A stretch of DNA of 64,000 nucleotides from Selenomonadaceae bacterium (GTDB lineage Bacteria; Bacillota; Negativicutes; Selenomonadales; Selenomonadaceae). The notes under the pieces are model-generated. The model had not been told where the DNA came from, searched no databases, and saw only the letters and a list, made by a program, of their open reading frames with translations. The stretch is taken from NCBI GenBank assembly GCA_030523645.1, contig JAUNIB010000011.1, positions 1 through 64,000 of the forward strand. Direction: 5' to 3'. Position 1 is the stretch's first letter; each line of letters opens with the position of its first letter. Positions 1 to 64,000 of this stretch are shown here, one piece after another. The translations under genes were made by a program, and so were the position numbers.

Positions 1-590
1 TCCTCGCCCATCATCCATCGGAGCAAATCTATGCCATGAATGCACTGATTCATCAGCGCGCCGCCGTCCTGTGCCCAGGTACCACGCCATTTAGCCTGGT
101 CGTAATAGCCGCGGTTGCGGTTCCAGCGCACATGGATAGAACCATGGGAAAGCTTGCCGAAGCGTCCTGCCTCCAAAGCCTTGCGCATCTTCTGTACGGC
201 GATATTAAAGCGGTTCTGATGACAGGCTGCCACCTTAACGCCTTTTTCTCTGGAAAGAGCAATTATTTTTTCAGCGTCCGGGATATTCATAGCCATGGGC
301 TTTTCAATGATGACATTTACGCCGTTTTCAATGCAAAAAAGAGCGATTTCCGCATGGATTCCGCTCTCTGTGGCAATAGAAACCAGCCCAGGCTTTTCTG
401 CACTGAGCATTTCCTTATAATCTGTATAACGCTTTATATCTTCTCTGTTTTCCCAGCCGCGTTTCGCTAAAATCTGCTCCATCTTTTCCGGCAGCACATC
501 ACAAACTGCAACAATGTCCAGTTTATTATTATCCACCGCTATAAGATGATTGACTGCTATACGACCGCAACCGATTAAACAATACTTCAT
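1..590 (-). CDS. Gfo/Idh/MocA family oxidoreductase (partial, C-terminus beyond window)
   Basis: An NAD(P)-dependent sugar dehydrogenase, probably oxidising a nucleotide-sugar for surface glycan synthesis. The start ATG is at 590 and the frame stays open to base 1, giving about 196 residues. Visible motifs are the Rossmann start IGCGRIAVNH (residues 6-15), EKPMAMN with the family's EKP signature near residue 95, CHQNRF near 123, and GGALMNQCIHGIDLLRWMMG at the cut end, where a His of the active site is expected. The last motif resembles WlbA/WbpB-type UDP-aminosugar 3-dehydrogenases, but the exact substrate is inference. It is the last visible gene of the glycan operon, 44 bases after the glycosyltransferase stop. 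Confidence 0.85.
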   Translation of the reverse strand, partial: MKYCLIGCGRIAVNHLIAVDNNKLDIVAVCDVLPEKMEQILAKRGWENREDIKRYTDYKEMLSAEKPGLVSIATESGIHAEIALFCIENGVNVIIEKPMAMNIPDAEKIIALSREKGVKVAACHQNRFNIAVQKMRKALEAGRFGKLSHGSIHVRWNRNRGYYDQAKWRGTWAQDGGALMNQCIHGIDLLRWMMGE

Positions 591-634
591 ATTTAACATT
601 CCCTATAAACCTTAAAATATTTCATTTAAACAAT

Positions 635-1909
635 TTAATCAACCAAAGAAATAAATTCATTAGCTAAAGCCTTATATTCACAATTTTTCAATACCCAATT
701 ATGACCACATTCTCCCATGATTTTCAGTTCTTCGTCATGTAATTCTGCCGCTTTCAAGATATTTTCATAAATTAACTCTGCATCATCAGAAGGACTTATC
801 CATCCGCAGCCTGCATCAACAACCTCTTTATTAGGCGATGACACTGCGTATAGAATAGGCTTTGATGCCATCATATAATCGTAAACTTTATTAAGACCTG
901 CACCATACCGCGTAATTGGCGACGCCTCAGCACCTACATACAGAACACTGCCATAGGAAAGGAGTGCTGGTACAGCTTTTTTGTTCACCGCAGGAAGAAA
1001 ATATACATTTGAACAAGCTTTTTCCTTTGCAAGGTTAATAAGTTTATCTTTCTCCACACCTTTGCCTGCCAAAACAAAAGCAATATCATTACGCCCACGA
1101 AGCTTTTCTGCTACCTCTATTAATAATTCCAATCGATTAGAAAGGGCATGTCCGCCTACATATAGAACAATAAATTCCCCCTGTAGTTTAGCAAATAATT
1201 TCTTATGCTCCTCAGGCAATGGCTCTGGTTGCTCCCAATCTTCCAACGCAACACCGTTAGGAATATGATGAAAACGGCTCATGTCAGAGAAACCAAATTC
1301 CTTAAAATATTCATATGCAAAAGGTAATACGCACACAACTTCATCTGCCTGCATTAAAGCAGACTTAAGCCCGGCCTCATTCAGCAAACAGAATGGATGC
1401 CATGGATTCATTCCGCCAATTGCAGTAAGCGTTAACGGCCAGAGGTCATGATTTTCGTGAATATATAGACAATGGGTTGGAGTTTTGTTGTTTTTTGCAG
1501 ATTTACTTGATTTTTTTAATTTATTACTAAAATCTCGTATCCGCTGGCACGGGTAGGTATCAAAGGTATATGTAGATGATCCAATAACCACATCGGGACA
1601 AAAATCTTCAGCTATTTCTTCTGCATGCCACAAAAGCTTTCCGCAAAACTGAAACATCGATATAGCCCTGGCTGCCCCGTTATGACTATAACTACAAGTT
1701 TTTACCCATTGATACTCAATACCATCAATATTTTGTATTTCAAAGTCCTTCCTCACTACAGGCTGGTTAACTCTAAGGTGTGAAAAACTAGCACCTATAA
1801 TTCTAACTCGGTGTCCTTCCTTCACCCACTCTCGAGCAAGGTAGTATGGTCTAAATTCCATTCCTAAGCTTAATGAGCCCGCATAATGATTAACATATAA
1901 AATATTCAT
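635..1909 (-). CDS. GT4-like glycosyltransferase (WbuB-like)
   Basis: A 424-residue GT-B glycosyltransferase that would add a sugar, probably an amino sugar, to a lipid-linked glycan at the cytoplasmic membrane. The N-terminus NILYVNHYAGS, then GMEFRPYYLAREW and HRVRIIGAS, is typical of WbuB-type enzymes. The C-terminal half has the nucleotide-sugar fold, with IVLYVGGHALSNRLELLIE, VLAGKGVEKDKL and the SPITRYGAGLNKVYDYMMAS region. The start ATG is preceded by GGAAG. Base use is AT-richer than in the flagellar genes, as is common for glycan loci. The acceptor and donor cannot be read from sequence. Confidence 0.82.
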   Translation of the reverse strand: MNILYVNHYAGSLSLGMEFRPYYLAREWVKEGHRVRIIGASFSHLRVNQPVVRKDFEIQNIDGIEYQWVKTCSYSHNGAARAISMFQFCGKLLWHAEEIAEDFCPDVVIGSSTYTFDTYPCQRIRDFSNKLKKSSKSAKNNKTPTHCLYIHENHDLWPLTLTAIGGMNPWHPFCLLNEAGLKSALMQADEVVCVLPFAYEYFKEFGFSDMSRFHHIPNGVALEDWEQPEPLPEEHKKLFAKLQGEFIVLYVGGHALSNRLELLIEVAEKLRGRNDIAFVLAGKGVEKDKLINLAKEKACSNVYFLPAVNKKAVPALLSYGSVLYVGAEASPITRYGAGLNKVYDYMMASKPILYAVSSPNKEVVDAGCGWISPSDDAELIYENILKAAELHDEELKIMGECGHNWVLKNCEYKALANEFISLVD

Positions 1910-1948
1910 AATTAACTACTTCCTTTAAATTTATATTATAGAAAATAG

Positions 1949-2632
1949 CTACACAAATCGTCCCAAAAGACCTCTTGCCTCCTCCTGCTTTACAGCATAT
2001 TCACCTTTTGTTATATCCCCTTTTCTCAATAACCAATCCCCATAATCCTCTGCAGTTTCCATGCCGTCAGTCGCAATATCCTCCTGCGCACTAACCTTGA
2101 AGATGGTACGGTAGATAATTCGCATATCTTCCCAAAAGCTTATATCTTTTATATATTGCAAATCATAAGCAAATTTTTCTTTCCATGTGATATTATTCCT
2201 GCCGCAAATCTGCGCAAGACCTGTAAGCCCGGGATACACGCTCTGCCTTTTCATTTCTTCCTCGGTAAAGAAAACCATGTCCCTTACCAGCTGAGGTCTG
2301 GGGCCGACTACGCTCATATCGCCTTTTAGGATATTTATCAGCTCCGGCAACTCATCAAGCGATGTAGCCCGCAGCTTTTTCCCGAATGGTGTCAGCCGGA
2401 CATCATCAGGTAGCAAATTCCCATCCGCGTCCCGTTCGTCTGTCATAGAACGGAATTTATACATCCTAAAAAGCTTACAGTCCTTACCCGGGCGAATTTG
2501 GGTAAATAACACCGGCGAGCCAAGGCGTGTTTTTACAAGATAGGCTATATAAAGCAGCACAGGAGAAAGAATTATCAAAGCCGCTCCGGAAGATACTATG
2601 TCGAATATTCTCTTAAAGCAGCTCTTATACAT
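1949..2632 (-). CDS. Initiating bacterial sugar transferase (phosphoglycosyl transferase)
   Basis: Transfers a sugar-1-phosphate from a UDP-sugar to undecaprenyl phosphate, the first step of lipid-linked glycan assembly. One N-terminal membrane segment (IFDIVSSGAALIILSPVLLYIAYLV) is followed by the conserved KFRSM, TSLDELPELINILKGDMSVVG, GPRP and YPGLTGLAQI motifs; the Asp-Glu pair in DELPE is the catalytic dyad of the family. I chose the ATG at 2632, which has GAGG nine bases upstream; a TTG at 2647 overlapping the previous stop is the alternative. At 227 residues it is the short, single-membrane-helix form. It follows the aminotransferase gene directly. Confidence 0.9.
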   Translation of the reverse strand: MYKSCFKRIFDIVSSGAALIILSPVLLYIAYLVKTRLGSPVLFTQIRPGKDCKLFRMYKFRSMTDERDADGNLLPDDVRLTPFGKKLRATSLDELPELINILKGDMSVVGPRPQLVRDMVFFTEEEMKRQSVYPGLTGLAQICGRNNITWKEKFAYDLQYIKDISFWEDMRIIYRTIFKVSAQEDIATDGMETAEDYGDWLLRKGDITKGEYAVKQEEARGLLGRFV

Positions 2633-2643
2633 ACAAATCAACC

Positions 2644-3927
2644 TCAACCAAAGCAGTTTCTGATTACATCAACTATTTTGTCCTGCTCCTTCTTAGTCAT
2701 CTTATTATCGCTAGGCAGGCACATTCCTCGCTGAAAGATATCTGCCCCGACATCTTCAACTCCACCGGCAATATATGCATTGGTTCTACATCTGCCTGTG
2801 CCGTCTACTGTTACAAATTCATGCATTCTGTACATAGGTTGCATGTGCATAGGCTTCCAGATTGGTCTACCTTCTGCGTTGATTCCAGCCAGTGCTTCCA
2901 GGATTTCCGTTGGGCAACTTTTGCCATGCTCAGGGATGTATGCTACATCCTGGTCGTCACGGACTTGTTTACACATTGCTTCTTCGTCGATGATCAATGC
3001 ACTGAGCCAGTAGTTGGGTTTGCATTTCTTTTCGTCGAAGGGGTTCATGTTTACGGGCAGGTCTTTTAGTCCTTCTCTGTATCTTTCGTAGATTGCTTTC
3101 TTTTGAGCGATGTGTTCTTCCAGATATGGGTATTGTCCACGGACTACTCCGGCGATGACGTTGCTCATGCGGTAGTTGTAGCCGACTTCTTCATGCTGGT
3201 ACCATGGTGCATTTTCTCTGGATTGGGTAGACCATTTACGAGCCTGGTTTGCATCTTCAAGGCTGTTGGTCAGCAGGCAGCCTCCAGAGCTTCCGGTGAT
3301 GATTTTGTTGCCGTTGTAGGAGATGGCTGCATAGTCTCCGAAGGAGCCGCATTGTTTTCCTTCCCAAGTAGCGCCCATTGCTTCGGCTGCGTCTTCTATT
3401 AAGAGTGCTCCATGTCTTTCGCAGATTTCTTTTATCCGCTTGATGTCTCCACTAAAGCCGTAGAGTTCTGCACAAACGACAAGCTTTACATCAGGGTAGA
3501 TTTCAAAAGCTTTCTCTAGTGCATCCGGATCCATGTTCCAGCTGTCATATTCTGTGTCAATGAATACCGGTATGCCACCTTCATATACCACAGGATTTAA
3601 TGTGGCATCGAAAGTCATATCAGAGCAGAATACTCTCTTTCCTTCCACTGCGCCATGACTGATGGATGGCTTCCCGTAGAGCTTTTCTCCGGCCAGCTTG
3701 ACACAAAGATGCAAGGCCGCCGTACAGCACGAGAGTGCTACTGCATATTTCACCCCAGCCTTTTCTGCTGCGATACTCTCTACTTCATTGATGTTGGCTC
3801 CAACAGTAGACATCCAGTTGGTTTCGTAGGCCTCTCTTATGTATTCCATCTCGAGCCCATGCATTGTAGGGCTGGCCAGCCATATTTTCTTTTCAAAGGG
3901 TTTTATGATTCCCTTGTCCCTGAACAT
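2644..3927 (-). CDS. DegT/DnrJ/EryC1/StrS family PLP aminotransferase
   Basis: Aminates a keto-sugar nucleotide using pyridoxal phosphate, supplying an amino sugar for the glycan made by the downstream genes. Visible are SCCTAALHL near residue 67, the PLP-contact motif IEDAAEA with Asp179, and the Schiff-base lysine in ISYNGNK (Lys208). The ATG at 3927 has AAGGGGA six bases upstream and is preferred over upstream GTG (3972) and ATG (3963) codons. Length 427 residues, slightly long for the family because of an insert near the C-terminus. It is the first gene of the left-end glycan operon, with a good promoter at 4030-4057. The particular sugar is unknown. Confidence 0.9.
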   Translation of the reverse strand: MFRDKGIIKPFEKKIWLASPTMHGLEMEYIREAYETNWMSTVGANINEVESIAAEKAGVKYAVALSCCTAALHLCVKLAGEKLYGKPSISHGAVEGKRVFCSDMTFDATLNPVVYEGGIPVFIDTEYDSWNMDPDALEKAFEIYPDVKLVVCAELYGFSGDIKRIKEICERHGALLIEDAAEAMGATWEGKQCGSFGDYAAISYNGNKIITGSSGGCLLTNSLEDANQARKWSTQSRENAPWYQHEEVGYNYRMSNVIAGVVRGQYPYLEEHIAQKKAIYERYREGLKDLPVNMNPFDEKKCKPNYWLSALIIDEEAMCKQVRDDQDVAYIPEHGKSCPTEILEALAGINAEGRPIWKPMHMQPMYRMHEFVTVDGTGRCRTNAYIAGGVEDVGADIFQRGMCLPSDNKMTKKEQDKIVDVIRNCFG

Positions 3928-4029
3928 GAAAAAGTCCCCTTGTTTATACCATTTTGGTATCATAATCTGCACACAAAAATCAATATAGCCACCCTATTTT
4001 AGTTATAGTATGCCATATAGTCATGTACA

Positions 4030-4057
4030 ATTATAACATATATACAGATATATGCAA
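4030..4057 (-). promoter_or_regulatory. SigA-type promoter of the glycan operon
   Basis: On the minus strand a -35 TTGCAT (4052-4057) is followed after 16 bases by TATAAT (4030-4035), preceded by TG one base before the -10, which makes it an extended -10. It lies about 100 bases upstream of the aminotransferase ATG. Strength is inferred from sequence only. Confidence 0.7.
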
Positions 4058-4092
4058 CACCGTATTATGTATACCTTTTTAATGATTTGTAA

Positions 4093-4200
4093 CCTCATCT
4101 TTCTCGCTTATCGAGCCATCTTCTCCATAGGCGAAGGTCATTAGATTGCTGCGGGGCAACCTCCTCCACAAAGATTCGTGGGATGAGGTTGCCCCGCAGC
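4093..4200. repeat. Degenerate hairpin repeat plus long inverted repeat
   Basis: Bases 4093-4139 are a worn copy of the dispersed CCTCATC...GAAGGTC double-hairpin repeat. Next to it, 4148-4163 and 4185-4200 form a perfect 16-bp inverted repeat (GCTGCGGGGCAACCTC), with a further CCAC/GTGG pairing inside the loop. It follows the aldo/keto reductase stop at 4228 and may end or protect that transcript; no T-run follows the stem. Confidence 0.6.
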
Positions 4201-4227
4201 TCTGGATGAAGCAATTTGCAGAAGGTA

Positions 4228-5268
4228 TTAAGTGTAATTTCTCACATCGATTTCGCCTGAGAGGATGCGTTTGTAGTCTTCGTAGTTCTTGGCTAGCAGT
4301 GTTGGTGTGTCGAGTCCGTAGGGGCATTTGGATCTACATTTGTTGCAATGGAGGCAGCCCTCTATTTTCTTCATCTTGGCCTGCATTTCCGGGGTGAGCT
4401 GCTTATCGGTCGGGGCGCGACGGAGCATAAGGGACATACGGGCGTAGGTGTTGATTTCTATTCCGGCCGGGCAGGGCATACAGTAGCCGCAGGCTCGGCA
4501 GAATTCGCCGCTGAACATTTTCTTATCCCGCTCAATAATGGCTTCTATCTCAGTAGTCATCTTGGGCGGATTTTCTATATAGGAGATGAATTCATCCAGC
4601 TCCGCTTCCTTCTGAATGCCCCAGATAGGCAGCACATTATCGTACTGAGACTCAAAGGCATAGGCTGCCGCAGAGTCGGTAATCAGGCCGCCGGACAATC
4701 CTTTCATGGCAATGAAGCCCACATTCTTCTCTTTGCACTTGGCCACGATTGCCTTATCGTCATCGGTAGCCAGATAGCAGAAGGGGAACTGCAATGTCTC
4801 ATAAAGCCCGCTCTCCACGGCCTCCATTGCCACACCAAGGCGATGACTGGTAATGCCGATGTGACGAATTTTGCCCTGTGCCTTAGCCTCCAGCATAGCG
4901 TCATAAAGTCCACTGTCGTCCCCCAGACGAGGCAGGAAAGGTGGGTTGTGGAACTGATAAACATCAATGTACTCCGTCTGCAGAGTTTCCAAAGATTTTT
5001 CCAAATCCTTCCAGAAGCCGGCCACATCTAATGACTTTGTTTTTGTAGCGATATAGATTTCTTCACGGGCAATGTCATGGAAAGCGTCGCCAACCTTCGC
5101 TTCACTGTCGGTATAGGCGCGAGCGGTGTCAAAGTAGCGAAGACCAGCTTTATATGCTTTCTGCAGGAGCTTTACTGCGGTGGCGTGGGTGACACGCTGT
5201 ACGGGAAGGCAGCCGATTCCGTTTTTGTTGACGGTTATACCGGTTGTGCCAAGAGTTACCATTTCCAT
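4228..5268 (-). CDS. Aldo/keto reductase with C-terminal 2x[4Fe-4S] ferredoxin-like domain
   Basis: A 346-residue cytoplasmic oxidoreductase that fuses a short AKR barrel to an iron-sulfur domain. The AKR tetrad is visible: Asp47 and Tyr52 in YFDTARAYTD, a Lys in ATKTKS (76-78) and His107 in YQFHNPP. The C-terminus has two cysteine clusters, CRACGYCMPCP and CLHCNKCRSKCP, as in anaerobe AKRs thought to pass electrons to or from ferredoxin. The ATG at 5268 has GAGGAGG eight bases upstream; the open frame before it is only repeat DNA. The substrate cannot be told. It stands alone, downstream of the chemoreceptor terminator. Confidence 0.88.
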   Translation of the reverse strand: MEMVTLGTTGITVNKNGIGCLPVQRVTHATAVKLLQKAYKAGLRYFDTARAYTDSEAKVGDAFHDIAREEIYIATKTKSLDVAGFWKDLEKSLETLQTEYIDVYQFHNPPFLPRLGDDSGLYDAMLEAKAQGKIRHIGITSHRLGVAMEAVESGLYETLQFPFCYLATDDDKAIVAKCKEKNVGFIAMKGLSGGLITDSAAAYAFESQYDNVLPIWGIQKEAELDEFISYIENPPKMTTEIEAIIERDKKMFSGEFCRACGYCMPCPAGIEINTYARMSLMLRRAPTDKQLTPEMQAKMKKIEGCLHCNKCRSKCPYGLDTPTLLAKNYEDYKRILSGEIDVRNYT

Positions 5269-5291
5269 TGTTGTTTCCTCCTCTTTGATTA

Positions 5292-5446
5292 CCTCATCCG
5301 ACCTCGCTGCGCTCGGCCACCTTCCCCAAAGGGGAAGGTCGTTAGTCCGATTATGTGTTACCTCATCCACCAGCTTCGCTGGTCCCCCTTCTCCATAGGA
5401 GAAGGTCATGAAATGGATTATATGTTACCTCATCCGCCAGTTTCGC
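5292..5446. repeat. Three copies of dispersed double-hairpin repeat (type A)
   Basis: Two full copies (5292-5340 and 5361-5407) and a truncated one (from 5427) of the layout CCTCATCC + small GC hairpin + CCACCTTCCCC...GGGGAAGGTC. Hairpin arms differ between copies but stay complementary: CCTTCCCC/GGGGAAGG in the first, CCTTCTCC/GGAGAAGG in the second. They fill the leader of the aldo/keto reductase gene. Confidence 0.75.
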
Positions 5447-5476
5447 AAAATAATTTAAAAATTTCTTAGCTATAGA

Positions 5477-5510
5477 AAAGCCCGCAGACTCACAGAGCCT
5501 ACGGGCTTTT
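5477..5510 (-). terminator. Rho-independent terminator of the chemoreceptor gene
   Basis: Directly downstream of the chemoreceptor stop (5522), an inverted repeat AAAAGCCCG...CGGGCTTTT with a loop of about a dozen bases ends in a T-run on the minus strand. This is a classic intrinsic terminator. Confidence 0.85.
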
Positions 5511-5521
5511 AATATGTCTCA

Positions 5522-7498
5522 TTAAATCTTAAACTTATTCATAGTATCCTGCAGTTCGCCGGCCAAGGTGGACAGTGCTTGGGAGGCAGAGGCGATTTCC
5601 TGACTGGAAGCGGACTGCTCTTCTGCCGCTGCGGATATGGTCTGCGTATGCGAAGAGGTTGCTCTGCTGACCTCATTGATATCCTCTACTGCCGATACAA
5701 TGCTGGTAGTACCGTCGGAGACCGTCTTGATAGCCCGATTGATGTCACCAATCTGCTGCTCGATATCACCGACCATGCCAAGAATCTGACGGAACTGAGT
5801 ACCGACTTCGTTGATAGCAGCAGTACCTTCCTGTACCTCGCGGGTACCGCTTTCCATGGCTGCTACAGCAGCCTCGGTATCACCCTGAATAGTAGCAATG
5901 CGTACCTTGATTTCCTCAGTAGCCTGCTGGCTCTGCTCGGCCAGCTTACGGACTTCCTCTGCGACTACGGAGAAGCCGCGGCCTGCTTCACCGGCACGGG
6001 CTGCCTCGATAGCGGCGTTCAGGGCCAGGAGATTTGTCTGATCGGCAATGGAGGAAATGGTCTCCACAATCTGACCAATCTGCTGGGAGTTCTCGCCCAG
6101 CTTCTTGACAACCTCAGCTGAGGACATAACGCTCTTTTCAATGCCGCCCATGCGGTCAACAGCGCTCTGCATGAGGGAGCCGCCGTGCTCAGCCGCTTCC
6201 TTGGCCTGTCGGCTGCCCTGAGCTGCCTGATCGGCCTGCTGGGTTACATTGGTAATATCCTCAAATACGATATCAACATCGTTCTTTGCTTCATTTACGC
6301 TGCCAAGCTGCTTCTCTACGCCATTGGCAACATCCACGATGGTCTGAGCTACATTGGTAGCAGCCTCGGCACTCTGCTGAGCGCCGGCAGTCAGCTCCTC
6401 AGAGGAAGAAGCAACCTGAGTAGCAGTGTCGGCAATCTTTGTCAGCAGCTCCCGCAAATTGCGGCTCATGACATTAAAGCCGTCTGCCATCTGACCAAGC
6501 TCATCGCTGCTTTCTACTTCGATGTCCTTCATGCGGAGGTTGCCCTTGGCCAGCTCAGCCATATGCTCGGTGAGAGCCAGAATGACATTGACAATCTGAC
6601 CGGAGAATTTCAGGCAGGCCAGTACGGTGACGATGATACCGATAACGGAAACAGCCGCATATCTGATGCGGAGGTCATTGGCCTGAGCAAAAACGAAATC
6701 CTTCTCTACAGAGATACCGAGAATCCAGCCGGTGGACTCTACAGTAGTGTATGCAAATACATAGTCAACACCCTGCTCGGTGGTCATGAAATAGCCGCTG
6801 CCCTTTGCCTTCATTTCCGCAAAGTGCTGGCCGAGGCCCTCGTCCTCCTTGATGTCACTCATGACCTTCTCGTTGCCGGCAGTAGCCAGTACCTTGCCGG
6901 TCTGAGCTTCGATGAGGATACCGGTGCCTTTGCCGTGATAGAGTACATTCTTGGTCTGCTCACCGAGAGCCTTCAGGCTGACATCTTCGCAGACAGCGCC
7001 GATGAATTTGCCGCCCTTATCCTTGACAGGTACAGCGATGGAGACGCACAGCTCCTTGGAGGTGCCGTCCACATAAGCCTCAGAAACAAGCATTTTGCCG
7101 GACTTCTTGACATCCTTGTACCAGTCACGGGTACGAGGATCCAGTTCCTTAGTGATATCTCCGTCCTTATAGGCCATGAATACGCCATCCTCATAGCCGG
7201 TGGAAATATCAATGATAGCCTTATCATGGGCAGCAGCAGCCATAGTTCCCTGCAGGCGGGCAATCTGCGGCTGGCCGGAAAGGGCGGTCTGAACATTCGC
7301 AGCACCCTGAGCGCCCATCATCTTTTCCTTCATCCAGCCGCTGAAAAGCTCACCCTGCTCCCGAGCAGTAACGCTCAGCTCACTCTCAATGCTGGCCTCC
7401 AGATTGGAATACGCGGTGTAGTAGCCCAGACCTGATACGATGGCGAGAATAACGCCTACCATGCCGGCCAAGGCAAAGAATTTTTGCCTGATTCCCAT
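5522..7498 (-). CDS. Methyl-accepting chemotaxis protein with Cache sensor domain
   Basis: A 658-residue transmembrane chemoreceptor. Residues about 12-32 form the first membrane helix; 35-275 are an extracytoplasmic double-Cache-like sensor ([28 protein letters not shown]); a second helix (about 280-302) leads to a HAMP segment. The cytoplasmic signalling domain holds the invariant hairpin tip, with [15 protein letters not shown] and [15 protein letters not shown], which binds CheA/CheW. The ligand is unknown, but this fold usually binds small organic ligands such as amino or organic acids. It has its own promoter and terminator, so it is expressed apart from the fla/che operon. I see no SigD-type promoter in front of it. 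Confidence 0.95.
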
Positions 7499-7543
7499 AA
7501 GTACGCCTCTTTCCTACTTTAAGCAGTTAATATAGATTTTTCT

Positions 7544-7552
7544 ATTATAGCA
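7544..7552 (-). promoter_or_regulatory. Extended -10 promoter of the chemoreceptor gene
   Basis: TGCTATAAT on the minus strand (TATAAT at 7544-7549), 46 bases before the ATG. The -35 region is poor, so the TGn extension probably carries recognition. The ribosome site GAGG follows, eight bases before the start. Confidence 0.6.
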
Positions 7553-7647
7553 TGACCTGATTAATTGCTCTATATATCCAAATACCTAAAAAACAATAAC
7601 TATGGCGGGAATGGGTGCCGCACACAGATAACACCTTTATGCCTTGC

Positions 7648-7691
7648 ACCCCCAGTCGCTTTCAGCGACAGCCCCCCTCAATGGGGGCCTT
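7648..7691. repeat. Dispersed double-hairpin repeat (type C)
   Basis: Layout CACCCCCAGTCGC-loop-GCGACAG followed by CCCCC...GGGGG. Its relatives are at 37449-37491 and 43315-43357. It lies in the 398-base gap (7499-7896) between the chemoreceptor and the second desuccinylase gene, which otherwise holds the chemoreceptor promoter and further repeats but no gene. Confidence 0.7.
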
Positions 7692-7723
7692 GTGCTACTA
7701 GTCGTTTAGAAAGTGTGTAAAAA

Positions 7724-7745
7724 AGGGACGACGAATGTCGCCCCT
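7724..7745. repeat. Hairpin repeat (type D, GGGACGAC...GTCGCCCC)
   Basis: An inverted repeat of the kind GGGxCGAC-gaat-GTCGCCCCTAC. A similar GGGCGGAC/GTCCGCCCC unit occurs at 39926-39963. No coding capacity. Confidence 0.55.
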
Positions 7746-7768
7746 ATACAAGTTATTGTTTGTCGGAA

Positions 7769-7886
7769 CCTCATCCGGCCTCGCTACGCTCAGCCACCTT
7801 CTCCATAGGAGAAGGTCCTTAGACGGATTATGTGTTACCTCATCCGACCTCGCTATGCTCGGCCACCTTCCACATGGGGGAAGGTC
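7769..7886. repeat. Two tandem double-hairpin repeats (type A)
   Basis: Copies at 7769-7817 and 7838-7886, each CCTCATCCG + hairpin + CCACCTTC...GAAGGTC. They stand at the 3' end of the ATP-grasp/desuccinylase operon (last stop 7897) and may limit 3' decay of that message; that role is inference. Confidence 0.7.
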
Positions 7887-7896
7887 TTTAGGTGGA

Positions 7897-8844
7897 TTAG
7901 CTGTTTCCGATGATGCCGAAGGCTGCCGTATGCTGGGATATGGCAATATCCGTACAGATAAAGAATATTGTGCCGTCGCAGCTCGCCCTTATCTGCTCCA
8001 CTTCTTCGGCCGTGAAGGGGTCAAGGATTTTTCCGATTACCTGCCCTGCCTTTACCTTCTCCCCCAGTTCCACCTGTGGGAAGAACAATCCTGCATCGTT
8101 GGTGATGATTTTCGTCAGCGCCGAATCCGGCAGGATGACGGTTTTCTCCGCCGGCTCCTCCGGCAGTCCCTCTGTGGGCCGCAGGCAGCCCCGCTTCACC
8201 ATGAAATGAAGGATAGCATCCACGGTACCGGCAGCAGCTTCCATATCTACCATGTTTGTATATCCGCTGTACACGGAGAAGGCCGTTGTTTCAAATACCT
8301 GCCAATTGTAATTCAGTGTCGTAGTGTCTATTGGCTGCGGCTTCCGTATAATGCAGTACGGGAATCCGAAATCCGCCGCCAGACTGTTATCCTGATAGCC
8401 GGTATTCATTGCCCTTACATGGGACACGAAATTTCCGTGGAGGTAAAAGCTGGCCAGATGAATGCCGTATTTATAATCCTTCAGCGCTTTGAAGAGACCG
8501 TCTGCCAGTCTCTGAGTGGTCTCACCCTTATCATAGCCGGGGAACATTCTGTTTATATCCGTATTATCCACCGGGAAGAAGCGCTTGCCTACATTCATGG
8601 AGAACTGGCTTGCCGTAGGAATGACAAGGATACCTATACCTGCCGGGATTGCCCCCTCTGCCTCCAGCTTCTTCAGCCTTTTAACCAGCAGGGATGCTGT
8701 AAGCATCTGCTGGTACTCATCGCCGCGGGTAGAGCCCATTACTGCTACGGTCTTTTCTCCGAAATCCCCGAAATAAAATCCGTCTACTGTTATCTTCTGC
8801 CGGTAGGGGAATGCCGAAAAGCTGAAAATTCTTTTCTTCTCCAT
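7897..8844 (-). CDS. Succinylglutamate desuccinylase/aspartoacylase-like protein, metal site degenerate
   Basis: A 315-residue member of the AstE/AspA zinc carboxypeptidase-like family, paralogous to the gene just upstream (2-base gap). The fold is kept: DINRMFPG near residue 96 and GIHLAS with His129. However, the first zinc motif, THGDE in the neighbour, reads TRGDE here (residues 39-43), so the His ligand is replaced by Arg, and no VVEMG-like catalytic Glu motif is seen. It may therefore be a non-catalytic partner of its neighbour, or use another chemistry. The ATG has AGGAGG upstream. Last gene of the five-gene operon. Confidence 0.8.
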   Translation of the reverse strand: MEKKRIFSFSAFPYRQKITVDGFYFGDFGEKTVAVMGSTRGDEYQQMLTASLLVKRLKKLEAEGAIPAGIGILVIPTASQFSMNVGKRFFPVDNTDINRMFPGYDKGETTQRLADGLFKALKDYKYGIHLASFYLHGNFVSHVRAMNTGYQDNSLAADFGFPYCIIRKPQPIDTTTLNYNWQVFETTAFSVYSGYTNMVDMEAAAGTVDAILHFMVKRGCLRPTEGLPEEPAEKTVILPDSALTKIITNDAGLFFPQVELGEKVKAGQVIGKILDPFTAEEVEQIRASCDGTIFFICTDIAISQHTAAFGIIGNS

Positions 8845-8846
8845 TA

Positions 8847-9776
8847 TCAGGCACCTCCTAAACCACGGGCAATAAGCGAGCCGGAATAAACAACCGGGTA
8901 TTCACGAAGGGTAAAGAGCAAGCCGCTGAGGGGACTTACCAGCTTCTCACGGACATGACCGGTAAGAGGGTCAGCTACTACGCCCACTACCTGTCCCTTC
9001 TCAACTATGCTCCCATGAGCAGTCTCCGGCATGAAGATACCGGACTGATTTGCGTTGATGTAGTCAACATGTCCATCGGTACTGATGATAGGTGGGAATA
9101 CCGGCATTACCGGGCCGTCCAGCATCCCCATCTTGGCCATGGTGGTCATTATACCGGTGGTGAGGCGGTCGCCGTACTCCTTGGATATACGCATACCGAC
9201 ACCCATCTCTACTACGAGGCAGGGAGTACCGGTACTGTTCAGCGACCAGGCCAGCGTACTCTCCAGTACCGTGGCGGCACTGTGAATCCAGATGAAGTCC
9301 ATGTTCAGATTCATCGCCATGGGTACAAGTGTATCAGCTGTCTTTTCATTTATCCTTATCTGCGGAATCTCCCGGAGGAAGATGTTGCTGGCGTGAATAT
9401 CTATAGCCAAATCCGCCCCTGAAACATCCTCTACGATTTTCCCTGCCACATACTCATTGGCAGAAAATTCATTGGAGCCGGGGAAAATCCTGTTCATATC
9501 CAAATCAAAGCCCGGCAGTCCGCGCTCAATGGTGCTTATGCCCAGCGGATTGAGAGAGGGATATATGTCGACGATTCCGTGAAGGTCATCCAGCCTCGCT
9601 CTCAGCGCTCTGGCCAGAGACCAGGCTACATACTGGCCCTCCAGCTCATCGCCGTGAGTACCGGTGATTATACATATCCGCTTGCTGCCGGGTGCATTGC
9701 CGACAATGCGGTTCTTCTGAATAGCCAGCTCTTCGCCTATCGGCAGCTTTATCCTGACTACATCCTTTATGTTCAT
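8847..9776 (-). CDS. Succinylglutamate desuccinylase/aspartoacylase family amidohydrolase
   Basis: A 309-residue zinc-dependent hydrolase expected to cleave the amide bond of an N-acyl amino acid or small peptide-like compound. Zinc ligands are visible: His41 and Glu44 in TGTHGDELEG and His128 in AIDIHAS; DLDMNRIFPG (near residue 95) is the substrate-binding Asn-Arg pair, and VVEMGVG (near 195) holds the likely catalytic Glu. The C-terminal part is the beta domain of the family. It follows the transglutaminase-like gene with AAGGAAA as ribosome site. The true substrate is unknown; the context suggests the product of the ATP-grasp ligase upstream. Confidence 0.87.
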   Translation of the reverse strand: MNIKDVVRIKLPIGEELAIQKNRIVGNAPGSKRICIITGTHGDELEGQYVAWSLARALRARLDDLHGIVDIYPSLNPLGISTIERGLPGFDLDMNRIFPGSNEFSANEYVAGKIVEDVSGADLAIDIHASNIFLREIPQIRINEKTADTLVPMAMNLNMDFIWIHSAATVLESTLAWSLNSTGTPCLVVEMGVGMRISKEYGDRLTTGIMTTMAKMGMLDGPVMPVFPPIISTDGHVDYINANQSGIFMPETAHGSIVEKGQVVGVVADPLTGHVREKLVSPLSGLLFTLREYPVVYSGSLIARGLGGA

Positions 9777-9790
9777 TTAATCATTTCCTT

Positions 9791-10573
9791 TTACTTTTGA
9801 TAGACCCGCATGAAGGAGGATTGGGTCTGGGTGCAGATTCCCAGCATCTGTCCTCGCTCTACCGGGCAATCCATAAAGTCCCTGCCCACTGACAGCTGAA
9901 TATAGCCCTCATCCACCGGCACCATTCTCGTAGGGTCGTAGCCCTGCCAGCAGCCGTCCTCCCACACCTCTACCCAGGCGTGGCTGTAGCCGTCACCCTC
10001 GGGCAGTCCGCAGACATACCTTGCGTATAGACCTCGCTGACGGGCCAAGGCCAGAAACACATGAGCATAGTCCTGACATACTCCCTGTCTCAGCAGGAAG
10101 GCATCTCCCGCCGCCGTGCTGGTGGTGGTTATTCCGGGAGTGTAAGAAAAATGACCGTGAACAGCTTCACAAAGAGACTCTGCCGTTTCTCTCGCCGTAG
10201 ATTTCTCTGGAATATCGGACAGGAATTCCGCCAGCTCCGCGGTAAGTCCCGTAAGTGCCGAAGGGTAGCGATAGCACTCCATGGGCTTTTCCGGATATTT
10301 CCTGCTGTCATCCCGGTAAACCATTCCCCGGCAGCTATAGCCGAAGCTGCTGTGGGGGAGAGTCACTCTGCCACTGCAGACCGGATTGCCGAAGCAGTCA
10401 CTGCTGAAGGTCAGCGGTCCTTCCTGGGGCTTTATTTCCACCGTGAACCGGCTTAGCTGCTGAGAGGGACTGTTCTTCGGAATACATCTCAGGAGAAATG
10501 CATGCTCACTGACTGACTGTGAAAAGCTGATGTTTGTGTCAAACTCAAAATAGAGCCGCCTCAAAGCCTGCAC
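9791..10573 (-). CDS. Transglutaminase-like superfamily protein
   Basis: About 260 residues with an N-terminal beta domain (RRLYFEFDTNISFSQ onward) and a papain-like transglutaminase core. The triad is visible: Cys in RQGVCQDYAH, His in YSHAWVEVW, and Asp in GYDPTRM. Members usually act as cysteine peptidases or amidases, not as cross-linkers. It lies 11 bases after the alpha-E gene. The start is uncertain: GTG at 10573 has no free ribosome site, while a TTG at 10564 has GAGG eight bases upstream. The trio ATP-grasp, alpha-E and transglutaminase is a recurring bacterial gene set, predicted to make and process a peptide-like product. Confidence 0.87.
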   Translation of the reverse strand: MQALRRLYFEFDTNISFSQSVSEHAFLLRCIPKNSPSQQLSRFTVEIKPQEGPLTFSSDCFGNPVCSGRVTLPHSSFGYSCRGMVYRDDSRKYPEKPMECYRYPSALTGLTAELAEFLSDIPEKSTARETAESLCEAVHGHFSYTPGITTTSTAAGDAFLLRQGVCQDYAHVFLALARQRGLYARYVCGLPEGDGYSHAWVEVWEDGCWQGYDPTRMVPVDEGYIQLSVGRDFMDCPVERGQMLGICTQTQSSFMRVYQK

Positions 10574-10584
10574 CTCGTATTCTG

Positions 10585-11277
10585 TCAGACGATAAACAGA
10601 TTTTCTACCGCCTGCGTAAATTCTGCCTTATCCAGCGAAGTATTCTCCGCAGACCCTTCCGAGGCCCGGGACTGACGCACCAGCGCCTGCATGGACAGGG
10701 CATTGGTCTGCAGCTGGCAACGCTGCATACGCTTCAGGAGCTTGAACAGCTCCAGTGAGGCACATTCCTCCATATAGCCTACCCGGAGGCAGAAGCTGAG
10801 CCGCTCCACACTGGCTCCGCACTTTATGGTATTTCGGATATTGTCATCATCGATAAAGTCATCGTAGCTGCCCCGAAAGGCCATGATGTTGTCGATAACA
10901 TTCTGCAGGCCGAGACCTACAGGGATGTTCTTCGTGGCCAGCTCCTCCAGAGCATACACCGCCATCTGCAGATAGGACAGAGTGGGAGAGCCGATGGTCT
11001 CTCTCAGCACCATGCCATTGCCCAGCATGGTATCTGCCGACTTCCTGATGGAGAAATCGTCTGCCGGGTCAAAGATATACCGCTGGAAGAAGTCTTCAGG
11101 GCTGCTGTATATATCGGGAATACCAAGGTCATAGCAGTATTTGTGATAGTCGAAGCTGTCTGAGTCAATCATTTCATCATATCGCTCCATGATGAATCTG
11201 AGGGTAAGGGAAACCCGTTCATAATATCTGCCCAGCCAGAAAAGACGATTCGTTTTTGTTACAGAGATGTAATCCAT
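10585..11277 (-). CDS. Alpha-E domain protein (DUF403)
   Basis: A 230-residue, mostly helical cytoplasmic protein with the alpha-E signature near its start (NRLFWLGRYYERV). It has no known catalytic motif. It almost always accompanies the circularly permuted ATP-grasp protein, here overlapping its gene by 19 bases, which implies coupled translation and a shared complex. It is shorter than most family members, which exceed 300 residues. Its molecular role is unknown. Confidence 0.85.
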   Translation of the reverse strand: MDYISVTKTNRLFWLGRYYERVSLTLRFIMERYDEMIDSDSFDYHKYCYDLGIPDIYSSPEDFFQRYIFDPADDFSIRKSADTMLGNGMVLRETIGSPTLSYLQMAVYALEELATKNIPVGLGLQNVIDNIMAFRGSYDDFIDDDNIRNTIKCGASVERLSFCLRVGYMEECASLELFKLLKRMQRCQLQTNALSMQALVRQSRASEGSAENTSLDKAEFTQAVENLFIV

Positions 11278-12569
11278 GTGTCCTTAAAGCCTCCTCCTTG
11301 GGATGAATTGACTACGAAGCTGTTGGGATTCCTGGAGAATCTGGTAAGACCGCTGGGCCATACCTTCGTGGTTGACCCGGACAGTACAAAAGCACGCAGG
11401 TCAGCCTTTCGCATGACGGTACCGCTGCCCTCGATAATCGGCAAATCCTGGAAGTCGATAATCTCCTGAGATATGAAGCGGCGCGGCTCGCTCTTTATTT
11501 TTGCAATCAAATCCTGCTTCTGCTCCGGTGCAAGCTGACTGCCGAAAACGACGCCGTAGCCGCCGGCCTCGGCCACATCCTTTATAACCAGACGGTCGAA
11601 ATTATCAAGTGTGTATTTCATGTCCTCCTCGAAGAAAGGCAGGAAGGTAGGCGCATTCATGAGAATAGGCTCCTGGTCAAGATAATATTTGATCATCTTG
11701 GGAACGAAGTAGTATATACCCTTGTCGTCGGCCACACCGTTGCCGGGGGCGTTGATTATTGCCACATTGCCGGCCCGGTATGCCTCCATCAGATTCGGAA
11801 TGCCGATGAGTGATTCCGGATAGAAGCAGAGCGGGTCAAGGTATTCGTCGCTGATGCGGCGATAGACGGCACCGACTCTTACAGTGCCGTGATTGCCTCG
11901 ATAGAAGAGACAGTCATTTTCTACAAAAAGGTCTCCGGACTCAGCCAGTACCGACTCGGTCTGCTCCGCCAGATAGGAATGTTCGAAGTAGGCGGCATTG
12001 TAGCGGCCGGGAGTGAAGATGACATTTATGCCGCCGGTATTTACATTGTCCATCACCGCCCGAAGCATTTCGCCGTAGCTGCGGTTGTCCACCACATCGT
12101 TGTTGCGGAAGGTATCGGGACTGCAGCGGCGGCTCAGGGCACGGGCAATCAGCGGATAAGATGCTCCCGAAGGAACCCGCAGGTTGTCCTCCAGAATATA
12201 CCAGCAGCCGTCCTTTCCCAGCACCAGATCAATCCCGGAAATGTGGCTGTAGATGGACTTCGGCGGGGTAATCCCCTCACACTGGGGCAAGTATCCCGGT
12301 GACCGGTAAACAAATTCCGAGGGAATAACTCCGTCCTTGATTATCTTTTTGTCGGAGTAAATGTCAGCCAGGAAGCAATTCAAGGCGTCTACCCGCTGGG
12401 CGAGACCCTTCTCCAGCTTCTGGAAGTCAACTCCGGAAATCACCCGGGGAATCGGGTCGTAGGGGAAAAGCCGTTCCTTGAATTTTCCGTTTTTGTAGAG
12501 TCCGAATTTTACGCCATAGCGGGCCATCTGCATATTTATCTCATCTTTATGGATCAGCAGGTCCTCCAT
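11259..12569 (-). CDS. Circularly permuted ATP-grasp protein (DUF404/DUF407 type)
   Basis: A 436-residue predicted ATP-dependent carboxylate-amine ligase. It shows the family landmarks PRVISGVDF, the GYLPQCEGI region, GIDLVLGKDGCWYILEDN followed by RVPSGASY, FTPGRYNAAYFEH, and VIKDVAEAGGYGVVFG, where the Lys and Gly-rich loop should contact ATP. Related enzymes form peptide-like amide bonds in unknown metabolites or tags. The ATG at 12569 has GGGAGG upstream; a TTG at 12590 is less likely. It heads a five-gene operon with its own promoter and a leader hairpin. Substrate unknown. Confidence 0.87.
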   Translation of the reverse strand: MEDLLIHKDEINMQMARYGVKFGLYKNGKFKERLFPYDPIPRVISGVDFQKLEKGLAQRVDALNCFLADIYSDKKIIKDGVIPSEFVYRSPGYLPQCEGITPPKSIYSHISGIDLVLGKDGCWYILEDNLRVPSGASYPLIARALSRRCSPDTFRNNDVVDNRSYGEMLRAVMDNVNTGGINVIFTPGRYNAAYFEHSYLAEQTESVLAESGDLFVENDCLFYRGNHGTVRVGAVYRRISDEYLDPLCFYPESLIGIPNLMEAYRAGNVAIINAPGNGVADDKGIYYFVPKMIKYYLDQEPILMNAPTFLPFFEEDMKYTLDNFDRLVIKDVAEAGGYGVVFGSQLAPEQKQDLIAKIKSEPRRFISQEIIDFQDLPIIEGSGTVMRKADLRAFVLSGSTTKVWPSGLTRFSRNPNSFVVNSSQGGGFKDTWITSL

Positions 12570-12591
12570 AGCTAAGCACCTCCCAAACAAA

Positions 12592-12636
12592 ATAAAAAAG
12601 GCAAGACAAATAGTGCTGACACCATTGTCTTGCCTT
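12592..12636 (-). terminator. Terminator-like hairpin in the leader of the ATP-grasp operon (possible attenuator)
   Basis: A perfect 12-bp stem (AAGGCAAGACAA, 12598-12609, with 12625-12636) and a 15-base loop run into TTTTTT on the minus strand. It lies between the promoter at 12657-12685 and the ATP-grasp start at 12569, so it sits inside the leader RNA. It could end read-through from the dehydratase gene, or act as an attenuator. Confidence 0.75.
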
Positions 12637-12656
12637 AAAGGCTTAAATATATGTAT

Positions 12657-12685
12657 AGTTTACAGTATTACACTTAGGCTGTCAA
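12657..12685 (-). promoter_or_regulatory. SigA-type promoter of the ATP-grasp operon
   Basis: A perfect -35 TTGACA (12680-12685), a 17-base spacer and TAAACT (12657-12662) on the minus strand. The predicted transcript starts near 12650 and carries about 80 leader bases. Confidence 0.6.
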
Positions 12686-12727
12686 TAAGAGGAGAGCGGG
12701 ATACGGAAAGTATACATTATATAGGAA

Positions 12728-12860
12728 CCTCATCCGTCTCGCTTCGCGAGCCACCTTCCCCAAAGGGGAAGGTCATTAGCCGGATTATTGGAGACCTGAT
12801 AATTATTTCACCCCTCCGGTCTGCTTCGCAGACCACCTCTCCTACCCTGTAGGGGAGACT
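12728..12860. repeat. Double-hairpin repeats, type A (12728-12774) and type B (12809-12860)
   Basis: Type A: CCTCATCCG, CTCGCTTCGCGAG, then CCTTCCCC...GGGGAAGG. Type B: CACCCCTCC, GTCTGCTTCGCAGAC, CCACCTCTCC...GGGGAG. They fill the gap between the dehydratase stop (12887) and the ATP-grasp promoter. No gene is seen here. Confidence 0.75.
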
Positions 12861-12886
12861 TTTGAAGGCCTTTGAATTGCTAAAAA

Positions 12887-14788
12887 TTATAGGTCGACCT
12901 TGCTGTTGATTTCATCAGGGTCTTTGTAAGTGGGAACGGTCTGTCTGATGGCCGGGAGGATATATTTCTCCGGGTCTGCTGCATCGCCCTCGGTATTTTC
13001 CTTGGCATCCTGATTCTCTACCGCTTCGCCGAGTATTCGCAGCTTCTCAGCCATTTCATCCCGGGTAAGCGGCATAGCATGCTCAACGAAAATCATCTTG
13101 TTGGCAGTCTTCTCCAACTCCGCGGACTTGATGAGAAGTTCCTCGTATAGCTTCTCTCCGGGTCGGAGACCGATTTCCTCTATCTCTATGTCCTCGTAAG
13201 GCTTCAGCCCGGCGAGGCGAATCATGTTCTCTGCCAGGTCAAGTATCTTCACCGGCTTGCCCATATCCAAAACGAAAAGTTCTCCGCTCTTAGCCATGGC
13301 TCCGGCTTCCATTACCAGCTGGACAGCCTCCGGAATGGTCATGAAATAGCGGATTATCCGCTTATCGGTGATAGTGATTGGGCCGCCGTTCTCTATCTGT
13401 CGGGTAAAGAGCGGAATGACACTGCCATTGGAACCCAGCACATTTCCGAACCGCACAGCGGTGAACTCCGTACTGCTGTCGGCCCGACACTGAACAGCCA
13501 TTTCGCAGAGCCGCTTGGATGCCCCCATTACATTTGTGGGATTTACCGCCTTGTCGGTAGAGATAAGCAGGAACTTCTTTACTCCGTATTTCTCTGCCAT
13601 GTCTGCTACATTTACCGTACCGAAGACATTGTTCTTGATGGCCTCGGCACTGCTGTGCTGCATGAGCGGTACATGCTTGTGAGCGGCTGCGTGAAAGACG
13701 ATTTCCGGCCGCAGATTACGGAAAAGTGACTCCAGCCTTGCCCTATCACGAACAGAGGCAATCACTACCTCCATATTCAGAGCGTCCCCATGCTTGCGAA
13801 TCAGCTCCTGCTGAATCTCGTAGGCATTGTTTTCGTAGATGTCAAGAATTATCAGCTGCTTGGGGCCGATGTCGGCAATCTGCCGGCAAAGCTCGGAGCC
13901 GATGGAGCCGCCGCCGCCGGTGACCAGCACCACCTTGTCCTGATAGTAAGCCTTGGTCTTGTCATTTTCTATGGACAAAACATTGCGGAACAGCAAATCC
14001 TCGACTCGCAAATTGCGAAGAGTCATTTTTTCGTCCTTGCTGTCACCTAAAGGATAGTCGTAAATCTTTACCGGGCAGTTTGCCTGCTTGTAAAAATCAT
14101 AGAGTCGACTCTTGTCCGCCGGAGTGGCATCCGGCATGGCAATGACAATTTCCTGCACGGGGCTGGTTCGCAGCTGCTCGATTGTATATTCGTCCTCAGG
14201 AAGAATCCGGAGATTTCGTATCTCCCTGCCGACCTTTGTGGGGTCATTATCAATAAAACAATATGGCACATACCTTGCTCCGGGATTTCTGATAAGCTCA
14301 CCGGCCAAGGTGGCACCTACATTGCCGGCACCAACAATAGCTATAGGGATTCGCTTATTCTGCGCGATACCGGCCTTCTGGTCGGCTGTCCGCTCCTGTC
14401 CTGCATAGAAATACTGATAAACGAAACGACTGGCCATTGTTGCCAGCAAAATATGCATCCCGATGATAGCGCTGTAGGCAAAGCCGATATAGTGCGATTT
14501 GAAAACCTCATGGCCAAGTACAAGGAAGACAATCCCCGCAGCGGCATCCGCCAACATCAGGCGAATATAGGAAGCGGAGTGAGCGTAGCGCCATACAGTC
14601 CTATAGACCCCCAGCAAATACCGGGCCGTAAAGATGCACACCAAAAGAAGCCCCAGCATTTCCGGTCCGATGACCTTCACCGGCCGCAATGTGCTTAAAT
14701 TTAATTTTGCCAGTAATCCAATCAGTCCGTAGAGAGCAACGATTATACCGGCATCTACTGCCAACAAAACCACTCTGCGATTAACCAT
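12887..14788 (-). CDS. Membrane-anchored UDP-sugar 4,6-dehydratase (CapD/FlaA1/PglF-like)
   Basis: A 633-residue two-part protein. The first 115 residues form four membrane helices; a Rossmann segment follows (IVGAGNVGATLAGEL near residue 150); the C-terminal half is an SDR dehydratase with VTGGGGSIGSELC near 290 and STDKAVNPTNVMGASKR near 410, where the classic catalytic Tyr is a Met, as is usual in this family. Such enzymes turn UDP-N-acetylglucosamine into a 4-keto-6-deoxy sugar, the first step to amino sugars used in O-antigen or flagellin glycans. It follows the SwrB-like gene after a short hairpin. Which glycan it serves is inference. Confidence 0.9.
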   Translation of the reverse strand: MVNRRVVLLAVDAGIIVALYGLIGLLAKLNLSTLRPVKVIGPEMLGLLLVCIFTARYLLGVYRTVWRYAHSASYIRLMLADAAAGIVFLVLGHEVFKSHYIGFAYSAIIGMHILLATMASRFVYQYFYAGQERTADQKAGIAQNKRIPIAIVGAGNVGATLAGELIRNPGARYVPYCFIDNDPTKVGREIRNLRILPEDEYTIEQLRTSPVQEIVIAMPDATPADKSRLYDFYKQANCPVKIYDYPLGDSKDEKMTLRNLRVEDLLFRNVLSIENDKTKAYYQDKVVLVTGGGGSIGSELCRQIADIGPKQLIILDIYENNAYEIQQELIRKHGDALNMEVVIASVRDRARLESLFRNLRPEIVFHAAAHKHVPLMQHSSAEAIKNNVFGTVNVADMAEKYGVKKFLLISTDKAVNPTNVMGASKRLCEMAVQCRADSSTEFTAVRFGNVLGSNGSVIPLFTRQIENGGPITITDKRIIRYFMTIPEAVQLVMEAGAMAKSGELFVLDMGKPVKILDLAENMIRLAGLKPYEDIEIEEIGLRPGEKLYEELLIKSAELEKTANKMIFVEHAMPLTRDEMAEKLRILGEAVENQDAKENTEGDAADPEKYILPAIRQTVPTYKDPDEINSKVDL

Positions 14789-14799
14789 TCTTTATCACC

Positions 14800-14824
14800 A
14801 AAAGCCCCATTAACGGGGTATTTT
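14800..14824 (-). terminator. Hairpin at the end of the fla/che operon
   Basis: CCCC-gttaat-GGGG flanked by AAAA and TTTT, just after the SwrB-like stop (14831). The stem is short, so termination may be partial and the dehydratase gene could receive read-through. Confidence 0.5.
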
Positions 14825-14830
14825 AGGGAT

Positions 14831-15679
14831 TTATTTTCCCTGTCCGTCCATTTGGCGAAGCAGCTCGATAGCGCCCTTCCCCAAATGCACCCGTCTTGCT
14901 ATATCTTCGGTGGCATAGCCTGCCGCCATAAGCCGTCGGGCTTCGTCTGTCGGCGACAGCTCGGACACCGCCGAGACTCTGACCGCCTTCGCGGCTGCCC
15001 GCTCAAGGGGCTTTATTGCCTCCACCCCTGACTCGGGATAGACCGGCATTTGCTCCTTCAGCTCTCTTGCCCTAGCGTAGTAGTCGATTCGTTTCGGCCT
15101 TTTTTCTTCTGCTTCCGATATCGGCTCAGACGGCTCCACGGCTCTATTCTGATTCGGCAGTGCGGCGATATCAAGCGCTGCCGCCTCTGTTTCCTCAATG
15201 GTACTGTCCAGCAGTCTGGAGAATGCGGTTGCCTCCTCTGCGTCAGCTTCGTCTGCTGCCAGCTGGGCTGCCATGTTCCCCGCTCCGTATGGTGATGCAG
15301 CAGCAGCCTGAGTTGCTGCAGTCTGCACAGCGGCAGGGTTAGTGGCCACTGTCTTTAGCTGCTCGGCTGTCATTACCGGCAGGATGCCGCTCTCCTGCGC
15401 CGTATGAATTTCCCGCCGCAGCTTGGTGAGTCTGCCGTCCAGCTTTGCCGATACTTCCTCAGCTTGAGAGATGAGGCTCTCCAGCCGGTCTATATGCTCC
15501 GCCAGACGATTTATTATCTCGTCGGCGGACTTTTCCATTTCATAGCGGATTTTTTCCGCTGTCACTTCTGCTGACTCCAGTCCCGTACTGTCTCCGAACA
15601 GAGCCACGCCCCGCCGCCGCAGAAATATATACACCAAGGCCCCTGCAATAATTATGAAGCCCAGTATTTCTACTACCAT
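14831..15679 (-). CDS. SwrB-like membrane protein (DUF6115 type)
   Basis: 282 residues: an N-terminal membrane helix (residues 4-20, ILGFIIIAGALVYIFL), a long coiled coil (about 35-95), a low-complexity Ala-rich stretch, and a C-terminal helix-turn-helix-like tail (ARRLMAAGYATEDIARRVHL, then GKGAIELL). This layout, and the place as last gene after sigD, matches Bacillus SwrB (YlxL), which promotes assembly of the flagellar export apparatus. Sequence likeness outside the tail is weak, so the function is inferred from architecture and position. Confidence 0.68.
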   Translation of the reverse strand: MVVEILGFIIIAGALVYIFLRRRGVALFGDSTGLESAEVTAEKIRYEMEKSADEIINRLAEHIDRLESLISQAEEVSAKLDGRLTKLRREIHTAQESGILPVMTAEQLKTVATNPAAVQTAATQAAAASPYGAGNMAAQLAADEADAEEATAFSRLLDSTIEETEAAALDIAALPNQNRAVEPSEPISEAEEKRPKRIDYYARARELKEQMPVYPESGVEAIKPLERAAAKAVRVSAVSELSPTDEARRLMAAGYATEDIARRVHLGKGAIELLRQMDGQGK

Positions 15680-15703
15680 AAAATCACCAAATTATATTTA
15701 TCG

Positions 15704-15752
15704 TCACCCCTCCGCCCCAGCTCCGCTCGGCCTTGTCCCCTGAACGGGGGAC
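15704..15752. repeat. Dispersed double-hairpin repeat (type B)
   Basis: CACCCCTCCGCCCC, a small hairpin, then TCCCC...GGGGGA. It sits between the small unknown gene and the SwrB-like gene within the operon. Confidence 0.6.
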
Positions 15753-15797
15753 TCTGGGGAGTGGGGGTACCTCTCAGCCCACCAATAAAGAAGCACC

Positions 15798-16169
15798 CTA
15801 TAGAGAAATATCTATCAGGGAGCCTCTTGCAATATCAAGATTTTTGCTCTGACGGCGCAGCTCCTCTACCTCAGCCAGTATCCGGGCTGCCTCGTCCTCT
15901 CCGTCCTCGCCTTCCCGACGATGACGTTTTCCGCCCTGTCCGCCGCCCTGTCGTCGTTCCCTCTCCGGGTCGTCCTTGATTTTTCCGTCTTCGGCTTCTT
16001 CATGCCGCCGGACGGTACGCTGATTCACCTCATCGGTTTCCCGCTGCTTAGCCAGCTGATTGTCCTGCTGAGCGTTTACCTGATGATGTATATTCTGTTG
16101 GAGCTGACTTACCTCGGTAGATTTCGGAACCATCAGTTGCAGGTTCATTGGGTTGAAATCCACGGCCAT
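15798..16169 (-). CDS. Small polar flagellar-operon protein of unknown function
   Basis: 123 residues, charged and Gln-rich, with no membrane helix. The N-terminus NPMNLQLMVPKSTEVSQLQQ resembles small proteins found after FapA-like genes in other Firmicute fla operons; the middle is Gln/Glu/Arg-rich with a RRQGGGQGGKRHRREG basic stretch; the end (EDEAARILAEVEELRRQSK) should be a helix. The ATG at 16169 has AAGGGAG upstream. I do not recognise a function. Codon use is like its neighbours. Confidence 0.65.
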   Translation of the reverse strand: MAVDFNPMNLQLMVPKSTEVSQLQQNIHHQVNAQQDNQLAKQRETDEVNQRTVRRHEEAEDGKIKDDPERERRQGGGQGGKRHRREGEDGEDEAARILAEVEELRRQSKNLDIARGSLIDISL

Positions 16170-16189
16170 TGTAATCACTCCCTTAATAT

Positions 16190-16328
16190 CTCGTGAATAA
16201 GCTCTGTTAGAAAACCGTTTATCTGCGCCGGTACTTAGCGACCTGCAAGCAAGCCTGCGTAGCAGGAGCTTAGTACCGCTGCGCAGATAACCGAGCGAGA
16301 GCGCGTTTTCGTCAGAGCTTATCACGAG
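16190..16328. repeat. Structured 139-bp dispersed element, copy 1
   Basis: The ends CTCGTGAATAAGCTCTG and CAGAGCTTATCACGAG are inverted copies of each other (one bulged base). Inside are nested complementary arms: ATCTGCG/CGCAGAT, CGGTAC/GTACCG and CCTGC/GCAGG. Bases 16201-16320 align without gaps to the reverse complement of 50401-50520, with about 24 mismatches in 120. A third, more distant copy is at 58035-58164. It lies between the FapA-like gene and the small unknown gene. Confidence 0.75.
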
Positions 16329-16352
16329 TCAGTTAAATCCTTGGGGATTTTG

Positions 16353-16401
16353 TCACCCCTCCGGTCTGCTTCGCGGACCACCTCCCCTATAGGGGAGGCT
16401 T
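16353..16401. repeat. Dispersed double-hairpin repeat (type B)
   Basis: CACCCCTCCGGTCTGCTTCG, CGGACCACC, then CTCCCCTATAGGGGAG. It is directly downstream of the FapA-like stop (16429). Confidence 0.75.
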
Positions 16402-16428
16402 TGGGTTATTCTTTATCTAACTATGCTA

Positions 16429-18159
16429 TCAATACGGGCCCGTCTTGATATCGTCATCCTCTGTGTAGAGGCTGCAGCAGCTCTGGGCTGTCTGGAAATT
16501 CTTCAAGACGGAATTTATCGACAGACGGACACCGGGGTAAATCGTATCACGAACCTTAACCTTGCCGTTCTTCATCTTGACGATTTCCTCGTCCATCTCC
16601 ATCAGCTGCTTCGTCTTTCTCTCGATTTCGCCGGCTAATGGGAACTGAGAACGGGTCAGCTTGTTTATCTGCTCGATTCGCTGCTCCGGCAGACTCATTA
16701 TATCAATCTTCTCCAGCGCCTTAAGGGTCTTTTTCAAAGAATCCATCTTCTTCTTTGCTTCATTCAGCTCAGCCATGAGTTTCTTGTACTCACGATGAAT
16801 CATAGGATTCTGCCCTACCGATATGCGGGTTATGACATTGGCCGCATTGCCGATAATCTGCGCCTTTACCTCTTCGCCGGCAGAAGCCAGGCCTCCGGTG
16901 ATGGCACCGCGCTTGCCTTCCACGATAATTTTCTTTCCGGCGGTCAAGGTCGAATGCAGGGAAACATCAAGAATGTGAATCTCTCCGCCGGCCTCCAGCT
17001 CAGCATTCTCCACAAAGCTGGCACTGAGATTGCCTCGGGCGATTACCTTGCTTCGGCTCATACCCTGAACACCGCCGGTAATAGAGATATTATTTCCCTC
17101 TACATTCCCTCCGGCTACAACACCGCCGATTTCTACATCGCCGGTAGCCTTCACCGAGAAGCCCATCTCCACATCGCCGCTGACCCGGACAAAGCCGTTA
17201 AACTCAATATTGCCGGTAGACACGCCAACATTGCCCGACACCTCAAATCTCGGGTCAATGGAAATCAGGGAGCCGTTGTCCACAATCTGACCGTCAATTG
17301 CGGCGACTACCTCGTTCTCATTTTCAATTTTAGTATTTTTTCCTGACGGAACCGGTCTGGGCTTACCGGACTTCGCACTGATTTCATCGCCCAGTACATT
17401 CTTACCCGGCGTCCCAAGAGTGTGTGGTATACGCCTGGCAATGACATCTCCGGCCTTTGCCAGCACGAAAAGCTGAAGGTTCTTGAAATCCACCCGGTCG
17501 TGGTCATCGCTCATCGCCTTGCCCTTATTGGAAAGGTCAAAATATTTTTCTATCCGGGCATCCTGACCCTTTACGGCCTCAGTGCCCTTGGCCACAATGA
17601 AATCTATTCCCTTGGGGAGCGTAACCTTCAGATGATCCTCATCTATGCCGTAAACAATACCGGCCCGGTGCATAGACTCTACTACTGCCCTTACCGGCGG
17701 TATCTGTCTCCCCTGCACCGCATCCCACTTTATGGTGGCCGTCATTCTGTCCTTGGATATATCGAAGTGATACTCTGCAGGCGGCAGACCGCTGTCAAAT
17801 GCAACATTGCCGAAATGCCGCATCCCCTCGCCCTCAGCCTCCGGGTCTCCCTCGAATATCTCCGCCAGCTGAATCCTCGTGCCCTCAGCCTTGCGGATAG
17901 CCTTGGACAGAGTAACGATACTGTAGTCAACCGCCCGATACTTATCCAGCAGCTTCTGCATATTATCCATCTCAAAGAGAACGCTGTCGTCCTCCATGGG
18001 ATAAACAGTGATAAAAACTCCGTCCCTATCGAACTCTATAATATAGCCGGCTTCTCTGCTGCCCTCACTAAAGCCGCCTTCTTTTCCCGCAGCCGGGGCA
18101 GCGGTATCCATCGTCGCAAGTTCGGCTTCATTATTGTCTTTTTCGTCTAAAACGGCCAT
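16429..18159 (-). CDS. FapA family protein (DUF342)
   Basis: 576 residues. The centre (about 250-440) is a run of short beta repeats (VSGNVGVSTGNIEFNGFVRV, then SGDVEMGFSVKATGDVEIGG) that should form a polymer-like beta helix, as in FapA and bactofilin-like folds; a coiled coil (about 460-530) follows. It is found in many Firmicute fla operons near sigD; its role there is not settled, perhaps in envelope or flagellar scaffolding. The ATG at 18159 has AGAGGG seven bases upstream. No signal peptide is seen, so it is probably cytoplasmic. Confidence 0.85.
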   Translation of the reverse strand: MAVLDEKDNNEAELATMDTAAPAAGKEGGFSEGSREAGYIIEFDRDGVFITVYPMEDDSVLFEMDNMQKLLDKYRAVDYSIVTLSKAIRKAEGTRIQLAEIFEGDPEAEGEGMRHFGNVAFDSGLPPAEYHFDISKDRMTATIKWDAVQGRQIPPVRAVVESMHRAGIVYGIDEDHLKVTLPKGIDFIVAKGTEAVKGQDARIEKYFDLSNKGKAMSDDHDRVDFKNLQLFVLAKAGDVIARRIPHTLGTPGKNVLGDEISAKSGKPRPVPSGKNTKIENENEVVAAIDGQIVDNGSLISIDPRFEVSGNVGVSTGNIEFNGFVRVSGDVEMGFSVKATGDVEIGGVVAGGNVEGNNISITGGVQGMSRSKVIARGNLSASFVENAELEAGGEIHILDVSLHSTLTAGKKIIVEGKRGAITGGLASAGEEVKAQIIGNAANVITRISVGQNPMIHREYKKLMAELNEAKKKMDSLKKTLKALEKIDIMSLPEQRIEQINKLTRSQFPLAGEIERKTKQLMEMDEEIVKMKNGKVKVRDTIYPGVRLSINSVLKNFQTAQSCCSLYTEDDDIKTGPY

Positions 18160-18203
18160 ACCCAGCCCTCTTTTCGTAAACAATAAGACTATTCACTTAC
18201 AAA

Positions 18204-18953
18204 CTACATTGAATCAATATCCATTGCCGTCAGAAAACCTCGCAGGCGGATAATCGCCTTGGAATGAATCTGACAGATACGAGCCTCCGTAAGATGGAGA
18301 ATCATGCCGATTTCCCTTAAAGTCAGCTCCTCGTAATAGTAGAGAGAGATTACCAGCCGCTCCTTCTCCGAGAGCTTATCTATAGCCTTGGCCAGACACT
18401 GCTTCAGCTCCTGCTTCTCCACTCCTGCAGTGGGGTCGCTGGAGGAGAACTCAGTCTCCTGCCGCAGATAATCCTCAAGTGGAACCACCGTAGCCGCATT
18501 CATCTCCATCTCAATGCGATGAAGCTCCGGCACAGTTATCCCCAGCTCAGCTGCTGTCTCGTCATCGGTAGGTACCCGTCCAAGTGTACCCTCCAGACGG
18601 GCCACAGCCCTCTCAAACTCCTTTATTCTGGCTCTTAGGGAAATAGGAATCCAATCCTTTGACCGCAGGTAGTCCAGCATAGAGCCTCTTATTCTCGTAC
18701 CTGCGTATGTCTCAAACTTATTGCCGCGGCTGATATCATAGCGGTCTACCGCATCCAGCAGACCGAAGAAGCCGCTGCTGATAAGGTCGTCCTTCTCGAT
18801 GTGTGACGGCAGACTGATAGCAAGGCGGCCGGCAATGACATTCACCATCGGCAGATAATGCTCGATGAGCCGGTCCCTGACCTCCCGCTCCTTCTTCTTG
18901 CCGTACTGTTCCCACAGAAGGGCTATTTCTTTGTCGTCAAGCTCTGAAGCCAA
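18204..18953 (-). CDS. sigD: RNA polymerase sigma factor for flagellar operon (SigD/FliA)
   Basis: 249 residues of the FliA/WhiG sigma family, which drives late flagellar, motor and chemotaxis genes. Region 2 shows HIEKDDLISSGFFGLLDAVD and the -10 helix near YAGTRIRGSMLDYLRS; region 3 has DWIPISLRARI and a TDDETAAELGI helix; region 4 (LSEKERLVISLYYYEELTLR) contains the -35 reading helix-turn-helix. The start is a TTG at 18953 with GGGAGGGG upstream. Its place near the end of the operon is as in Bacillus, where distance from the promoter affects the level of SigD. No FlgM gene is in the window. Confidence 0.96.
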   Translation of the reverse strand: MASELDDKEIALLWEQYGKKKEREVRDRLIEHYLPMVNVIAGRLAISLPSHIEKDDLISSGFFGLLDAVDRYDISRGNKFETYAGTRIRGSMLDYLRSKDWIPISLRARIKEFERAVARLEGTLGRVPTDDETAAELGITVPELHRIEMEMNAATVVPLEDYLRQETEFSSSDPTAGVEKQELKQCLAKAIDKLSEKERLVISLYYYEELTLREIGMILHLTEARICQIHSKAIIRLRGFLTAMDIDSM

Positions 18954-19068
18954 AATAACCCCTCCCGTTCTTGTTATCTAATATTCGCCCATCCTGCCAG
19001 TCAGGCAGATCTCGCTCCCGTAAGTGAGGATTTATGGGGCTGTCTCAAAAGCTGCCGCAGCAGAAAAA

Positions 19069-19653
19069 TCACTCCGCCTTGGGCAGATTCTCCGCCGTGA
19101 AAGCGTTGAACTCCGCCGGCTCCTCCTCCGCAAAGAAGGGAACGAACTCCGGCTCAGCCTTCTCTCCGCTCTCCTCTGCCGCCACATCAGCCAGAAGCTG
19201 ATCCACCGCAGCATCGGTATCACCGGAAGCATTTTCCTCGGAGCCTTCTCCGCCGGCTTCCTCGCCGGTCTCTTCTGCCTCAGCCGCTTCCTCAGATATC
19301 TCCTCTCCCTCATCGAGAGCATAGAGATAGTCATCGTCGTAAGCCTCGCTGACCCATACCGACTGCATCTCAGCATTCCTGGCTACAAACATGGGTATGC
19401 CGATACGGTCAAGCAGCTGCTCCAAAATAAACACACTAAAGGAGCCGAACAGAAACCCTACAAATGCACGATACATTACAGTAGCAGTCTTATACTCGGC
19501 ACCAAATCCGGTCATCATTATAATGAGGGCCGCCACGACACCCACAGCCAGAGCCGCGGCCAGCTTAAAGGCCTGACTCTGCCGCAGGCGAACCGCCCCA
19601 GGTATCGGGACGGGCACCTCGACATTTACTTTTTTCCAGGAAAATTTACGCAT
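19069..19653 (-). CDS. Membrane protein with acidic C-terminal tail, unknown function
   Basis: 194 residues. Two membrane helices are predicted (about 29-47 and 57-82) with FGAEYKTATVMYRAF between them, then a long acidic cytoplasmic or external tail rich in Glu, Ala and Asp (from about residue 110 to the end). It sits between cheD and sigD, 2 bases after the cheD stop region, so it is co-transcribed. In Bacillus nothing lies in this place. I do not recognise a family. The tail's composition suggests a flexible, interaction-type region. Confidence 0.7.
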   Translation of the reverse strand: MRKFSWKKVNVEVPVPIPGAVRLRQSQAFKLAAALAVGVVAALIIMMTGFGAEYKTATVMYRAFVGFLFGSFSVFILEQLLDRIGIPMFVARNAEMQSVWVSEAYDDDYLYALDEGEEISEEAAEAEETGEEAGGEGSEENASGDTDAAVDQLLADVAAEESGEKAEPEFVPFFAEEEPAEFNAFTAENLPKAE

Positions 19654-19655
19654 TG

Positions 19656-20150
19656 TCAGATTTTCCTTTCGCCCTTATCAACGGTCTTGACGAAATAGTC
19701 ACCATTGTTCAGGTCGATGGATACGGTACGACCACATGTACCGCCGGTATCCTCTGCGAGAATGGGAATTCCCATCTTCTTCAGCAGATTCTTGGCCGCT
19801 ATTGCATTACGCTCGCCGACCTTCATTATATCGGTCGCATTGGCGAAAGCGAACATCTGCGCACCACCGGCCATCTTTGCAACCAGTCGCCGCTGAACAG
19901 CACCGGCAGCAACAACCTCTTTTATCATCAGAGGAATACCGGTATCAGCGAACTTCGCCGGGTTGTCAGTAGCGCGGGACTGCGTACTATCGGACAACAT
20001 TATATGAAGGAGACCGCCAACCTTGCTATGGGGGTCATATACCGAGATTCCTATACAGGAACCAAGACCATAACTGATGAGGGTTGACGGTGCCTTGCCG
20101 ACCTTGTAGTCGGCCATTCCGACCTTTATCAAGTCAGGCATATTACTCAA
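19656..20150 (-). CDS. cheD: Chemoreceptor glutamine deamidase CheD
   Basis: 164 residues. Deamidates selected glutamines in chemoreceptors and binds CheC in the Bacillus-type adaptation system. The catalytic Cys lies in YGLGSCIGI (near residue 32) and the His in GGLLHIML (near 49), with the usual Thr further on. The C-terminal NATDIMKVGERNAIAAK and AEDTGGTCGRTV motifs are conserved. The gene overlaps cheC by 8 bases, fitting the CheC-CheD complex. Confidence 0.94.
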   Translation of the reverse strand: MSNMPDLIKVGMADYKVGKAPSTLISYGLGSCIGISVYDPHSKVGGLLHIMLSDSTQSRATDNPAKFADTGIPLMIKEVVAAGAVQRRLVAKMAGGAQMFAFANATDIMKVGERNAIAAKNLLKKMGIPILAEDTGGTCGRTVSIDLNNGDYFVKTVDKGERKI

Positions 20151-20760
20151 CTCCTACAGCAGTAAGTATAGTCTCAAGCGAACCTGGATCCGGTACAAGG
20201 AAGAAATGTCCGTTGATACCGTCGTCCTCGGAAATAAACTTCGTCTCGATAACAAGAGCATGGTCACCCATCTGACCAAGCTGAACGAGAACTACATTGA
20301 GAATTGCACCGGCCATATCCATAGCCAGCGCCGGAATAGAGGGCAGCAGAGCCAGCTGCGTGAAATTGAAGAGCGCATTGAGATAAGCACCTGAAAGAAT
20401 GTTGCCTATCTCCATGAGAGCGGACTGATCCATGAAATCAAGGGACTTCGTCTCGCCCCGCTGCTTGCCCATGAGGGTATCTACCAGGTAGAAAGCGCTG
20501 TCCTGCGGCATAAGGAAGAGAATATTGCTTGGTGCCTTGCCGTATACTCTGAGGAAAACGCCTACGACTACTGTTTCCGGTCCGCCAACCAGCTCCGGAA
20601 CCTCCTCCAGAGGTACGATTGTTACATTGGGAACATTCATCTCAATGCGGCGGTTTATCAGCTGTGAAAGTGCGGTTGCCGAGTTGCCGGCTCCGATATT
20701 GCCTATCTCACGGAGCGCGTCTAACTGGTTGCCGGACAAATCCTTAAATCCTGTCGGCAT
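20143..20760 (-). CDS. cheC: CheY-P phosphatase CheC
   Basis: 205 residues, cytoplasmic. It dephosphorylates CheY-P and is stimulated by CheD. Both phosphatase signatures are present, LREIGNIGAGNS (near residue 17) and LMEIGNILSGAYLNA (near 115), each with the key Glu and Asn. The ATG has AAGGAG upstream. The genome segment also has FliY with the same motif twice, and no CheZ, as in Bacillus. Confidence 0.94.
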   Translation of the reverse strand: MPTGFKDLSGNQLDALREIGNIGAGNSATALSQLINRRIEMNVPNVTIVPLEEVPELVGGPETVVVGVFLRVYGKAPSNILFLMPQDSAFYLVDTLMGKQRGETKSLDFMDQSALMEIGNILSGAYLNALFNFTQLALLPSIPALAMDMAGAILNVVLVQLGQMGDHALVIETKFISEDDGINGHFFLVPDPGSLETILTAVGVE

Positions 20761-20779
20761 GTATTACACTCCTTTACTA

Positions 20780-21244
20780 TTATTTCAGCTCGTCGGTAAG
20801 ACCGACGATGGCATTGAGGTCAAGCATGATTACCAGACGGTCGTCCAGCTTGCCGATACCGCTGATGAAGCGGCCGATTTCATTATCTACGGACTTGGCT
20901 ACCTCAATCTCGCTCTGATTGAAGACGAGAACCTCAGTAACCTCATCTACGACCATGCCCACGGAGATGTCATCCACCTTGACGATGACGATGCGGGTAT
21001 CATCGGTATATGGGGTATCCATGAGACCGAGGCGCTTCTTCAGGTCGATTACCGGCAGTACGCTGCCTCGGAGATTGATTACGCCCTTGATGAAATCGGA
21101 TGCATAGGGGACTCGGGTAATATCGGTGAGGCCCTTTATTTCCTGAACATTCAGGATATTGAAGCTGTATTCTTCCTTGCGGAGCTTGAAGGCAACGACC
21201 TGCATCTCGCCTTCGCCCACGACTTTCTTATCAATCTTTGCCAT
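20780..21244 (-). CDS. cheW: Chemotaxis coupling protein CheW
   Basis: 154 residues with one CheW beta-barrel domain. It joins chemoreceptors to CheA. Conserved stretches include FKLRKEEYSFNILNVQEIKG, the INLRGSVLPVIDLKKRLGL core, and GMVVDEVTEVL. The gene starts 19 bases after cheA. Nothing unusual. Confidence 0.96.
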   Translation of the reverse strand: MAKIDKKVVGEGEMQVVAFKLRKEEYSFNILNVQEIKGLTDITRVPYASDFIKGVINLRGSVLPVIDLKKRLGLMDTPYTDDTRIVIVKVDDISVGMVVDEVTEVLVFNQSEIEVAKSVDNEIGRFISGIGKLDDRLVIMLDLNAIVGLTDELK

Positions 21245-21263
21245 TTCTCATTCACCCTCCCTT

Positions 21264-23345
21264 TTACATCAATGCGCTGACATCGAGAATGAGCGCTACG
21301 CGGCCGTCACCGAGAACGGTGGCACCGGAGATGACCTTGAGACCTGCCAGCAGCTTGCCCATGGTCTTAATAACGATTTCCTGCTGACCGATGAGGTTGT
21401 CTACTACAATACCGGCCTTCCGGTCGCCGATGTGGACAACTACTACGAAGATATCCTCGTTCTCCTCGGTAGTGGTCTTGGGTACCTGAAGAACATCGGC
21501 ACCGCGGATGATGGGGATAATCTGACCGCGGAGGACGATGACCTCCTTGTTCTTGACGGTCTTGATATCGTCGGGGGAAATATTGATGGTGCTGTCGATG
21601 GAACCGAGAGGAATAGCGTACATCTCGTCCTGCATCTTAACCATCAGTGCCTGGATAATAGCCAGGGTCAGCGGCAGCTTAATCTTGAATACGCTGCCCT
21701 CGTCAATCTTCGTCTCAACATCGACATGACCGCCAAGGGATTCAATCTTGCTGCGGACAACATCCATGCCTACGCCGCGTCCGGAGACATCGGTAATCTG
21801 CTCGGCGGTGGAGAAGCCCGGCAGGAAGATGAGGCGTACAGCATCGGCATCATCCAGAGCCTCGGCCTCCTCAGCACCAATCATGCCCTTTTCAATAGCC
21901 TTGCGGCGGATGATGTCGGCATCGATGCCCTTACCGTCATCGGTAACCATGATGACGACATTATTGCCCTCGTGGCGGGCAATAAGTCCGATTTCACCGG
22001 TACGGGGCTTACCCTTGGCCTCGCGGTCATCCGGATGCTCGACACCGTGGTCGAGAGAGTTGCGGAGAAGATGCATGATGGGATCGCCGATTTCGTCGAT
22101 AACGGTACGATCCAGCTCTGTCTCCTCGCCTTCGATGGTGAGGTTGATTTCCTTATTGAGCTCCTTGGCAAGGTCGCGGACCATGCGGGGGAAGCGGTTG
22201 AATACCTGACCGACCGGGACCATGCGGACCTTCATGACGACAGTCTGGAGGTCGGTGGTTACTCTGTCCATCTGCTCCAGAGTCTCAGTAAGCTCGGTGA
22301 GGCGGTGCATGATACCGATCTGCTCCAGACGGACTTTGTTGATTACCAGCTCACCTACGAGATTCAGCAGAGAGTCGAGTTTTTCAATATCTACACGGAC
22401 GGACTGACCGCTCTTGAGTTTCTTATCCGGAGCCTTGTTTGCTGCAGCCGGCTTTGCGGCAGCCTTGGCTGCGGGAGCGGACGGTTTCGGTGCCGGAGCA
22501 GCTGCGGCGGGAGCCGGGGCTGCTGCAGGAGCCGGAGCTTCTGCCTTCTTGTCCTGAATCTCCGTTACGGTGCAGCTCTCTACCTCGGAGATAGACATTA
22601 CGATTTCCTCCACCTGCTTGGCTTCTGCCTCACAGATGAATACTACATCGAAGGAGTTTTCAAACTTCTCCTGCTCCAAATCCTCGGCGCAGGGTATCGA
22701 TTTTACCACATCGCCCTGCTCATCCAGAGCGTTCATTACCATATAGGACCGGGCTGCCTTCAGAATGCAGCCGCTGGAGAGGACAACCTTCAGCGCATAA
22801 GCCCGCAGGCCGGAATTCTTTGCCTGTGCGATAACATCACGGTCGGTTTCATCCAGCTCAATGCCTACTTCGGCAGCAGCCGGGGCAGCAGGAGCAGCGG
22901 CCGGAGCAGCACCACCGCCTACCGGTGCAGCGGCAGCGGCAGCCGGGTCGGTACCGTTCTCTACAGCCTTAACGATAGCGGAGAGGGAAGCAACCAGATC
23001 GGTAACATCGGCTACATCCTCCGGGCCGCCTTCACCGACGCTCTCAACATTCTGCTCGAGAGCATCAATACACTTGAAGAGCTTGTCCACGATGTCGCTG
23101 GATACCTTGAGCTGTTCCTTGCGGAGAAGGTCAAGCACATTCTCCATATCATGGGTCAGCTCAGCGATTTTGGTGTAACCCATGGTAGCCGACATACCCT
23201 TGATTGTATGCGCATTTCGGAAAATCTCGTTGAGGACGGAAAGGTCTTCCGGGTTATCCTCCAGACTCAGGAGTCCGTCATTTAGAGATTGCAAGTGTTC
23301 TCTGGATTCCTCCAGAAACATTTCCATGTACTGATTTGTTTCCAT
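21264..23345 (-). CDS. cheA: Chemotaxis histidine kinase CheA
   Basis: 693 residues. Phosphorylates CheY and CheB in response to chemoreceptors. P1: phosphorylated His46 in FRNAHTIKGMSA. An Ala-rich linker (about 140-155) leads to a P2-like domain, then a second Ala/Pro/Lys linker (about 265-310). P3 dimer helices hold LLNLVGELVINKVRLEQ; P4 ATPase has HLLRNSLDHGVE, DDGKGID and GRGVGMDVV; P5 is a CheW-like regulatory domain. The ATG has AGGAGG nine bases upstream. All catalytic boxes look intact. Confidence 0.97.
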   Translation of the reverse strand: METNQYMEMFLEESREHLQSLNDGLLSLEDNPEDLSVLNEIFRNAHTIKGMSATMGYTKIAELTHDMENVLDLLRKEQLKVSSDIVDKLFKCIDALEQNVESVGEGGPEDVADVTDLVASLSAIVKAVENGTDPAAAAAAPVGGGAAPAAAPAAPAAAEVGIELDETDRDVIAQAKNSGLRAYALKVVLSSGCILKAARSYMVMNALDEQGDVVKSIPCAEDLEQEKFENSFDVVFICEAEAKQVEEIVMSISEVESCTVTEIQDKKAEAPAPAAAPAPAAAAPAPKPSAPAAKAAAKPAAANKAPDKKLKSGQSVRVDIEKLDSLLNLVGELVINKVRLEQIGIMHRLTELTETLEQMDRVTTDLQTVVMKVRMVPVGQVFNRFPRMVRDLAKELNKEINLTIEGEETELDRTVIDEIGDPIMHLLRNSLDHGVEHPDDREAKGKPRTGEIGLIARHEGNNVVIMVTDDGKGIDADIIRRKAIEKGMIGAEEAEALDDADAVRLIFLPGFSTAEQITDVSGRGVGMDVVRSKIESLGGHVDVETKIDEGSVFKIKLPLTLAIIQALMVKMQDEMYAIPLGSIDSTINISPDDIKTVKNKEVIVLRGQIIPIIRGADVLQVPKTTTEENEDIFVVVVHIGDRKAGIVVDNLIGQQEIVIKTMGKLLAGLKVISGATVLGDGRVALILDVSALM

Positions 23346-23360
23346 CGTGGATACCTCCTG

Positions 23361-24506
23361 TTATCGCTTTAATGCTTTTACTGCAGCTTCTGCTATATTT
23401 TGAACCGGCAATACCTCGTCTGCAAGTCCCCGGTCTACTACCGCCTTCGGCATACCGTAGACTACGCAGGTCTCTTCCGATTCGGCTATTACATAGCCGC
23501 CGGTTTTCTTGATTTTTTCCATGCCGTTGGCTCCGTCCTGACCCATACCGGTAAGGATTACGGAGACCACTTCGTTTCCGTACTTGGCTACAGACTCGAA
23601 CAGCATGTCCGCCGCAGGTCTTAATGTCCCCAGCGGTGCATTCTGATTTAGGGAAATCTCCCTGCCCCCGGAGCCCTCGGCTACCGTCATGTGGTAGTTG
23701 CCGGGAGCTATATATACCGTACCGGGCTTCAAAGGCTCGTGATCTTCGGCCTCCTTGACCCTTATACTGGATACCTCATCCAGCCGTCGGGCGAGGCTCG
23801 CGGTGAACCCCGGCGGCATGTGCTGAACCATCAGCACCGGACAGGGCAAATCCGCCGGCAGCCTCGGCACGAATTCCTGAAGGGCATTGGGGCCGCCTGT
23901 ACTGCAGCCCAGAACGATGAATCGTCCCCCCGAGGAGCGTCCGGCCATGCTTGCCGCCCTTACTGCCTGCTTCACATTGCCTCTGGTGAGAGTGGTGGTG
24001 GTTCTTGTTGCCGTGAAGGTCTTCTTCTCCGGCAGCGTGACCTTTACCGTGCCAAGGGGCTTCTTCACCGGCGGCGGGAATACCGCCAGACTGCCGTTGA
24101 GTCTCTTTCTTATCCTGACCTGTGCCGCCGCCCGGCATTTCGCCAGTATTTCCTCGGCTACCGAATCAAGCTTCGAGAGAGAACCGTTTGGCTTGCAGAT
24201 GAAGTCGATGGCACCCAGCCCCATAGCCTTGATTGTAGCATCGGCACCCTCACGGGTGATACTGCTTACCATTACTACCGGCAGCGGGCAATCCTTCATT
24301 ATTACTTCCAATGCGGAAAGCCCGTCCATAATCGGCATATTTATGTCTAAAGTCAGAAGATCAGGCTTCAGCTTGATGACCTTTTCTATGGCTTCCTTGC
24401 CGGTCTTGGCAGTATCCAGCACCTTGAAGTCAGGCTGTGTTGCAAATAAATCCGTTATTATCCGGCGCATGAACGCCGAATCGTCTGCCACTAAAACCTT
24501 TATCAT
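23361..24506 (-). CDS. cheB: Protein-glutamate methylesterase CheB
   Basis: 381 residues. Removes methyl groups from chemoreceptor glutamates when phosphorylated. The receiver domain has Asp54 in LTLDINMPIMDG. After a long basic linker (about 135-190) the esterase domain shows Ser202 in LGCSTGGPNALQ, His229 in MVQHMPPGFT and an Asp in LTGMGQDGANGM. The partner methyltransferase CheR is not in this window. Adjacent to cheA, as in Bacillus. Confidence 0.96.
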   Translation of the reverse strand: MIKVLVADDSAFMRRIITDLFATQPDFKVLDTAKTGKEAIEKVIKLKPDLLTLDINMPIMDGLSALEVIMKDCPLPVVMVSSITREGADATIKAMGLGAIDFICKPNGSLSKLDSVAEEILAKCRAAAQVRIRKRLNGSLAVFPPPVKKPLGTVKVTLPEKKTFTATRTTTTLTRGNVKQAVRAASMAGRSSGGRFIVLGCSTGGPNALQEFVPRLPADLPCPVLMVQHMPPGFTASLARRLDEVSSIRVKEAEDHEPLKPGTVYIAPGNYHMTVAEGSGGREISLNQNAPLGTLRPAADMLFESVAKYGNEVVSVILTGMGQDGANGMEKIKKTGGYVIAESEETCVVYGMPKAVVDRGLADEVLPVQNIAEAAVKALKR

Positions 24507-24519
24507 GTGATCGCCCCGT

Positions 24520-25194
24520 TTATTCTGTTTTTATACCCTTTGCCAGACTCTGTCTCTGGATATCAAAAATATACTTAACAAGCCTGTTTCTTACCGGTCG
24601 TGTCAGATTCATCATCCGCACGCCTATCAGGAATATCGGATTGGCATCGGTCTCGATAGTCATGCTGCGTACTACCATACCCATTATGCTCAGAGTACCG
24701 ATACCCGGAATATTGTTTATCTCCATGGATACGGAGGTACCGTCCTTTATCCGCGTCGACCAGGAGAAAGCCAGGCCGCTGCCGCTTATGTCAATCATCC
24801 TGGTTTCGGTAAGCGGACCAAACGCGCCCTCGGAATCCATGACTCTGACCTTCACCGGCATATTCACGGAAACTCTTACAAACTCCCGGTTCTGATGGCG
24901 TTCCACCGTCTCCGGCATATCGATTATCCATACCGGCACAGTTTCCATAGCCTTGTCCCGGTAGTTGGTAAAGAATCTGTAGCGGCAGCCTTGTGAAATA
25001 GCCACTCCGTAAATATGCTCACCGCTCATCGGGATTACCGGGCGGAGCTTGCTGTCGATGGGCATAGCCACCACCAGCTTCTTGTCCCTTATATCCTCTA
25101 TCCTGCTCAGTACGCCCTCTTCCAAATCATCAAGGAAAAATTCCAGGCGCTGGCCAAGCTGCAGCACAGTCTTGGCGGGCAAAATATCCGGCAT
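24520..25194 (-). CDS. Flagellar brake-type PilZ domain protein (YcgR-like)
   Basis: 224 residues: an N-terminal YcgR-type beta domain (about 1-95) and a C-terminal PilZ domain. The c-di-GMP contact residues are visible: the Arg-rich RHQNREFVR near residue 95 and DISGSGLAF near 135. It should bind c-di-GMP and slow or alter motility. The ATG at 25194 has GGAG nine bases upstream, whereas the ATG at 25203 touches the ribosome site. Its place inside the operon, as YlxH's neighbour, ties second-messenger sensing to flagellar expression. Confidence 0.88.
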   Translation of the reverse strand: MPDILPAKTVLQLGQRLEFFLDDLEEGVLSRIEDIRDKKLVVAMPIDSKLRPVIPMSGEHIYGVAISQGCRYRFFTNYRDKAMETVPVWIIDMPETVERHQNREFVRVSVNMPVKVRVMDSEGAFGPLTETRMIDISGSGLAFSWSTRIKDGTSVSMEINNIPGIGTLSIMGMVVRSMTIETDANPIFLIGVRMMNLTRPVRNRLVKYIFDIQRQSLAKGIKTE

Positions 25195-25230
25195 TTGTCT
25201 CATCTCCTGTCATGACAATCAAAATCTGTC

Positions 25231-26271
25231 TCAGCTATTCCAAAATCTTGCCAGGAATTCTCTCCAGCCCCGCTTGACCGACTGACTTCTGCCGGTCAGC
25301 AGCTTTGCTGCGATTGCCTTCACGCAGCGGCTGGCTATTGTTTCGCTGTCAGCCACCATAAAGGGAGTCTGACGGCGAACTGATTTCAATACATTTCTGT
25401 CCTCGTAAATGCAGCCGCCGTATTCAAGGTCACTGCCAAGGAATCTTTGGGCCGTTTGCCGCAGCTTAGCCACCACATCGCTGGAGTCTGCTTCATCGTA
25501 GACCCTGTTGACCACCAGCCTGAGGGTTCTTTCCTTCTCATACCGACTGTACGCCTTCATCACCGCATAGGCGTCCGTGATGGCTGTAGGCTCCGGTGTC
25601 GTGACGAGGATTACCTCATCCGCCGCAAGAATGAAATCCAGTACATTCTTGCCAAGACCGGCACCGGTATCAATGAGGATTATATCAGCCTGACTGTCGC
25701 AGACTGATAGCTTCTCCCAGAGTATCTTTCTCTCCTCTGGGGTGAAGTCTGCGATATGCTCCATGCCGGAGCCGCCGGAAATGTAGTCTACACCGTGAGG
25801 CCCATGAGTAAGAATATCATCGAAGGTGACTCCCGGCTCCAGCAGGCTCAGCAGCGTCTTCTTACTGGAGGTGCCCAGTACTACATCTACATTGGCCATG
25901 CCCATATCGGCATCTATGATTACAACCCGCTTGCCCTCCTCCCGGAGCGCAATGGCCAGATTGACGGTAAGATTCGTCTTCCCTACACCGCCCTTGCCGC
26001 TGGTGACTGCGATTATTCTCGCCCCGGAAAAAGCCGGGCGGAAAACTTCATCGTTCTGAGCCGAGCCGCTCTCGGTAAAAGGACTGAGGGACGAAGGTAT
26101 ATCCGGTCTCCCCTGCAGCTGCATAGACCGATATTCCGGTGCCAGCGGCAGCGGCGGCGGTGCCGCCTGCGGGGTGACCATGGTAAGCTGCGGTGCACTG
26201 CCCGCAGGAGCCGGCGAGTATTCTTTTTTATCTCCCACCAAGGCTCGCAGTCGGGACGCCTGATCTATCAT
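25231..26271 (-). CDS. flhG: Flagellar number regulator FlhG (YlxH, MinD-like ATPase)
   Basis: 346 residues. A ParA/MinD-type ATPase that works with FlhF to set flagellar number and place. The deviant Walker A is in VTSGKGGVGKTNLTVN (near residue 90), with VIIDADMGMANVDVVLG (switch I region) and ILIDTGAGLGKNVLDF (Walker B). The N-terminal MIDQASRLRALV is the conserved segment that activates FlhF in this family. The ATG at 26271 is preferred over a GTG at 26280 that abuts the ribosome site. Confidence 0.93.
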   Translation of the reverse strand: MIDQASRLRALVGDKKEYSPAPAGSAPQLTMVTPQAAPPPLPLAPEYRSMQLQGRPDIPSSLSPFTESGSAQNDEVFRPAFSGARIIAVTSGKGGVGKTNLTVNLAIALREEGKRVVIIDADMGMANVDVVLGTSSKKTLLSLLEPGVTFDDILTHGPHGVDYISGGSGMEHIADFTPEERKILWEKLSVCDSQADIILIDTGAGLGKNVLDFILAADEVILVTTPEPTAITDAYAVMKAYSRYEKERTLRLVVNRVYDEADSSDVVAKLRQTAQRFLGSDLEYGGCIYEDRNVLKSVRRQTPFMVADSETIASRCVKAIAAKLLTGRSQSVKRGWREFLARFWNS

Positions 26272-26312
26272 TAAGTGCACTCTCTTTCAACATCATATAT
26301 TCCGTTTAATAG

Positions 26313-26357
26313 CCTTCCCCTCTGGGGAAGGCGGCAGCTGAAGGCTGACGGATGAGG
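26313..26357. repeat. Dispersed double-hairpin repeat (type A, inverted)
   Basis: CCTTCCCC-tct-GGGGAAGG followed by a small hairpin and GACGGATGAGG. It sits between flhF and flhG within the operon, in the opposite orientation to most type A copies. Confidence 0.7.
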
Positions 26358-26383
26358 TCAGGTCTTATAACCTCACGGACAGA

Positions 26384-27952
26384 TTATTTCAGCAGCAGCT
26401 TCGCCAGTGTTTCTGCTCCGGCTGCCTCTATATCATCCGGCACGCTCTGACCGTTGGTCAGGTACGACACTGGAGTCCGCCGGCTGCTGATAAGGTTGAT
26501 CACCGTACCGAAGGACTCTGTCTCGTCTGTCTTGGTGAAAAGCAGACGGTCCGGCTTCACCGGTGCAAACCGGTCCATAACATCCAGCGCATCCTTCTCC
26601 TTCGTGGTAGCACTGAGGACAAGGTGCTTCTCTATGGACGGGTCTACCGACAGCAGCTCTGCCAGCTCCTGCATCTGGAAATCATTATGCTGGCTTCGGC
26701 CGGCTGTATCAATGAGGATAAGTCCCTTGGTGCGGAACTTTCGGATGGCATTTCTCAGCTCCACGGGGGAGTATACGATTTCCAGCGGCAGACCGATGAT
26801 ATCACTGTAGGTCTTGAGCTGCTCCACTGCGGAAATCCTGTAGGTATCGGCAGTGATGAGCGCTACATCGGTACCCCGCTCCAAAACGAACTTGGCCGCA
26901 ATCTTCGCCAGTGTGGTTGTCTTGCCTACACCGGTAGTTCCTACCAGTGCAACGATTCGCGGCTTTCCAGCCTTGAGGGTTATGTGTCCCGGCTCCCTCA
27001 GCAGTACCTTGCAATACTGGGAAACCGCTGCCAGTGCCTCCGGCGAATCCTTCGCCAGGGACAGCGCCCCCGACGGCATGCAGCGAATCATTTCCTCCAG
27101 CACCTGCTCGTCAATATCCTGCTCCAGCAGGGCCTCTCTGAGGGTAACGACTCCTTCTTCCAATCCCTTGCCGCCTACAGCCTTCTTCAGCATTTCTTTC
27201 AGCTGAGCGACTTCATTTTCCAAAGCACTTATCTTTTCCTGCTCTGCCGTATTGACGGCCGGAGGCGGGGCTGCCTTGATTATCCGGGAAGTTTCCATTG
27301 GGCGGAAATCTCCTGCCGCCGGCTGCTCCTCGTAGACTCTCTCATCCACGACCTCTGCCGGCTCCTCGTAGACCGGTGCCGGGGCCGGCTGACGGATTAT
27401 CTTCGGCTGCACAGCCTGGACAGGTGCTGCCTGCTGCATCGGCTGCTGTTGTACAGTATTCACTGCAGGCGCAGCGGCCGCCTTTGGCCGACGCCTTGCT
27501 ACCGGACCGCCGGTGAGCCTGCGGCCGATTGCCGGCTTCTTCCCGGAGATATGAGCTGCCCTCTGAGCGGATTCTTCCACCCCTGCCGCCGTACCGGCGG
27601 TCTTGTACTGGGTGAGTACATTGATAGGCTGAGGCGTAGACTGTATATCTATCGTAGAGGCCGCTTGAGCCGTCGGTATCCGGTTCTCCGGAGCTACCGG
27701 CCGGGTCTTGGCGATCACCTGACGGATATTTCCCGCATCAATATCGGGACGAACTTCCATCGGACGGGCCGGGGTATCATTGTCCTCAATGGCCGCCGTT
27801 ACCTCTACCACTTCTTTGCTCTTCAGACCAAGGAGGCCCGATTTTTTCTTGTAGCGCTTCGTGTGAAGGATGACAGCATCGCTGCCCAGCTCCTCCTTCA
27901 CCATCTCCATTGCCGCTTTCAAATCATCGGCTTTATATACTTTTATGCGCAA
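26384..27952 (-). CDS. flhF: Flagellar placement GTPase FlhF (SRP family)
   Basis: 522 residues. A membrane-associated GTPase that marks the site of flagellar assembly. N-terminal MRIKVYKADDLKAAM begins with a TTG directly after the flhA stop; the conserved sequence supports this start. A Pro/Ala/Gln-rich linker (about 60-240) leads to the NG domain: G1 in VGTTGVGKTTTLA (near 340), LITADTYRISAVEQL, LILIDTAGRSQ and LFTKTDET. Together with flhG it suggests a fixed flagellar pattern; lateral placement, as in Selenomonas, would fit but cannot be seen here. Confidence 0.95.
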   Translation of the reverse strand: MRIKVYKADDLKAAMEMVKEELGSDAVILHTKRYKKKSGLLGLKSKEVVEVTAAIEDNDTPARPMEVRPDIDAGNIRQVIAKTRPVAPENRIPTAQAASTIDIQSTPQPINVLTQYKTAGTAAGVEESAQRAAHISGKKPAIGRRLTGGPVARRRPKAAAAPAVNTVQQQPMQQAAPVQAVQPKIIRQPAPAPVYEEPAEVVDERVYEEQPAAGDFRPMETSRIIKAAPPPAVNTAEQEKISALENEVAQLKEMLKKAVGGKGLEEGVVTLREALLEQDIDEQVLEEMIRCMPSGALSLAKDSPEALAAVSQYCKVLLREPGHITLKAGKPRIVALVGTTGVGKTTTLAKIAAKFVLERGTDVALITADTYRISAVEQLKTYSDIIGLPLEIVYSPVELRNAIRKFRTKGLILIDTAGRSQHNDFQMQELAELLSVDPSIEKHLVLSATTKEKDALDVMDRFAPVKPDRLLFTKTDETESFGTVINLISSRRTPVSYLTNGQSVPDDIEAAGAETLAKLLLK

Positions 27953-30031
27953 TTAAATCTTCACCACCCCAAGGATTTGAATCTCTACATCCTGCTCTAT
28001 CTCTGCATGGCTCAGGACAATCAAACCTGCTACAGAGCGTTCAACCAGCTTGCGGAAGTAGAGACGAACTGCCGGACTGGTGAGGACGATGGGCTGATAG
28101 CCCATATCAGTGAGCTTTGGCAGCTCACGGTTCAGCGAGCCGAGCATCCTCTGCATCGTATCGGGATCAAGGCTCACATAGGACCCGCGGTCGGTACGCT
28201 TTACAGCGCCCGCAATCCTGTTTTCCAATGCCGGGTCCATAGTGAGGCACGGAAGGACATTATTCTGAGTATACTGTCTGGTGATATGGCGGCTCATGGC
28301 ATGACGGACATACTCTGTGAGTACCTCCGTATCCTTTGTTGCCCGGGCGTAGTCGGCCAGCACCTCGAAGATGGTGGCCATATCTCTGATGGATATGCGC
28401 TCCCGGAGCATATTGGCCAGTACCTTCTGAATCTCGCCCACTGACAGGAGATCGGGAACTACCTCGTTCACCAGCGAGCTGTTGGTCTTCTTCAGGTTGT
28501 CCACCAAATCCTGAGTCTCCTGACGGCCCAGTATCTCATCGGCATGAGCCTTGATGACCTCAGTCAGGTGAGTAGCCAGTACGGATACCGCATCGACTAC
28601 GGTGTAGCCGTTCAGCTCTGCCTGCTCTCTCTGCTCCTCGGTGACCCAGAGGGCCGGGAGGCCGAAAGCCGGCTCAATGGTTTCTATTCCGGCAATTTCT
28701 TCAAAGACTGTGCCTGAATTCATTGCTAAATAGTGATCAAGTAATAATTCGCCCTTTGCTATCTCAATTCCTTTTAATTTTACGATATAAGCATTGGGTT
28801 TTATTTGTATGTTATCACGAATTCGGATAGTGGGGACCACAAGTCCTAGTTCTAAAGCACACTGTCGGCGAATCATGACGATTCGTTCCAGCAAATCGCC
28901 GCCCTGTCCCGTATCAACCAGCGGAATGAGGCTGTAGCCAATCTCCAGCTCCATGGGGTCAACCTGCAGCAGAGAGATAATATTCTCCGGCTTCGTTGCC
29001 TCCTGCTTCTGCTTTTCCTTCTTCTGCTCCGTAGCCTGCTCCTCTTCCACCACATCTGTCTTCTGGAGATTCTTCGCCACGAAGAAGGCCAGACCAGCAA
29101 GAGTCAGGAACGGAATAGCCGGCAGACCCGGCACCATGGCCAGCAGTACGAGAACACCGCTGGCGATGAAGAAAATGCGGGCATTGCGGAACAGCTGACC
29201 GATGAGGTCCTCGCCCAGATTGCCGTCAGAAGCGGCACGGGTAACGATGATACCGGTAGCTGTGGAGACCAGCAGAGCCGGAATCTGATTGACAAGACCT
29301 TCACCGACAGTGAGCAGTGTGTAGTTCTGCAGTGCCTGAGTGATTGTGAGGTTTCGCTGCACCATACCGATGAAGAAGCCGCCGACGATGTTGATGATAA
29401 TGATGATGATAGCGGCGATGGCATCGCCCTTTACGAACTTGGAAGCACCATCCATAGCGCCGTAGAAGTCAGCCTCATGCTGTATCTTCTCACGGCGTTT
29501 TCTTGCTTCAGCATCGGTGATGGCACCCTGATTCAGATCCGCATCGATAGACATCTGCTTACCGGGCATGGCGTCCAAAGTGAATCGGGCCGATACCTCG
29601 GCGACACGCTCAGCACCCTTGGTAATAACGATGAACTGGATAATGATAAGAATTATGAACACAATAAAACCGACGACAGCATTACCACCGACAACAAAGT
29701 TGCCGAATGACATAATTACTTCGCCGGCATAACCTTCAAGCAAAATAAGCCGTGTCGAGGACACATTCAGTGCCAGTCGAAACAGCGTTGTCAAAAGCAA
29801 AAGAGATGGAAAGACGGAGAACTCCAAAGGCTCCGTATTGTAAATGGCCACCATCATGATGACCAGCGCCAAAGTGATGTTCAGACAGAGAAGCATATCG
29901 AGAACAATCGTAGGCAGCGGAATAATCATCATGATGACAATCATGATGATGGCTGCGGCTACGATAACATCACTATAGCGTTTTATGGCGCCGCTGGCGC
30001 CGGTACCCGTCGATGCTGCGGGAGTTGCCAT
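27953..30031 (-). CDS. flhA: Flagellar export gate protein FlhA
   Basis: 692 residues. The major export gate component: about eight membrane helices in the first 330 residues, a charged linker (EEEQATEQKKEKQKQE near 345), and a C-terminal cytoplasmic ring domain that docks chaperone-substrate complexes. The family's conserved FHIPEP loop region is visible around VSARFTLDAMPGKQMSIDAD, then LNQGAITDAEARKRR. Odd: bases about 28705-28880 (residues 385-442) are much AT-richer than the rest of the gene, while the protein stays in frame and conserved. Confidence 0.97.
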   Translation of the reverse strand: MATPAASTGTGASGAIKRYSDVIVAAAIIMIVIMMIIPLPTIVLDMLLCLNITLALVIMMVAIYNTEPLEFSVFPSLLLLTTLFRLALNVSSTRLILLEGYAGEVIMSFGNFVVGGNAVVGFIVFIILIIIQFIVITKGAERVAEVSARFTLDAMPGKQMSIDADLNQGAITDAEARKRREKIQHEADFYGAMDGASKFVKGDAIAAIIIIIINIVGGFFIGMVQRNLTITQALQNYTLLTVGEGLVNQIPALLVSTATGIIVTRAASDGNLGEDLIGQLFRNARIFFIASGVLVLLAMVPGLPAIPFLTLAGLAFFVAKNLQKTDVVEEEQATEQKKEKQKQEATKPENIISLLQVDPMELEIGYSLIPLVDTGQGGDLLERIVMIRRQCALELGLVVPTIRIRDNIQIKPNAYIVKLKGIEIAKGELLLDHYLAMNSGTVFEEIAGIETIEPAFGLPALWVTEEQREQAELNGYTVVDAVSVLATHLTEVIKAHADEILGRQETQDLVDNLKKTNSSLVNEVVPDLLSVGEIQKVLANMLRERISIRDMATIFEVLADYARATKDTEVLTEYVRHAMSRHITRQYTQNNVLPCLTMDPALENRIAGAVKRTDRGSYVSLDPDTMQRMLGSLNRELPKLTDMGYQPIVLTSPAVRLYFRKLVERSVAGLIVLSHAEIEQDVEIQILGVVKI

Positions 30032-30073
30032 AATACTGCTCCTAATAATTTATTTTAGGTTTATCTGTATATC

Positions 30074-31228
30074 TTATTTGTATCTGTTCTTCAGCCTGTA
30101 GACATAGGCCAGTACCTCTGCCACGGCCTTGTACAGCTCGGGCGGCACACTGCCGCCGATATCAACCATAGCGAAGAGTGACCGGGCCAGGAGCTTGTTC
30201 TCCACGATAGTGACCCCCGCCTCCCGGGCGATTTCCTTTATTTTCTGAGCGACCAAATCCTGACCCTTGGCGATTACCAGCGGAGCATCCATGCCCTTCT
30301 GATACTTCAGCGCTACAGCGAAGTGAGTCGGGTTGGTTACGACCACATCGGCCTGAGGCACTTCCTTCATCATGCGGGACATCGCCATCTGGCGCTGCTT
30401 CTGCTTGATTTTGCCCTTTATCTGGGGGTCGCCTTCCATTTGCTTAAACTCTTCCTTGACTTCCTGCTTACTCATTTTGAGGCCCTGCTTATGCTGCCAT
30501 TTCTGGTAGCCGTAGTCCAGCACAGCCATGATGAAGATGACAAGGAGTACCTTGAACACCAGATTGATGATTATCCCGGAAATGATTGGAATACTGGCGG
30601 TCAAGTCCATGTACAGATATTTCGGAGCCTGAGGGATTTCTTCCTTCAGGTAAGAGTATATGAAGAAGCCGATAATGCCAATCTTCAGGAAGGACTTTAT
30701 CAGCTCCACGAGAGCGCGCTTGGAAAAAATTCGCCCGAAGCCGTTTATCGGATTGAGATTTTCCGGCTTGAAGGACAGCGGCTCCGTAGTAAAATTTATT
30801 CCTACCTGCATAAGGTTTATGCAGAGACCGGTAACAAGAATAGTAAACATCAGCGGCAGTGCCGTCTTGCCCAGCAAAGTGACTATGTCGATGAATATTC
30901 TCATCACCGACTCGGTATTAACCGAGGTGGTGGGATGTGCCAGGATGTATGCCATATACCCGGTTATCTCCGTGTATATGCCACCGCCCAGCTGATAGAG
31001 GGCGAAGAAGCCGCCCAGCAGTACGAAAGCCGTACCCAGCTCCTGACTTCTGGCGACCTGACCTTTATTTCTGGCATCGCTTTGCCTCTTTGCGGTCGGC
31101 TCCTCCGTCTTTTCGCCGGAGAACAGCTGCAGATCAAAGACAAAGGGCAGTCCTGTCCCCGATACCCTATGAAGCTGTCTTTCAGCCTCCTCCCTATGGG
31201 GCGAGAGCCTTGAGGGCGGCGGACACAT
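30074..31228 (-). CDS. flhB: Flagellar export switch protein FlhB (start uncertain)
   Basis: Switches export from rod/hook to filament substrates. The conserved body starts at FDLQLFSGEKTEEPTAKR; four membrane helices follow, then the cytoplasmic domain with the self-cleavage site in VVTNPTHFAVALKY. The start is unclear. No in-frame ATG, GTG or TTG lies between the fliR stop (31194) and the conserved N-terminus. The nearest in-frame ATG (31228, used here) overlaps fliR by 35 bases and has no ribosome site; an earlier one is at 31270. A CTG near 31147 preceded by GGGGACAGGA is possible, as is frameshifting from fliR. Confidence 0.9.
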   Translation of the reverse strand: MCPPPSRLSPHREEAERQLHRVSGTGLPFVFDLQLFSGEKTEEPTAKRQSDARNKGQVARSQELGTAFVLLGGFFALYQLGGGIYTEITGYMAYILAHPTTSVNTESVMRIFIDIVTLLGKTALPLMFTILVTGLCINLMQVGINFTTEPLSFKPENLNPINGFGRIFSKRALVELIKSFLKIGIIGFFIYSYLKEEIPQAPKYLYMDLTASIPIISGIIINLVFKVLLVIFIMAVLDYGYQKWQHKQGLKMSKQEVKEEFKQMEGDPQIKGKIKQKQRQMAMSRMMKEVPQADVVVTNPTHFAVALKYQKGMDAPLVIAKGQDLVAQKIKEIAREAGVTIVENKLLARSLFAMVDIGGSVPPELYKAVAEVLAYVYRLKNRYK

Positions 31229-31988
31229 GGGCATAAAGCTCATTGAACAACACATCCAGGAACAGCACATAAAACGGAATGACGATGGACAGCACGAACA
31301 TGCCGATAATGATGTGAATGGGAATGCCCACTACAAATATATTCAGCTGCGGCATTGTGCGGGCAAGGATGCCCAATGACACATTCGTCAGCAATATAGC
31401 AAAAGTAACCGGCAGGGCAATCTTCATCCCTGTGGAGAACACCCCGGCGGTAAAATCCCTTATCATCAGCGCAACATTCGGACTGGCAGACATTCCCAGC
31501 ACAGGAACCAGCTTGAAACTCTCCGCCAGAGCCGTCACTATCATGTGATGACCGTTGGTCATTACGAAGATGATAAGCGTCAGATTATAAAGAAAACTTC
31601 CGATGAGCGGAATCTGCTGACCGGAAGTCGGATCCATAACATTGACGATTGAGAATCCCACCTGCATATCCATTATCTTGCCGGCCATGTGAATAGCCGA
31701 GAAAGAAATATATGCCACATAGCCGATGAGCCAGCCGATAAACAGCTCCGACAGTACCGCTCCGCCATAGGCCAGCACCGTAGGCGGCGCAGCCGCAGAA
31801 GTCGCCCTGTCCACCATCGGGAAAAGGACGATTGCCATCACGATAGCCGTCGCCACCCGGAAGGTCTGAGGGATATTCTGAGAGCCGAAGAAGGGGGCAA
31901 TAATGAATATTCCCGTAGTCCTCGTCAGGAGCAAGAGGAATATCGCCGCATGATTCTGCAGCAGGTCAAATAAATCCACCGGAATCAC
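31194..31988 (-). CDS. fliR: Flagellar export gate protein FliR
   Basis: 264 residues with about six membrane helices. With FliP and FliQ it forms the core export channel in the basal body. Typical pieces are FIIAPFFGSQNIPQTFRV, MQVGFSIVNVMDP and IHIIIGMFVLSIVIPFYVLF. The start is GTG at 31988; a GTG three codons later is spaced better from GGGG. The reading frame ends in a different frame from flhB, so no FliR-FlhB fusion exists here, unlike in some clostridia. Confidence 0.94.
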   Translation of the reverse strand: MIPVDLFDLLQNHAAIFLLLLTRTTGIFIIAPFFGSQNIPQTFRVATAIVMAIVLFPMVDRATSAAAPPTVLAYGGAVLSELFIGWLIGYVAYISFSAIHMAGKIMDMQVGFSIVNVMDPTSGQQIPLIGSFLYNLTLIIFVMTNGHHMIVTALAESFKLVPVLGMSASPNVALMIRDFTAGVFSTGMKIALPVTFAILLTNVSLGILARTMPQLNIFVVGIPIHIIIGMFVLSIVIPFYVLFLDVLFNELYAHVSAALKALAP

Positions 31989-31995
31989 GCCCCTG

Positions 31996-32265
31996 TCAGC
32001 CGATGTAGAGCGGCAGATTTACCAGAATATTCGTCACATATTCTACCATGAGCCGGAGCATCCAGGGACCGAAAACAAGGATTGCCACAAATACGGCAAT
32101 AATCTTCGGGATAAAGGCCAAGGTCTGCTCCTGAATAGAGGTGGTCGTCTGGAAGATACTGACCGCCAGACCTACCAACAGGCCCAGCCCCAGCATCGGG
32201 GCTGAAATCAGGAGCACCATCATCAGGGCCTCCTGACCAAGCTGGATGACAACATCACCCGACAT
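31996..32265 (-). CDS. fliQ: Flagellar export gate protein FliQ
   Basis: 89 residues, two membrane helices, the family's usual size. It is part of the FliPQR export channel. The stretch VSIFQTTTSIQEQTLAFIPK between the helices is the conserved signature. The ATG has GAGGTG upstream and lies 12 bases from fliP. Confidence 0.96.
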   Translation of the reverse strand: MSGDVVIQLGQEALMMVLLISAPMLGLGLLVGLAVSIFQTTTSIQEQTLAFIPKIIAVFVAILVFGPWMLRLMVEYVTNILVNLPLYIG

Positions 32266-32277
32266 ACCATCACCTCG

Positions 32278-33054
32278 TTAATTGAAGCTCATTACAAGAG
32301 ATTTTATGAGCAGGTGCCACCCGTCAACCATTACGAAAAGCAGCAGCTTAAAGGGCAGCGAAATCATCGTCGGAGGCAGCATCATCATACCCATTGACAT
32401 AAGGGTACTGGCCACAATCATATCTATGACGATGAAGGGAATATATATCATGAAGCCGATTTGAAAGGCTGTCTTCAGCTCACTGATAATATAGGCAGGA
32501 ATCAGAGTGAAGGTAGACACATCCTCCTGTGACTCCGGACGCTCTGCCTCGGAGAGATTGACGAACAACGCCAAATCCGGCTCGCGGGTCTGCTTGAACA
32601 TAAACTCCCGCAGCGGAGCCACCGTCTTCGTCAAAGCCTCCTCCTGAGAAATCTTCCCGGTGAGATAAGGCTGTATTCCCTGCTCGTTGGCCTGACTCCA
32701 GTAAGGCTGCATGATATAAAAAGTCAGGAAAAGGGACAGGGCAATGACCACCTGATTGGGCGGCACATTCTGCGTGGACAGAATATTACGCATGAAGCCC
32801 AGCACCACCACAATACGGACAAAGCAGGTAGTCATCAGAATGATGGCCGGAGCCAGCGACAGTACCGTCAGCAGTGCAAGAATGCGGAGAGTTACCGCCA
32901 CATCCTGAGGATTATCCGAAGTCCCCACCCCGATGGTCACATTGGGTATCACCGGTGCGGCTTCTGCTATCCCCGGAGCGGCTGCTCCGCTCACAAACCA
33001 TAAAAAAGAAAGCAGGACGCCCGTCAATAGAAGCATCCAACGTTTATCAAACAA
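32278..33054 (-). CDS. fliP: Flagellar export gate protein FliP
   Basis: 258 residues with an N-terminal signal peptide (cleaved after about SGAAA or AEAAP), a lumenal segment and four membrane helices. Conserved pieces are LRILALLTVLSLAPAIILMT, FLRTQN-like FMRNILSTQNVPPNQVVI, and IPFIVIDMIVASTLMSMGMM. I place the start at a TTG (33054) with GAGGAGG eight bases upstream; a GTG at 33102 would overlap fliO and lacks a ribosome site. Confidence 0.95.
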   Translation of the reverse strand: MFDKRWMLLLTGVLLSFLWFVSGAAAPGIAEAAPVIPNVTIGVGTSDNPQDVAVTLRILALLTVLSLAPAIILMTTCFVRIVVVLGFMRNILSTQNVPPNQVVIALSLFLTFYIMQPYWSQANEQGIQPYLTGKISQEEALTKTVAPLREFMFKQTREPDLALFVNLSEAERPESQEDVSTFTLIPAYIISELKTAFQIGFMIYIPFIVIDMIVASTLMSMGMMMLPPTMISLPFKLLLFVMVDGWHLLIKSLVMSFN

Positions 33055-33067
33055 CGCCTTGGCCTCC

Positions 33068-33607
33068 TCACCGACGACCGTCCTTGAATATTGACGGAAC
33101 ACGACTCAACAGTGTCTCCAGTGAGCCAAGCTGACGGCTCAGGACGCCATCATCGGCGATACCGCCGACCATGCTTCCAGCCCGCTCCGACGCCCGGCTG
33201 CGGAGTCGTTCTATCTCCTCTTCATCTTCTATCTCCCGTATGAGAGAGATATTCTGCTCCGTTACCCCCAGCACATACACATGGCCCGCCAGCTCCACAA
33301 TGGTCACCGAGCGGTTCGGCCCTACCGGCAGCTGGGTCAGGATTCGTCCTCCCTCAGCCTCTGCCGCCCGGGCATAGTGACCGCCCAAATAACGCGACAC
33401 CAAATAAGCCATCGCCACGACAAACGCGAAGACGGCAAAAAGGCTCACAAGATAAGCTATCGTCGACCACCACGATACTGTGGCCGGCTTCGGATCGGCA
33501 TTCTCATAGCCGGCCAGATACCCGCCGGCTGCCGACACCTTCACCGGCAGGAGCAACAACATACAAGCGGCACTTGCGGACACACCGCACCGCTCAAAGA
33601 TTTTCAC
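33068..33607 (-). CDS. fliO: Flagellar biosynthetic protein FliO (FliZ-type)
   Basis: 179 residues: signal-like N-terminus (ACMLLLLPVKVSA), a lumenal piece, one membrane helix (about 46-68, TIAYLVSLFAVFAFVVAMAY) and a cytoplasmic domain with GRILTQLPVGPNRSVTIVEL and HVYVLGVTEQNISLI. FliO helps assemble FliP. The start is GTG at 33607, only 5 bases from the cheY stop and without a clear ribosome site, so translation is probably coupled. Confidence 0.88.
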   Translation of the reverse strand: MKIFERCGVSASAACMLLLLPVKVSAAGGYLAGYENADPKPATVSWWSTIAYLVSLFAVFAFVVAMAYLVSRYLGGHYARAAEAEGGRILTQLPVGPNRSVTIVELAGHVYVLGVTEQNISLIREIEDEEEIERLRSRASERAGSMVGGIADDGVLSRQLGSLETLLSRVPSIFKDGRR

Positions 33608-33612
33608 GGCAA

Positions 33613-33975
33613 TCAGCCAACAGCCTTGCGGACAGCTTCCAGAACGCGGTCAGCCTGGAAAGGCTTAACGATGAAATCGCGGGCACCGGCCTGAATAGCC
33701 TCGATAACCATTGCCTGCTGACCCATAGCGGAGCACATAACGATCTTCGCATTGGGATCTACCTTGCGAATCTCTTTGACAGCGCTGATACCATCCATCT
33801 CCGGCATGGTAATGTCCATGGTGGTGAGATCCGGCTTCAGCTCCTGATACTTCTCCAGAGCCTTCATACCGTTCTCTGCCTCGCCGACAACCTCATAGCC
33901 GTTCTTGCTGAGTATATCCTTTACCATCATGCGCATGAAAGCTGCGTCATCAACGACGAGTACTCGTACTGCCAT
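33613..33975 (-). CDS. cheY: Chemotaxis response regulator CheY
   Basis: 120 residues, a stand-alone receiver domain. Asp54 in TTMDITMPEMDG accepts phosphate from CheA; the acidic pair in VVDDAAF (9-10), Ser in VMCSAM and Lys in FIVKPFQ complete the site. CheY-P binds FliM and FliY in the switch. It lies between fliY and fliO as in Bacillus, so motor and signal are made together. Confidence 0.97.
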   Translation of the reverse strand: MAVRVLVVDDAAFMRMMVKDILSKNGYEVVGEAENGMKALEKYQELKPDLTTMDITMPEMDGISAVKEIRKVDPNAKIVMCSAMGQQAMVIEAIQAGARDFIVKPFQADRVLEAVRKAVG

Positions 33976-34060
33976 TTTTCTTCTCTCCTTAATAGTGACT
34001 ATATTTCATATATTGACCAATGTCCGGGCGGACTCTGCCGACCCTGACATTTGATGCTCA

Positions 34061-35353
34061 TTACTGCAGGGATGCAGCTCGCTCTGCCGGGCTGACAATA
34101 TCGGTGATGCGGACACCGAAGTTTTCATCAATGACTACGACCTCGCCCTTGGCCAGGAACTTACCATTGACGAAAATATCTACCGGCTCACCGGCCAGCT
34201 TGTCAAGCTCGATAATGGAGCCGGAGGACAGCTCAAGAATATCCTTGATTGTCTTCTTGGTACGGCCCAGCTCAACAGTAACCTGCAAAGGTACATCCAG
34301 AATAAGTCCGATGTTTGCATCGTTTACCTGAACCGGAGTAGTGGACAGCGGCATGAATTGTGCCTGTGCTGCCGGAACACCGGTGGCGATGTGAGACTGC
34401 CCGTACATTGGCTGCTGCGGCATCATCATCTGAGGCTGCATCATTGGCTGCTGGGGCATCATCTGGGGCTGCATCATCGGCTGCTGCGGCATCATCTGAG
34501 GCTGCATCATTTCCGGCTGCGGTGCCATCATGGGAGGCGGCGGCGGAGCGGCGGCCGGAGCCGGAGCTGCCGGGGCAGGAGCCTCGGGAACAGCAGGCGC
34601 TGCAGGAGGTGCCGGCGGCTCGGGAGCAGGAGGCTCCGGCTCTGCCGGCTGCGGATTCATGAGACTGTCTACCATCTCTTTCGCGATAGGTACAGGCAGT
34701 ATCTGCATGATTTCGCTATTGATGAGACCCTCGACTTCCATGTTGAAGGAAATCTTTACAACAGTCTCTTCCGGATTGATTATCTCGGTAATCTTCCCCT
34801 CGCTGCCAAGGTCAATCATATTGACCACCGGAGGCGAGATGTCAACCTTCTTGCTGAAGAGAGTGGACAGGGAAGTTGCCACAGAGCCCATCATCTGGTT
34901 CATGGCTTCCGCCACGGCACTCATGTGGATTTCTGTCAGCTCTTCGCCGGGATTCTGACCGTCGCCGCCCATCATAAGGTCAGCGATAATCTTTGCATCA
35001 TCAGCCTGAATGGCGAGGATATTATCACCGGCGATACCCACAGTGCAGCCTACCTCAACGATGAGATAGGGCATGGGGTAATCTTCCTTTATCATTCCCA
35101 AGGTATAGAGAGATACCCGGGGAGTTGTAATTGACACTTTATGACCAAGGAGCACGGACATTGTTGTTGCCGCGCTGCCCATGGAAATATTGCCGATTTC
35201 GCCAAGGGCGTCCTTTTCCATATCGGAGAGCAGCGTCTGGTCAGGCGCGGCAACACTGCCGCTGGCCTCTGCTGCCGGCTCCGGCGTCGAAGCGCCAAGA
35301 CTTCCGCCATTCAGCAGGGCGTCAATTTCTTCCTGAGAAATACTATCACTCAT
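34061..35353 (-). CDS. fliY: Flagellar switch phosphatase FliY (FliN-type C-terminus)
   Basis: 430 residues. N-terminus MSDSISQEEIDALL is a CheY-P binding peptide; residues about 30-210 form a CheC-like phosphatase domain with two motifs (LGEIGNISMGSA and VAEAMNQMMGSV); a long Pro/Ala then Met/Gln/Pro repeat linker (about 230-330) follows; the C-terminal SpoA domain (LDVPLQVTVELGRTKKTIKD, GEPVDIFVNGK) is the C-ring part. The ATG at 35353 overlaps the fliM stop (ATGAGTGA); an ATG at 35365 is possible. It removes phosphate from CheY-P at the motor. Confidence 0.95.
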   Translation of the reverse strand: MSDSISQEEIDALLNGGSLGASTPEPAAEASGSVAAPDQTLLSDMEKDALGEIGNISMGSAATTMSVLLGHKVSITTPRVSLYTLGMIKEDYPMPYLIVEVGCTVGIAGDNILAIQADDAKIIADLMMGGDGQNPGEELTEIHMSAVAEAMNQMMGSVATSLSTLFSKKVDISPPVVNMIDLGSEGKITEIINPEETVVKISFNMEVEGLINSEIMQILPVPIAKEMVDSLMNPQPAEPEPPAPEPPAPPAAPAVPEAPAPAAPAPAAAPPPPPMMAPQPEMMQPQMMPQQPMMQPQMMPQQPMMQPQMMMPQQPMYGQSHIATGVPAAQAQFMPLSTTPVQVNDANIGLILDVPLQVTVELGRTKKTIKDILELSSGSIIELDKLAGEPVDIFVNGKFLAKGEVVVIDENFGVRITDIVSPAERAASLQ

Positions 35354-36350
35354 CCGTATTTTCATCCCTTTCCGAAGCTATCCGCGTAATCTGTACGGCA
35401 GCCCGCTTGCCAAATGTGCCGGGGCGGCAGTAGAATTTCGGGTTGCTGCCGATTATTACGGGCAGCTCGTCTTCCACCTTCGTATCGAGCTGGAGTACAT
35501 CGCCAAAATTCAGGCTCAGGAACTCCCGGATGGAGATGGAGATACTGCCCAGCTCCACAATCATGGGAACCTTGGTGCGGGTAATCTTCCGCTCCAGGAT
35601 TGCCACTTGCTCGGGTTGATGCTCCTTGGCCGCCGAAGAAGCGACCCAGAAGGTAGTGGTTAGCTTGCTCATTATGGGCTCCAGAACAAGATACGGCATA
35701 CAGATGTTCATGAAGCCTTCTACCTCGCCGATAGTGACCTTCATAGTGATGATTACTACCATGTCACTGGGAGGTACGATTTGGGTGAAGGCAGGATTTG
35801 CCTCCATCATTTCTATGCGCGGCGACATAGTCACCACATTGAGCCACGCCTCTCGGAGATTGTCCAGCGCTTTTGCAAGCGACTTCCTGATGACAGCCTC
35901 CTCTATCTCGGTGAGATTGCGCGGCTTTACCGTATTCTCACCAGAACCGCCGAAAATTCTGTCAATGATGGAAAACGCGATACTCGTATCGATTTCCAAA
36001 ATTATATTGCCCTTTAGCGGCGGTACTGCCAGGATGGAGATTACACTAGGATTTGCCAGTGACTGAACGAATTCCTGATAGGTAAACTGCTCAACGGAGA
36101 CAACCTCCACATTTACCAGTGTGCGGAGGGTCGTCGACAGATGCGTATTCCACAGACGACCGAAGTTCTCGTGAATCATGTACAGGGTACGGATCTGATC
36201 CTTACTGAACTTATCGGGTCGCTTGAAGTCGTATGTCTTGACCTTTTTCTGCTCCTCCTCGGCCTTGATTTCTTCAGCGGACACACTGCCGCTGGTCAGG
36301 GACGAGAGAAGCTTGTCTATCTCAGATTGTGATAGTACGTCTTCTGCCAA
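35346..36350 (-). CDS. fliM: Flagellar motor switch protein FliM
   Basis: 334 residues. C-ring protein that binds CheY-P and reverses the motor. The N-terminal peptide VLSQSEIDKLLSSL is the CheY-P docking helix; the CheC-like middle has FSIIDRIFGGSGENT; the SpoA C-terminus has VPMIVELGSISISIREFLSL. The start is a TTG with GGAGG seven bases upstream, a strong ribosome site. It overlaps fliY by 8 bases. Confidence 0.96.
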   Translation of the reverse strand: MAEDVLSQSEIDKLLSSLTSGSVSAEEIKAEEEQKKVKTYDFKRPDKFSKDQIRTLYMIHENFGRLWNTHLSTTLRTLVNVEVVSVEQFTYQEFVQSLANPSVISILAVPPLKGNIILEIDTSIAFSIIDRIFGGSGENTVKPRNLTEIEEAVIRKSLAKALDNLREAWLNVVTMSPRIEMMEANPAFTQIVPPSDMVVIITMKVTIGEVEGFMNICMPYLVLEPIMSKLTTTFWVASSAAKEHQPEQVAILERKITRTKVPMIVELGSISISIREFLSLNFGDVLQLDTKVEDELPVIIGSNPKFYCRPGTFGKRAAVQITRIASERDENTDE

Positions 36351-36422
36351 TCTTCATCCTCCTTCCTCGAAATTTTTGAGACCTTAACAAAAGCCTTCAA
36401 CGGCTAAATCAGGGTCCCGCTA

Positions 36423-36956
36423 TTACTGCAGGATGAAGCTGGTAAAGTAAATAGAATAAACGGAGGCTACACCGAGAGCCTTGTTGAGCTCTGTACGAAG
36501 CTTCTCCTTGAGCTCATCCTGTTTGGAAGCATCAAAGCTCTCCAACTTTTCAGAGCGCAGAATGTGGAGGACAGTATCGAGAATCTTGGTCTCAGCTATC
36601 GGCTGAACCTTGCCGTCCTTGATATTATCCTTCTTGCCGGGGTTCAGCTCCAGGACGATGCCTATCTTCAGGAAGTGGCCGCCCTTGATACCGCCGACAT
36701 TGACCATAAGGCCCTCGTCACCCTTGCCCAGCTTTACAAAAACACCGGGGTCGTGGTTCTTCTCGGGATCTATGGGATTGTTTGCAGAATGCAGGAAATG
36801 CTGAACTACATAGTAAGAAATACCGCCGGCAGCTGCCAATGCCAAAAGAACACCGGCAACAATCATAATGATTTTCTTTTTACCACCATTGGATTTTTCT
36901 TCGACGGCAGCGTCATCCTCTTCCGTCTCCTCAGCCGTGGTTTCTTCATCAGCCAT
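36423..36956 (-). CDS. fliL: Flagellar basal body-associated protein FliL
   Basis: 177 residues. A single-helix membrane protein near the stator that supports torque. An acidic N-terminus, one membrane helix (about 29-48, IIMIVAGVLLALAAAGGISY) and an extracytoplasmic domain (LKIGIVLELNP, LRTELNKALG) end in VYSIYFTSFILQ, the FliL signature end. The ATG at 36956 has AAGGAG seven bases upstream. Confidence 0.93.
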   Translation of the reverse strand: MADEETTAEETEEDDAAVEEKSNGGKKKIIMIVAGVLLALAAAGGISYYVVQHFLHSANNPIDPEKNHDPGVFVKLGKGDEGLMVNVGGIKGGHFLKIGIVLELNPGKKDNIKDGKVQPIAETKILDTVLHILRSEKLESFDASKQDELKEKLRTELNKALGVASVYSIYFTSFILQ

Positions 36957-37032
36957 GGGTATCACTCCTTCTCTATTATTTAGTGGTTATTTTCTTTTAT
37001 ATCTACGGCAGCAGCCGCAATATTCTAATTAA

Positions 37033-37233
37033 TTAAATCTTGTGGAGAGCCCGTCTGTAGGTCATGACCCTCCTGACCACCTCATCCATGGGCTGGTCAA
37101 CAATGAGCTTCTTGCCATTAAGGAGTGTAATTACCGTATCGGGAGTTTCCTCAATCGTTTCTATTATTTCGGCGTTGAGGACAAAATCTCCTTTTTTATT
37201 TGACTCGGAGTTAAATTTCGTAAGTTTAATCAT
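37033..37233 (-). CDS. flbD: Flagellar FlbD family protein
   Basis: 66 residues. Starts MIKLTKFNSES and holds FVLNAEIIETIEETPDTVIT and LNGKKLIVDQPMDEV, the small FlbD family of Firmicute fla operons (unrelated to the Caulobacter regulator of that name). Function unknown. The ATG at 37233 has GGAG nine bases upstream; the longer frame is not needed. It follows a 266-base gap after flgE. Confidence 0.88.
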   Translation of the reverse strand: MIKLTKFNSESNKKGDFVLNAEIIETIEETPDTVITLLNGKKLIVDQPMDEVVRRVMTYRRALHKI

Positions 37234-37360
37234 AAAACATTCTCCTTTTCTTGGCAAGGTATACAGCAAAGAAAAATGAATAATTATGCCTAGTTTCGTT
37301 TATTTTTGAGAAAATTGGGTAATTTGACCAATTATACTCGGGAACAATAGCAGGCGGGAA

Positions 37361-37491
37361 GGTGAGTCCTACGGACTCACCATTCCGTCTGTTTGTTTTA
37401 TCTTGGGGTCTCACATTCAGAGGGTTAACGATGTTCATATCGCTCTTTACCCCTCAGTCAGCTGCGCTGACAGCTCCCCTAGCGGGGAGCC
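37361..37491. repeat. Hairpin (37361-37381) and type C double-hairpin repeat (37449-37491) after flgE
   Basis: GGTGAGTCC-tac-GGACTCACC is a perfect 9-bp stem. The type C repeat reads CCCCTCAGTCAGCTGCGCTG then AGCTCCCC-tag-CGGGGAGC and is right after the flgE stop (37500). The gap 37234-37499 has no gene. A weak promoter-like TTCTCA...CATAAT, reading toward flbD, lies nearer flbD; hook protein is needed in excess, so partial termination here would make sense, but that is inference. Confidence 0.65.
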
Positions 37492-37499
37492 TTTATTGG

Positions 37500-38906
37500 T
37501 TACCGCTTCATGTTGATGAGAGTCTCCAGCATTTCGTCGGAGACGGTGATTACCTTGGAGTTGGACTGATAGCCGCGCTGAGTGACAATCATAGTAGAGA
37601 ACTCGTTGGCCAAGTCGACATTGGACATTTCCAGTGCCGAGGCAGTGATGGTGCAGCCAAGGTCGCTGGCAGTCTTTACATTCGGCTCACCGGAATTGTT
37701 TGACTTCTGGAAGAGAGAAGCGCCCTTCGCAGTGAGACCACCGGCGTTATTGAACTGAGCTACAGCTACGACAGCTTCCTTCTGATTGATACCGTTGGAG
37801 TAGGTACCGGTGATAGTACCGGAGGAGTCGATGTTTACCTCTACAAGAGTACCGGCAGCATTGCCGTCGCAGGCACCGTTTACGGTGTTGGAGCCGGCAT
37901 ACTGAGTAAGTCCGGTAACATCAATCGCTACAGTTCCTTCAGCAGCTTCACCGCTGCCTTTTGGACTAAAAGTCATTTTCCCGGAACCGCTTTTATAAGA
38001 GCCATCCTTATTGAACACTACATCAAATTTATCAATAGTAACAGCTATCTTTTCAGTAGTACCGTCCTCTTCATAGAATGTTTTTGTGCCACCAATCCCA
38101 CCGGTATCACTCTCAATATAAACACTCCACTTATCTCCTGTCGTGCCATTCTTTGACATCATTACGGGAATTGTGTAATCATTTCCCAAGCTATCATATA
38201 TAGTCAATGTTGTAGTAAGCGGCAGACTATAATTAGCTTGATAAACACCGCTAGTAACTGTTACAGCAGTCCCATCAGACATTGTCAATGTAAGTGGTGC
38301 AGCTGCAGAAGCTTCGGCTGGAGAGCCGGCACTCGTTCCGTCACTTTTTGTTATCTTGGTAACCATGGCGGCTGCAGCATTCAAATTTTTGTCGTACTTT
38401 GCCTGAGTTGTAGCTTCCGCTGCCATAGGTTTACCGGACGGAATGCAGATTTTTCCCGCAGCGGAATTAGTGTTTACTTCACCGTCTACACCCATCCAGC
38501 CCTGAACATACTGTCCAGCAGAGTTTACATAGTTGCCCTGACCATCGAACTTAAAAGCACCGTTACGGGTATAGTACACGCCGCTGCCGTCCTGGACGAT
38601 GAAGAGGCCGTCTCCCGAGAGGCACAGGTCAGTATTGGAGCTGGTGGTCTGGACGGAACCATCCTTGAACATCTTATCAATGGAGGCATTGCCTACACCG
38701 AGACCTACCTGAATAGGGTTTACGCCGCCCTTGTTGTCCTGAGGAGCAGCGGCGCCGCTGGAGGTCTGGTAGAGGGTGTCCTGATAGGTAGCACGGAAAG
38801 ATTTAAAACCGGTGGTATTAACATTTGCAATGTTGTTGCCTACAACATCCATACCGGTCTGGTGAGCCTTGAGGCCAGCCACGCCGGAGTAGAGAGAACG
38901 CATCAT
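37500..38906 (-). CDS. flgE: Flagellar hook protein FlgE
   Basis: 468 residues. Builds the flexible hook. The N-terminus MMRSLYSGVAGLKAHQTGMD, then VVGNNIANVNTTGFK, and the C-terminus (LEMSNVDLANEFSTMIVTQR, GYQSNSKVITVSDEMLETLI) are the coiled D0 parts. The exposed middle (residues about 157-315, bases 37960-38440) is AT-richer and has other codon choices than the conserved ends, typical of a fast-changing or exchanged surface domain. No signal peptide; exported by the flagellar apparatus. Confidence 0.96.
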   Translation of the reverse strand: MMRSLYSGVAGLKAHQTGMDVVGNNIANVNTTGFKSFRATYQDTLYQTSSGAAAPQDNKGGVNPIQVGLGVGNASIDKMFKDGSVQTTSSNTDLCLSGDGLFIVQDGSGVYYTRNGAFKFDGQGNYVNSAGQYVQGWMGVDGEVNTNSAAGKICIPSGKPMAAEATTQAKYDKNLNAAAAMVTKITKSDGTSAGSPAEASAAAPLTLTMSDGTAVTVTSGVYQANYSLPLTTTLTIYDSLGNDYTIPVMMSKNGTTGDKWSVYIESDTGGIGGTKTFYEEDGTTEKIAVTIDKFDVVFNKDGSYKSGSGKMTFSPKGSGEAAEGTVAIDVTGLTQYAGSNTVNGACDGNAAGTLVEVNIDSSGTITGTYSNGINQKEAVVAVAQFNNAGGLTAKGASLFQKSNNSGEPNVKTASDLGCTITASALEMSNVDLANEFSTMIVTQRGYQSNSKVITVSDEMLETLINMKR

Positions 38907-39004
38907 AGTGAATACACACTCCTTTTAATAAATTGCGAATGTGCAGTATAGCGAGCCGCGTCTGTCGTTCGGCGGCTCAGAGCCTCCTGAAGAGGTCCAG
39001 CTCT

Positions 39005-39415
39005 TTAGATTATCGCTGCACTGTCGATATTGGTAAAAATATTTTCTCGGGCACTCATGCCGTCCATGGCGGTTATTACCTTGCGATTGGCAACGCTCAC
39101 AACGAGGGCGATGTCATTCATGTAGATGAGGGATTCCTTCGCACCCTTCTGGGCCATTTTTTCTACGGTGTCGTCCAGTCTCGCCAAGTCCTGCTCGGAG
39201 AGGTCGAGCTGACGGCTTTCCAGCCGCTCTACTGCGTGGCGGGAAAAGCTGACCTGTCTCGCATGCTTCCTTGCTGCGTCCAGGGCACCGGCAAAGGATA
39301 ATCCGCCTTCGTTTGTATTCCCGCTGCCTGTACGGGCACGAAGGTTGCTTTCGCCTGATGAGGCGGGGACGGGGATGAGTGGCTGCCCGGTATAGAATAT
39401 TCCGAGATTTGCCAT
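39005..39415 (-). CDS. Flagellar operon protein (TIGR02530 type)
   Basis: 136 residues. The C-terminal part is the family signature: FSRHAVERLESRQLDLS, KGAKESLIYMNDIALVVSV, NRKVITAMDGMSARENIFTN, IDSAAII. Always found between flgD and flgE in Firmicutes; its exact role is unknown, perhaps in hook assembly. The ATG follows the flgD stop by 12 bases. Confidence 0.88.
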   Translation of the reverse strand: MANLGIFYTGQPLIPVPASSGESNLRARTGSGNTNEGGLSFAGALDAARKHARQVSFSRHAVERLESRQLDLSEQDLARLDDTVEKMAQKGAKESLIYMNDIALVVSVANRKVITAMDGMSARENIFTNIDSAAII

Positions 39416-39427
39416 GTCATTCTCCTT

Positions 39428-39880
39428 TTAGCCGAGGGTACCGATGCGGGTAATCTCGCCGATGTTTACCTTGTGCTGGGCTCCGGAAGCATCTACCGCG
39501 ACGATAGAAGGATTTCCGTCCGAAATGGAAACGGCCTTGATGCTGCCTTCCATTGCCTTGCCTGCTTCATCCATCCACTGAACGCCCTGTCCAATCATGG
39601 AGGTAAGCTGACCGACCAGAAGTGAAGTGTCGATGTTGTCCACAACATCCATAATCTTGGTGAGGCCGCTGGCTACATTGGTCATCTGCTCCAGTGCGGA
39701 GAACTGAGCCAGCTGAGCGAGGTATTCACCGTTGTCCATGGGGTCGAGGGGGTCCTGATAGCGCATCTGAGTAACCAGAAGCTGGAGGAATGCATCCTTG
39801 CCCAGAGTGTCCTTTGCGGCGCTGCTGATGGCCTGAGTGGTGTCCTGAGTATTGTTGTTTGTTACACCTGATACCGGCAT
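39428..39880 (-). CDS. flgD: Flagellar hook capping protein FlgD
   Basis: 150 residues. Scaffold at the growing hook tip. The conserved N-terminus LGKDAFLQLLVTQMRYQDPL is clear, followed by NGEYLAQLAQFSALEQM. It is shorter than enterobacterial FlgD (over 200 residues), with only a small C-terminal beta part, as in Bacillus. The ATG at 39880 has AAAGGAG eight bases upstream; an earlier ATG (39931) is unlikely. Confidence 0.92.
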   Translation of the reverse strand: MPVSGVTNNNTQDTTQAISSAAKDTLGKDAFLQLLVTQMRYQDPLDPMDNGEYLAQLAQFSALEQMTNVASGLTKIMDVVDNIDTSLLVGQLTSMIGQGVQWMDEAGKAMEGSIKAVSISDGNPSIVAVDASGAQHKVNIGEITRIGTLG

Positions 39881-39925
39881 ATTATTTGCTCCTTTCTTAA
39901 AAATTTCTCTGTAATTTTTCTTTCG

Positions 39926-39963
39926 GTCCACCTTCGGTGGCGGGCGGACTGCGGTCCGCCCCT
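39926..39963. repeat. Hairpin pair (type D) between fliK and flgD
   Basis: CCACCTTCGGTGG followed by GGGCGGACtgcGGTCCGCCC, two tight stems in a 97-base gap. Resembles the unit at 7724-7745. No gene. Confidence 0.6.
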
Positions 39964-39977
39964 ACTTGGTGTAGGGA

Positions 39978-41639
39978 TTACACGCGATAGTCGAGGATAG
40001 TGTCGGTGGCATTGTTCACCGGATTTGCTGCATCGGTACTGATGACACCGGCGGCACTGCCGTTTTCGGCTGCGGTCATTCCTTCAGCCTCGTCAATTCC
40101 GGCGATTCCGCTGACCCGGCGATTGCCGTTTCCGCTGGTACCTGCCTGCTGACTCTGCTGCTGTGCGAACTGGCTCATCTGTCCCTGCGTTTCACTGCGG
40201 GTGAAGAAGTCCTCGCTGAGTCCGGCGCCTACGCTTACATTGTCTACCTTCAGTCCCTGCTGCTGCAGTTCCTGCTTAAGCTGAGTAAGCTGGCTCTCGA
40301 TAGCGGCTCTTACCTGTGCATTCTCGCTCTGGAATACCGCGGTGACTGCACCGTTGTTGGCCACGCTGACCTTCATGGTAAGCTGTCCGAGATGCTCAGG
40401 CTTCAGCTGCATTACCAGCTCGGTAGTCTGGGCGGTGCGAATCATCCTGACCTGCTCAACAATCTGCTGACGGATGTCGTAGATATCGGCGGGGGCTGCA
40501 GTCTGAGGCTGCTCCTGCTCGACCTGCGGTACTTCAATCTGCTGAGTCTGCTGGCTGAGGCCGGCAGCTGCGCTGCCGCTCTTGTCCTCTGACTCGGTGC
40601 GGATTCCCGACAGGCGGGCCGTCTTCGTCAGATACAGCTCGGGGTTCTTCGCGGCTGCCCCGTCAAGAATCGCTCTGGGGATAGCAGTACGCTTGTCCTC
40701 CGGATCATCCTGCGGGTTGCTTAGTCGCTCCTTCAGCTCCTCATTCATGCCCACGATAATCTGAGACAATTCCTGCTGAGGTGTCTGCGGCTTATCCTGA
40801 TTCAGACTGCTCATTGCTTCCTCGGAAATTTTCACATTGGTAAGTCCGAGAGCGGAGCTGTCATCCAGTACCTGATTGTCTACCACCAGTTCACTGCGGC
40901 TCATAAGAGTCTGCGGCTCATCCGTCTGCGGCTGATTCAGTCCCAGTGCTCTGGATGCGGTGGCGGCTGTCATGGCAGCCAGGTCATCGGCTATAGCACC
41001 GGCAGTGTTTACCAGAAGCCCTTCAATATTCTGGGCATCACCGGTAGGAACATTTACCTGCTGACCGATTGTAACCTCGCCCTCATAGCGTCCGGAGAGC
41101 TGATTGAGGAGAGAGCTGTCTGCCTTCGCCGTTGTGCTGTCGGGAAGCAGCTCATTGATAGCGCTGCCATGAAGCATGGCGAGAGGAGTACGACCGCTGT
41201 CCGGATTGGTTTCCTGACCGATTGCCTCAATAGCGGTGATGGCTTCCACCGGATTGGCTACCGGATCCTCCAGCTGTACCGGCTGCTCAGTTTCCTGCTC
41301 TGCGGCCACCGGCTGGGTGACTGTCAGAAGGGTGAGGATTTCACCGGATTTTACTGCTGCCTTTACCTCGTCCTCCGGCTCTTCAGTCTGGGGTGTCCCC
41401 TTGACCTGTCCCGGCTTCTTATCGGCGGCGGGTGCTGCTTCGCTGTATTTATCAGCCGATTTGTCCGCTGGCTTATCCGTCTGGTATGCCTGCTCACGAG
41501 CCTTGTCGAGAGTGCTGTCAAAGGACTTGCCTGCGGCTCCGGCGGTACCGTTCACCATATCAGCCTGACCACGGTCAGTCGATACTGTCGGTGTGGGAAG
41601 AACAGAGAAAAGATTTACTTTCGTTTCCACTGTGCTCAT
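39978..41639 (-). CDS. fliK: Flagellar hook-length control protein FliK
   Basis: 553 residues. Secreted ruler that sets hook length and flips FlhB specificity. The first 380 residues are low-complexity, Gln/Glu/Thr-rich with little conservation; the C-terminal domain (about 400-490) holds the FliK core, with ELVMQLKPEHLGQLTMKVSV and VRAAIESQLTQLKQELQQQG. The ATG has GGGAGGTG upstream. Confidence 0.9.
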   Translation of the reverse strand: MSTVETKVNLFSVLPTPTVSTDRGQADMVNGTAGAAGKSFDSTLDKAREQAYQTDKPADKSADKYSEAAPAADKKPGQVKGTPQTEEPEDEVKAAVKSGEILTLLTVTQPVAAEQETEQPVQLEDPVANPVEAITAIEAIGQETNPDSGRTPLAMLHGSAINELLPDSTTAKADSSLLNQLSGRYEGEVTIGQQVNVPTGDAQNIEGLLVNTAGAIADDLAAMTAATASRALGLNQPQTDEPQTLMSRSELVVDNQVLDDSSALGLTNVKISEEAMSSLNQDKPQTPQQELSQIIVGMNEELKERLSNPQDDPEDKRTAIPRAILDGAAAKNPELYLTKTARLSGIRTESEDKSGSAAAGLSQQTQQIEVPQVEQEQPQTAAPADIYDIRQQIVEQVRMIRTAQTTELVMQLKPEHLGQLTMKVSVANNGAVTAVFQSENAQVRAAIESQLTQLKQELQQQGLKVDNVSVGAGLSEDFFTRSETQGQMSQFAQQQSQQAGTSGNGNRRVSGIAGIDEAEGMTAAENGSAAGVISTDAANPVNNATDTILDYRV

Positions 41640-41672
41640 ATTTTCACCTCCCTTCGCTGCGGTTATATTTAC

Positions 41673-41804
41673 AACGGCTGTCGCCGTTATATGCCATTAT
41701 GGAGAAATTGCCCTGCAATTTCCTAACTGTATTATCGAAGTTTAAGCTGATTGCTTTTAGAAATCCGCCTGATTTTTAATCAAAGATTAATGCTTCAGGT
41801 GGAT
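41673..41804. other. Three hairpins in the gap between the motE-like gene and fliK
   Basis: AACGGC/GCCGTT (41673-41688), GAAATTGC/GCAATTTC (41704-41722) and a nested structure ATCCGCCTGA/TCAGGTGGAT around TTAATC/GATTAA (41763-41804), whose outer arm includes the last codons of the upstream gene. No promoter is obvious. They could pause, process or shield the operon RNA. Confidence 0.5.
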
Positions 41805-42505
41805 GTAAGTACAGTCCGTCTGCCGGTAAAGATTATGTTGGAGAATCTGGCGGCCTTCGCCGGGTCCAGCTTCGCCAGTATCTTAGCGGAGACACCTTCC
41901 TCCATTCGCTGAAGGACGGCTACCGCCACATCATCCTGAAGGTTGTCAATAATCTTTGCCGCTTCGTCCGGCTTCATATCGGTATAGAGGCGGGCCAGCT
42001 TGGAGACTCGCTTCTTCTCGGCCGCTGCCCGTGCCTGCCGCTCTTTCTCAATCTTTTCGTTATTGACGACGACAGCCGGAGACTTCTTTGCGTCGGCCTC
42101 CTTCTTCGCATCGGCGGCGGCTTTTTTCTCTTCCTCCAGCCGCTTTGCTTCTTCCTCAGCTATCCGCTTGGCCTCAGACTCAGCAGCCTGCCGCTCCTCT
42201 TCTTCCTTCTGAGCCTTGTACTCAGCGTACCGTTCCCATGGGAGCTTTACGAAATACTCACCCACAACTGGCCAGTCGTAGATTTTGTGCTCATCGTTCA
42301 GCTTATCAAGGTCCACCATCTTCAGGTAGACTCCGATGAAGAAGCCTGCGGTAACAAGAAGCCCTATGCCCAAAAGGCGCAGGAGGTTCAGACCAACGAA
42401 TTTGCCGACACGAACTTTCCAGCTGGCTTTTGCCGGTTTGCGGATTATTCGCTTTTTCTTTTTTCCTGCTTTTACGCCGGCTACTGCCGGTTTTTCTTCT
42501 GCCAT
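41795..42505 (-). CDS. MotE-like flagellar membrane protein (YlxF type, MgtE-N-like domain)
   Basis: 236 residues: basic N-terminus, one membrane helix (about 42-62, LGIGLLVTAGFFIGVYLKMV), a Glu/Lys/Ala-rich coiled coil (about 95-165) and a C-terminal MgtE-N-like domain (YTDMKPDEAAKIIDNLQDDV, then VLQRMEEGVSAKILAKLDPA), similar to FliG's middle. This build matches YlxF/MotE proteins of fla operons, thought to act on motor or stator proteins. The role is inferred from family. Confidence 0.8.
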   Translation of the reverse strand: MAEEKPAVAGVKAGKKKKRIIRKPAKASWKVRVGKFVGLNLLRLLGIGLLVTAGFFIGVYLKMVDLDKLNDEHKIYDWPVVGEYFVKLPWERYAEYKAQKEEEERQAAESEAKRIAEEEAKRLEEEKKAAADAKKEADAKKSPAVVVNNEKIEKERQARAAAEKKRVSKLARLYTDMKPDEAAKIIDNLQDDVAVAVLQRMEEGVSAKILAKLDPAKAARFSNIIFTGRRTVLTST

Positions 42506-42575
42506 TTTATCACCCTATATGCCGCTCAGGCGGCGTGATGTGGTGGGCTGCTCACTCGCAGCCGTTTCGGGGAGG

Positions 42576-43244
42576 TTATTTCATTCCTGTCCCGCTGGTC
42601 TGTCGGTAAATATCCATAACCCGCTGTATATAGTTCCGGGTTTCGGTATAGGGGGGTATGCCTCCATACTGCTCTACAGCTCCGGGGCCGGCATTGTAGG
42701 CTGCAAGTGCCTTTGCCACATCTCCGTTGTACTGCCTAAGCTGACTGCCCAGGAGCTTCGCTCCGCCCTCAATGTTTGAGGCGGCATCGTAGGGATTTAC
42801 CCCCAGATAGGCCGCGGTCTCCGGCATGAGCTGCATAATGCCTACCGCTCCTGCCGATGATACGGCATTCTGATTATAGCCGGATTCCACCGCAGCAACG
42901 GCATTTACCAGTCCCGGGTCAACTCCGTTCCGCTGAGCGGCGGCGTTGATGATGGGAGCATAGCCGTTGGCAGCCGCCGGAGGGAGCATCTCTCCCGGGC
43001 CTTTGCCTGCCTGAGCCAAGGGACGATTGTCAAGCTTGTCCCTGTCGGCCCGCTGCTGCACCTTTATATCCTGTCGCTTCACCGCTTCATCCAGCACCGA
43101 TTGAAAGCCTGCGGCCTTCTCTCTTCCGTCCGAAGCGGGATTCAGTTTCTTCGTAAGGCCGGAGGAAAAGGAGTCGATTGCTTCTATCCGCTGCTGGATA
43201 GCATTAATTCTGCCCATTATGGCGTTAATACCGGTGACATCCAT
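42576..43244 (-). CDS. Lytic transglycosylase (SLT domain)
   Basis: 222 residues. Cuts peptidoglycan so that the rod can pass; enzymes in this place replace the muramidase part of FlgJ. The SLT domain covers about 95-220, with the catalytic Glu in AVAAVESGYN, then AVGIMQLMPETAAYLG and ALAAYNAGPGAVEQYGG. The N-terminal 90 residues (MDVTGINAIMGRINAIQQRI start) look like a flagellar export or targeting region; no classical signal peptide is visible. The ATG has AGGAGG upstream. Confidence 0.9.
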   Translation of the reverse strand: MDVTGINAIMGRINAIQQRIEAIDSFSSGLTKKLNPASDGREKAAGFQSVLDEAVKRQDIKVQQRADRDKLDNRPLAQAGKGPGEMLPPAAANGYAPIINAAAQRNGVDPGLVNAVAAVESGYNQNAVSSAGAVGIMQLMPETAAYLGVNPYDAASNIEGGAKLLGSQLRQYNGDVAKALAAYNAGPGAVEQYGGIPPYTETRNYIQRVMDIYRQTSGTGMK

Positions 43245-43314
43245 TATTATTCCTCCTTTTCTTTACTCTCATACAGGGGATACCGGACTTTGGCGTAAAT
43301 GCCGGTAACTACTT

Positions 43315-43357
43315 ACCCCCCAGTCGTCTTCGGCGACAGCCCCATGAATGGGGGCCT
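43315..43357. repeat. Dispersed double-hairpin repeat (type C) abutting the fliJ stop
   Basis: CCCCCCAGTCGTCTTCGGCGAC then GCCCC...GGGGGC; the repeat ends at the base before the fliJ stop codon (43358-43360). Confidence 0.7.
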
Positions 43358-43807
43358 TCAGTCGGCCTGTCTCATGTAAAGGTTCAGACCGATTTCATCC
43401 AGCATTTTCTGCTCTTCCGCCAGCATCTCTTCAATGTATTCCCGGCGGCGCTTTTCCTTGAGCTGCTCTATGCTCTTCAGCTCGTTCATGACCTCCATGA
43501 GTTCCCTCAGCTTTTTCTGCTGCTCGGCCTTGGTCTGGATAATCTGCTCCTGCTGAGCCTCTATCTGACGGCGCTTCCAGTCAAAGAAGCTGTTGTAGGT
43601 CATCAGGGTACCTACCGTCATGCGGCGGGCGGCGATGATATCATCATAGTCCTTGTGACCCTGCTGCATTTCCTCCAGATACTGACGGAGCTGCTGTCGT
43701 TCCTCCTCCAGTCTGCGGCTCACCTCGGCAAAGGCAACCTCCGCCCGGTCCTTCTGCATCCGGGTGACCTTCAGGAGTGTTTCAAGCTGAAAGCGAAATT
43801 TCTTCAT
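43358..43807 (-). CDS. fliJ: Flagellar export chaperone FliJ
   Basis: 149 residues, almost wholly coiled coil and charged. Starts MKKFRFQLETLLKVTRMQKD, the FliJ signature. It couples the FliI ATPase to FlhA. The 79-base gap to fliI has no feature I can name. The tail LYMRQAD ends at the border with a repeat. Confidence 0.9.
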   Translation of the reverse strand: MKKFRFQLETLLKVTRMQKDRAEVAFAEVSRRLEEERQQLRQYLEEMQQGHKDYDDIIAARRMTVGTLMTYNSFFDWKRRQIEAQQEQIIQTKAEQQKKLRELMEVMNELKSIEQLKEKRRREYIEEMLAEEQKMLDEIGLNLYMRQAD

Positions 43808-43886
43808 GGCTGTGATGGCAGGGCCTCATCCGCAGTCCGGTATTTCGTCTGCCGGAGTCTGCCCTGTAGTTAAATGAGATGATGGC

Positions 43887-45194
43887 TTACAAATTTTCCA
43901 GCATCTTTACGGTATCTTCAAAGGAAGTTACCTCGAATATATCTTGACAGAGGAAGCTGTTTATCTTGTCATTCTTGGCGATGGCGGCGTCTATCTTGGC
44001 ACTGGACCCCTTCACATAGGCACCTATGTGGATGAGGTCTTCGGCTTCCTTGTATACTGCCATCAGCGCTCTCATCTCCTGTGCTGCCTGACGATGCTCC
44101 TTCGCTACAACATCTACCATGACACGGGACACGCTGGAAAGGATATCGATAGCCGGGAAATGATTCTGTGCCGCTATGGCACGGGAAAGGACGATATGTC
44201 CGTCGAGAATGCTTCGTACTGCGTCGGCAATAGGCTCATTCATATCATCGCCGTCTACAAGGACGGTGTATATGCCGGTGATGGAGCCTTTGTCATTGGT
44301 ACCTGCCCGCTCAAGAAGCCGCGGCAGAAGGGCAAATACAGATGGCGTATAGCCGCGGGTCGCCGGCGGCTCACCGATGGTAAGACCTACCTCACGCTGC
44401 GCCATGGCAAAGCGGGTAACGGAGTCCATCATCAGGACTACCTTCTTGCCCTGATCCCGGAAATACTCGGCTATGGCAGTGGCAGTCATTGCGCCCTTGA
44501 TGCGGACGAGAGCCGGCTGGTCGGAGGTCGCGACAACTACCACAGACCGCTTCAGACCTTCCTCGCCCAAATCTCTTTCGATGAAATCTCTGACCTCACG
44601 GCCACGCTCACCTACCAGAGATATTACGCTGATGTCCGCCTCGGTATTGCGGGCTATCATGGAGAGCAGTGTAGATTTGCCTACACCGGAGCCGGCCATG
44701 ATGCCGATACGCTGACCGCTGCCCAGAGTAATGAGTCCATCCAGGGCCCTAACCCCTACATAGAGAGGCTCATGGATACGAGGACGCTTCAGCGGGTCGG
44801 GAGCCGGTGCCTGCAGCGGATATTCCTCCTTGCAGAGCAGCGGGCCTTTGCCGTCCATCGGCTGTCCCAGTCCATTCAGCACCCTGCCCAGCAGCTCAGG
44901 CCCGACCTTCACCTGCAGGGTACGCTGAGTGCTGACCACCTCGCAGCCGGGGCCGATGCCTTCCATCTCACCGATGGGCATCAGGAGGACCAGACCTTCC
45001 CGGAAGCCTACTACCTCGGCGGGTATAGGCTCTACTCCCGGGAAACGGGAGCTGATGTAGCAAAGCTCTCCCAGACTGACGCTGGGGCCCTTGGACTCAA
45101 TGACGAGTCCGATAACCTGAGTGACCTTGCCGGACATTTTTATTGATTCACAGGAGGAGATTGCCTCCCGGAATTTATCAAAGTTAATTTCCAT
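43887..45194 (-). CDS. fliI: Flagellar export ATPase FliI
   Basis: 435 residues. Hexameric ATPase that powers substrate unfolding at the export gate. Walker A is GSGVGKST (168-175), with VSLVGERGREVRDFIE, the Walker B in KVVLMMDSVTRFAMAQRE and PPATRGYTPSVFALLPRLLE typical of the family. Full length. The fliH gene lies 72 bases upstream, and the gap has a CGCCGCC/GGCGGCG hairpin. Confidence 0.97.
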   Translation of the reverse strand: MEINFDKFREAISSCESIKMSGKVTQVIGLVIESKGPSVSLGELCYISSRFPGVEPIPAEVVGFREGLVLLMPIGEMEGIGPGCEVVSTQRTLQVKVGPELLGRVLNGLGQPMDGKGPLLCKEEYPLQAPAPDPLKRPRIHEPLYVGVRALDGLITLGSGQRIGIMAGSGVGKSTLLSMIARNTEADISVISLVGERGREVRDFIERDLGEEGLKRSVVVVATSDQPALVRIKGAMTATAIAEYFRDQGKKVVLMMDSVTRFAMAQREVGLTIGEPPATRGYTPSVFALLPRLLERAGTNDKGSITGIYTVLVDGDDMNEPIADAVRSILDGHIVLSRAIAAQNHFPAIDILSSVSRVMVDVVAKEHRQAAQEMRALMAVYKEAEDLIHIGAYVKGSSAKIDAAIAKNDKINSFLCQDIFEVTSFEDTVKMLENL

Positions 45195-45266
45195 AGTGCA
45201 TAAATTACATTACGGTTTCATTTGACGCCGCCGTATCGGCGGCGGGCTGACTCCTGTCAGCTCCTA

Positions 45267-46169
45267 TCAGGGCATCGACTGATTGGTACTCAATCGGCTC
45301 AGAACAGCCGCCCTTATTGCCTCCAGCTGAACAGAGAGACGGGCGTCCACGTTGCCGGCGGGACTTTCGAGGACACAGTCGCTGATTGAGAGAGTCTCGT
45401 CTGACTTGACCTCCAGAGTTCCCTGCCCTTCCAGCAGACTCTTAAATTCATTTTTCGCCAGCAGCAGCAGGTCGTACTGATCGGGAGCAACCCGGACGAT
45501 AATCTCCGGCTGGTCTTTTATTTTCATTATGGCTTTGCGGACAAGAGGAAGTATCACCTGCGGCACATCGATGAAGTGCTGGGGCAGAATTTTGTCGGCT
45601 ATATCGAGAACCATGCCGGCAATCTGTTCCTCAGCCTCTACCAGATAATTGATTTTATCGGCCTTGGCATCGGCAATGGTTTTCTCCGCCTTGGCATTGG
45701 CCTCGAGAATAGCCTGCCGCTGCTCTTCCCGGGCTGTATTCAGCCCCTCCTGATAGCCGGTCTCATAGCCATCCTTCTGTCCCTGCTCCTTGGCCGCAGC
45801 CATAGCAGCGGCTGCGTCAGCCTCTATCTTCGTCTGGGCTTCCTCCAGAAGAAGGCGCTTCTTCTCCTGAGCCTCCGCCTCCTGCATGGCGCATTTGAGC
45901 TTTGTATCGTTCAGGAGCCGCTCTATCTCAGCCTGCTTGTTTTCCACATCGGCCAGACGAGCCTTCATATTGGCTTCCATGTCCGCTATGCGCTGCTGAG
46001 CGGCTTTTTCCCGCTCGGCAGCTCTCAGCTCTGCCTGCTCCTGACTGTCTCCCATGGCGGCATCGGCGGCTTCTTCTGCCTCGATTTCCTCCATAGTCGG
46101 CCCCAGCTTGACTACTTTGACGAGATGAGGTTCTGTTTCCCATTGGGCAGCTTTGATTACTCTCGACAA
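45267..46169 (-). CDS. fliH: Flagellar assembly protein FliH
   Basis: 300 residues. Regulates FliI and links it to the C-ring. A Glu/Ala-rich coiled coil (about 35-160) leads to a C-terminal domain (AEEQIAGMVLDIADKILPQH, ILPLVRKAIMKIKDQPEIIV, RVAPDQYDLL). The start is a TTG directly after the fliG stop (no gap), so translation is probably coupled. Confidence 0.92.
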   Translation of the reverse strand: MSRVIKAAQWETEPHLVKVVKLGPTMEEIEAEEAADAAMGDSQEQAELRAAEREKAAQQRIADMEANMKARLADVENKQAEIERLLNDTKLKCAMQEAEAQEKKRLLLEEAQTKIEADAAAAMAAAKEQGQKDGYETGYQEGLNTAREEQRQAILEANAKAEKTIADAKADKINYLVEAEEQIAGMVLDIADKILPQHFIDVPQVILPLVRKAIMKIKDQPEIIVRVAPDQYDLLLLAKNEFKSLLEGQGTLEVKSDETLSISDCVLESPAGNVDARLSVQLEAIRAAVLSRLSTNQSMP

Positions 46170-47189
46170 TTAAATCATCTCGTCTCCTTTGCCGCGGGAT
46201 ACCTGAATCTGTCCCTTGTCCTCCAGACGGCGGATAACGCCAACAATCTTCTGCTGGGCTTCTTCGACATCTCTGAGCTTGACCGGGCCCATGAATTCGA
46301 TTTCTTCTTTGAGCATTTCGGCTGCACGAGTGGACATATTCTTGTATATCTTGCTGGCAACATCTTCGTTGGTGCCTTTGAGAGCCAGCGACAGCTCCTT
46401 GTTGTCCACCTCGCGGAGGATAAGCTGCAGGTCGCGGTCGCCAATCATTACGATATCCTCGAAGACGAACATGAGCTTCTTGATTTCCTCGGTAAGCTCC
46501 GGGTTGTCCACTTCGAGTGTATCAAGTATCGTTTTCTCTGTGTTGCGGTCAACCAGATTGAGTACATCGACGATGGCCTTGATGCCGCCGGCGGTGGTGA
46601 AGTCCTGATTGACGACGGTGCTGAGCTTGCGCTCCAGCACCCGCTCTACCTCGCGGATGACATCCGGGGAGGTGCGGTCCATGGTGGCTATTCGCTTGGC
46701 TACCTCGCTCTGCCGATCAGGCGGCAGGGAGGACAGGAGCATAGCTGCCTGCTGCGAGTCAAGGTAAGCCATGACCAGAGCGATAGTCTGAGGATGCTCG
46801 TTCTGAATGAAGTTCAGAAGCTGGCTGGGGTCAGTCTTTCGCAGGAAGTCAAAGGGCTTTACCTGCAGGCTGGTGGTAAGGCGGTTGATGATATTTGCCG
46901 CCCTTTCGGCACCAAGAGCCTTTTCGAGAACATCCTGAGCGTATTCCAGACCGCCGGTGGAGAGGTAATTCTTCACCATCATCATCTGGTAGAACTCACT
47001 GATGACCTGCTGCTGCAGCTCCTGGTCTACTGAGTGCTGACTGGCTATTTCCAGCGTTATTTTTTCAATTTCATCATCGGAAAGATGCTGAAATATCTTG
47101 GCAGAATACTCCGGCCCCAGTGAGATACAGAGTATTGCTGCCTTCTGTTGGTTTGTAAGGGACGGTTCGCTGTTGCCGTACATATCCAT
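46170..47189 (-). CDS. fliG: Flagellar motor switch protein FliG
   Basis: 339 residues, the usual length. Rotor protein that meets the stator. Conserved parts are QKAAILCISLGPEYSAKIFQ, NEHPQTIALVMAYLDSQQAA, MFVFEDIVMIGDRDLQLILR and MSTRAAEMLKEEIEFMGPVK; charged residues in the last part form the torque face. Two close ATG starts exist (47189, 47183). GGAGG lies upstream. Confidence 0.97.
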   Translation of the reverse strand: MDMYGNSEPSLTNQQKAAILCISLGPEYSAKIFQHLSDDEIEKITLEIASQHSVDQELQQQVISEFYQMMMVKNYLSTGGLEYAQDVLEKALGAERAANIINRLTTSLQVKPFDFLRKTDPSQLLNFIQNEHPQTIALVMAYLDSQQAAMLLSSLPPDRQSEVAKRIATMDRTSPDVIREVERVLERKLSTVVNQDFTTAGGIKAIVDVLNLVDRNTEKTILDTLEVDNPELTEEIKKLMFVFEDIVMIGDRDLQLILREVDNKELSLALKGTNEDVASKIYKNMSTRAAEMLKEEIEFMGPVKLRDVEEAQQKIVGVIRRLEDKGQIQVSRGKGDEMI

Positions 47190-47195
47190 AGGTTA

Positions 47196-48833
47196 TTATT
47201 CCTCCGACAGCCAGCTCTTGATGAGCATAGCTGCTTCTGCAGGCTGAGTATTGACGAGAGTTTCGACAGCCTCGCGCTCCTCGATAGCCCGCTTCTCTTC
47301 TTCGGTAAGCTCCTTGGGTACTTCGGGCGGCTCTTCGCCGTTGGCGATAGCCTGACGGCGCATCTCCGCAAACTCGGCAGCCTGACGAGCCTCCTCGGCC
47401 CGGCGGGCAGCTTCTTCCTCGGCACGACGCTGAGCTTCGGCAGCGGCCGCAGCCTCTGCAGCCAGCTGAGCCTGACGGCGGCGATAGAAGAATATAGCTG
47501 CAGCAATGAGAAGGAGAAGAAGAATAACACCGACAATGATGTAAGTCTGGCGCATTTCAGCATCCTTGACCTTCTGCTCCTCAGCTGCTCTGCGGTTGGC
47601 GAGCTCGTTACTGAAGGGTACAGGCTCTACGGAAATAGTGTCTCCGCGGCGGACATCGATACCTGCCGCACTGGCAACGGATTTCCTGATGCTCTCCTGC
47701 TGTGCGGCGGTGAGCTCGTCGTTGACGAGAACGCCGACATTCAGGTGGCGGATAGAGCCGGGAGAAGCGACAATCTTTGACTTCTCCTCGTTGATTTCGT
47801 AGTTCTTGGTGGTTTCCTTTTTCTCGTAGTCCGCCCGGGCATTTCCATTCGTAGCTACATAGCCGGGAATGTTGGACTGGGTACCGGCCGGGCCACCGGG
47901 TACCTGAGAATTGCCGGTGTAGGTCTCGCTGATATCCTGCTGACTGCGGATGATACCTGCGTCATCTACTACCGGAGTATAGACGGCCTTGTCGGTAAGG
48001 CGCTGGTCGAAATCCAGCTCTACGCTTACCCGGACAAATGCCTTGCCCTCGCCCAGCGCCTGATCAAGCAGCGACTGGAGGTTTGCCTGTATGCGTTCCT
48101 CTACCTTCTTGGTCATTTCTAGCTGGTCGAGAGTCTTTTTGCTTTCGTCTTTTGCCTTATCGGAATCTTCCTCGGGGTCGTTCAGTATCTTGCCCCGGTC
48201 ATTTACGATGGTAATGTTCTCCGGCAGCAGACCCTGAATGGAGTGGGCAACAAGGTTGGTAATGCCTCTGATTTCCTTCTTGGAAAGAGTCTTCTCCGGA
48301 TACAGACGAAGCATGATGGATGCCGTGGCCGGCTTCTCATTCTTCTTGTAGAGGCTGTCCTCCGGGAGAACGATATGCACCCGGGCCTTCTCGATTACCT
48401 CAATCTGCTCGATGGTTCGGGTCAGCTCACCCTGCAGAGCCTGCAGATAGTTGACCTTGTTCTGGAACTCCGTTACACCCAGCTTGGAGTCATCAAAAAG
48501 CTCAAAGCCCTTGTGCCCCCGAGGCAGTCCCTGCGTAGCCAGATCCAAGCGGGCATCGTGGACGTTCTGCTTCGGCACCAGTATGGTGGCTCCGTCCTTG
48601 CCCTCCTGTACCTCGTAGGGTACACCGGCCTCCTTCAGCTTGGATGTGACATCACCGGCGTCCTTCGTTTCCAGTCCTGTGTAGAGAGGTACCAGCTCCG
48701 GCCTGTTGCCGTACCAGTAGCTCCATCCGAATATCGCGGCAAAAACCAGCACAGCAACTCCGATTATCATCTGCCGCTGCCGCGTTGTCGTTTTATTCCA
48801 TAGCTCTATGTACTGAGCTTTCCAGTCAGCCAT
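47196..48833 (-). CDS. fliF: Flagellar MS-ring protein FliF
   Basis: 545 residues. Forms the MS-ring. First membrane helix about 21-41 (MIIGVAVLVFAAIFGWSYWY), two ring-building domains (VPYEVQEGKDGATILVPKQN; ARVHIVLPEDSLY), second helix about 425-445 (IIVGVILLLLLIAAAIFFYR), then an Ala/Glu-rich coiled tail ending in AMLIKSWLSEE, the FliG-binding end. The ATG at 48833 is spaced better from AAGGG than the one at 48842. Confidence 0.97.
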   Translation of the reverse strand: MADWKAQYIELWNKTTTRQRQMIIGVAVLVFAAIFGWSYWYGNRPELVPLYTGLETKDAGDVTSKLKEAGVPYEVQEGKDGATILVPKQNVHDARLDLATQGLPRGHKGFELFDDSKLGVTEFQNKVNYLQALQGELTRTIEQIEVIEKARVHIVLPEDSLYKKNEKPATASIMLRLYPEKTLSKKEIRGITNLVAHSIQGLLPENITIVNDRGKILNDPEEDSDKAKDESKKTLDQLEMTKKVEERIQANLQSLLDQALGEGKAFVRVSVELDFDQRLTDKAVYTPVVDDAGIIRSQQDISETYTGNSQVPGGPAGTQSNIPGYVATNGNARADYEKKETTKNYEINEEKSKIVASPGSIRHLNVGVLVNDELTAAQQESIRKSVASAAGIDVRRGDTISVEPVPFSNELANRRAAEEQKVKDAEMRQTYIIVGVILLLLLIAAAIFFYRRRQAQLAAEAAAAAEAQRRAEEEAARRAEEARQAAEFAEMRRQAIANGEEPPEVPKELTEEEKRAIEEREAVETLVNTQPAEAAMLIKSWLSEE

Positions 48834-48880
48834 TTCATCCATCCCTTCACGGAATAATCATGCAGAATTTTAATTATCGG

Positions 48881-49186
48881 TCACACCTGCATCCGCATGA
48901 GTTCCTGATAGGCGTCAATCGCTTTGTTGCGTACCTGTACCGTAAGGTTCAGGGCTATCTGAGCCTTCTGTGCGGCGATTACTACATCAGCCACATCGTT
49001 TACCTTACCGGCGGCCAGGAGAGCGTTCATCCGCTCGGATTCCTTTTGAAGACGGTTCGTGTCCTCCAGAGATTCGGTCAGGAATTCGCCAAAGGTCTTT
49101 ACCGGTGTCTGCTCGGCTTCCTTAGCCGCGTCAGGGATTTGATTTGCTGTAGGCTGTACCGGCATCATTGCCAGCTTTTCAATCAT
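48881..49186 (-). CDS. fliE: Flagellar hook-basal body protein FliE
   Basis: 101 residues. Joins the MS-ring to the rod. The C-terminus is the signature: GKVNDVADVVIAAQKAQIAL, NLTVQVRNKAIDAYQELMRM. Exported without a signal peptide. The 85-base gap to flgC holds a CTATGCC/GGCATAG hairpin. Confidence 0.94.
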   Translation of the reverse strand: MIEKLAMMPVQPTANQIPDAAKEAEQTPVKTFGEFLTESLEDTNRLQKESERMNALLAAGKVNDVADVVIAAQKAQIALNLTVQVRNKAIDAYQELMRMQV

Positions 49187-49271
49187 AATCTACACCTCTG
49201 CCTGTCATTAGCAAGTTTTTATTCTAAAGGTGCGGGCCTATGCCCTCGGCATAGCTGCCCAAGTGTCACTG

Positions 49272-49727
49272 TCAGCCCTTGCCGATATCCAAAGCACTCT
49301 GCGCCATGGACTTGGCAGCGTTGATAACGGTGACATTCGCTTCGTAGCCGCGGGAGGCTGTAATCATGTCCACCATCTCCGCTACGATATTAATATTGGG
49401 CTTTTCAACATAGCCGTCACGATTTGCATCTGGGTGTCCCGGGTCGTATACCATCGTCCCCGGGGTATCGTCTGTACCGATACGGGTCGCTCTGACGCCT
49501 TTGCCCACCGGATCCTTCGGCGGAAGGATTTCTCCCGCAAGTATTCTGGCAAAGTTCGGCTCCGACTCCACTCTCGGCTCGAAGACCACATATTTTCGCT
49601 TAAAGGCACCGCCCTCTGCCGTCCTCGTAGTGTTGGCGTTGGCGATGTTGTTGGAGATTACATCCATCCGCAGTCGCTCAGCGGTAAGGCCGCTGGCTGC
49701 CGCATCTATTCCTCCGAACAGGCTCAT
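49272..49727 (-). CDS. flgC: Flagellar rod protein FlgC
   Basis: 151 residues. Proximal rod protein. N-terminal GGIDAAASGLTAERLRMDVI, SNNIANANTTRT and C-terminal NINIVAEMVDMITASRGYEA, NVTVINAAKSM are the family's rod signatures. The ATG at 49727 has GAGG eight bases upstream; the GTG at 49736 is part of the ribosome site. Confidence 0.95.
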   Translation of the reverse strand: MSLFGGIDAAASGLTAERLRMDVISNNIANANTTRTAEGGAFKRKYVVFEPRVESEPNFARILAGEILPPKDPVGKGVRATRIGTDDTPGTMVYDPGHPDANRDGYVEKPNINIVAEMVDMITASRGYEANVTVINAAKSMAQSALDIGKG

Positions 49728-49750
49728 TGTTTTCACCTCTGTAAGGATTA

Positions 49751-50182
49751 TCAGCCGTTGCTGGTAATTACGGATTTCACATCGGAAATGTAGTTGCTGA
49801 GAGAACGGGTCATTGCCTGATAGTACAGTTGATTCTCAGACAGGTGAGCCATTTCCTCATCGATGTCCACATTGTTCCGGTCGGTACGCATGGTGGTTTC
49901 GGTATGGAGCTTCACAGTAGGCACAGCCCTGACCGGGCCCTCTTCCTTGGGACCGAGATGTTTCTCATTGGTGCGAGCCAGCTTCAGCTTGCCTTCCCTG
50001 TCCTTCCGGGGACCCATAAGCTCCTGAGCAAGCATATCTTCAAAGAGAACCTCGCTCTTCTTGAATTCAGGAGTGTTTACATTTGCAATATTGTTTGCAA
50101 TGACACTCTGCCTGAGAGATGCAGCCTCAAGCCCACGGCCGAGGTAATGCATGGACGGTGAATTAAATATTTGTTCCAGCAT
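49751..50182 (-). CDS. flgB: Flagellar rod protein FlgB
   Basis: 143 residues. Proximal rod protein and first gene of the fla/che operon. Signature RQSVIANNIANVNTPEFKKS at residues 24-43 and the C-terminal ENQLYYQAMTRSLSNYISDV. The ATG is preceded by ACGGGAGAGAAAAAG. A SigA promoter lies about 85 bases upstream. Confidence 0.95.
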   Translation of the reverse strand: MLEQIFNSPSMHYLGRGLEAASLRQSVIANNIANVNTPEFKKSEVLFEDMLAQELMGPRKDREGKLKLARTNEKHLGPKEEGPVRAVPTVKLHTETTMRTDRNNVDIDEEMAHLSENQLYYQAMTRSLSNYISDVKSVITSNG

Positions 50183-50264
50183 CTTTTTCTCTCCCGTAAA
50201 AAATTAATCACTATTACCTATTTCAAAAAAGGGTATAGCTATCCACACTCTTACATTCTGCCTA

Positions 50265-50293
50265 ATAATACCATAAATTAAACAAGATGAAAA
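50265..50293 (-). promoter_or_regulatory. SigA-type promoter of the fla/che operon
   Basis: On the minus strand TTTTCA (50288-50293), a 17-base spacer and TATTAT (50265-50270), leaving a leader of about 80 bases before flgB. The gap 50183-50610 otherwise holds two direct repeats, a structured element and a hairpin; no gene is seen. Confidence 0.6.
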
Positions 50294-50294
50294 G

Positions 50295-50350
50295 TATTTT
50301 TGTCTCATAGTTCCCTGTGAATGTAGGGGACAAAAGTCTATTTTTGTCTC
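50295..50350 (-). promoter_or_regulatory. Paired 12-base direct repeats upstream of the fla/che promoter
   Basis: GAGACAAAAATA occurs perfectly at 50295-50306 and 50339-50350, 44 bases apart (about four helix turns) and in the same orientation. The near copy is next to the -35. Related GGGACA and TGTCCC words lie between and upstream. This is a candidate binding site for a regulator. Confidence 0.5.
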
Positions 50351-50390
50351 AAATTTCGCAACCATTGTCCCATGCAGTAAAAAAATACGA

Positions 50391-50536
50391 AGCTGTGAAA
50401 AAATTCTGACTAAAACACTCTCTCGCTCATTTATCTGCGCAACAGTACTAAACTCTTGCTTCGTATGCTTACTTGCAGGTTGCCAATCACCGACGCAGAT
50501 AAACGGTTTTCCTACAGACATTTTTTCTTCGCAGCT
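50391..50536 (-). repeat. Structured dispersed element, copy 2
   Basis: Read on the minus strand it matches the plus strand of 16190-16328 without gaps over 120 bases (about 80 percent). Its ends AGCTGCGAAGAAAA... and ...CTGTGAAAAAATTC pair imperfectly, and differ from the ends of the other two copies. It lies between hslU and the fla/che promoter. Confidence 0.75.
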
Positions 50537-50547
50537 GTATAGAGGAA

Positions 50548-50587
50548 GGGCCTGTGAAAAAATGAATACTCATTTTTTCACAGGCCC
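50548..50587 (-). terminator. Long perfect hairpin after hslU
   Basis: An 18-bp perfect stem, GGGCCTGTGAAAAAATGA with its complement, and a 4-base loop, 24 bases past the hslU stop (50611). The stem has no long T-run after it, but its A/T-rich upper part resembles bidirectional terminators. It probably separates hslVU from the flagellar operon. Confidence 0.7.
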
Positions 50588-50610
50588 TCGTTTACTATGC
50601 TCCGCTGATT

Positions 50611-52014
50611 TTACAGTATAAAACGACTCAGGTCGGAGTCAACTGTAATATCCTTCAGCTTGGATTCAACATATCCGGCGTTAATCACTATATTTTTGTC
50701 TGCCAGGTCCGGTGCATCGAAGGACAGCTCCTCCAGCAGCTTTTCCAGCAGCGTGTGGAGACGGCGGGCGCCGATATTCTCGGTGTGGTTATTCACATCC
50801 TCAGCCATCCTGGCCAGCCGTTCAATAGCGTCATCGGTAAACTCTACTGTTACACCCTCGGTGGCAAGCAGTGCTGCATACTGCTTGATAAGTGCGTTCC
50901 GCGGCTCCGTGAGGATACGGATGAAGTCGTCCTTCTTCAGCGAGTCCAGCTCTACCCGGATGGGAAATCGTCCCTGCAGCTCCGGAATGAGGTCACTGGG
51001 CTTCGAAACATGGAAGGCACCTGCCGCAATAAAGAGAACATGGTCGGTCTTCACCGGGCCGTATTTCGTTGCCACAGTACTGCCCTCGACGATGGGCAGA
51101 ATGTCACGCTGTACACCTTCACGGCTCACATCTGCACCGCCGGTGCCGCTCTTTGCCGCTACCTTGTCTATTTCATCGATGAAAACAATGCCGCTCTGCT
51201 CTGCCTGCTTGATGGCGATCTCGATTACATTGTCCATATCGATAAGCTTGTCGGCCTCTTCCTGTCGAAATATCTTTCGAGCCTGAGCTACGGTAACCTT
51301 CTTGTTCTTCTTTTTCTTAGGCACCAGCTTGCCCAGCATATCCTGCAGATCTTCGCCCATGCCGTCAAGATTTGGGCCGGCGAACATTCCCATCATCTGA
51401 GGCATTTCCTGCTTTTCCAGCTTAACCTCGATGAGTTCGTCCTCCAGCTCGCCCTTTTCCAACCGCTTCTTCACGAAGGCCCGACCGGCGCTAAGCTTCC
51501 GCTCCGGCTCCGGCTTAGGTGCCTCGTCATTGTCGACACCGCCGGCAAAGGCATCCATCATCTTTGCGAAGGGATTTGCTGTCGTTTCGTTATTCTTTGA
51601 TTCCGGCACAAGGGCGTCGATAATCCGCTCCTCGGCCAGCTCCTTTGCCTTCTCCTCTACTTCCTCAAGGCGGCGCTTGCGGACATTGCGGACGGCTTCA
51701 TGGGCAAGGTCGCGGACGATGCTGTCCACATCACGGCCCACATAGCCAACCTCGGTGAACTTGGTAGCCTCTACCTTTACGAAAGGAGCATCCACCAGCT
51801 TCGCCAGACGTCGGGCAATCTCAGTCTTGCCTACACCAGTGCTGCCGATCATGAGGATATTCTTGGGGATAATATCCTCCTTCATGGACTCCTCCAGATG
51901 AGCAGCCCGCCAGCGGTTACGGAGGGCAATGGCCACAGATTTCTTCGCCTCGGCCTGCCCTACTATATATTTATCCAGCTCGGCAACAATCTGCCGGGGA
52001 GTAAGCTCTGTCAT
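50611..52014 (-). CDS. hslU: ATP-dependent protease ATPase subunit HslU (ClpY)
   Basis: 467 residues. AAA+ unfoldase that feeds the HslV peptidase. N-terminus [19 protein letters not shown], Walker A in [15 protein letters not shown], pore motif [11 protein letters not shown] (from about residue 89), Walker B in [11 protein letters not shown] and sensor [19 protein letters not shown] are all present; the C-terminal DSDLSRFIL tail inserts into HslV. The I-domain insert (about 130-230) is charged. The ATG has AGGAGA upstream; 2 bases from hslV. Confidence 0.97.
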
Positions 52015-52016
52015 AT

Positions 52017-52574
52017 TTATTCTCCTAAAGTCTCAACTTTTATATTGTGGTTGGTGAAAACGCAGATATCAGCCGCGATTTCCAGCGCCTCCCGGGCGAT
52101 TTCCTCCGGCTTCATTTCCGTATGGGCGGTCATGGCCCGGGCTGCAGCCAGTGCATAGAAGCCGCCGGAGCCGATGGCTGCGACTCCTCCGTCCGGCTCG
52201 ATGACCTCTCCGTTGCCGGAAATCATCAGGATGGTATGCTCGTCTGCTACAAGCAGCAGGGCTTCCAGACGGCGAAGGATTCTGTCGGTGCGCCACTCCT
52301 TGGCCAGCTCTACCGCTGCCCGCTGAAGACTGCCGTTGTTTGTTTCCAGCTTGCCCTCGAATTTCTCAAAAAGAGTAAAGGCATCGGCCACAGAGCCGGC
52401 AAATCCGGCCAGAATCTTGCCGTGATAGAGACGGCGCACCTTGGTGGCATTGGCCTTCATGATGGTGGCCTGACCGAAGGTCACCTGACCGTCACCGGCA
52501 ATGGCGGTCTTTCCGTTTTTTGTCACGGCACAGATTGTCGTGGCGTGGAATTGAATTGTATTTTCGTTCTGCAT
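52017..52574 (-). CDS. hslV: ATP-dependent protease peptidase subunit HslV (ClpQ)
   Basis: 185 residues. Proteasome-like peptidase of the HslUV complex. The mature N-terminal nucleophile should be Thr12 in FHATTICAV, unlike Bacillus ClpQ, which uses Ser. [28 protein letters not shown] and [18 protein letters not shown] are conserved. The 11-residue propeptide is normal for Firmicutes. The upstream 18 bases are part of a 69-bp duplication. Confidence 0.96.
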
Positions 52575-52581
52575 AGCAGTA

Positions 52582-52837
52582 TCCTCTAATCAATATAATC
52601 GGCTCCCATTGAGGGGAGCTGCCGCCGCAGGCGGCTGAGGGGTGTCCCTCAATCTAGTAACCTTCCCCTATGGGGAAGGTGGCAGCCGTAGGCTGACGGA
52701 TGAGGTCCTCTAATCAATATAATAGGCTCCCATTGAGGGGAGCTGCCGCCGCAGGCGGCTGAGGGGTGTCCCTCTAACAGTCTTTTTTACCCCTCCGGCC
52801 TCGCTTTGCTCGGCCACCTCCCCTGCAGGGGAGGCTT
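52582..52837. repeat. Repeat cluster in the place of xerC: 69-bp duplication and double-hairpin repeats
   Basis: Bases 52582-52650 and 52706-52774 are the same 69 bases with one difference, 124 bases apart; each has GGCTCCC...GGGGAGC and GCCGCC/GGCGGC hairpins. Between them (52661-52705) is an inverted type A repeat and after them (52789-52837) a type B repeat. The whole gap 52575-52897 has no gene. In Bacillus xerC (codV) stands between trmFO and hslV. Confidence 0.75.
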
Positions 52838-52897
52838 CCTACCGTTGGCTCACATTGAGGGAGTCCCTATATCCAGCGAATAGGTGCGGATGAGGTA

Positions 52898-54262
52898 TTA
52901 TTTTATCCTACTCTCAATGAAACTCTTCATCGACTCCACCGCCTGCTGTCCCTGCAGCTCTTTCTTGTCTGCCTTCTTCAGCTTCCGGCGGCGGGAGCCG
53001 ATAGCCGCCAGATGCTCCGCCGTCCGCTGCGCTGACGGCGACGGCATAAGTCCGAAGGTAACATTCATAGGCTGGAAGTTCTCCGGGTCGGCAGTAGTTA
53101 TATAGTGAGCCAGGGCGCCGTGGGCGGTATCCTCCGGGAACACCAGAAGCTCCTCATCCCGAGCCAGCCGTCCGGCATTCATACCGGCAACCAGTCCGGC
53201 GGAAGCCGACTCCAGATAGCCTTCTACGCCTGTCATCTGTCCGGCCATAAATACATTCGGATGATTTTTCAGCTGATATGTCGGCAGCAGATGGATGGAA
53301 GAATTTATAAAGGTATTCCGGTGCATTACACCGTAGCGAACAAACTCAGCATTCTTCAATGCCGGTATCAGCCCGAATACCCGCCGCTGCTCCGGCCACT
53401 TCAGATTGGTCTGAAAACCTACCATGTTGTAAAGAGTACCGGCCGCATCATCATGGCGAAGCTGGATAACAGCATAGGGCCGCTCTCCGGTTTCCGGGTT
53501 TTCCAGTCCCACCGGTTTCAGCGGGCCAAACAGGAGAGTATCCTTCCCCCGGGCGGCTATAGCCTCCACCGGCATACAGCCCTCGAAGTGGATTTCCTTC
53601 TCAAAGCGGTGCAATTCTGCCCGCTCCGCATTGATAAGTTCCTGATAGAAGACCTCGTATTCCTCCTGAGTCAGCGGACAGTTGATATAGTCGTACTTGT
53701 CCCCCTTGCCGTAGCGGGAGGCGAAGTAGGCCGATGCCATATCAATGGAGTCATAGTTGACGATAGGCGCCGCCGCATCGTAGAAGTAGCAGGAGTTCTC
53801 ATCGGTAAGACGGGTGACCTCCTCCGCCATTGCGCCGTCAGTAAGGGGGCCGGTGGCGACTACTACGACGGTATCCTCGTCCCCGTCAGGAATTTCCGTT
53901 ACTTCCTCGCGGCAGACGGTAATGCGCGGATTATTCTCCAGCTCCTCAGTGACCCGCCGGCTGAAGCTCACCCGGTCTACGGCCAAAGCGCCGCCCGCTG
54001 GAACCCGCACCTCATCGGCAATCCGGATAATCAGACCGCCCAGCTCTCTCATCTCATGCTTCAGGACACCAACGGCGTTCATCAGACCGTCTGCCCGGAA
54101 GGAGTTGGAGCAGACCAGCTCCGCAAAGTCCTCGCTGTGGTGAGCCGGACTCATGCGGGCAGGCTTCATTTCGTACAGCGTGACCGGTACGCCCTGACGG
54201 GCTGCCTGCCAGGCTGCCTCGCAGCCGGCCAGACCGGCTCCGATTACTATAACCTTCTTCAT
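52898..54262 (-). CDS. trmFO: Methylenetetrahydrofolate-tRNA-(uracil-5-)-methyltransferase TrmFO
   Basis: 454 residues. Folate- and FAD-dependent enzyme that makes ribothymidine 54 in tRNA. The FAD motif [18 protein letters not shown] opens the protein; [36 protein letters not shown] and [20 protein letters not shown] are family motifs. A lysine-rich C-terminal end ([15 protein letters not shown]) makes it slightly long. It is 4 bases after topA, so one operon. Confidence 0.96.
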
Positions 54263-54266
54263 GGGT

Positions 54267-56597
54267 TTACTTTGTCGTTTTCCTTCTGGTTGTTTTCTTA
54301 GCCGGTGCCTTGGCGGTTTCGCCGGCTGCCAGCTTCTTCATCCGCTGTGCTACCCGGTCAAGCTCCTTATTAATGGGATTGTCCTTCCGAGTCTCACAGT
54401 CTGCATTGAAGCAGTAGATCACCGGGCGGCCGTTCTTGTAACGGTACTGGAGCTGCAGTCCGCCGCACTTGGGGCAGGGCTCGGTCATCGGCTTGTCCCA
54501 AGTGGTGAAATCGCATTCCGGATATTTGCTGCAGCCATAGAACAGCTTGCCCCGGCGGGACTTCTTCTCCAGAACATCGCCGCCGCATTTTGGACACTTG
54601 CAGCCGGTGGATACGATGAGCGGCTTCGCATTGCGGCACTCGGGGAAACCCGGGCAGGCAAGGAACTTGCCGTAGCGACCCTGACGGATTACCATATTGC
54701 GGCCGCAGAATTCGCAGAGAATATCGGTCTTTTCCGGCTCTATATTCACATGGCCGATAGCCTCATCGGCTTTTTCGATAGTAGCATGGAAGGGCCCGTA
54801 GAACTCCCGCAGCAGGTCGTTGCGGTGGAGCTTGCCCTCGGCAATGCCGTCCAGCTTTGCCTCCATATCGGCAGTAAACTTCACATCGACAATATCCCGG
54901 AAGTATTCTTCCAGCATATCTACTACCAGCACGCCCAGCTCCGTAGGACGGAAATGCTTCTCCGCTCTCACTACATAGCCGCGGGCGATAATAGTCTCGA
55001 TAGTCGGGGCGTAGGTACTGGGGCGGCCGATGCCCAGCTTCTCCAGCAGATGAACGAGGGATGCCTCGTTGTAGCGGGGAGGCGGCTCAGTAAAGTGCTG
55101 CTCTGGCTTCACTTCGTGAAGAGTCAGCTTGTCCCCTTCCTTCAGGTCAGGCAGCTTTACATCCTTTTCCTTCTTGTCCTCCACACCGGCATATACTACC
55201 GTAAAGCCCGGGAATGTCTGAATGGAGCCGACAGCCCGGCAGAGATACTTCTTACCGGCAGATATATTGACGGTGAGCCGGTCATAAACAGCCGGCGTCA
55301 TCTGACAGGCCACAAAACGCTGCCAGATAAGACGGTACAGCTTGAACTGATCGGCAGACAGGTATTTCTCTATAGCCTCCGGCGTGTTGTTCACATCCGT
55401 GGGGCGGATAGCCTCATGGGCATCCTGTGCATTCTTATTGGTGCTGTAAAAATTCGGCTTTGCCGGTACGAAGTCATCTCCGTACTTGCCGCCGATGAAA
55501 TCCCGGACTGCATTGAGGGCTACACCGGAAAGGCGGGTGGAATCGGTACGCATATAGGTGATGAGACCAACCGGGCCGGAGCCGATGCGGATACCTTCAT
55601 AGAGCTGCTGGGCAATCATCATGGTCTTGCGGGAGGTGAAGCCCAGCTTCCGGGCCGCGTCCTGCTGAAGACTGCTGGTATTAAAGGGTGGTGCTGCTTT
55701 GCGAAGGGCGGTGCTTTTTTTGATTTCGTCCACCAGCAGCTTATCTGCATTCTTCTCCAGCTCGGCCTTTATCTTCATGGCCGTCTTTTCGTCGGGAATG
55801 ACGGGCATCCAGTCATCGTCATGCTTTTCATCGAGGCGCTTGCCGTCCACGGAATAAAGAGCCGCGGTGAACAGCGGCGACTTCTCTCTGCGAAGCCGCA
55901 GGTCGAAGGACCAGTATTCCTTGGAAACAAAGGACTCGATTTCCTTTTCCCTATCGGCAATGAGCTTCACGGTGACGGACTGAACACGGCCGGCCGAAAG
56001 GCCCTTCCGAACCTTGCGCCAGAGCAGCGGTGAAAGCTGATAGCCCACGATACGGTCAAGGAGTCGGCGGGCCTGCTGTGCATCTACCCTCTCCATCTCT
56101 ATGGGGTGAGGCTCCTTCACGGCAGCCTGAATTGCCGGCTTCGTTATCTCATTGAAGACGATACGGCAGTCCGTCTCCGGCTTTATATCGAGAATATGAG
56201 CAAGGTGCCAGGCGATTGCCTCTCCTTCACGGTCCGGGTCGCTTGCCAGATATACTTTGTCAGCATTCTCTGCGGCCTTTTTCAAATCCTTTATAATGTC
56301 ACCCTTGCCCCGGATGTTGATGTACTTCGGCTCGAAGTCGTTGTCTACATCAATGCCGAACTGGCTGCGGGGCAGGTCACGGAGATGACCCATGGAGGCT
56401 TTGACGGTGTACTTTGCCCCAAGGTATTTTTCAATAGTCTTGGCCTTGGCCGGAGACTCTACCACCACCAGAGTTTTTCCGGTGGTCTTTACCGACTTGG
56501 CAGCAGTTTTCTTTGCGGCTGCTTTAGTGGCTGTCTTTGCCGTCGTTTTCCTGGCGGCTGATTTTGTGGTTACTTTCTTTGCGGATGCTGCAGGCAC
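54267..56597 (-). CDS. topA: DNA topoisomerase I TopA with basic N-terminal extension
   Basis: 776 residues. Relaxes negative supercoils. The Toprim domain starts at residue 43 with [18 protein letters not shown]; the active Tyr lies in [13 protein letters not shown] (near 345). Three zinc-finger units follow near the end (CEFCGRNM...[15 protein letters not shown]...[15 protein letters not shown]...CFNADC). Odd: about 40 Lys/Ala/Thr-rich residues precede the catalytic domain and a short [10 protein letters not shown] tail ends it. The GTG start has AAGGAGGG six bases upstream, so the extension is likely made. Confidence 0.97.
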
Positions 56598-56656
56598 TGC
56601 AGTCCCTCCTTAATTATTTTATGTCATATTTTATTTAGGAATTTATTGTTTGATAG

Positions 56657-56748
56657 CCTCACCCTCCGCTGCGCGGTCCCCCTCTCCAACGGAGAGAGTC
56701 TATGCCTTCCCCCTGTGGAAGGCGGCTCGCGAAGCGAGACGGATGAGG
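56657..56748. repeat. Double-hairpin repeats between topA and dprA, ending at the dprA stop
   Basis: A divergent unit (CCTCACCCTCCGCTGCGCGG, then CTCTCC/GGAGAG) and an inverted type A copy at 56705-56748 (CCTTCC...GGAAGG, GGCTCGCGAAGCGAGAC, GATGAGG). The last base of the second copy is next to the dprA stop codon at 56749-56751. Confidence 0.7.
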
Positions 56749-57885
56749 TCAGCAGATTACATTCCTAGTATATCCGTGATTGGCATCCGTCTCTATGAGA
56801 CCCTTCATTTCCAGCTGCAGCAGGACAAAGGCGATATTTGACGCATCTCCCCGTCCGTGAAGCCGAAAAATAATATCATCTACTGTCAGCGGCTTATCCG
56901 GCAGCAGTAAATCATAGACCTGCTGCTCCTCTGAGCTCAGCTGCGGCCCGGCTGATTTCCCGTCCCTGCCGCCGGCCTTTTTCTGATTATCCGGCTGCAG
57001 CCAGGGATATTCGGCAATGATATCCGCCGCGGAGCGGACGAGCTTCGCGCCCTGCAAAATAAGGCGGTTCGTTCCCTCCGAGGTGACGGAAAATATACTT
57101 CCCGGCACAGCAAATACATCCCGGCCTTCGCTGAGAGCCAGCTCTGCCGTTATCAGCGAGCCGCTTCGCTCAGCCGCCTCTATCACCACGGTGCCGTGGC
57201 TCATACCGGCTATTATCCTGTTCCTCATGGGAAAGAATGCCGCCTGAGGCGGTGTCCCCGGAGGATATTCGCTGATGACAGCGCCCCGCTCGGCGATTTC
57301 CTCCAGCAGTCTTCTGTGAGCCTGAGGATATGCCACATCAACGCCGCAGCCAAGGACAGCTATCGTCCTGCCGCTGTCAGACTTCAAGGCTCCGTTGTGA
57401 GATGCTCCGTCTATACCGTAAGCCGCACCGCTGACTACGGTAACTCCGGCGTTGGCCAGTCCGTTGCCTATCAGCTCTGCCGCCTTCTTGCCGTAGGGTG
57501 TCATCCGGCGGCTGCCGACCATAGCCAGACAGCTATCCTCCTGCCGCAGCTCTCCACGGCAGTACAGCACCACAGGCGGAGCGTAAATTTCCTTCAGCAG
57601 TCTGGGGTATAATTCCTCATCTATGCCAATAAGGGTTATTCCCCTTTTATCACACAGTTCCAGCAGCTTCTGCGGCAAGTCACGCCTGGCGGACGCGTGA
57701 GCTGTTACGCTTTTTGCCTGCGGCATGGTAAGACCTGCAGCCAGATAGTCATTAACTGTACCGTTCAGCCATGCCTCTGCTGCCGAGTCAAAGAATCGCA
57801 TGACCCGGGCTAGAGATACGCCGCCCAGTCCGTCAGCCAATGCCAAGGCCGCCAGATATGATTTTTCCGGTAAAGAATTGTCCAT
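56749..57885 (-). CDS. dprA: DNA processing protein DprA (Smf)
   Basis: 378 residues. Loads RecA on incoming single-stranded DNA during transformation. The Rossmann core has VGSRRMTPYGKKAAELIG, VVSGAAYGIDGASHNGAL, AVLGCGVDVAYPQAHRRL and NRIIAGMSHGTVVIEA. A C-terminal winged helix (VYDLLLPDKPLTVDDIIFRL) is present. The ATG at 57885 has AGAGGG upstream; ATGs at 57927 and 57921 lack one. Other competence genes are not in the window. Confidence 0.94.
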   Translation of the reverse strand: MDNSLPEKSYLAALALADGLGGVSLARVMRFFDSAAEAWLNGTVNDYLAAGLTMPQAKSVTAHASARRDLPQKLLELCDKRGITLIGIDEELYPRLLKEIYAPPVVLYCRGELRQEDSCLAMVGSRRMTPYGKKAAELIGNGLANAGVTVVSGAAYGIDGASHNGALKSDSGRTIAVLGCGVDVAYPQAHRRLLEEIAERGAVISEYPPGTPPQAAFFPMRNRIIAGMSHGTVVIEAAERSGSLITAELALSEGRDVFAVPGSIFSVTSEGTNRLILQGAKLVRSAADIIAEYPWLQPDNQKKAGGRDGKSAGPQLSSEEQQVYDLLLPDKPLTVDDIIFRLHGRGDASNIAFVLLQLEMKGLIETDANHGYTRNVIC

Positions 57886-57936
57886 AAGTCCCTCTTTCAG
57901 CAGAGTATGATTTTCTCTCATAAACAATTAAAACAT

Positions 57937-57965
57937 AATATACATAATGACGGAAAAATTTGCAA
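57937..57965 (-). promoter_or_regulatory. SigA-type promoter of dprA-topA-trmFO
   Basis: TTGCAA (57960-57965), 17 bases, TATATT (57937-57942) on the minus strand, about 50 bases before the dprA ATG. AT-rich surroundings. Confidence 0.7.
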
Positions 57966-58034
57966 TAAAAATTTCTATATAATGAAGGAAAGTGTTGTGA
58001 ATTTGTTCCTTTCTTCCTTCGCGTATAGGGCCAA

Positions 58035-58164
58035 GGCATGACTGTCTGTAAAGAAACTGTTATGAACGCCGGTGCTTAGCTATTGCCGATTGAAATGACG
58101 GCAGAGCTTAGCACCGCTGCGTGAATAAATAAGCGCAAGCTGGTTTCTGTCAGACAGTCATGCC
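58035..58164. repeat. Structured dispersed element, copy 3
   Basis: Perfect 14-bp terminal inverted repeats GGCATGACTGTCTG, with inner arms CGGTGCTTAGC/GCTTAGCACCG and TGCCG/CGGCA. Compared with copy 1 (CGGTAC/GTACCG, CCTGC/GCAGG) both arms have changed together. It fills most of the gap between the tRNA terminator and the dprA promoter; nothing else is seen there. Confidence 0.7.
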
Positions 58165-58197
58165 TCGTTGTATACATTCACAATCCCACGAAGGCAC

Positions 58198-58224
58198 AAA
58201 AAAACCGCCCGGAAATCCGAGCGG
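58198..58224 (-). terminator. Rho-independent terminator of the tRNA operon
   Basis: CCGCTCGG-attt-CCGGGCGG (8-bp stem, one G-T pair) followed by seven T on the minus strand, just after tRNA-Glu. Confidence 0.88.
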
Positions 58225-58232
58225 ATATTTTC

Positions 58233-58307
58233 TGGTGACGCGTACGGGATTCGAACCCATGAACCCGCCGTGAAAGGGCGGTGTCTTAACCACTTGACGA
58301 ACGCGCC
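58233..58307 (-). tRNA. tRNA-Glu (UUC)
   Basis: 75 bases including an encoded CCA. Acceptor GGCGCGT pairs with ACGCGTC (one G-T); the anticodon loop CTTTCAC gives TTC; the T loop is GGTTCGAATCC. It follows tRNA-Asn by 2 bases. Confidence 0.96.
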
Positions 58308-58309
58308 AT

Positions 58310-58385
58310 TGGCTCCTTGAGTAGGACTCGAACCTACGACCGATCGGTTAACAGCCGATTGCTCTACCAACTGAGCTATCAAGGA
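58310..58385 (-). tRNA. tRNA-Asn (GUU)
   Basis: 76 bases including an encoded CCA. Acceptor TCCTTGA pairs with TCAAGGA; anticodon loop CTGTTAA gives GTT; D arm GCTCAGTTGGTAGAGC and T arm GTAGGTTCGAGTCCTAC are canonical. It is first in a two-tRNA operon. Confidence 0.96.
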
Positions 58386-58418
58386 ATGATATTTGCAGAC
58401 GAAATGACTGCGAGAGAA

Positions 58419-58447
58419 ATTATATTACAACTGCTGAAAAAATGCAA
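58419..58447 (-). promoter_or_regulatory. Promoter of the tRNA-Asn/tRNA-Glu operon
   Basis: TTGCAT (58442-58447), 17 bases, TATAAT (58419-58424) on the minus strand, 33 bases before tRNA-Asn. It starts right after the SEC-C gene stop (58457). Confidence 0.78.
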
Positions 58448-58456
58448 GAGAAAATT

Positions 58457-59686
58457 TTACTTTCTCAGGCAGCAGTTTTTATACTTCTTGCCGCTGCCGC
58501 AGGGACAGGGATCATTGCGGCCGACCTTATTCTTGTTCTTGCGATGGGCAGCCAGGCTTACTACATTGTCCTCTTCCGGATCCAGCTTGCCGCTGATCAG
58601 CTCGCCGGTGGTATGACCCTTGAAAATCCAGAAGCGGATGGAGTGATGATAGCCCATGACCAGAGCTTCCAGCTCGGAGTTCTTCTCGTTGGGCAGCTGA
58701 CCGAGGGAAGCGAGGTAGTCGAGACCGGCCTTTACAGTCTCGGCGTTCTGCCAGAGGACAGCCAGCTGACCGACAACACCGGCTGCATTCATAACATCCA
58801 GCTTGTATTCCTGCATGAGGAACTGAGCCAGTGCCTTATATGCATCGGTAGCCTCGATGTAGTTCTCATCACCGGCATCATAGACCTGACCATAGGAGAG
58901 CTTTGCATAGGAAAGTTCACGGCTGTGGGCAATCTCGTGAATCTGCTGGGGATTTACTACAGTATAGTAGGCAGCATAATGCTGATCCATCTTAATATGG
59001 TACTGCCAGCAGCAGCCGGTAAGCATAATGCCCATGAAGGCAGAGAACTCAAAGCCTGCTTCGTTCTCGATTTCTGCAGCCAGATACTTCTTGACGGTAG
59101 CATACAGCTCATCGTGGTCAAGAACACCGTAGTAGAAGAGAATACCGGTAGCAATACGAAGTACATCGGTATTGAACTCAATGGCTTTCTTGAAGGACTC
59201 GCTGTCCAGCTTCTTGAATTCCTCTATTATCTCGTCCGGCATATACCAGGCAATCTTGCCGTCAACACTGCCGCCGAAGACAACGCCGATGCCCTGGAAG
59301 TAATCAAGGCGCATCTCGTCCTCACGGAACTCGGTGGTGATGCCGTCCTTCTCTACAATATGCTTGAAGGCGTTGTACTGCTCATCAACGATGGTTACCA
59401 GCCAACGGCCTGCGAAGCTCTGAATAGCCGGAGCAATAGCCGCAACGAGGTCAGCCTTCTTCCAGCTGCTCTTTACATTTACGCCCACATTAAAGGCAAC
59501 ATCTTCGAGATCTGCCTTGGTAAGAGTATTAAGTGCATTGGCGAGCGTACGCTCCTCCGGAACAGCTCTCTTCAGCAGCTTTGCCTTACGGGCAGCAGCA
59601 GCTTCCTGAAGCTCACGACTCATTTCAGCCAATACATCGTTGTTCTCAACAGTTTCTGCCGGCTGATTTTTCTTTTCTTTTGACAA
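58457..59686 (-). CDS. SEC-C motif protein of unknown function
   Basis: 409 residues, cytoplasmic. The last 22 residues are a SEC-C zinc knuckle (GRNDPCPCGSGKKYKNCC), shared with SecA tails. Residues about 48-85 (LNTLTKADLEDVAFNVGVNV, KSSWKKADLVAAI) look like a small SAP or Rho-N-like helical domain. The rest is helical with no known motif. The start is a TTG with GGTG upstream; no ATG follows until residue 22. Its promoter overlaps the amidase stop. Function unknown. Confidence 0.82.
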   Translation of the reverse strand: MSKEKKNQPAETVENNDVLAEMSRELQEAAAARKAKLLKRAVPEERTLANALNTLTKADLEDVAFNVGVNVKSSWKKADLVAAIAPAIQSFAGRWLVTIVDEQYNAFKHIVEKDGITTEFREDEMRLDYFQGIGVVFGGSVDGKIAWYMPDEIIEEFKKLDSESFKKAIEFNTDVLRIATGILFYYGVLDHDELYATVKKYLAAEIENEAGFEFSAFMGIMLTGCCWQYHIKMDQHYAAYYTVVNPQQIHEIAHSRELSYAKLSYGQVYDAGDENYIEATDAYKALAQFLMQEYKLDVMNAAGVVGQLAVLWQNAETVKAGLDYLASLGQLPNEKNSELEALVMGYHHSIRFWIFKGHTTGELISGKLDPEEDNVVSLAAHRKNKNKVGRNDPCPCGSGKKYKNCCLRK

Positions 59687-59744
59687 TCCGGTTCACCACT
59701 TTCTTGTACGGATAATCCGTGGGGATATTTAATAAAACGGAGTT

Positions 59745-59753
59745 ATTATATCA
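59745..59753 (-). promoter_or_regulatory. Extended -10 promoter of the SEC-C gene, overlapping the amidase stop
   Basis: TGATATAAT on the minus strand: the TGA is the stop codon of the amidase (59751-59753) and TATAAT is 59745-59750. The -35 area is poor. About 58 bases before the SEC-C start. Confidence 0.5.
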
Positions 59754-60974
59754 CTTTTTGAAAAATTCCGCTATACCGTCAGCTACGCCCTGCGCCGCCT
59801 TCTTCACTCCGGCAGCGGTAGTCAGCAGCTTCTCCTCGCTGGGATTGGACAGGAAGGCAATCTCTACCAGAGTAGCCGGCATACGGGTTTTTCTTACTAC
59901 ATAGAAGTTGCAGCTCTTCGCTCCGCGGCTCTGAGTATTCAGATAACGGACTACCGAGCTTTGGACGAGGCTTGCCAGTCTGCGGCTGCTGGCTGTTCCC
60001 TTGCTGTAATAGTAGCCGGTGGTTCCTCTGGCCTCCCGGCTGCTGAAGGAATCCATGTGAATGCATACGAACACATCCGCCTTCGCCTTGTTGGCAATAT
60101 CACAGCGAGCCTGCAGCTCCTCTATATCGGAGGCATTTTCCTTCTTTGGAGACACCTCCACATCGGTGGTACGGGTCATGATGACCTTTGCCCCAGCTGC
60201 CTCAAGAAGCTTCTTTACCTCAAGCGATATGCGGAGAGTCACGCTCTTCTCTGTGGCACCGGTAGGCCCGATGGCACCGGGGTCACAGCCGCCGTGTCCC
60301 GGGTCAATGGCAATCTTCTTGCCTTTCAGCCCGGGAAGAGTTTTCTTCGGGTCGGATTTCTTCTCGTCCTCGTTATCCTTGTCATCATCATTGTTATCGT
60401 CGTCGGACTTCGGCTCAGGCTCGGGCTTGGCTGCCGTCTCCTTCTCCCCGGCCTCGTCCTTCTCATCATCAGCGGGACGATTGGGGTCTGCCTGGGCTAT
60501 CTCGTCACCGGAGCCGTACTCATCGGTACCGCCCAGTTTACCGAAATCCATTACCACCCGATAGGGTATCTCCTCACCGGCGAAGCCAAATACTGCGAAG
60601 TTTTCCTTCTTCACCTCGGAGTGTACCACCACCCGGACAGTCTCCGGATCGTACTGACCCACCCGGACCTTGCTGGCAAAACGGCTGCCGATAGGCGTTT
60701 CTCTGGCAACACCCGGATCCAGCCATGCGCCCTTGATATCAATGATTATCCGTCCCGGCTCCTTCAGTACCATTGTCTTGTACTCTACCGGCTTCGTGGC
60801 ATCAATGACCACTCGCACACGGCTTCCGGTAGCGCCCACACGGACACCGGACACCTTCGCCATCGACCCTGCCCGCTCACTGAAATCAGAGGCGGAAACG
60901 GGCATAGCCGTCCCGATGACAAAAGTCAGCAGCATAAGCAGACTGAACAGATATCGGAATCGTCCACGACTCAT
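59751..60974 (-). CDS. N-acetylmuramoyl-L-alanine amidase (AMIN-Amidase_3)
   Basis: 407 residues, exported. A signal peptide (FSLLMLLTFVIGTAMPVSA) leads to an AMIN domain (about 40-155, RVRVVIDATKPVEYKTMVLK) that binds the wall or septum, an acidic Asp/Asn/Glu linker (about 160-225) and a zinc amidase domain. Zinc ligands: His in AIDPGHGGCDPG, a Glu in the next helix (GATEKSVTL), His in VCIHMDS; catalytic Glu in LVEIAFLSN. It cleaves the amide bond between MurNAc and the stem peptide. The ATG at 60974 (GGGTGA upstream) is preferred over a TTG at 61010. Confidence 0.94.
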   Translation of the reverse strand: MSRGRFRYLFSLLMLLTFVIGTAMPVSASDFSERAGSMAKVSGVRVGATGSRVRVVIDATKPVEYKTMVLKEPGRIIIDIKGAWLDPGVARETPIGSRFASKVRVGQYDPETVRVVVHSEVKKENFAVFGFAGEEIPYRVVMDFGKLGGTDEYGSGDEIAQADPNRPADDEKDEAGEKETAAKPEPEPKSDDDNNDDDKDNEDEKKSDPKKTLPGLKGKKIAIDPGHGGCDPGAIGPTGATEKSVTLRISLEVKKLLEAAGAKVIMTRTTDVEVSPKKENASDIEELQARCDIANKAKADVFVCIHMDSFSSREARGTTGYYYSKGTASSRRLASLVQSSVVRYLNTQSRGAKSCNFYVVRKTRMPATLVEIAFLSNPSEEKLLTTAAGVKKAAQGVADGIAEFFKK

Positions 60975-61002
60975 AGGAATCACCCGTTTAACAACTACAC
61001 CC

Positions 61003-61455
61003 TCAGACAATCCTCACCATTGCGATTTCATCACAGTTGGGGAACTTCGGGCAATCTATACAATCCTTCCAGACCTTGTGGGGAAGCTCATCCTTCGTCA
61101 CCCGCACAAAGCCCAGAGTCTCAAAGAATTCCGGCTTGTAGGTGAGGGTAAATACCTTCTCCACGCCGAACTTTTCGCCGTCCTCAATCAGCCGACGGAC
61201 AATCTCCGCTCCGATACCGTGACGGGCGAAATCCGGCCTTATGGCCATGGAGCGGACCTCTGCCAGCCGGTCCCAGATGAAATGAAGACAGCCGACACCT
61301 ACGACAGCGCCGTCCTCCTCGGCTACAATCATATCCCTGACCGCCTCATAAAGAGCATTGCGGGAGCGGGCAAGCATAACGCCGGTAGCCGCATAATCAT
61401 TAATGATATTGTACACGGCTTCAATGTCGCCAAAAGTTGCGCGACGATACTTCAT
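61003..61455 (-). CDS. GNAT N-acetyltransferase, short NAGS-like (ArgA-type)
   Basis: 150 residues, one GNAT domain. The acetyl-CoA loop is RPDFARHGIGAEIV. The C-terminus LPHKVWKDCIDCPKFPNCDE is typical of the short single-domain N-acetylglutamate synthase-like proteins, with three closely placed Cys. It would make N-acetylglutamate for arginine synthesis, though no arginine genes are near. The ATG at 61455 has GAGG eight bases upstream; GTG at 61464 is an alternative. Confidence 0.86.
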   Translation of the reverse strand: MKYRRATFGDIEAVYNIINDYAATGVMLARSRNALYEAVRDMIVAEEDGAVVGVGCLHFIWDRLAEVRSMAIRPDFARHGIGAEIVRRLIEDGEKFGVEKVFTLTYKPEFFETLGFVRVTKDELPHKVWKDCIDCPKFPNCDEIAMVRIV

Positions 61456-61472
61456 TGGACACACCTCGAAAT

Positions 61473-62117
61473 TTACTTAGCCCCATCACAACCCCTTGAC
61501 GGGCAGATTTCACTCAGGGGACACCTGCTGCAGAGCGGACTTCTCGCCCTGCATAGCTGACGCCCATGGTAGATAAGCCAATGGTGCGCCTGTGACCAGT
61601 TTTCCTTGGGGATGGACTTCATCAGCCCTTCCTCTACCTGCAGAGGAGTCTCCCCCACTGCCAGCCTCAGCCGGTTCGCCACCCGGAATACATGAGTATC
61701 CACAGCGATAGCCGGACGGTTGAAAGCGACGCTGGTAACAACATTCGCCGTCTTGCGGCCCACACCGGGAAGCTTCACCAGCACCTCATAGTCCTCAGGC
61801 ACCTGTCCGCCGTATTCTTCGGCCAAAATCCGGCAGGTAGCCAGAATATTCTTCGCCTTGGCCCGGAAGAGGCCGCAGTCGTGAATTTCCTCCTCCAGCT
61901 CCGCCTGTGACATAGCGGCGATTTCGGCAGCGGTGGCAGCTTTCTTGAACAGCCGCTCCGTCACTACATTCACCCGCTTGTCGGTACACTGAGCCGAAAG
62001 GATGACAGCTATGAGAAGCTCAAAGGGATTGCGAAAAACCAGAGCCGGTCTGGCGTCCTTGTAGACTTCCCCAAGGATGGCCAGCTGCTCCGCTTTAATT
62101 TTCTTTGTAATACGCAT
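61473..62117 (-). CDS. nth: Endonuclease III Nth
   Basis: 214 residues. DNA glycosylase/AP lyase that removes oxidised pyrimidines. The helix-hairpin-helix has LPGVGRKTANVV with the catalytic Lys; the Asp is in AVDTHVFRV; four Cys at the end (CRARSPLCSRCPLSEIC) hold a [4Fe-4S] cluster. Full length, normal. Confidence 0.96.
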   Translation of the reverse strand: MRITKKIKAEQLAILGEVYKDARPALVFRNPFELLIAVILSAQCTDKRVNVVTERLFKKAATAAEIAAMSQAELEEEIHDCGLFRAKAKNILATCRILAEEYGGQVPEDYEVLVKLPGVGRKTANVVTSVAFNRPAIAVDTHVFRVANRLRLAVGETPLQVEEGLMKSIPKENWSQAHHWLIYHGRQLCRARSPLCSRCPLSEICPSRGCDGAK

Positions 62118-62164
62118 AACGGCAACCTCAGAAATTGCCTCAAAATCCTAAAACCGTCGTAAAA

Positions 62165-63526
62165 TCAGTTGGTCAGGCTGCGTACAGGAGCCGGAATACG
62201 GCCGCCGCGGGCGATGAACGCCTCGCTGCTCCACTGATTGCGAACCGGCATAATGGGGCAGTAGCCCAGCAGACCGCCGAACTCAACAGTCTCACCCGGC
62301 TTCTTGCCCGGTACGGGAATAAGACGGACAGCGGTGGTCTTGTTGTTAATCATGCCGATAGCTGCCTCATCGGCGATAATGCCGGAGAGGGTAGCGGCAG
62401 AAACATCGCCGGCTACGGCAATCATATCGAGACCGACGGAGCATACGCAGGTCATGGCCTCCAGCTTCTCCAGAGAGAGGCTGCCGCAGGCTGCTGCATC
62501 AATCATGCCCTTATCCTCGCTGACGGGGATGAAAGCACCGGAGAGACCGCCGACATGGGAAGAAGCCATGAGGCCGCCCTTCTTAACGGCGTCATTCAGG
62601 AGAGCCAGCGCAGCGGTAGTACCTGGAGCGCCGCAGCTCTCAATGCCCATTTCCTCCAGAATGTGGGCAACGGAGTCACCGACAGCCGGAGTAGGAGCGA
62701 GAGAAAGGTCGATAATACCGAAGGGAACGCCAAGGCGCTTGGAAGCCTCACGGGCAACCAACTGACCGACGCGGGTAATCTTGAAAGCGGTGCGCTTGAT
62801 GCGCTCGGCAATAGCGGTGAAATCCGCACCCTTCAGGTCTTCAAGAGCATGCTTTACAACACCGGGGCCGCTGACGCCGACAGATACTACCTTGTCAGCC
62901 TCACTGACACCGTGGAAGGCACCGGCCATGAAGGGGTTGTCTCCCGGAGCATTGGCGAATACTACCAGCTTGGCGCAGGCGATGGCATCCCGGTCACGGG
63001 TCAGCTCGGCGGCCCGCTTGATTACCTCGCCCATTTCCCGGACGGCATCCATATTGATACCGGCCTTGGTGGAGCCTACATTGACAGAGGAGCAGACGAA
63101 ATCGGTGGTGGCGAGAGCCTCAGGAATAGACTTGATGAGGGTGCGGTCGCCGGGGGTGAAGCCCTTCTCAACCAAGGCGGAGAATCCGCCGATGAAGTTG
63201 ATGCCGATTTCCTTGGCAGCGCGGTCCATAGCCTCGGCTACCGGAACGAAGCTGTCGGTCTTGCAGGCCTCGGCTGCGATAGCGATAGGAGTGACGGAAA
63301 CACGCTTGTTGATGATAGGAATACCGTACTCAGCCTCGATGTCCTCGCCGGTCTTTACCAGAAACTCGGCGGAGGTAGTAATCTTGTCATAGACATTCTG
63401 ACAGAACTGAGTGATATTGGGATGAGCGCAGTCACGGAGAGAGATACCCATAGTAATGGTACGGACATCCAGCTTATTCTCCGTAATCATGCGGTTTGTT
63501 TCAAGAATATTTTCGATTGTCAGCAT
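62165..63526 (-). CDS. UPF0210 (DUF711) family PFL protein
   Basis: 453 residues, the family's usual length. Distantly related to pyruvate formate-lyase folds but without a clear glycyl-radical motif. Conserved parts are [63 protein letters not shown] and [17 protein letters not shown]. Function unknown. It is always paired with the ACT-domain gene upstream (11-base gap), which may sense an amino acid. Confidence 0.93.
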
Positions 63527-63537
63527 TCTTTACCACC

Positions 63538-63807
63538 TCAAATTCTGTGCATGGCGGTGAAGATGTCTGCGTGCTGTACTTTGACCTCCAGACCCATTTC
63601 CTCGCCCTTTTCCTTCATGAGCTTCTGGAACTCAGCCAGCTTAATCTTGTCATCGGAAGCTTCGGCCAGCATTACCATATTGAAAAAACCGTCTATAATG
63701 TTCTGGTTGATACTAACGATATTAACATTGTTTTCTGCCAGGATTGCACTGAAGGTTGCAATAATGCCTACCCGGTCTTTGCCGATAATGGTGATGACAA
63801 TTTTCAT
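63538..63807 (-). CDS. ACT domain protein (UPF0237)
   Basis: 89 residues, one ACT domain (MKIVITIIGKDRVGIIATFS, NNVNIVSINQNIIDGFFNMV). Such stand-alone ACT proteins are thought to bind an amino acid and act on the UPF0210 partner. The ATG at 63807 has GGAG eight bases upstream; a longer frame to 63885 runs into the leader and is rejected. Confidence 0.93.
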   Translation of the reverse strand: MKIVITIIGKDRVGIIATFSAILAENNVNIVSINQNIIDGFFNMVMLAEASDDKIKLAEFQKLMKEKGEEMGLEVKVQHADIFTAMHRI

Positions 63808-63883
63808 TTCATTACTCCATTCTTTTCTGCCGCCCTGCGGCCTTATACCCGTCAAACCAACGGGAACACAATACCAATTTAGC

Positions 63884-63912
63884 ATTATAGCAATTTATGC
63901 AAAAAAATGCAA
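63884..63912 (-). promoter_or_regulatory. SigA-type promoter of the ACT-UPF0210 operon
   Basis: TTGCAT (63907-63912), 17 bases, TATAAT (63884-63889) with TG one base before it, on the minus strand. The leader of about 70 bases has a CCCGT/ACGGG hairpin. In 63913-64000 I see nothing nameable. Confidence 0.78.
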
Positions 63913-64000
63913 ACAGGTCTGTATTTTTATTTACAACCATCACCGGGGCAACGGACAACAAAGCAAACACCTGTTAAAGCAGCGGATAGTTTTTTCTTGA

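Follow-up and report, generated by a model that had tools for sequence, protein, structure and literature searches.

Three copies of a dispersed, structured element lie in the window, the whole 64,000-nucleotide stretch analysed here, which comes from a genome whose genus is most likely Schwartzia (Selenomonadaceae). A first-pass annotation had placed them at about 16190-16328 (plus strand), 50391-50536 (minus strand) and 58035-58164 (plus strand), and all three are found there. The copies and their parts are listed below, F being the folded strand.

16181..16189, plus strand: degenerate form of the Schwartzia 5′ box CCTTAATGTAA, here CCTTAATAT
16190..16328, plus strand: copy 1 of the structured element; F is the plus strand of the window
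16190..16206, plus strand: left arm of the outer stem P1 of copy 1, from fold and alignment
16210..16215, plus strand: left side of P2 of copy 1, GAAAAC, pairing with GTTTTC at 16305-16310
16216..16293, plus strand: P3 of copy 1, the long covarying arm with its apical hairpin
16234..16241, plus strand: apical-core strand CTTAGCGA, opposite GAGCTTAG at 16266-16273; conserved in three genera
16295..16302, plus strand: P4 of copy 1, GC-GAGA-GC, with a GNRA-type loop
16313..16328, plus strand: right arm of P1 of copy 1, from fold and alignment
50391..50536, minus strand: copy 2, partly degraded; its subfamily has a GCGAAG outer stem
50546..50588, minus strand: small hairpin 5′ of copy 2, GGGCCTGTGAAAAAATGAGTATTCATTTTTTCACAGGCCC, common to sister copies of the copy 2 subfamily
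58035..58164, plus strand: copy 3, from match, fold and covariance model

The common fold begins with a variable, self-complementary outer stem (P1), whose inner end on the F strand reads TCTG...CAGA. It continues through P2 (GAAAAC/GTTTTC) into a three-way junction bearing a side hairpin, P4, and a long arm, P3, with a conserved core at its apical hairpin. P4 is a small GNRA-type hairpin with the loop GAGA, GAAA, GCAA or GGAA, and the core is tandem GA-like. Relatives in other genera keep the fold together with the core CTTAGYGA..CAAG..GCGCAG..GAGCTTAG, and both this core and P4 are conserved across three genera. For copies 1 and 3, both strands give folds far more stable than those of dinucleotide shuffles (z -9.2 to -10.3), with energies of -76.4 kcal/mol for copy 1 (shuffles -41.4) and -69.9 kcal/mol for copy 3 (shuffles -35.0). 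The fold of copy 2 is weaker, at -41.1 kcal/mol (shuffles -33.8; z -2.2 and -2.9). The likeness of copies 1 and 2 reported earlier is borne out by 82% identity over 114 bases.

On its left side, the Schwartzia element carries the CCTTAATGTAA box and a small hairpin before it, both of which had escaped the first reading of the window. The box is essentially confined to elements or element remnants. The hairpin was rejected as a strict part of the element, since its sequence varies and similar hairpins occur alone; such hairpins adjoined an element in 3 of 12 and 9 of 15 cases. Several other repeats share this neighbourhood. A second repeat of ~112 bp (ACTAACTCACTTAATGAATCCGAGTG...) is nested at the P4 side of the junction in three copies (L044 1719-1830, L045 about 1958-2090 and L037 about 3756-3893, on contigs C9, C8 and C14 of the host genome G000), and fragments of it also lie beside other copies. 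A terminator-like dispersed repeat, ccggtctgcttcgcggaccacctcccctataggggagg, occupies 16354-16400 of the window and recurs beside copies in each of the two Schwartzia genomes. At L058 1348-1495, the element is abutted by yet another dispersed repeat, ~146 bp long, of which genomes of genus g21 have tens of copies that are about 80-100% identical.

The element measures 130-150 bp and reaches dozens of intergenic copies in some rumen-type bacteria. A BLAST search of the 2.3-Mb host genome, in which the window is contig 7, returned 47 matches to copy 1; with a covariance model made from 43 copies the number of matches was 79, including about 63 that are nearly full-length. A second Schwartzia genome (G001) holds at least 54, and a DNA pattern scan located the element in a Schwartzia metagenome-assembled genome. 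Relatives occur in 34 of 189 Selenomonadaceae genomes, spread over 6 of 30 genera, and every match in a class-wide sample of 300 genomes fell within Selenomonadaceae. Viral contigs, plasmids and phages were searched and gave no match, and carriage by phage or plasmid was rejected on this ground. The earlier statement that no known family matches also stands: Rfam (4227 families) yielded no relevant match even at E values up to 5, and none reached the gathering threshold. The repeat family is undescribed so far, and it is real, far beyond chance.

The paired base changes first quoted for the inner arms are real in the alignment, and the outer arms, said to differ among copies and still self-pair, form far stronger duplexes with their own partners than with swapped ones. 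The mean duplex energy is -23.8 kcal/mol for own pairs and -10.6 for arms swapped between copies in Schwartzia, and -30.4 and -12.5, respectively, in the sister genus g21. As many as 87 distinct left arms occur among 95 Schwartzia copies, and arms are shared within subfamilies only. The proposed genome-wide covariation check found two-sided changes at 41 of 52 pairs in the 43-copy alignment, against 28.3 in shuffles and 14-22 with partners slid; 94.6% of cells are paired in this alignment. Covariation above shuffles, as expected of a functional RNA family, is thus present, though it is confounded by template switching.

Comparison of orthologous loci bears directly on how these changes arise. 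Several g21 species hold copies in the same spacer, between flanks that are 80-97% identical. Of 11 such loci, 6 show an element that is inverted between species within colinear, intact flanks, and in all six it outranks every other compared copy of the other genome as a match. The G062 and G063 pair, for example, has 96-97% identity in the flanks and 92% in the element, which lies the other way round. These in-place inversions, also missed at first reading, are the hallmark of a template-switch hotspot between inverted repeats. The best match of window copy 3 in the second Schwartzia genome is likewise inverted (84%, rank 1 of 34). The corresponding spacer, at 58034-58166 of the window, holds two back-to-back copies in that genome (G001:C70 about 15510-15840, L148), the closer of which is inverted. 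Window copy 1 has an ortholog there at the same locus and in the same orientation, which has kept P1 and carries an interior from another subfamily. Several spacers hold different copies in the two Schwartzia species, suggesting that they are hot spots. Decay is seen at one locus in five species related to the g21 genome G021: two of these relatives retain a remnant with an internal deletion, and in three the element is missing. No clean empty site that would prove a recent insertion was found. At a locus that in G021 is occupied by the element, G076 instead has a gene pair (L283 1401-2916 and L282; G076:C111 about 1400-3970), one product of which, 530 amino acids long, has an NPPW methyltransferase-like motif; the pair is possibly a restriction-modification system.

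Same-locus copies in sister species show two-sided stem changes. Column pairs between orthologs comprise 34 changes from one Watson-Crick pair to another, 19 GT, 10 AC and 12 other mismatches, which is far from free drift. Template switching between the arms of an inverted repeat homogenises the arms and inverts the spacer with no need for selection (PMC8604942), and hairpin stems can arise and persist through it (PMC8794818). With inversion directly observed here, compensation at the level of the locus is no proof of selection. The ortholog-level changes were consequently dropped as clean proof of host selection once the in-place inversions had been found, since template switching explains arm matching and inversion alike. 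Matched base changes that resemble RNA evolution may thus be due in part to DNA copying errors. The original claim, which took the paired changes as a sign that a folded RNA or cruciform is under selection, survives in part: it gains from a strand asymmetry of wobble pairs and from unpaired motifs conserved in three genera, and it loses from the inversions and from a process that yields matched arms without selection.

The strand asymmetry is seen in several comparisons. In the 43-copy Schwartzia alignment, F has 64 GT pairs versus 20 AC pairs, and in the genera g21 and g3 the ratio is 57:11 in P1 and 114:26 inside. The g21/g3 alignment is fitted by a covariance model, which biases an alignment towards the model structure. 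Counted by column in it, the asymmetry is 21 versus 5 (p=0.002); the column-wise count in Schwartzia (p 0.15-0.34) and the ortholog-level count (19 versus 10, p=0.14) are not significant. The F fold is the more stable of the two strands in 167 of 179 copies, partly owing to the F loop motifs. Conserved unpaired motifs and strand asymmetry remain unexplained by template switching and are better evidence that one folded strand functions; they argue for constraint on one folded strand, DNA or RNA. This constrained form is probably a DNA substrate, and a transcribed RNA role for the element is possible. Of 55 copies in the host genome, 37 have F on the C-rich strand (p=0.014), as do 9 of 10 in genome G197.

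The gene context of the copies speaks to transcription. Copies sit near gene ends, the orientation of the surrounding genes is random, and the wobble asymmetry is independent of the direction of the neighbouring gene. Sigma-70-like promoters are not enriched in the flanks or interior of the copies, and an own promoter was disfavoured for this reason. Together, these three observations count against a read-through RNA and, weakly, against an RNA from an own promoter. A read-through 3′-UTR element, hinted at by several loci, was rejected on the random gene orientation and the context-independent wobble bias. An intrinsic terminator was also rejected: only 23-43% of Schwartzia and g21 copies, in either sense, and none of the g3 copies have a T-rich run after the stem.

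Signs of conventional transposition were sought as well. The g3 copies have sharp, asymmetric ends (AAGTGAG ... CGCCTTAGCA) between unrelated flanks. They show no target duplications, and direct repeats at the ends are at the level of swapped controls in both g3 and Schwartzia. No copy with an open reading frame, and no parent transposon, was seen among the matches. The check proposed earlier for an ordinary MITE found neither target duplication nor, among these matches, a transposase-bearing parent, and a DDE-type MITE was rejected for want of the duplication. No gene with a Y1 (HUH) transposase domain turned up in the g21 genomes G021, G063 and G066, which are 99-100% complete and carry 5-16 copies each. 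The sole Y1_Tnp gene of the host genome, which is RAYT-like, adjoins a different tandem repeat and has no element copy adjacent to it. These tandem repeats of ~180 bp, with GC-rich hairpins, lie immediately upstream of the gene and run into it (L047 500-1280; G000:C9 about 292570-293350); repeats and gene are a separate REP-type system in the host genome. A RAYT/Y1 transposase was rejected as the mobiliser, given this lone host gene beside another repeat and the failure to find any such gene in several copy-rich genomes. Integron attC boxes (GTTRRRY/RYYYAAC) were not apparent by eye at the hairpin ends in two alignments.

The explanation favoured here, with a probability of about 0.52, is that the family consists of non-autonomous, chromosomal dispersed palindromes whose folded F strand is a substrate, and whose arms are kept matched and whose copies are flipped by hairpin-based switching or recombination. 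In this model, the F single strand, most likely DNA exposed at replication, would serve as the substrate of a putative trans-acting enzyme that would have dispersed the element. Polymerase template switching or recombination between the arms would then keep the arms matched and invert copies in place, and could yield much of the compensatory change seen at individual loci. Counting against this model are the negative searches for Y1 genes, the want of a clean empty site, the non-significant wobble counts by column in Schwartzia and between orthologs, and the placing of F on the C-rich strand. A functional structured RNA transcribed from F, either a multi-copy regulatory RNA or a UTR element, would instead make the compensation a footprint of selection. 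The strong covariation, the wobble asymmetry towards one strand, the GNRA-type loop, the tandem GA-like core and the persistence of copies at orthologous loci with two-sided changes all fit such an RNA. It is nevertheless an unlikely reading, if the strongest of the rivals, given the random gene orientation, a wobble asymmetry indifferent to gene direction, the lack of promoter enrichment in flanks and interior and the lack of an Rfam relative. Furthermore, copies flip in place, and no consistent F RNA could therefore arise from a flanking promoter.

It is rather doubtful, and somewhat more so than an RNA role, that the element is a structured nucleic acid indifferent to orientation and served by a trans-acting partner of its own. 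Such a hairpin, mobile or regulatory, would form a new class, with its folded F strand recognised, as single-stranded DNA or RNA, via the conserved apical core. If this were true and in-place inversion were programmed, not accidental, the element would be a dispersed switch. A BIME-like architectural or protein-binding site in DNA, in which a hairpin or cruciform is the target of a nucleoid protein, of gyrase or of a structure-specific enzyme, accounts for indifference to orientation, as the benefit of binding would retain copies whichever way they lie. The siting near gene ends, the persistence at orthologous loci, the conserved core sequence and the occupation of the same spacers by different copies in the two Schwartzia species agree with it. 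However, a symmetric cruciform is not expected to give a strand asymmetry of wobble pairs, and the distribution is patchy, most Selenomonadaceae genera being without a match; such a site is considered improbable, marginally more so than a new hairpin class. An ordinary MITE, moved by a DDE transposase acting on terminal inverted repeats and constrained only as a palindrome, is very improbable. The element is short, dispersed and non-coding and has terminal inverted repeats, but these repeats differ from copy to copy, target duplications are no commoner than in swapped controls, the interior covaries and no parent transposon was seen.

The observations also matter beyond this family. Compensatory changes, the textbook evidence for functional RNA, are found here together with the in-place inversion that marks DNA template switching. 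Genome-wide screens in which covariation passes for proof of RNA function need a template-switch control, and the many orthologous copies in both orientations supply one. The finding also adds an undescribed structured dispersed element to a poorly studied bacterial family.

Among known systems, the family works most like REP, ERIC and bcr1-type elements, with membership of none of them established. The REP/BIME palindromes associated with RAYT (Y1 HUH) are likewise chromosomal, intergenic and dispersed, fold as single strands and leave no target duplication. In contrast, REPs are 20-40 nt hairpins with a tetranucleotide tag, whereas the present element spans 130-150 bp with a three-way junction and a variable outer stem; moreover, Y1 genes were not found in several copy-rich genomes and no copy lies beside the RAYT gene examined. 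The standard lagging-template model of IS200/IS605 predicts for F the strand other than the C-rich one. For an origin of the palindromes from IS200/IS605, the observations point both ways: the asymmetric ends and absence of duplication in g3 and the strand preference agree with it, and the replication-strand bias is opposite to the standard model. DDE-type MITEs differ in that the arms here are self-complementary and vary from copy to copy, with no target-site duplication above control.

The ERIC/IRU sequence of enterobacteria is an imperfect palindrome of ~127 bp dispersed between genes, similar in placement, symmetry and length to the Selenomonadaceae element and unrelated to it in sequence and host. 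ERIC/IRU is not known to have a GNRA side hairpin or an outer stem that varies and covaries between copies. The bcr1-bcr18 repeats are short, dispersed, intergenic, chromosomal and taxon-restricted and have a predicted conserved fold, all features shared by the present family. They are known from the Bacillus cereus group, where they are MITE-like and transcribed in UTRs (PMC3446304). Sequence, fold and host differ, and the Selenomonadaceae element is without detected target duplication and is inverted in place at orthologous loci. Such flipping is familiar from another setting: hairpin-associated minute inversions occur in chloroplast DNA. These, and the inversion of spacers by template switching (PMC8604942), resemble the present case in that the segment between two arms is inverted in place and the arms are kept matched. 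Unlike them, the Selenomonadaceae unit is a dispersed repeat family of bacterial chromosomes, about 100 bp or more in length, and roughly half of the compared orthologous loci have it flipped.

Follow-up and report, generated by a model that had tools for sequence, protein, structure and literature searches.

Upstream of the flagellar (fla/che) operon of a Schwartzia-type member of the Selenomonadaceae, an exact 12-base direct repeat stands beside the promoter, and this raises the question of which element in the control region is the likely operator of the operon. Within the literature covered by an open library, we found no paper on how the flagellar operon is switched on, or on a flagellar operator, in the Selenomonadaceae. 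The first-pass annotation of this DNA had taken the repeat for a two-site operator of a master regulator acting on the whole operon. Our analysis tells a useful palindromic element apart from this eye-catching, non-conserved exact repeat.

The flgB control region in Schwartzia

The DNA analysed here (the window) is a 64,000-nt stretch on contig C7 of a 2.3-Mb source genome of Schwartzia type (Selenomonadaceae). Its nearest relative among the genomes compared was the MAG Schwartzia sp. RGIG250, with 92% identity of FlgB, and this one Schwartzia genome is the congener in all comparisons below. Reading along the minus strand, one passes from genes resembling hslV and hslU (named by eye) through a terminator-like hairpin, an interspersed repeat, and the control region into the flagellar operon, which starts with flgB (49751–50182, minus strand), a gene with FlgB relatives in 143 of the 151 family genomes. 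The upstream neighbour of flgB was hslU in both Schwartzia genomes, codY being absent there (window 50183–50610); a codY-like C-terminal end was recognised by eye on the gene directly upstream of flgB in many relatives. The interspersed repeat (~200 bp; 50391–50589, minus strand) begins with the terminator-like hairpin and stops just upstream of the palindromic site A described below. Its 174-base query gave 42 matches in the genome, its predicted RNA fold was strong (z −6.2), no Rfam family reached the threshold, and it was missing from the flgB upstream region of the congener. A second copy at 16203–16316 lies within an ORF (15798–16325) for which no Pfam match was found.

The promoter of the operon consists of a TTTTCA −35 hexamer (50288–50293, minus strand), a 17-bp spacer, and an extended −10, TGG-TATTAT (50265–50273, minus strand; hexamer TATTAT at 50265–50270), with a 9/12 match for the two hexamers and a 4/6 match of the −35 to TTGACA. 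Alignment with the congener showed complete retention of both hexamers (6/6 each), together with 16 of 17 spacer bases and 74 of 82 leader bases. Two palindromic sites were found farther upstream. Site B, ATAGAC-TTTT-GTCCCC (50326–50341, minus strand), is the candidate operator core and is centred ~63 bp upstream of the −10; the operator-like site A, TGGGACAATGGTTGCG (50357–50372, minus strand), lies ~31 bp upstream of site B. Both sites kept 15 of 17 bases in the congener (50325–50341 for site B and 50357–50373 for site A). By eye, site A also suggested a sigma-54-like element (TGGGAC..TTGC), an idea dropped because the GG was absent in the congener.

Palindromic sites upstream of flgB across the family

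Site B agrees with the palindrome TGGGAC-N4-GTCCCA at 8 of 12 positions, and related sites were present at flgB of other genera. For the survey we collected 109 flgB upstream regions, comprising 29 of 30 loci (one cut locus was dropped) and further sets of 60 and 20, all from the Selenomonadaceae; a genome search at the order level also returned genomes of this same family only. Of the 109 regions, 65 had an extended −10 fitting TGnTAnnAT, and the other 44 were set aside. The 65 regions contained 32 palindromes close to GGGAC-N4-GTCCC (at least 7/10), compared to a mean of 5.5 and a maximum of 12 in shuffled sequences, and 12 of the palindromes had a distance of precisely 67 bp to the −10, against a shuffle maximum of 2. 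Because the motif had first been spotted by eye, 9216 palindromes were enumerated. Ranking normalised to the background of the individual word along the region put TGGGA-N6-TCCCA in first place and GGGAC-N4-GTCCC in third, each at a distance of 67 bp, with Poisson values that are too small because related genomes are treated as independent; by raw counts, which are dominated by AT-rich words, GGGAC-N4 ranked only 141 of 9216. A symmetric matrix fitted to 88 regions, and seeded with our own guess, reached 9.2 bits compared to 6.9–8.0 bits in 20 shuffled sets. Sites matching at 8/12 or better were present in 34 of the 65 regions, representing 12 genera, and the other 31 regions lacked such a site.

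The distance of these sites from the −10 fell into two groups that differed by one helical turn, mostly 66–69 bp in genera g4, g5, g7, and g21, and 55–57 bp in g11, g13, g20, g23, g25, and g29, with outlying distances of 70 bp for one site in g27 and 63 bp in g1 (Schwartzia). When one genome per genus was counted, 9.25 of 20 genera had a site at 55–57 or 66–69 bp, whereas 1000 shuffled sets averaged 0.16 and never exceeded 2. Shifting the distance windows by 3–5 bp either way left 0–1.1 genera; shifts by 10 bp still gave 4.7 and 2.1 genera, because one window was moved onto the other. Preferred distances one turn apart, characteristic of class I sites, were thus found for the family and hold only approximately at this locus. 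In the two Schwartzia genomes site B stands 63 bp from the −10, which is 4 bp less than in the 67-bp group and 6 bp more than in the 57-bp group, so the genus-thinned position test receives no help from g1. Given this position off both preferred distances and a match of only 8/12, the assignment of site B to the family-wide pattern is where the argument is weakest.

A weak −35, the other class I characteristic considered, was likewise observed: the mean match to TTGACA was 2.65/6 in the 34 site-bearing promoters compared to 3.16 in the 31 others (4/6 in the window itself), which resembles, by analogy, the poor −35 boxes of activator-dependent promoters. The region appears operator-like since members of the family retain, at phased positions in front of flgB, a palindrome related to the words singled out by the first-pass annotation. 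To that extent the proposed operator for the whole fla/che operon is supported, with the palindrome taking the place of the exact repeat.

The sequence itself documents the site and its retention within the family, as well as the two distances one turn apart and the poor −35 boxes. With a probability of roughly 60%, we read them as a class-I-type activator operator that controls the flagellar operon, in which site B, with site A upstream of it, would represent the palindrome TGGGAC-N4-GTCCCA. A dimeric DNA-binding protein would occupy this palindrome and, in keeping with general knowledge of class I activation, would activate from upstream of the weak −35 and the extended −10; the operator would then govern the entire fla/che operon. 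Binding of the palindrome by a repressor or a nucleoid-type protein instead of an activator appears rather unlikely. Palindromes of the 5-4-5 type serve repressors too, and the site in the window lies off the phased positions, but repressor sites usually overlap the promoter, whereas the flgB sites stand clear of the −35 on its upstream side, in two distance classes that differ by a single helical turn, and the promoters bearing them have poor −35 boxes.

The exact repeat and the words around it

The repeated 12-mer GAGACAAAAATA indeed occurs exactly twice in the window, each time on the minus strand (50295–50306 and 50339–50350). Inspection extended the identical word to 13 bp, TGAGACAAAAATA. 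Its near copy (50295–50307, minus strand) ends one base upstream of TTTTCA, which bears out the reported adjacency to the −35, and its far copy (50339–50351, minus strand) overlaps site B by 3 bases. The GGGACA/TGTCCC-like words noticed around the repeat were also recovered, as four RGACAAW words on both strands within 94 bp (50288–50381), a density reached in none of 5000 shuffles. Site A and the two 12-mers jointly supply these words. The congener carried two such words (17 of 5000 shuffles), and each of 107 regions outside the genus carried at most one.

These data bear on another reading, in which the two identical 12-mers form a tandem operator holding two protein units on one helix face. 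The exact 13-bp identity of two copies 44 bp apart and adjoining the −35 argues for it, and 2000 shuffles of the intergenic region produced an exact, non-overlapping 12-mer direct repeat only 7–10 times. The repeat is locally unusual, yet not unique within the window, since 10 of 638 window tiles of 200 bp also carry one. The 44-bp spacing between the starts of the copies was confirmed; it corresponds to 4.2 turns, which makes the claimed helical phasing only rough. More importantly, in the congener each copy retained 9 of its 12 bases, compared to 15 of 17 for sites A and B. Since the congener keeps the promoter but alters 3 of 12 bases in each copy, the exact repeat does not appear to be the functional unit, contrary to the two-site operator and to the conservation of the repeat expected in a close relative with the same promoter. 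The 12-mer was present in 1 of 89 flgB upstream regions, which was the window's own, and exact 12-mer repeats of any kind in 4 of 109, and we consider the tandem operator unlikely. The genome-wide search for the 12-mer upstream of other motility genes, suggested in the first-pass annotation, yielded three copies, two of them here and the sole third one inside a proC-like ORF (named by eye), and the exact 12-mer was dropped as a regulon word.

Both copies may be better explained by the palindrome. The TGAGAC contained in each 12-mer differs from TGGGAC by a single base, and the 12-mers are probably best read as extra half-sites of the same operator, which may have been gained and partly lost within the genus. 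The activator operator would thereby have a form elaborated in Schwartzia, with site B displaced by 4 bp towards the −10 relative to the 67-bp genera, and with the 12-mers and site A as surrounding half-site words. The identity of the 12-mers would be a lineage-specific by-product of reiterated half-sites, and not the conserved feature. That the inverted repeats act as hairpins in RNA or single-stranded DNA is very unlikely: inverted repeats with 4-base loops could fold, and a strong terminator-like hairpin does lie upstream, but the stems are merely 5–6 bp and mismatched, their distance from the −10 is fixed, in steps of one helical turn, and no Rfam family reached the threshold in 49900–50700.

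Possible targets, candidate regulators, and known systems

The core word GGACWWWWGTC had six matches at five places in the window's genome compared to 12 for the reversed control, and is thus not enriched genome-wide. The five places were flgB, a chemotaxis-receptor gene (75 bp upstream), the upstream region of an O-acetylhomoserine sulfhydrylase-like gene (by eye), a position ~0.29 kb ahead of the gene encoding a protein with a cNMP-binding domain, and a transposase-like ORF (by eye). The receptor-gene word, GGACTTTTGTCC (G000:C6:72283–72296), is a perfect 12-bp palindrome that nearly matches site B; the gene it precedes by 75 bp encodes a methyl-accepting chemotaxis protein. In the scanned stretch, 2 of 11 receptor genes had a palindrome of at least 8/10; the good one is ~41 bp from its −10 (hand count), which differs from the geometry at flgB. 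A motility regulon beyond flgB is suggested at most. The loose pattern GGGACN4GTCCC with two mismatches proved useless (628 matches per strand compared to 1038 in the control). In 13 genomes, a pattern built from the flgB sites of g7 and g29 matched 7 times, with 5 of the matches at flgB, and in 20 genomes a g21-type pattern matched 8 times, with 4 at flgB, counts that are biased because the patterns derive from flgB sites. The few matches away from flgB speak against many other equally good sites in these genomes. With neither an enriched core word nor more than a few close matches elsewhere, the wide regulon implied by the term master regulator finds no backing.

A Pfam scan of nine window proteins showed a flagellar cluster with no DNA-binding regulator except a sigma factor. 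In the family, PF13545 scored above the cut-off in 122 of 151 genomes. PF00027 was scanned in 11 genomes, and frames of 231–375 aa were taken as CRP-sized. Such frames scored above the cut-off in G000, G021, G072, G093, and G035, and none did in G001, G005, G067, G105, G012, or G078, several of the scanned genomes being draft or incomplete. A CRP protein is disfavoured by G105, a draft genome that has a 10/12 site and no CRP-sized frame. The single CRP-type candidate of Schwartzia (C9:531159) contains both Pfam domains and has relatives of 65–67% in g21; we found nothing linking it to flagella, and a CRP/FNR-like protein as the regulator is a lead only, drawn by analogy. As separate observations, a conserved protein of ~700 aa whose N-terminal part weakly matches a cNMP-binding domain is encoded at G000:C13:98300–101700, and this cNMP-type protein was present in g1, g5, g7, and g21 and absent from the two g12 genomes scanned; the word ~0.29 kb upstream of the cNMP-binding-domain protein gene in the window's genome (707-aa frame) is GGACAAAAGTC.

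As a tentative extension of the activator reading, the Selenomonadaceae may possess a dedicated, so far undescribed flagellar activator that acts mainly at one promoter, through TGGGAC-N4-GTCCCA at flgB, with the operator of Schwartzia rebuilt as four half-sites that include the two 12-mers. The conserved candidate operator can serve as bait for finding the flagellar regulator.

Among known systems, CodY was considered, as several relatives have a codY-like C-terminus (by eye) immediately before flgB; the CodY box, with the consensus AATTTTCWGAAAATT, had no match with up to three mismatches in the flgB upstream region and three elsewhere in the window. The Spo0A box, TTTGTCRAA, shares TTTGTC with the element described here; at up to one mismatch it gave 21 matches in the window, near the chance mean of 20.7, and none in the flgB upstream region. 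The class I sites of CRP and FNR are TGTGA-N6-TCACA and TTGAT-N4-ATCAA, respectively. The flgB palindrome resembles them in its two-fold symmetric 5-4-5 architecture with a GA core in the half-site, as well as in lying upstream of the −35 with distances that differ by one helical turn, and the CRP-type word TGTGA-N6-TCACA itself also peaks at 67 bp in the flgB upstream regions (rank 13 of 9216). It differs from them in the half-site TGGGAC, which is neither consensus, and its distances from the −10 are ~3 bp off the classical E. coli positions. As far as its sequence can be compared, the operator-like element before the fla/che operon is of a kind known elsewhere.
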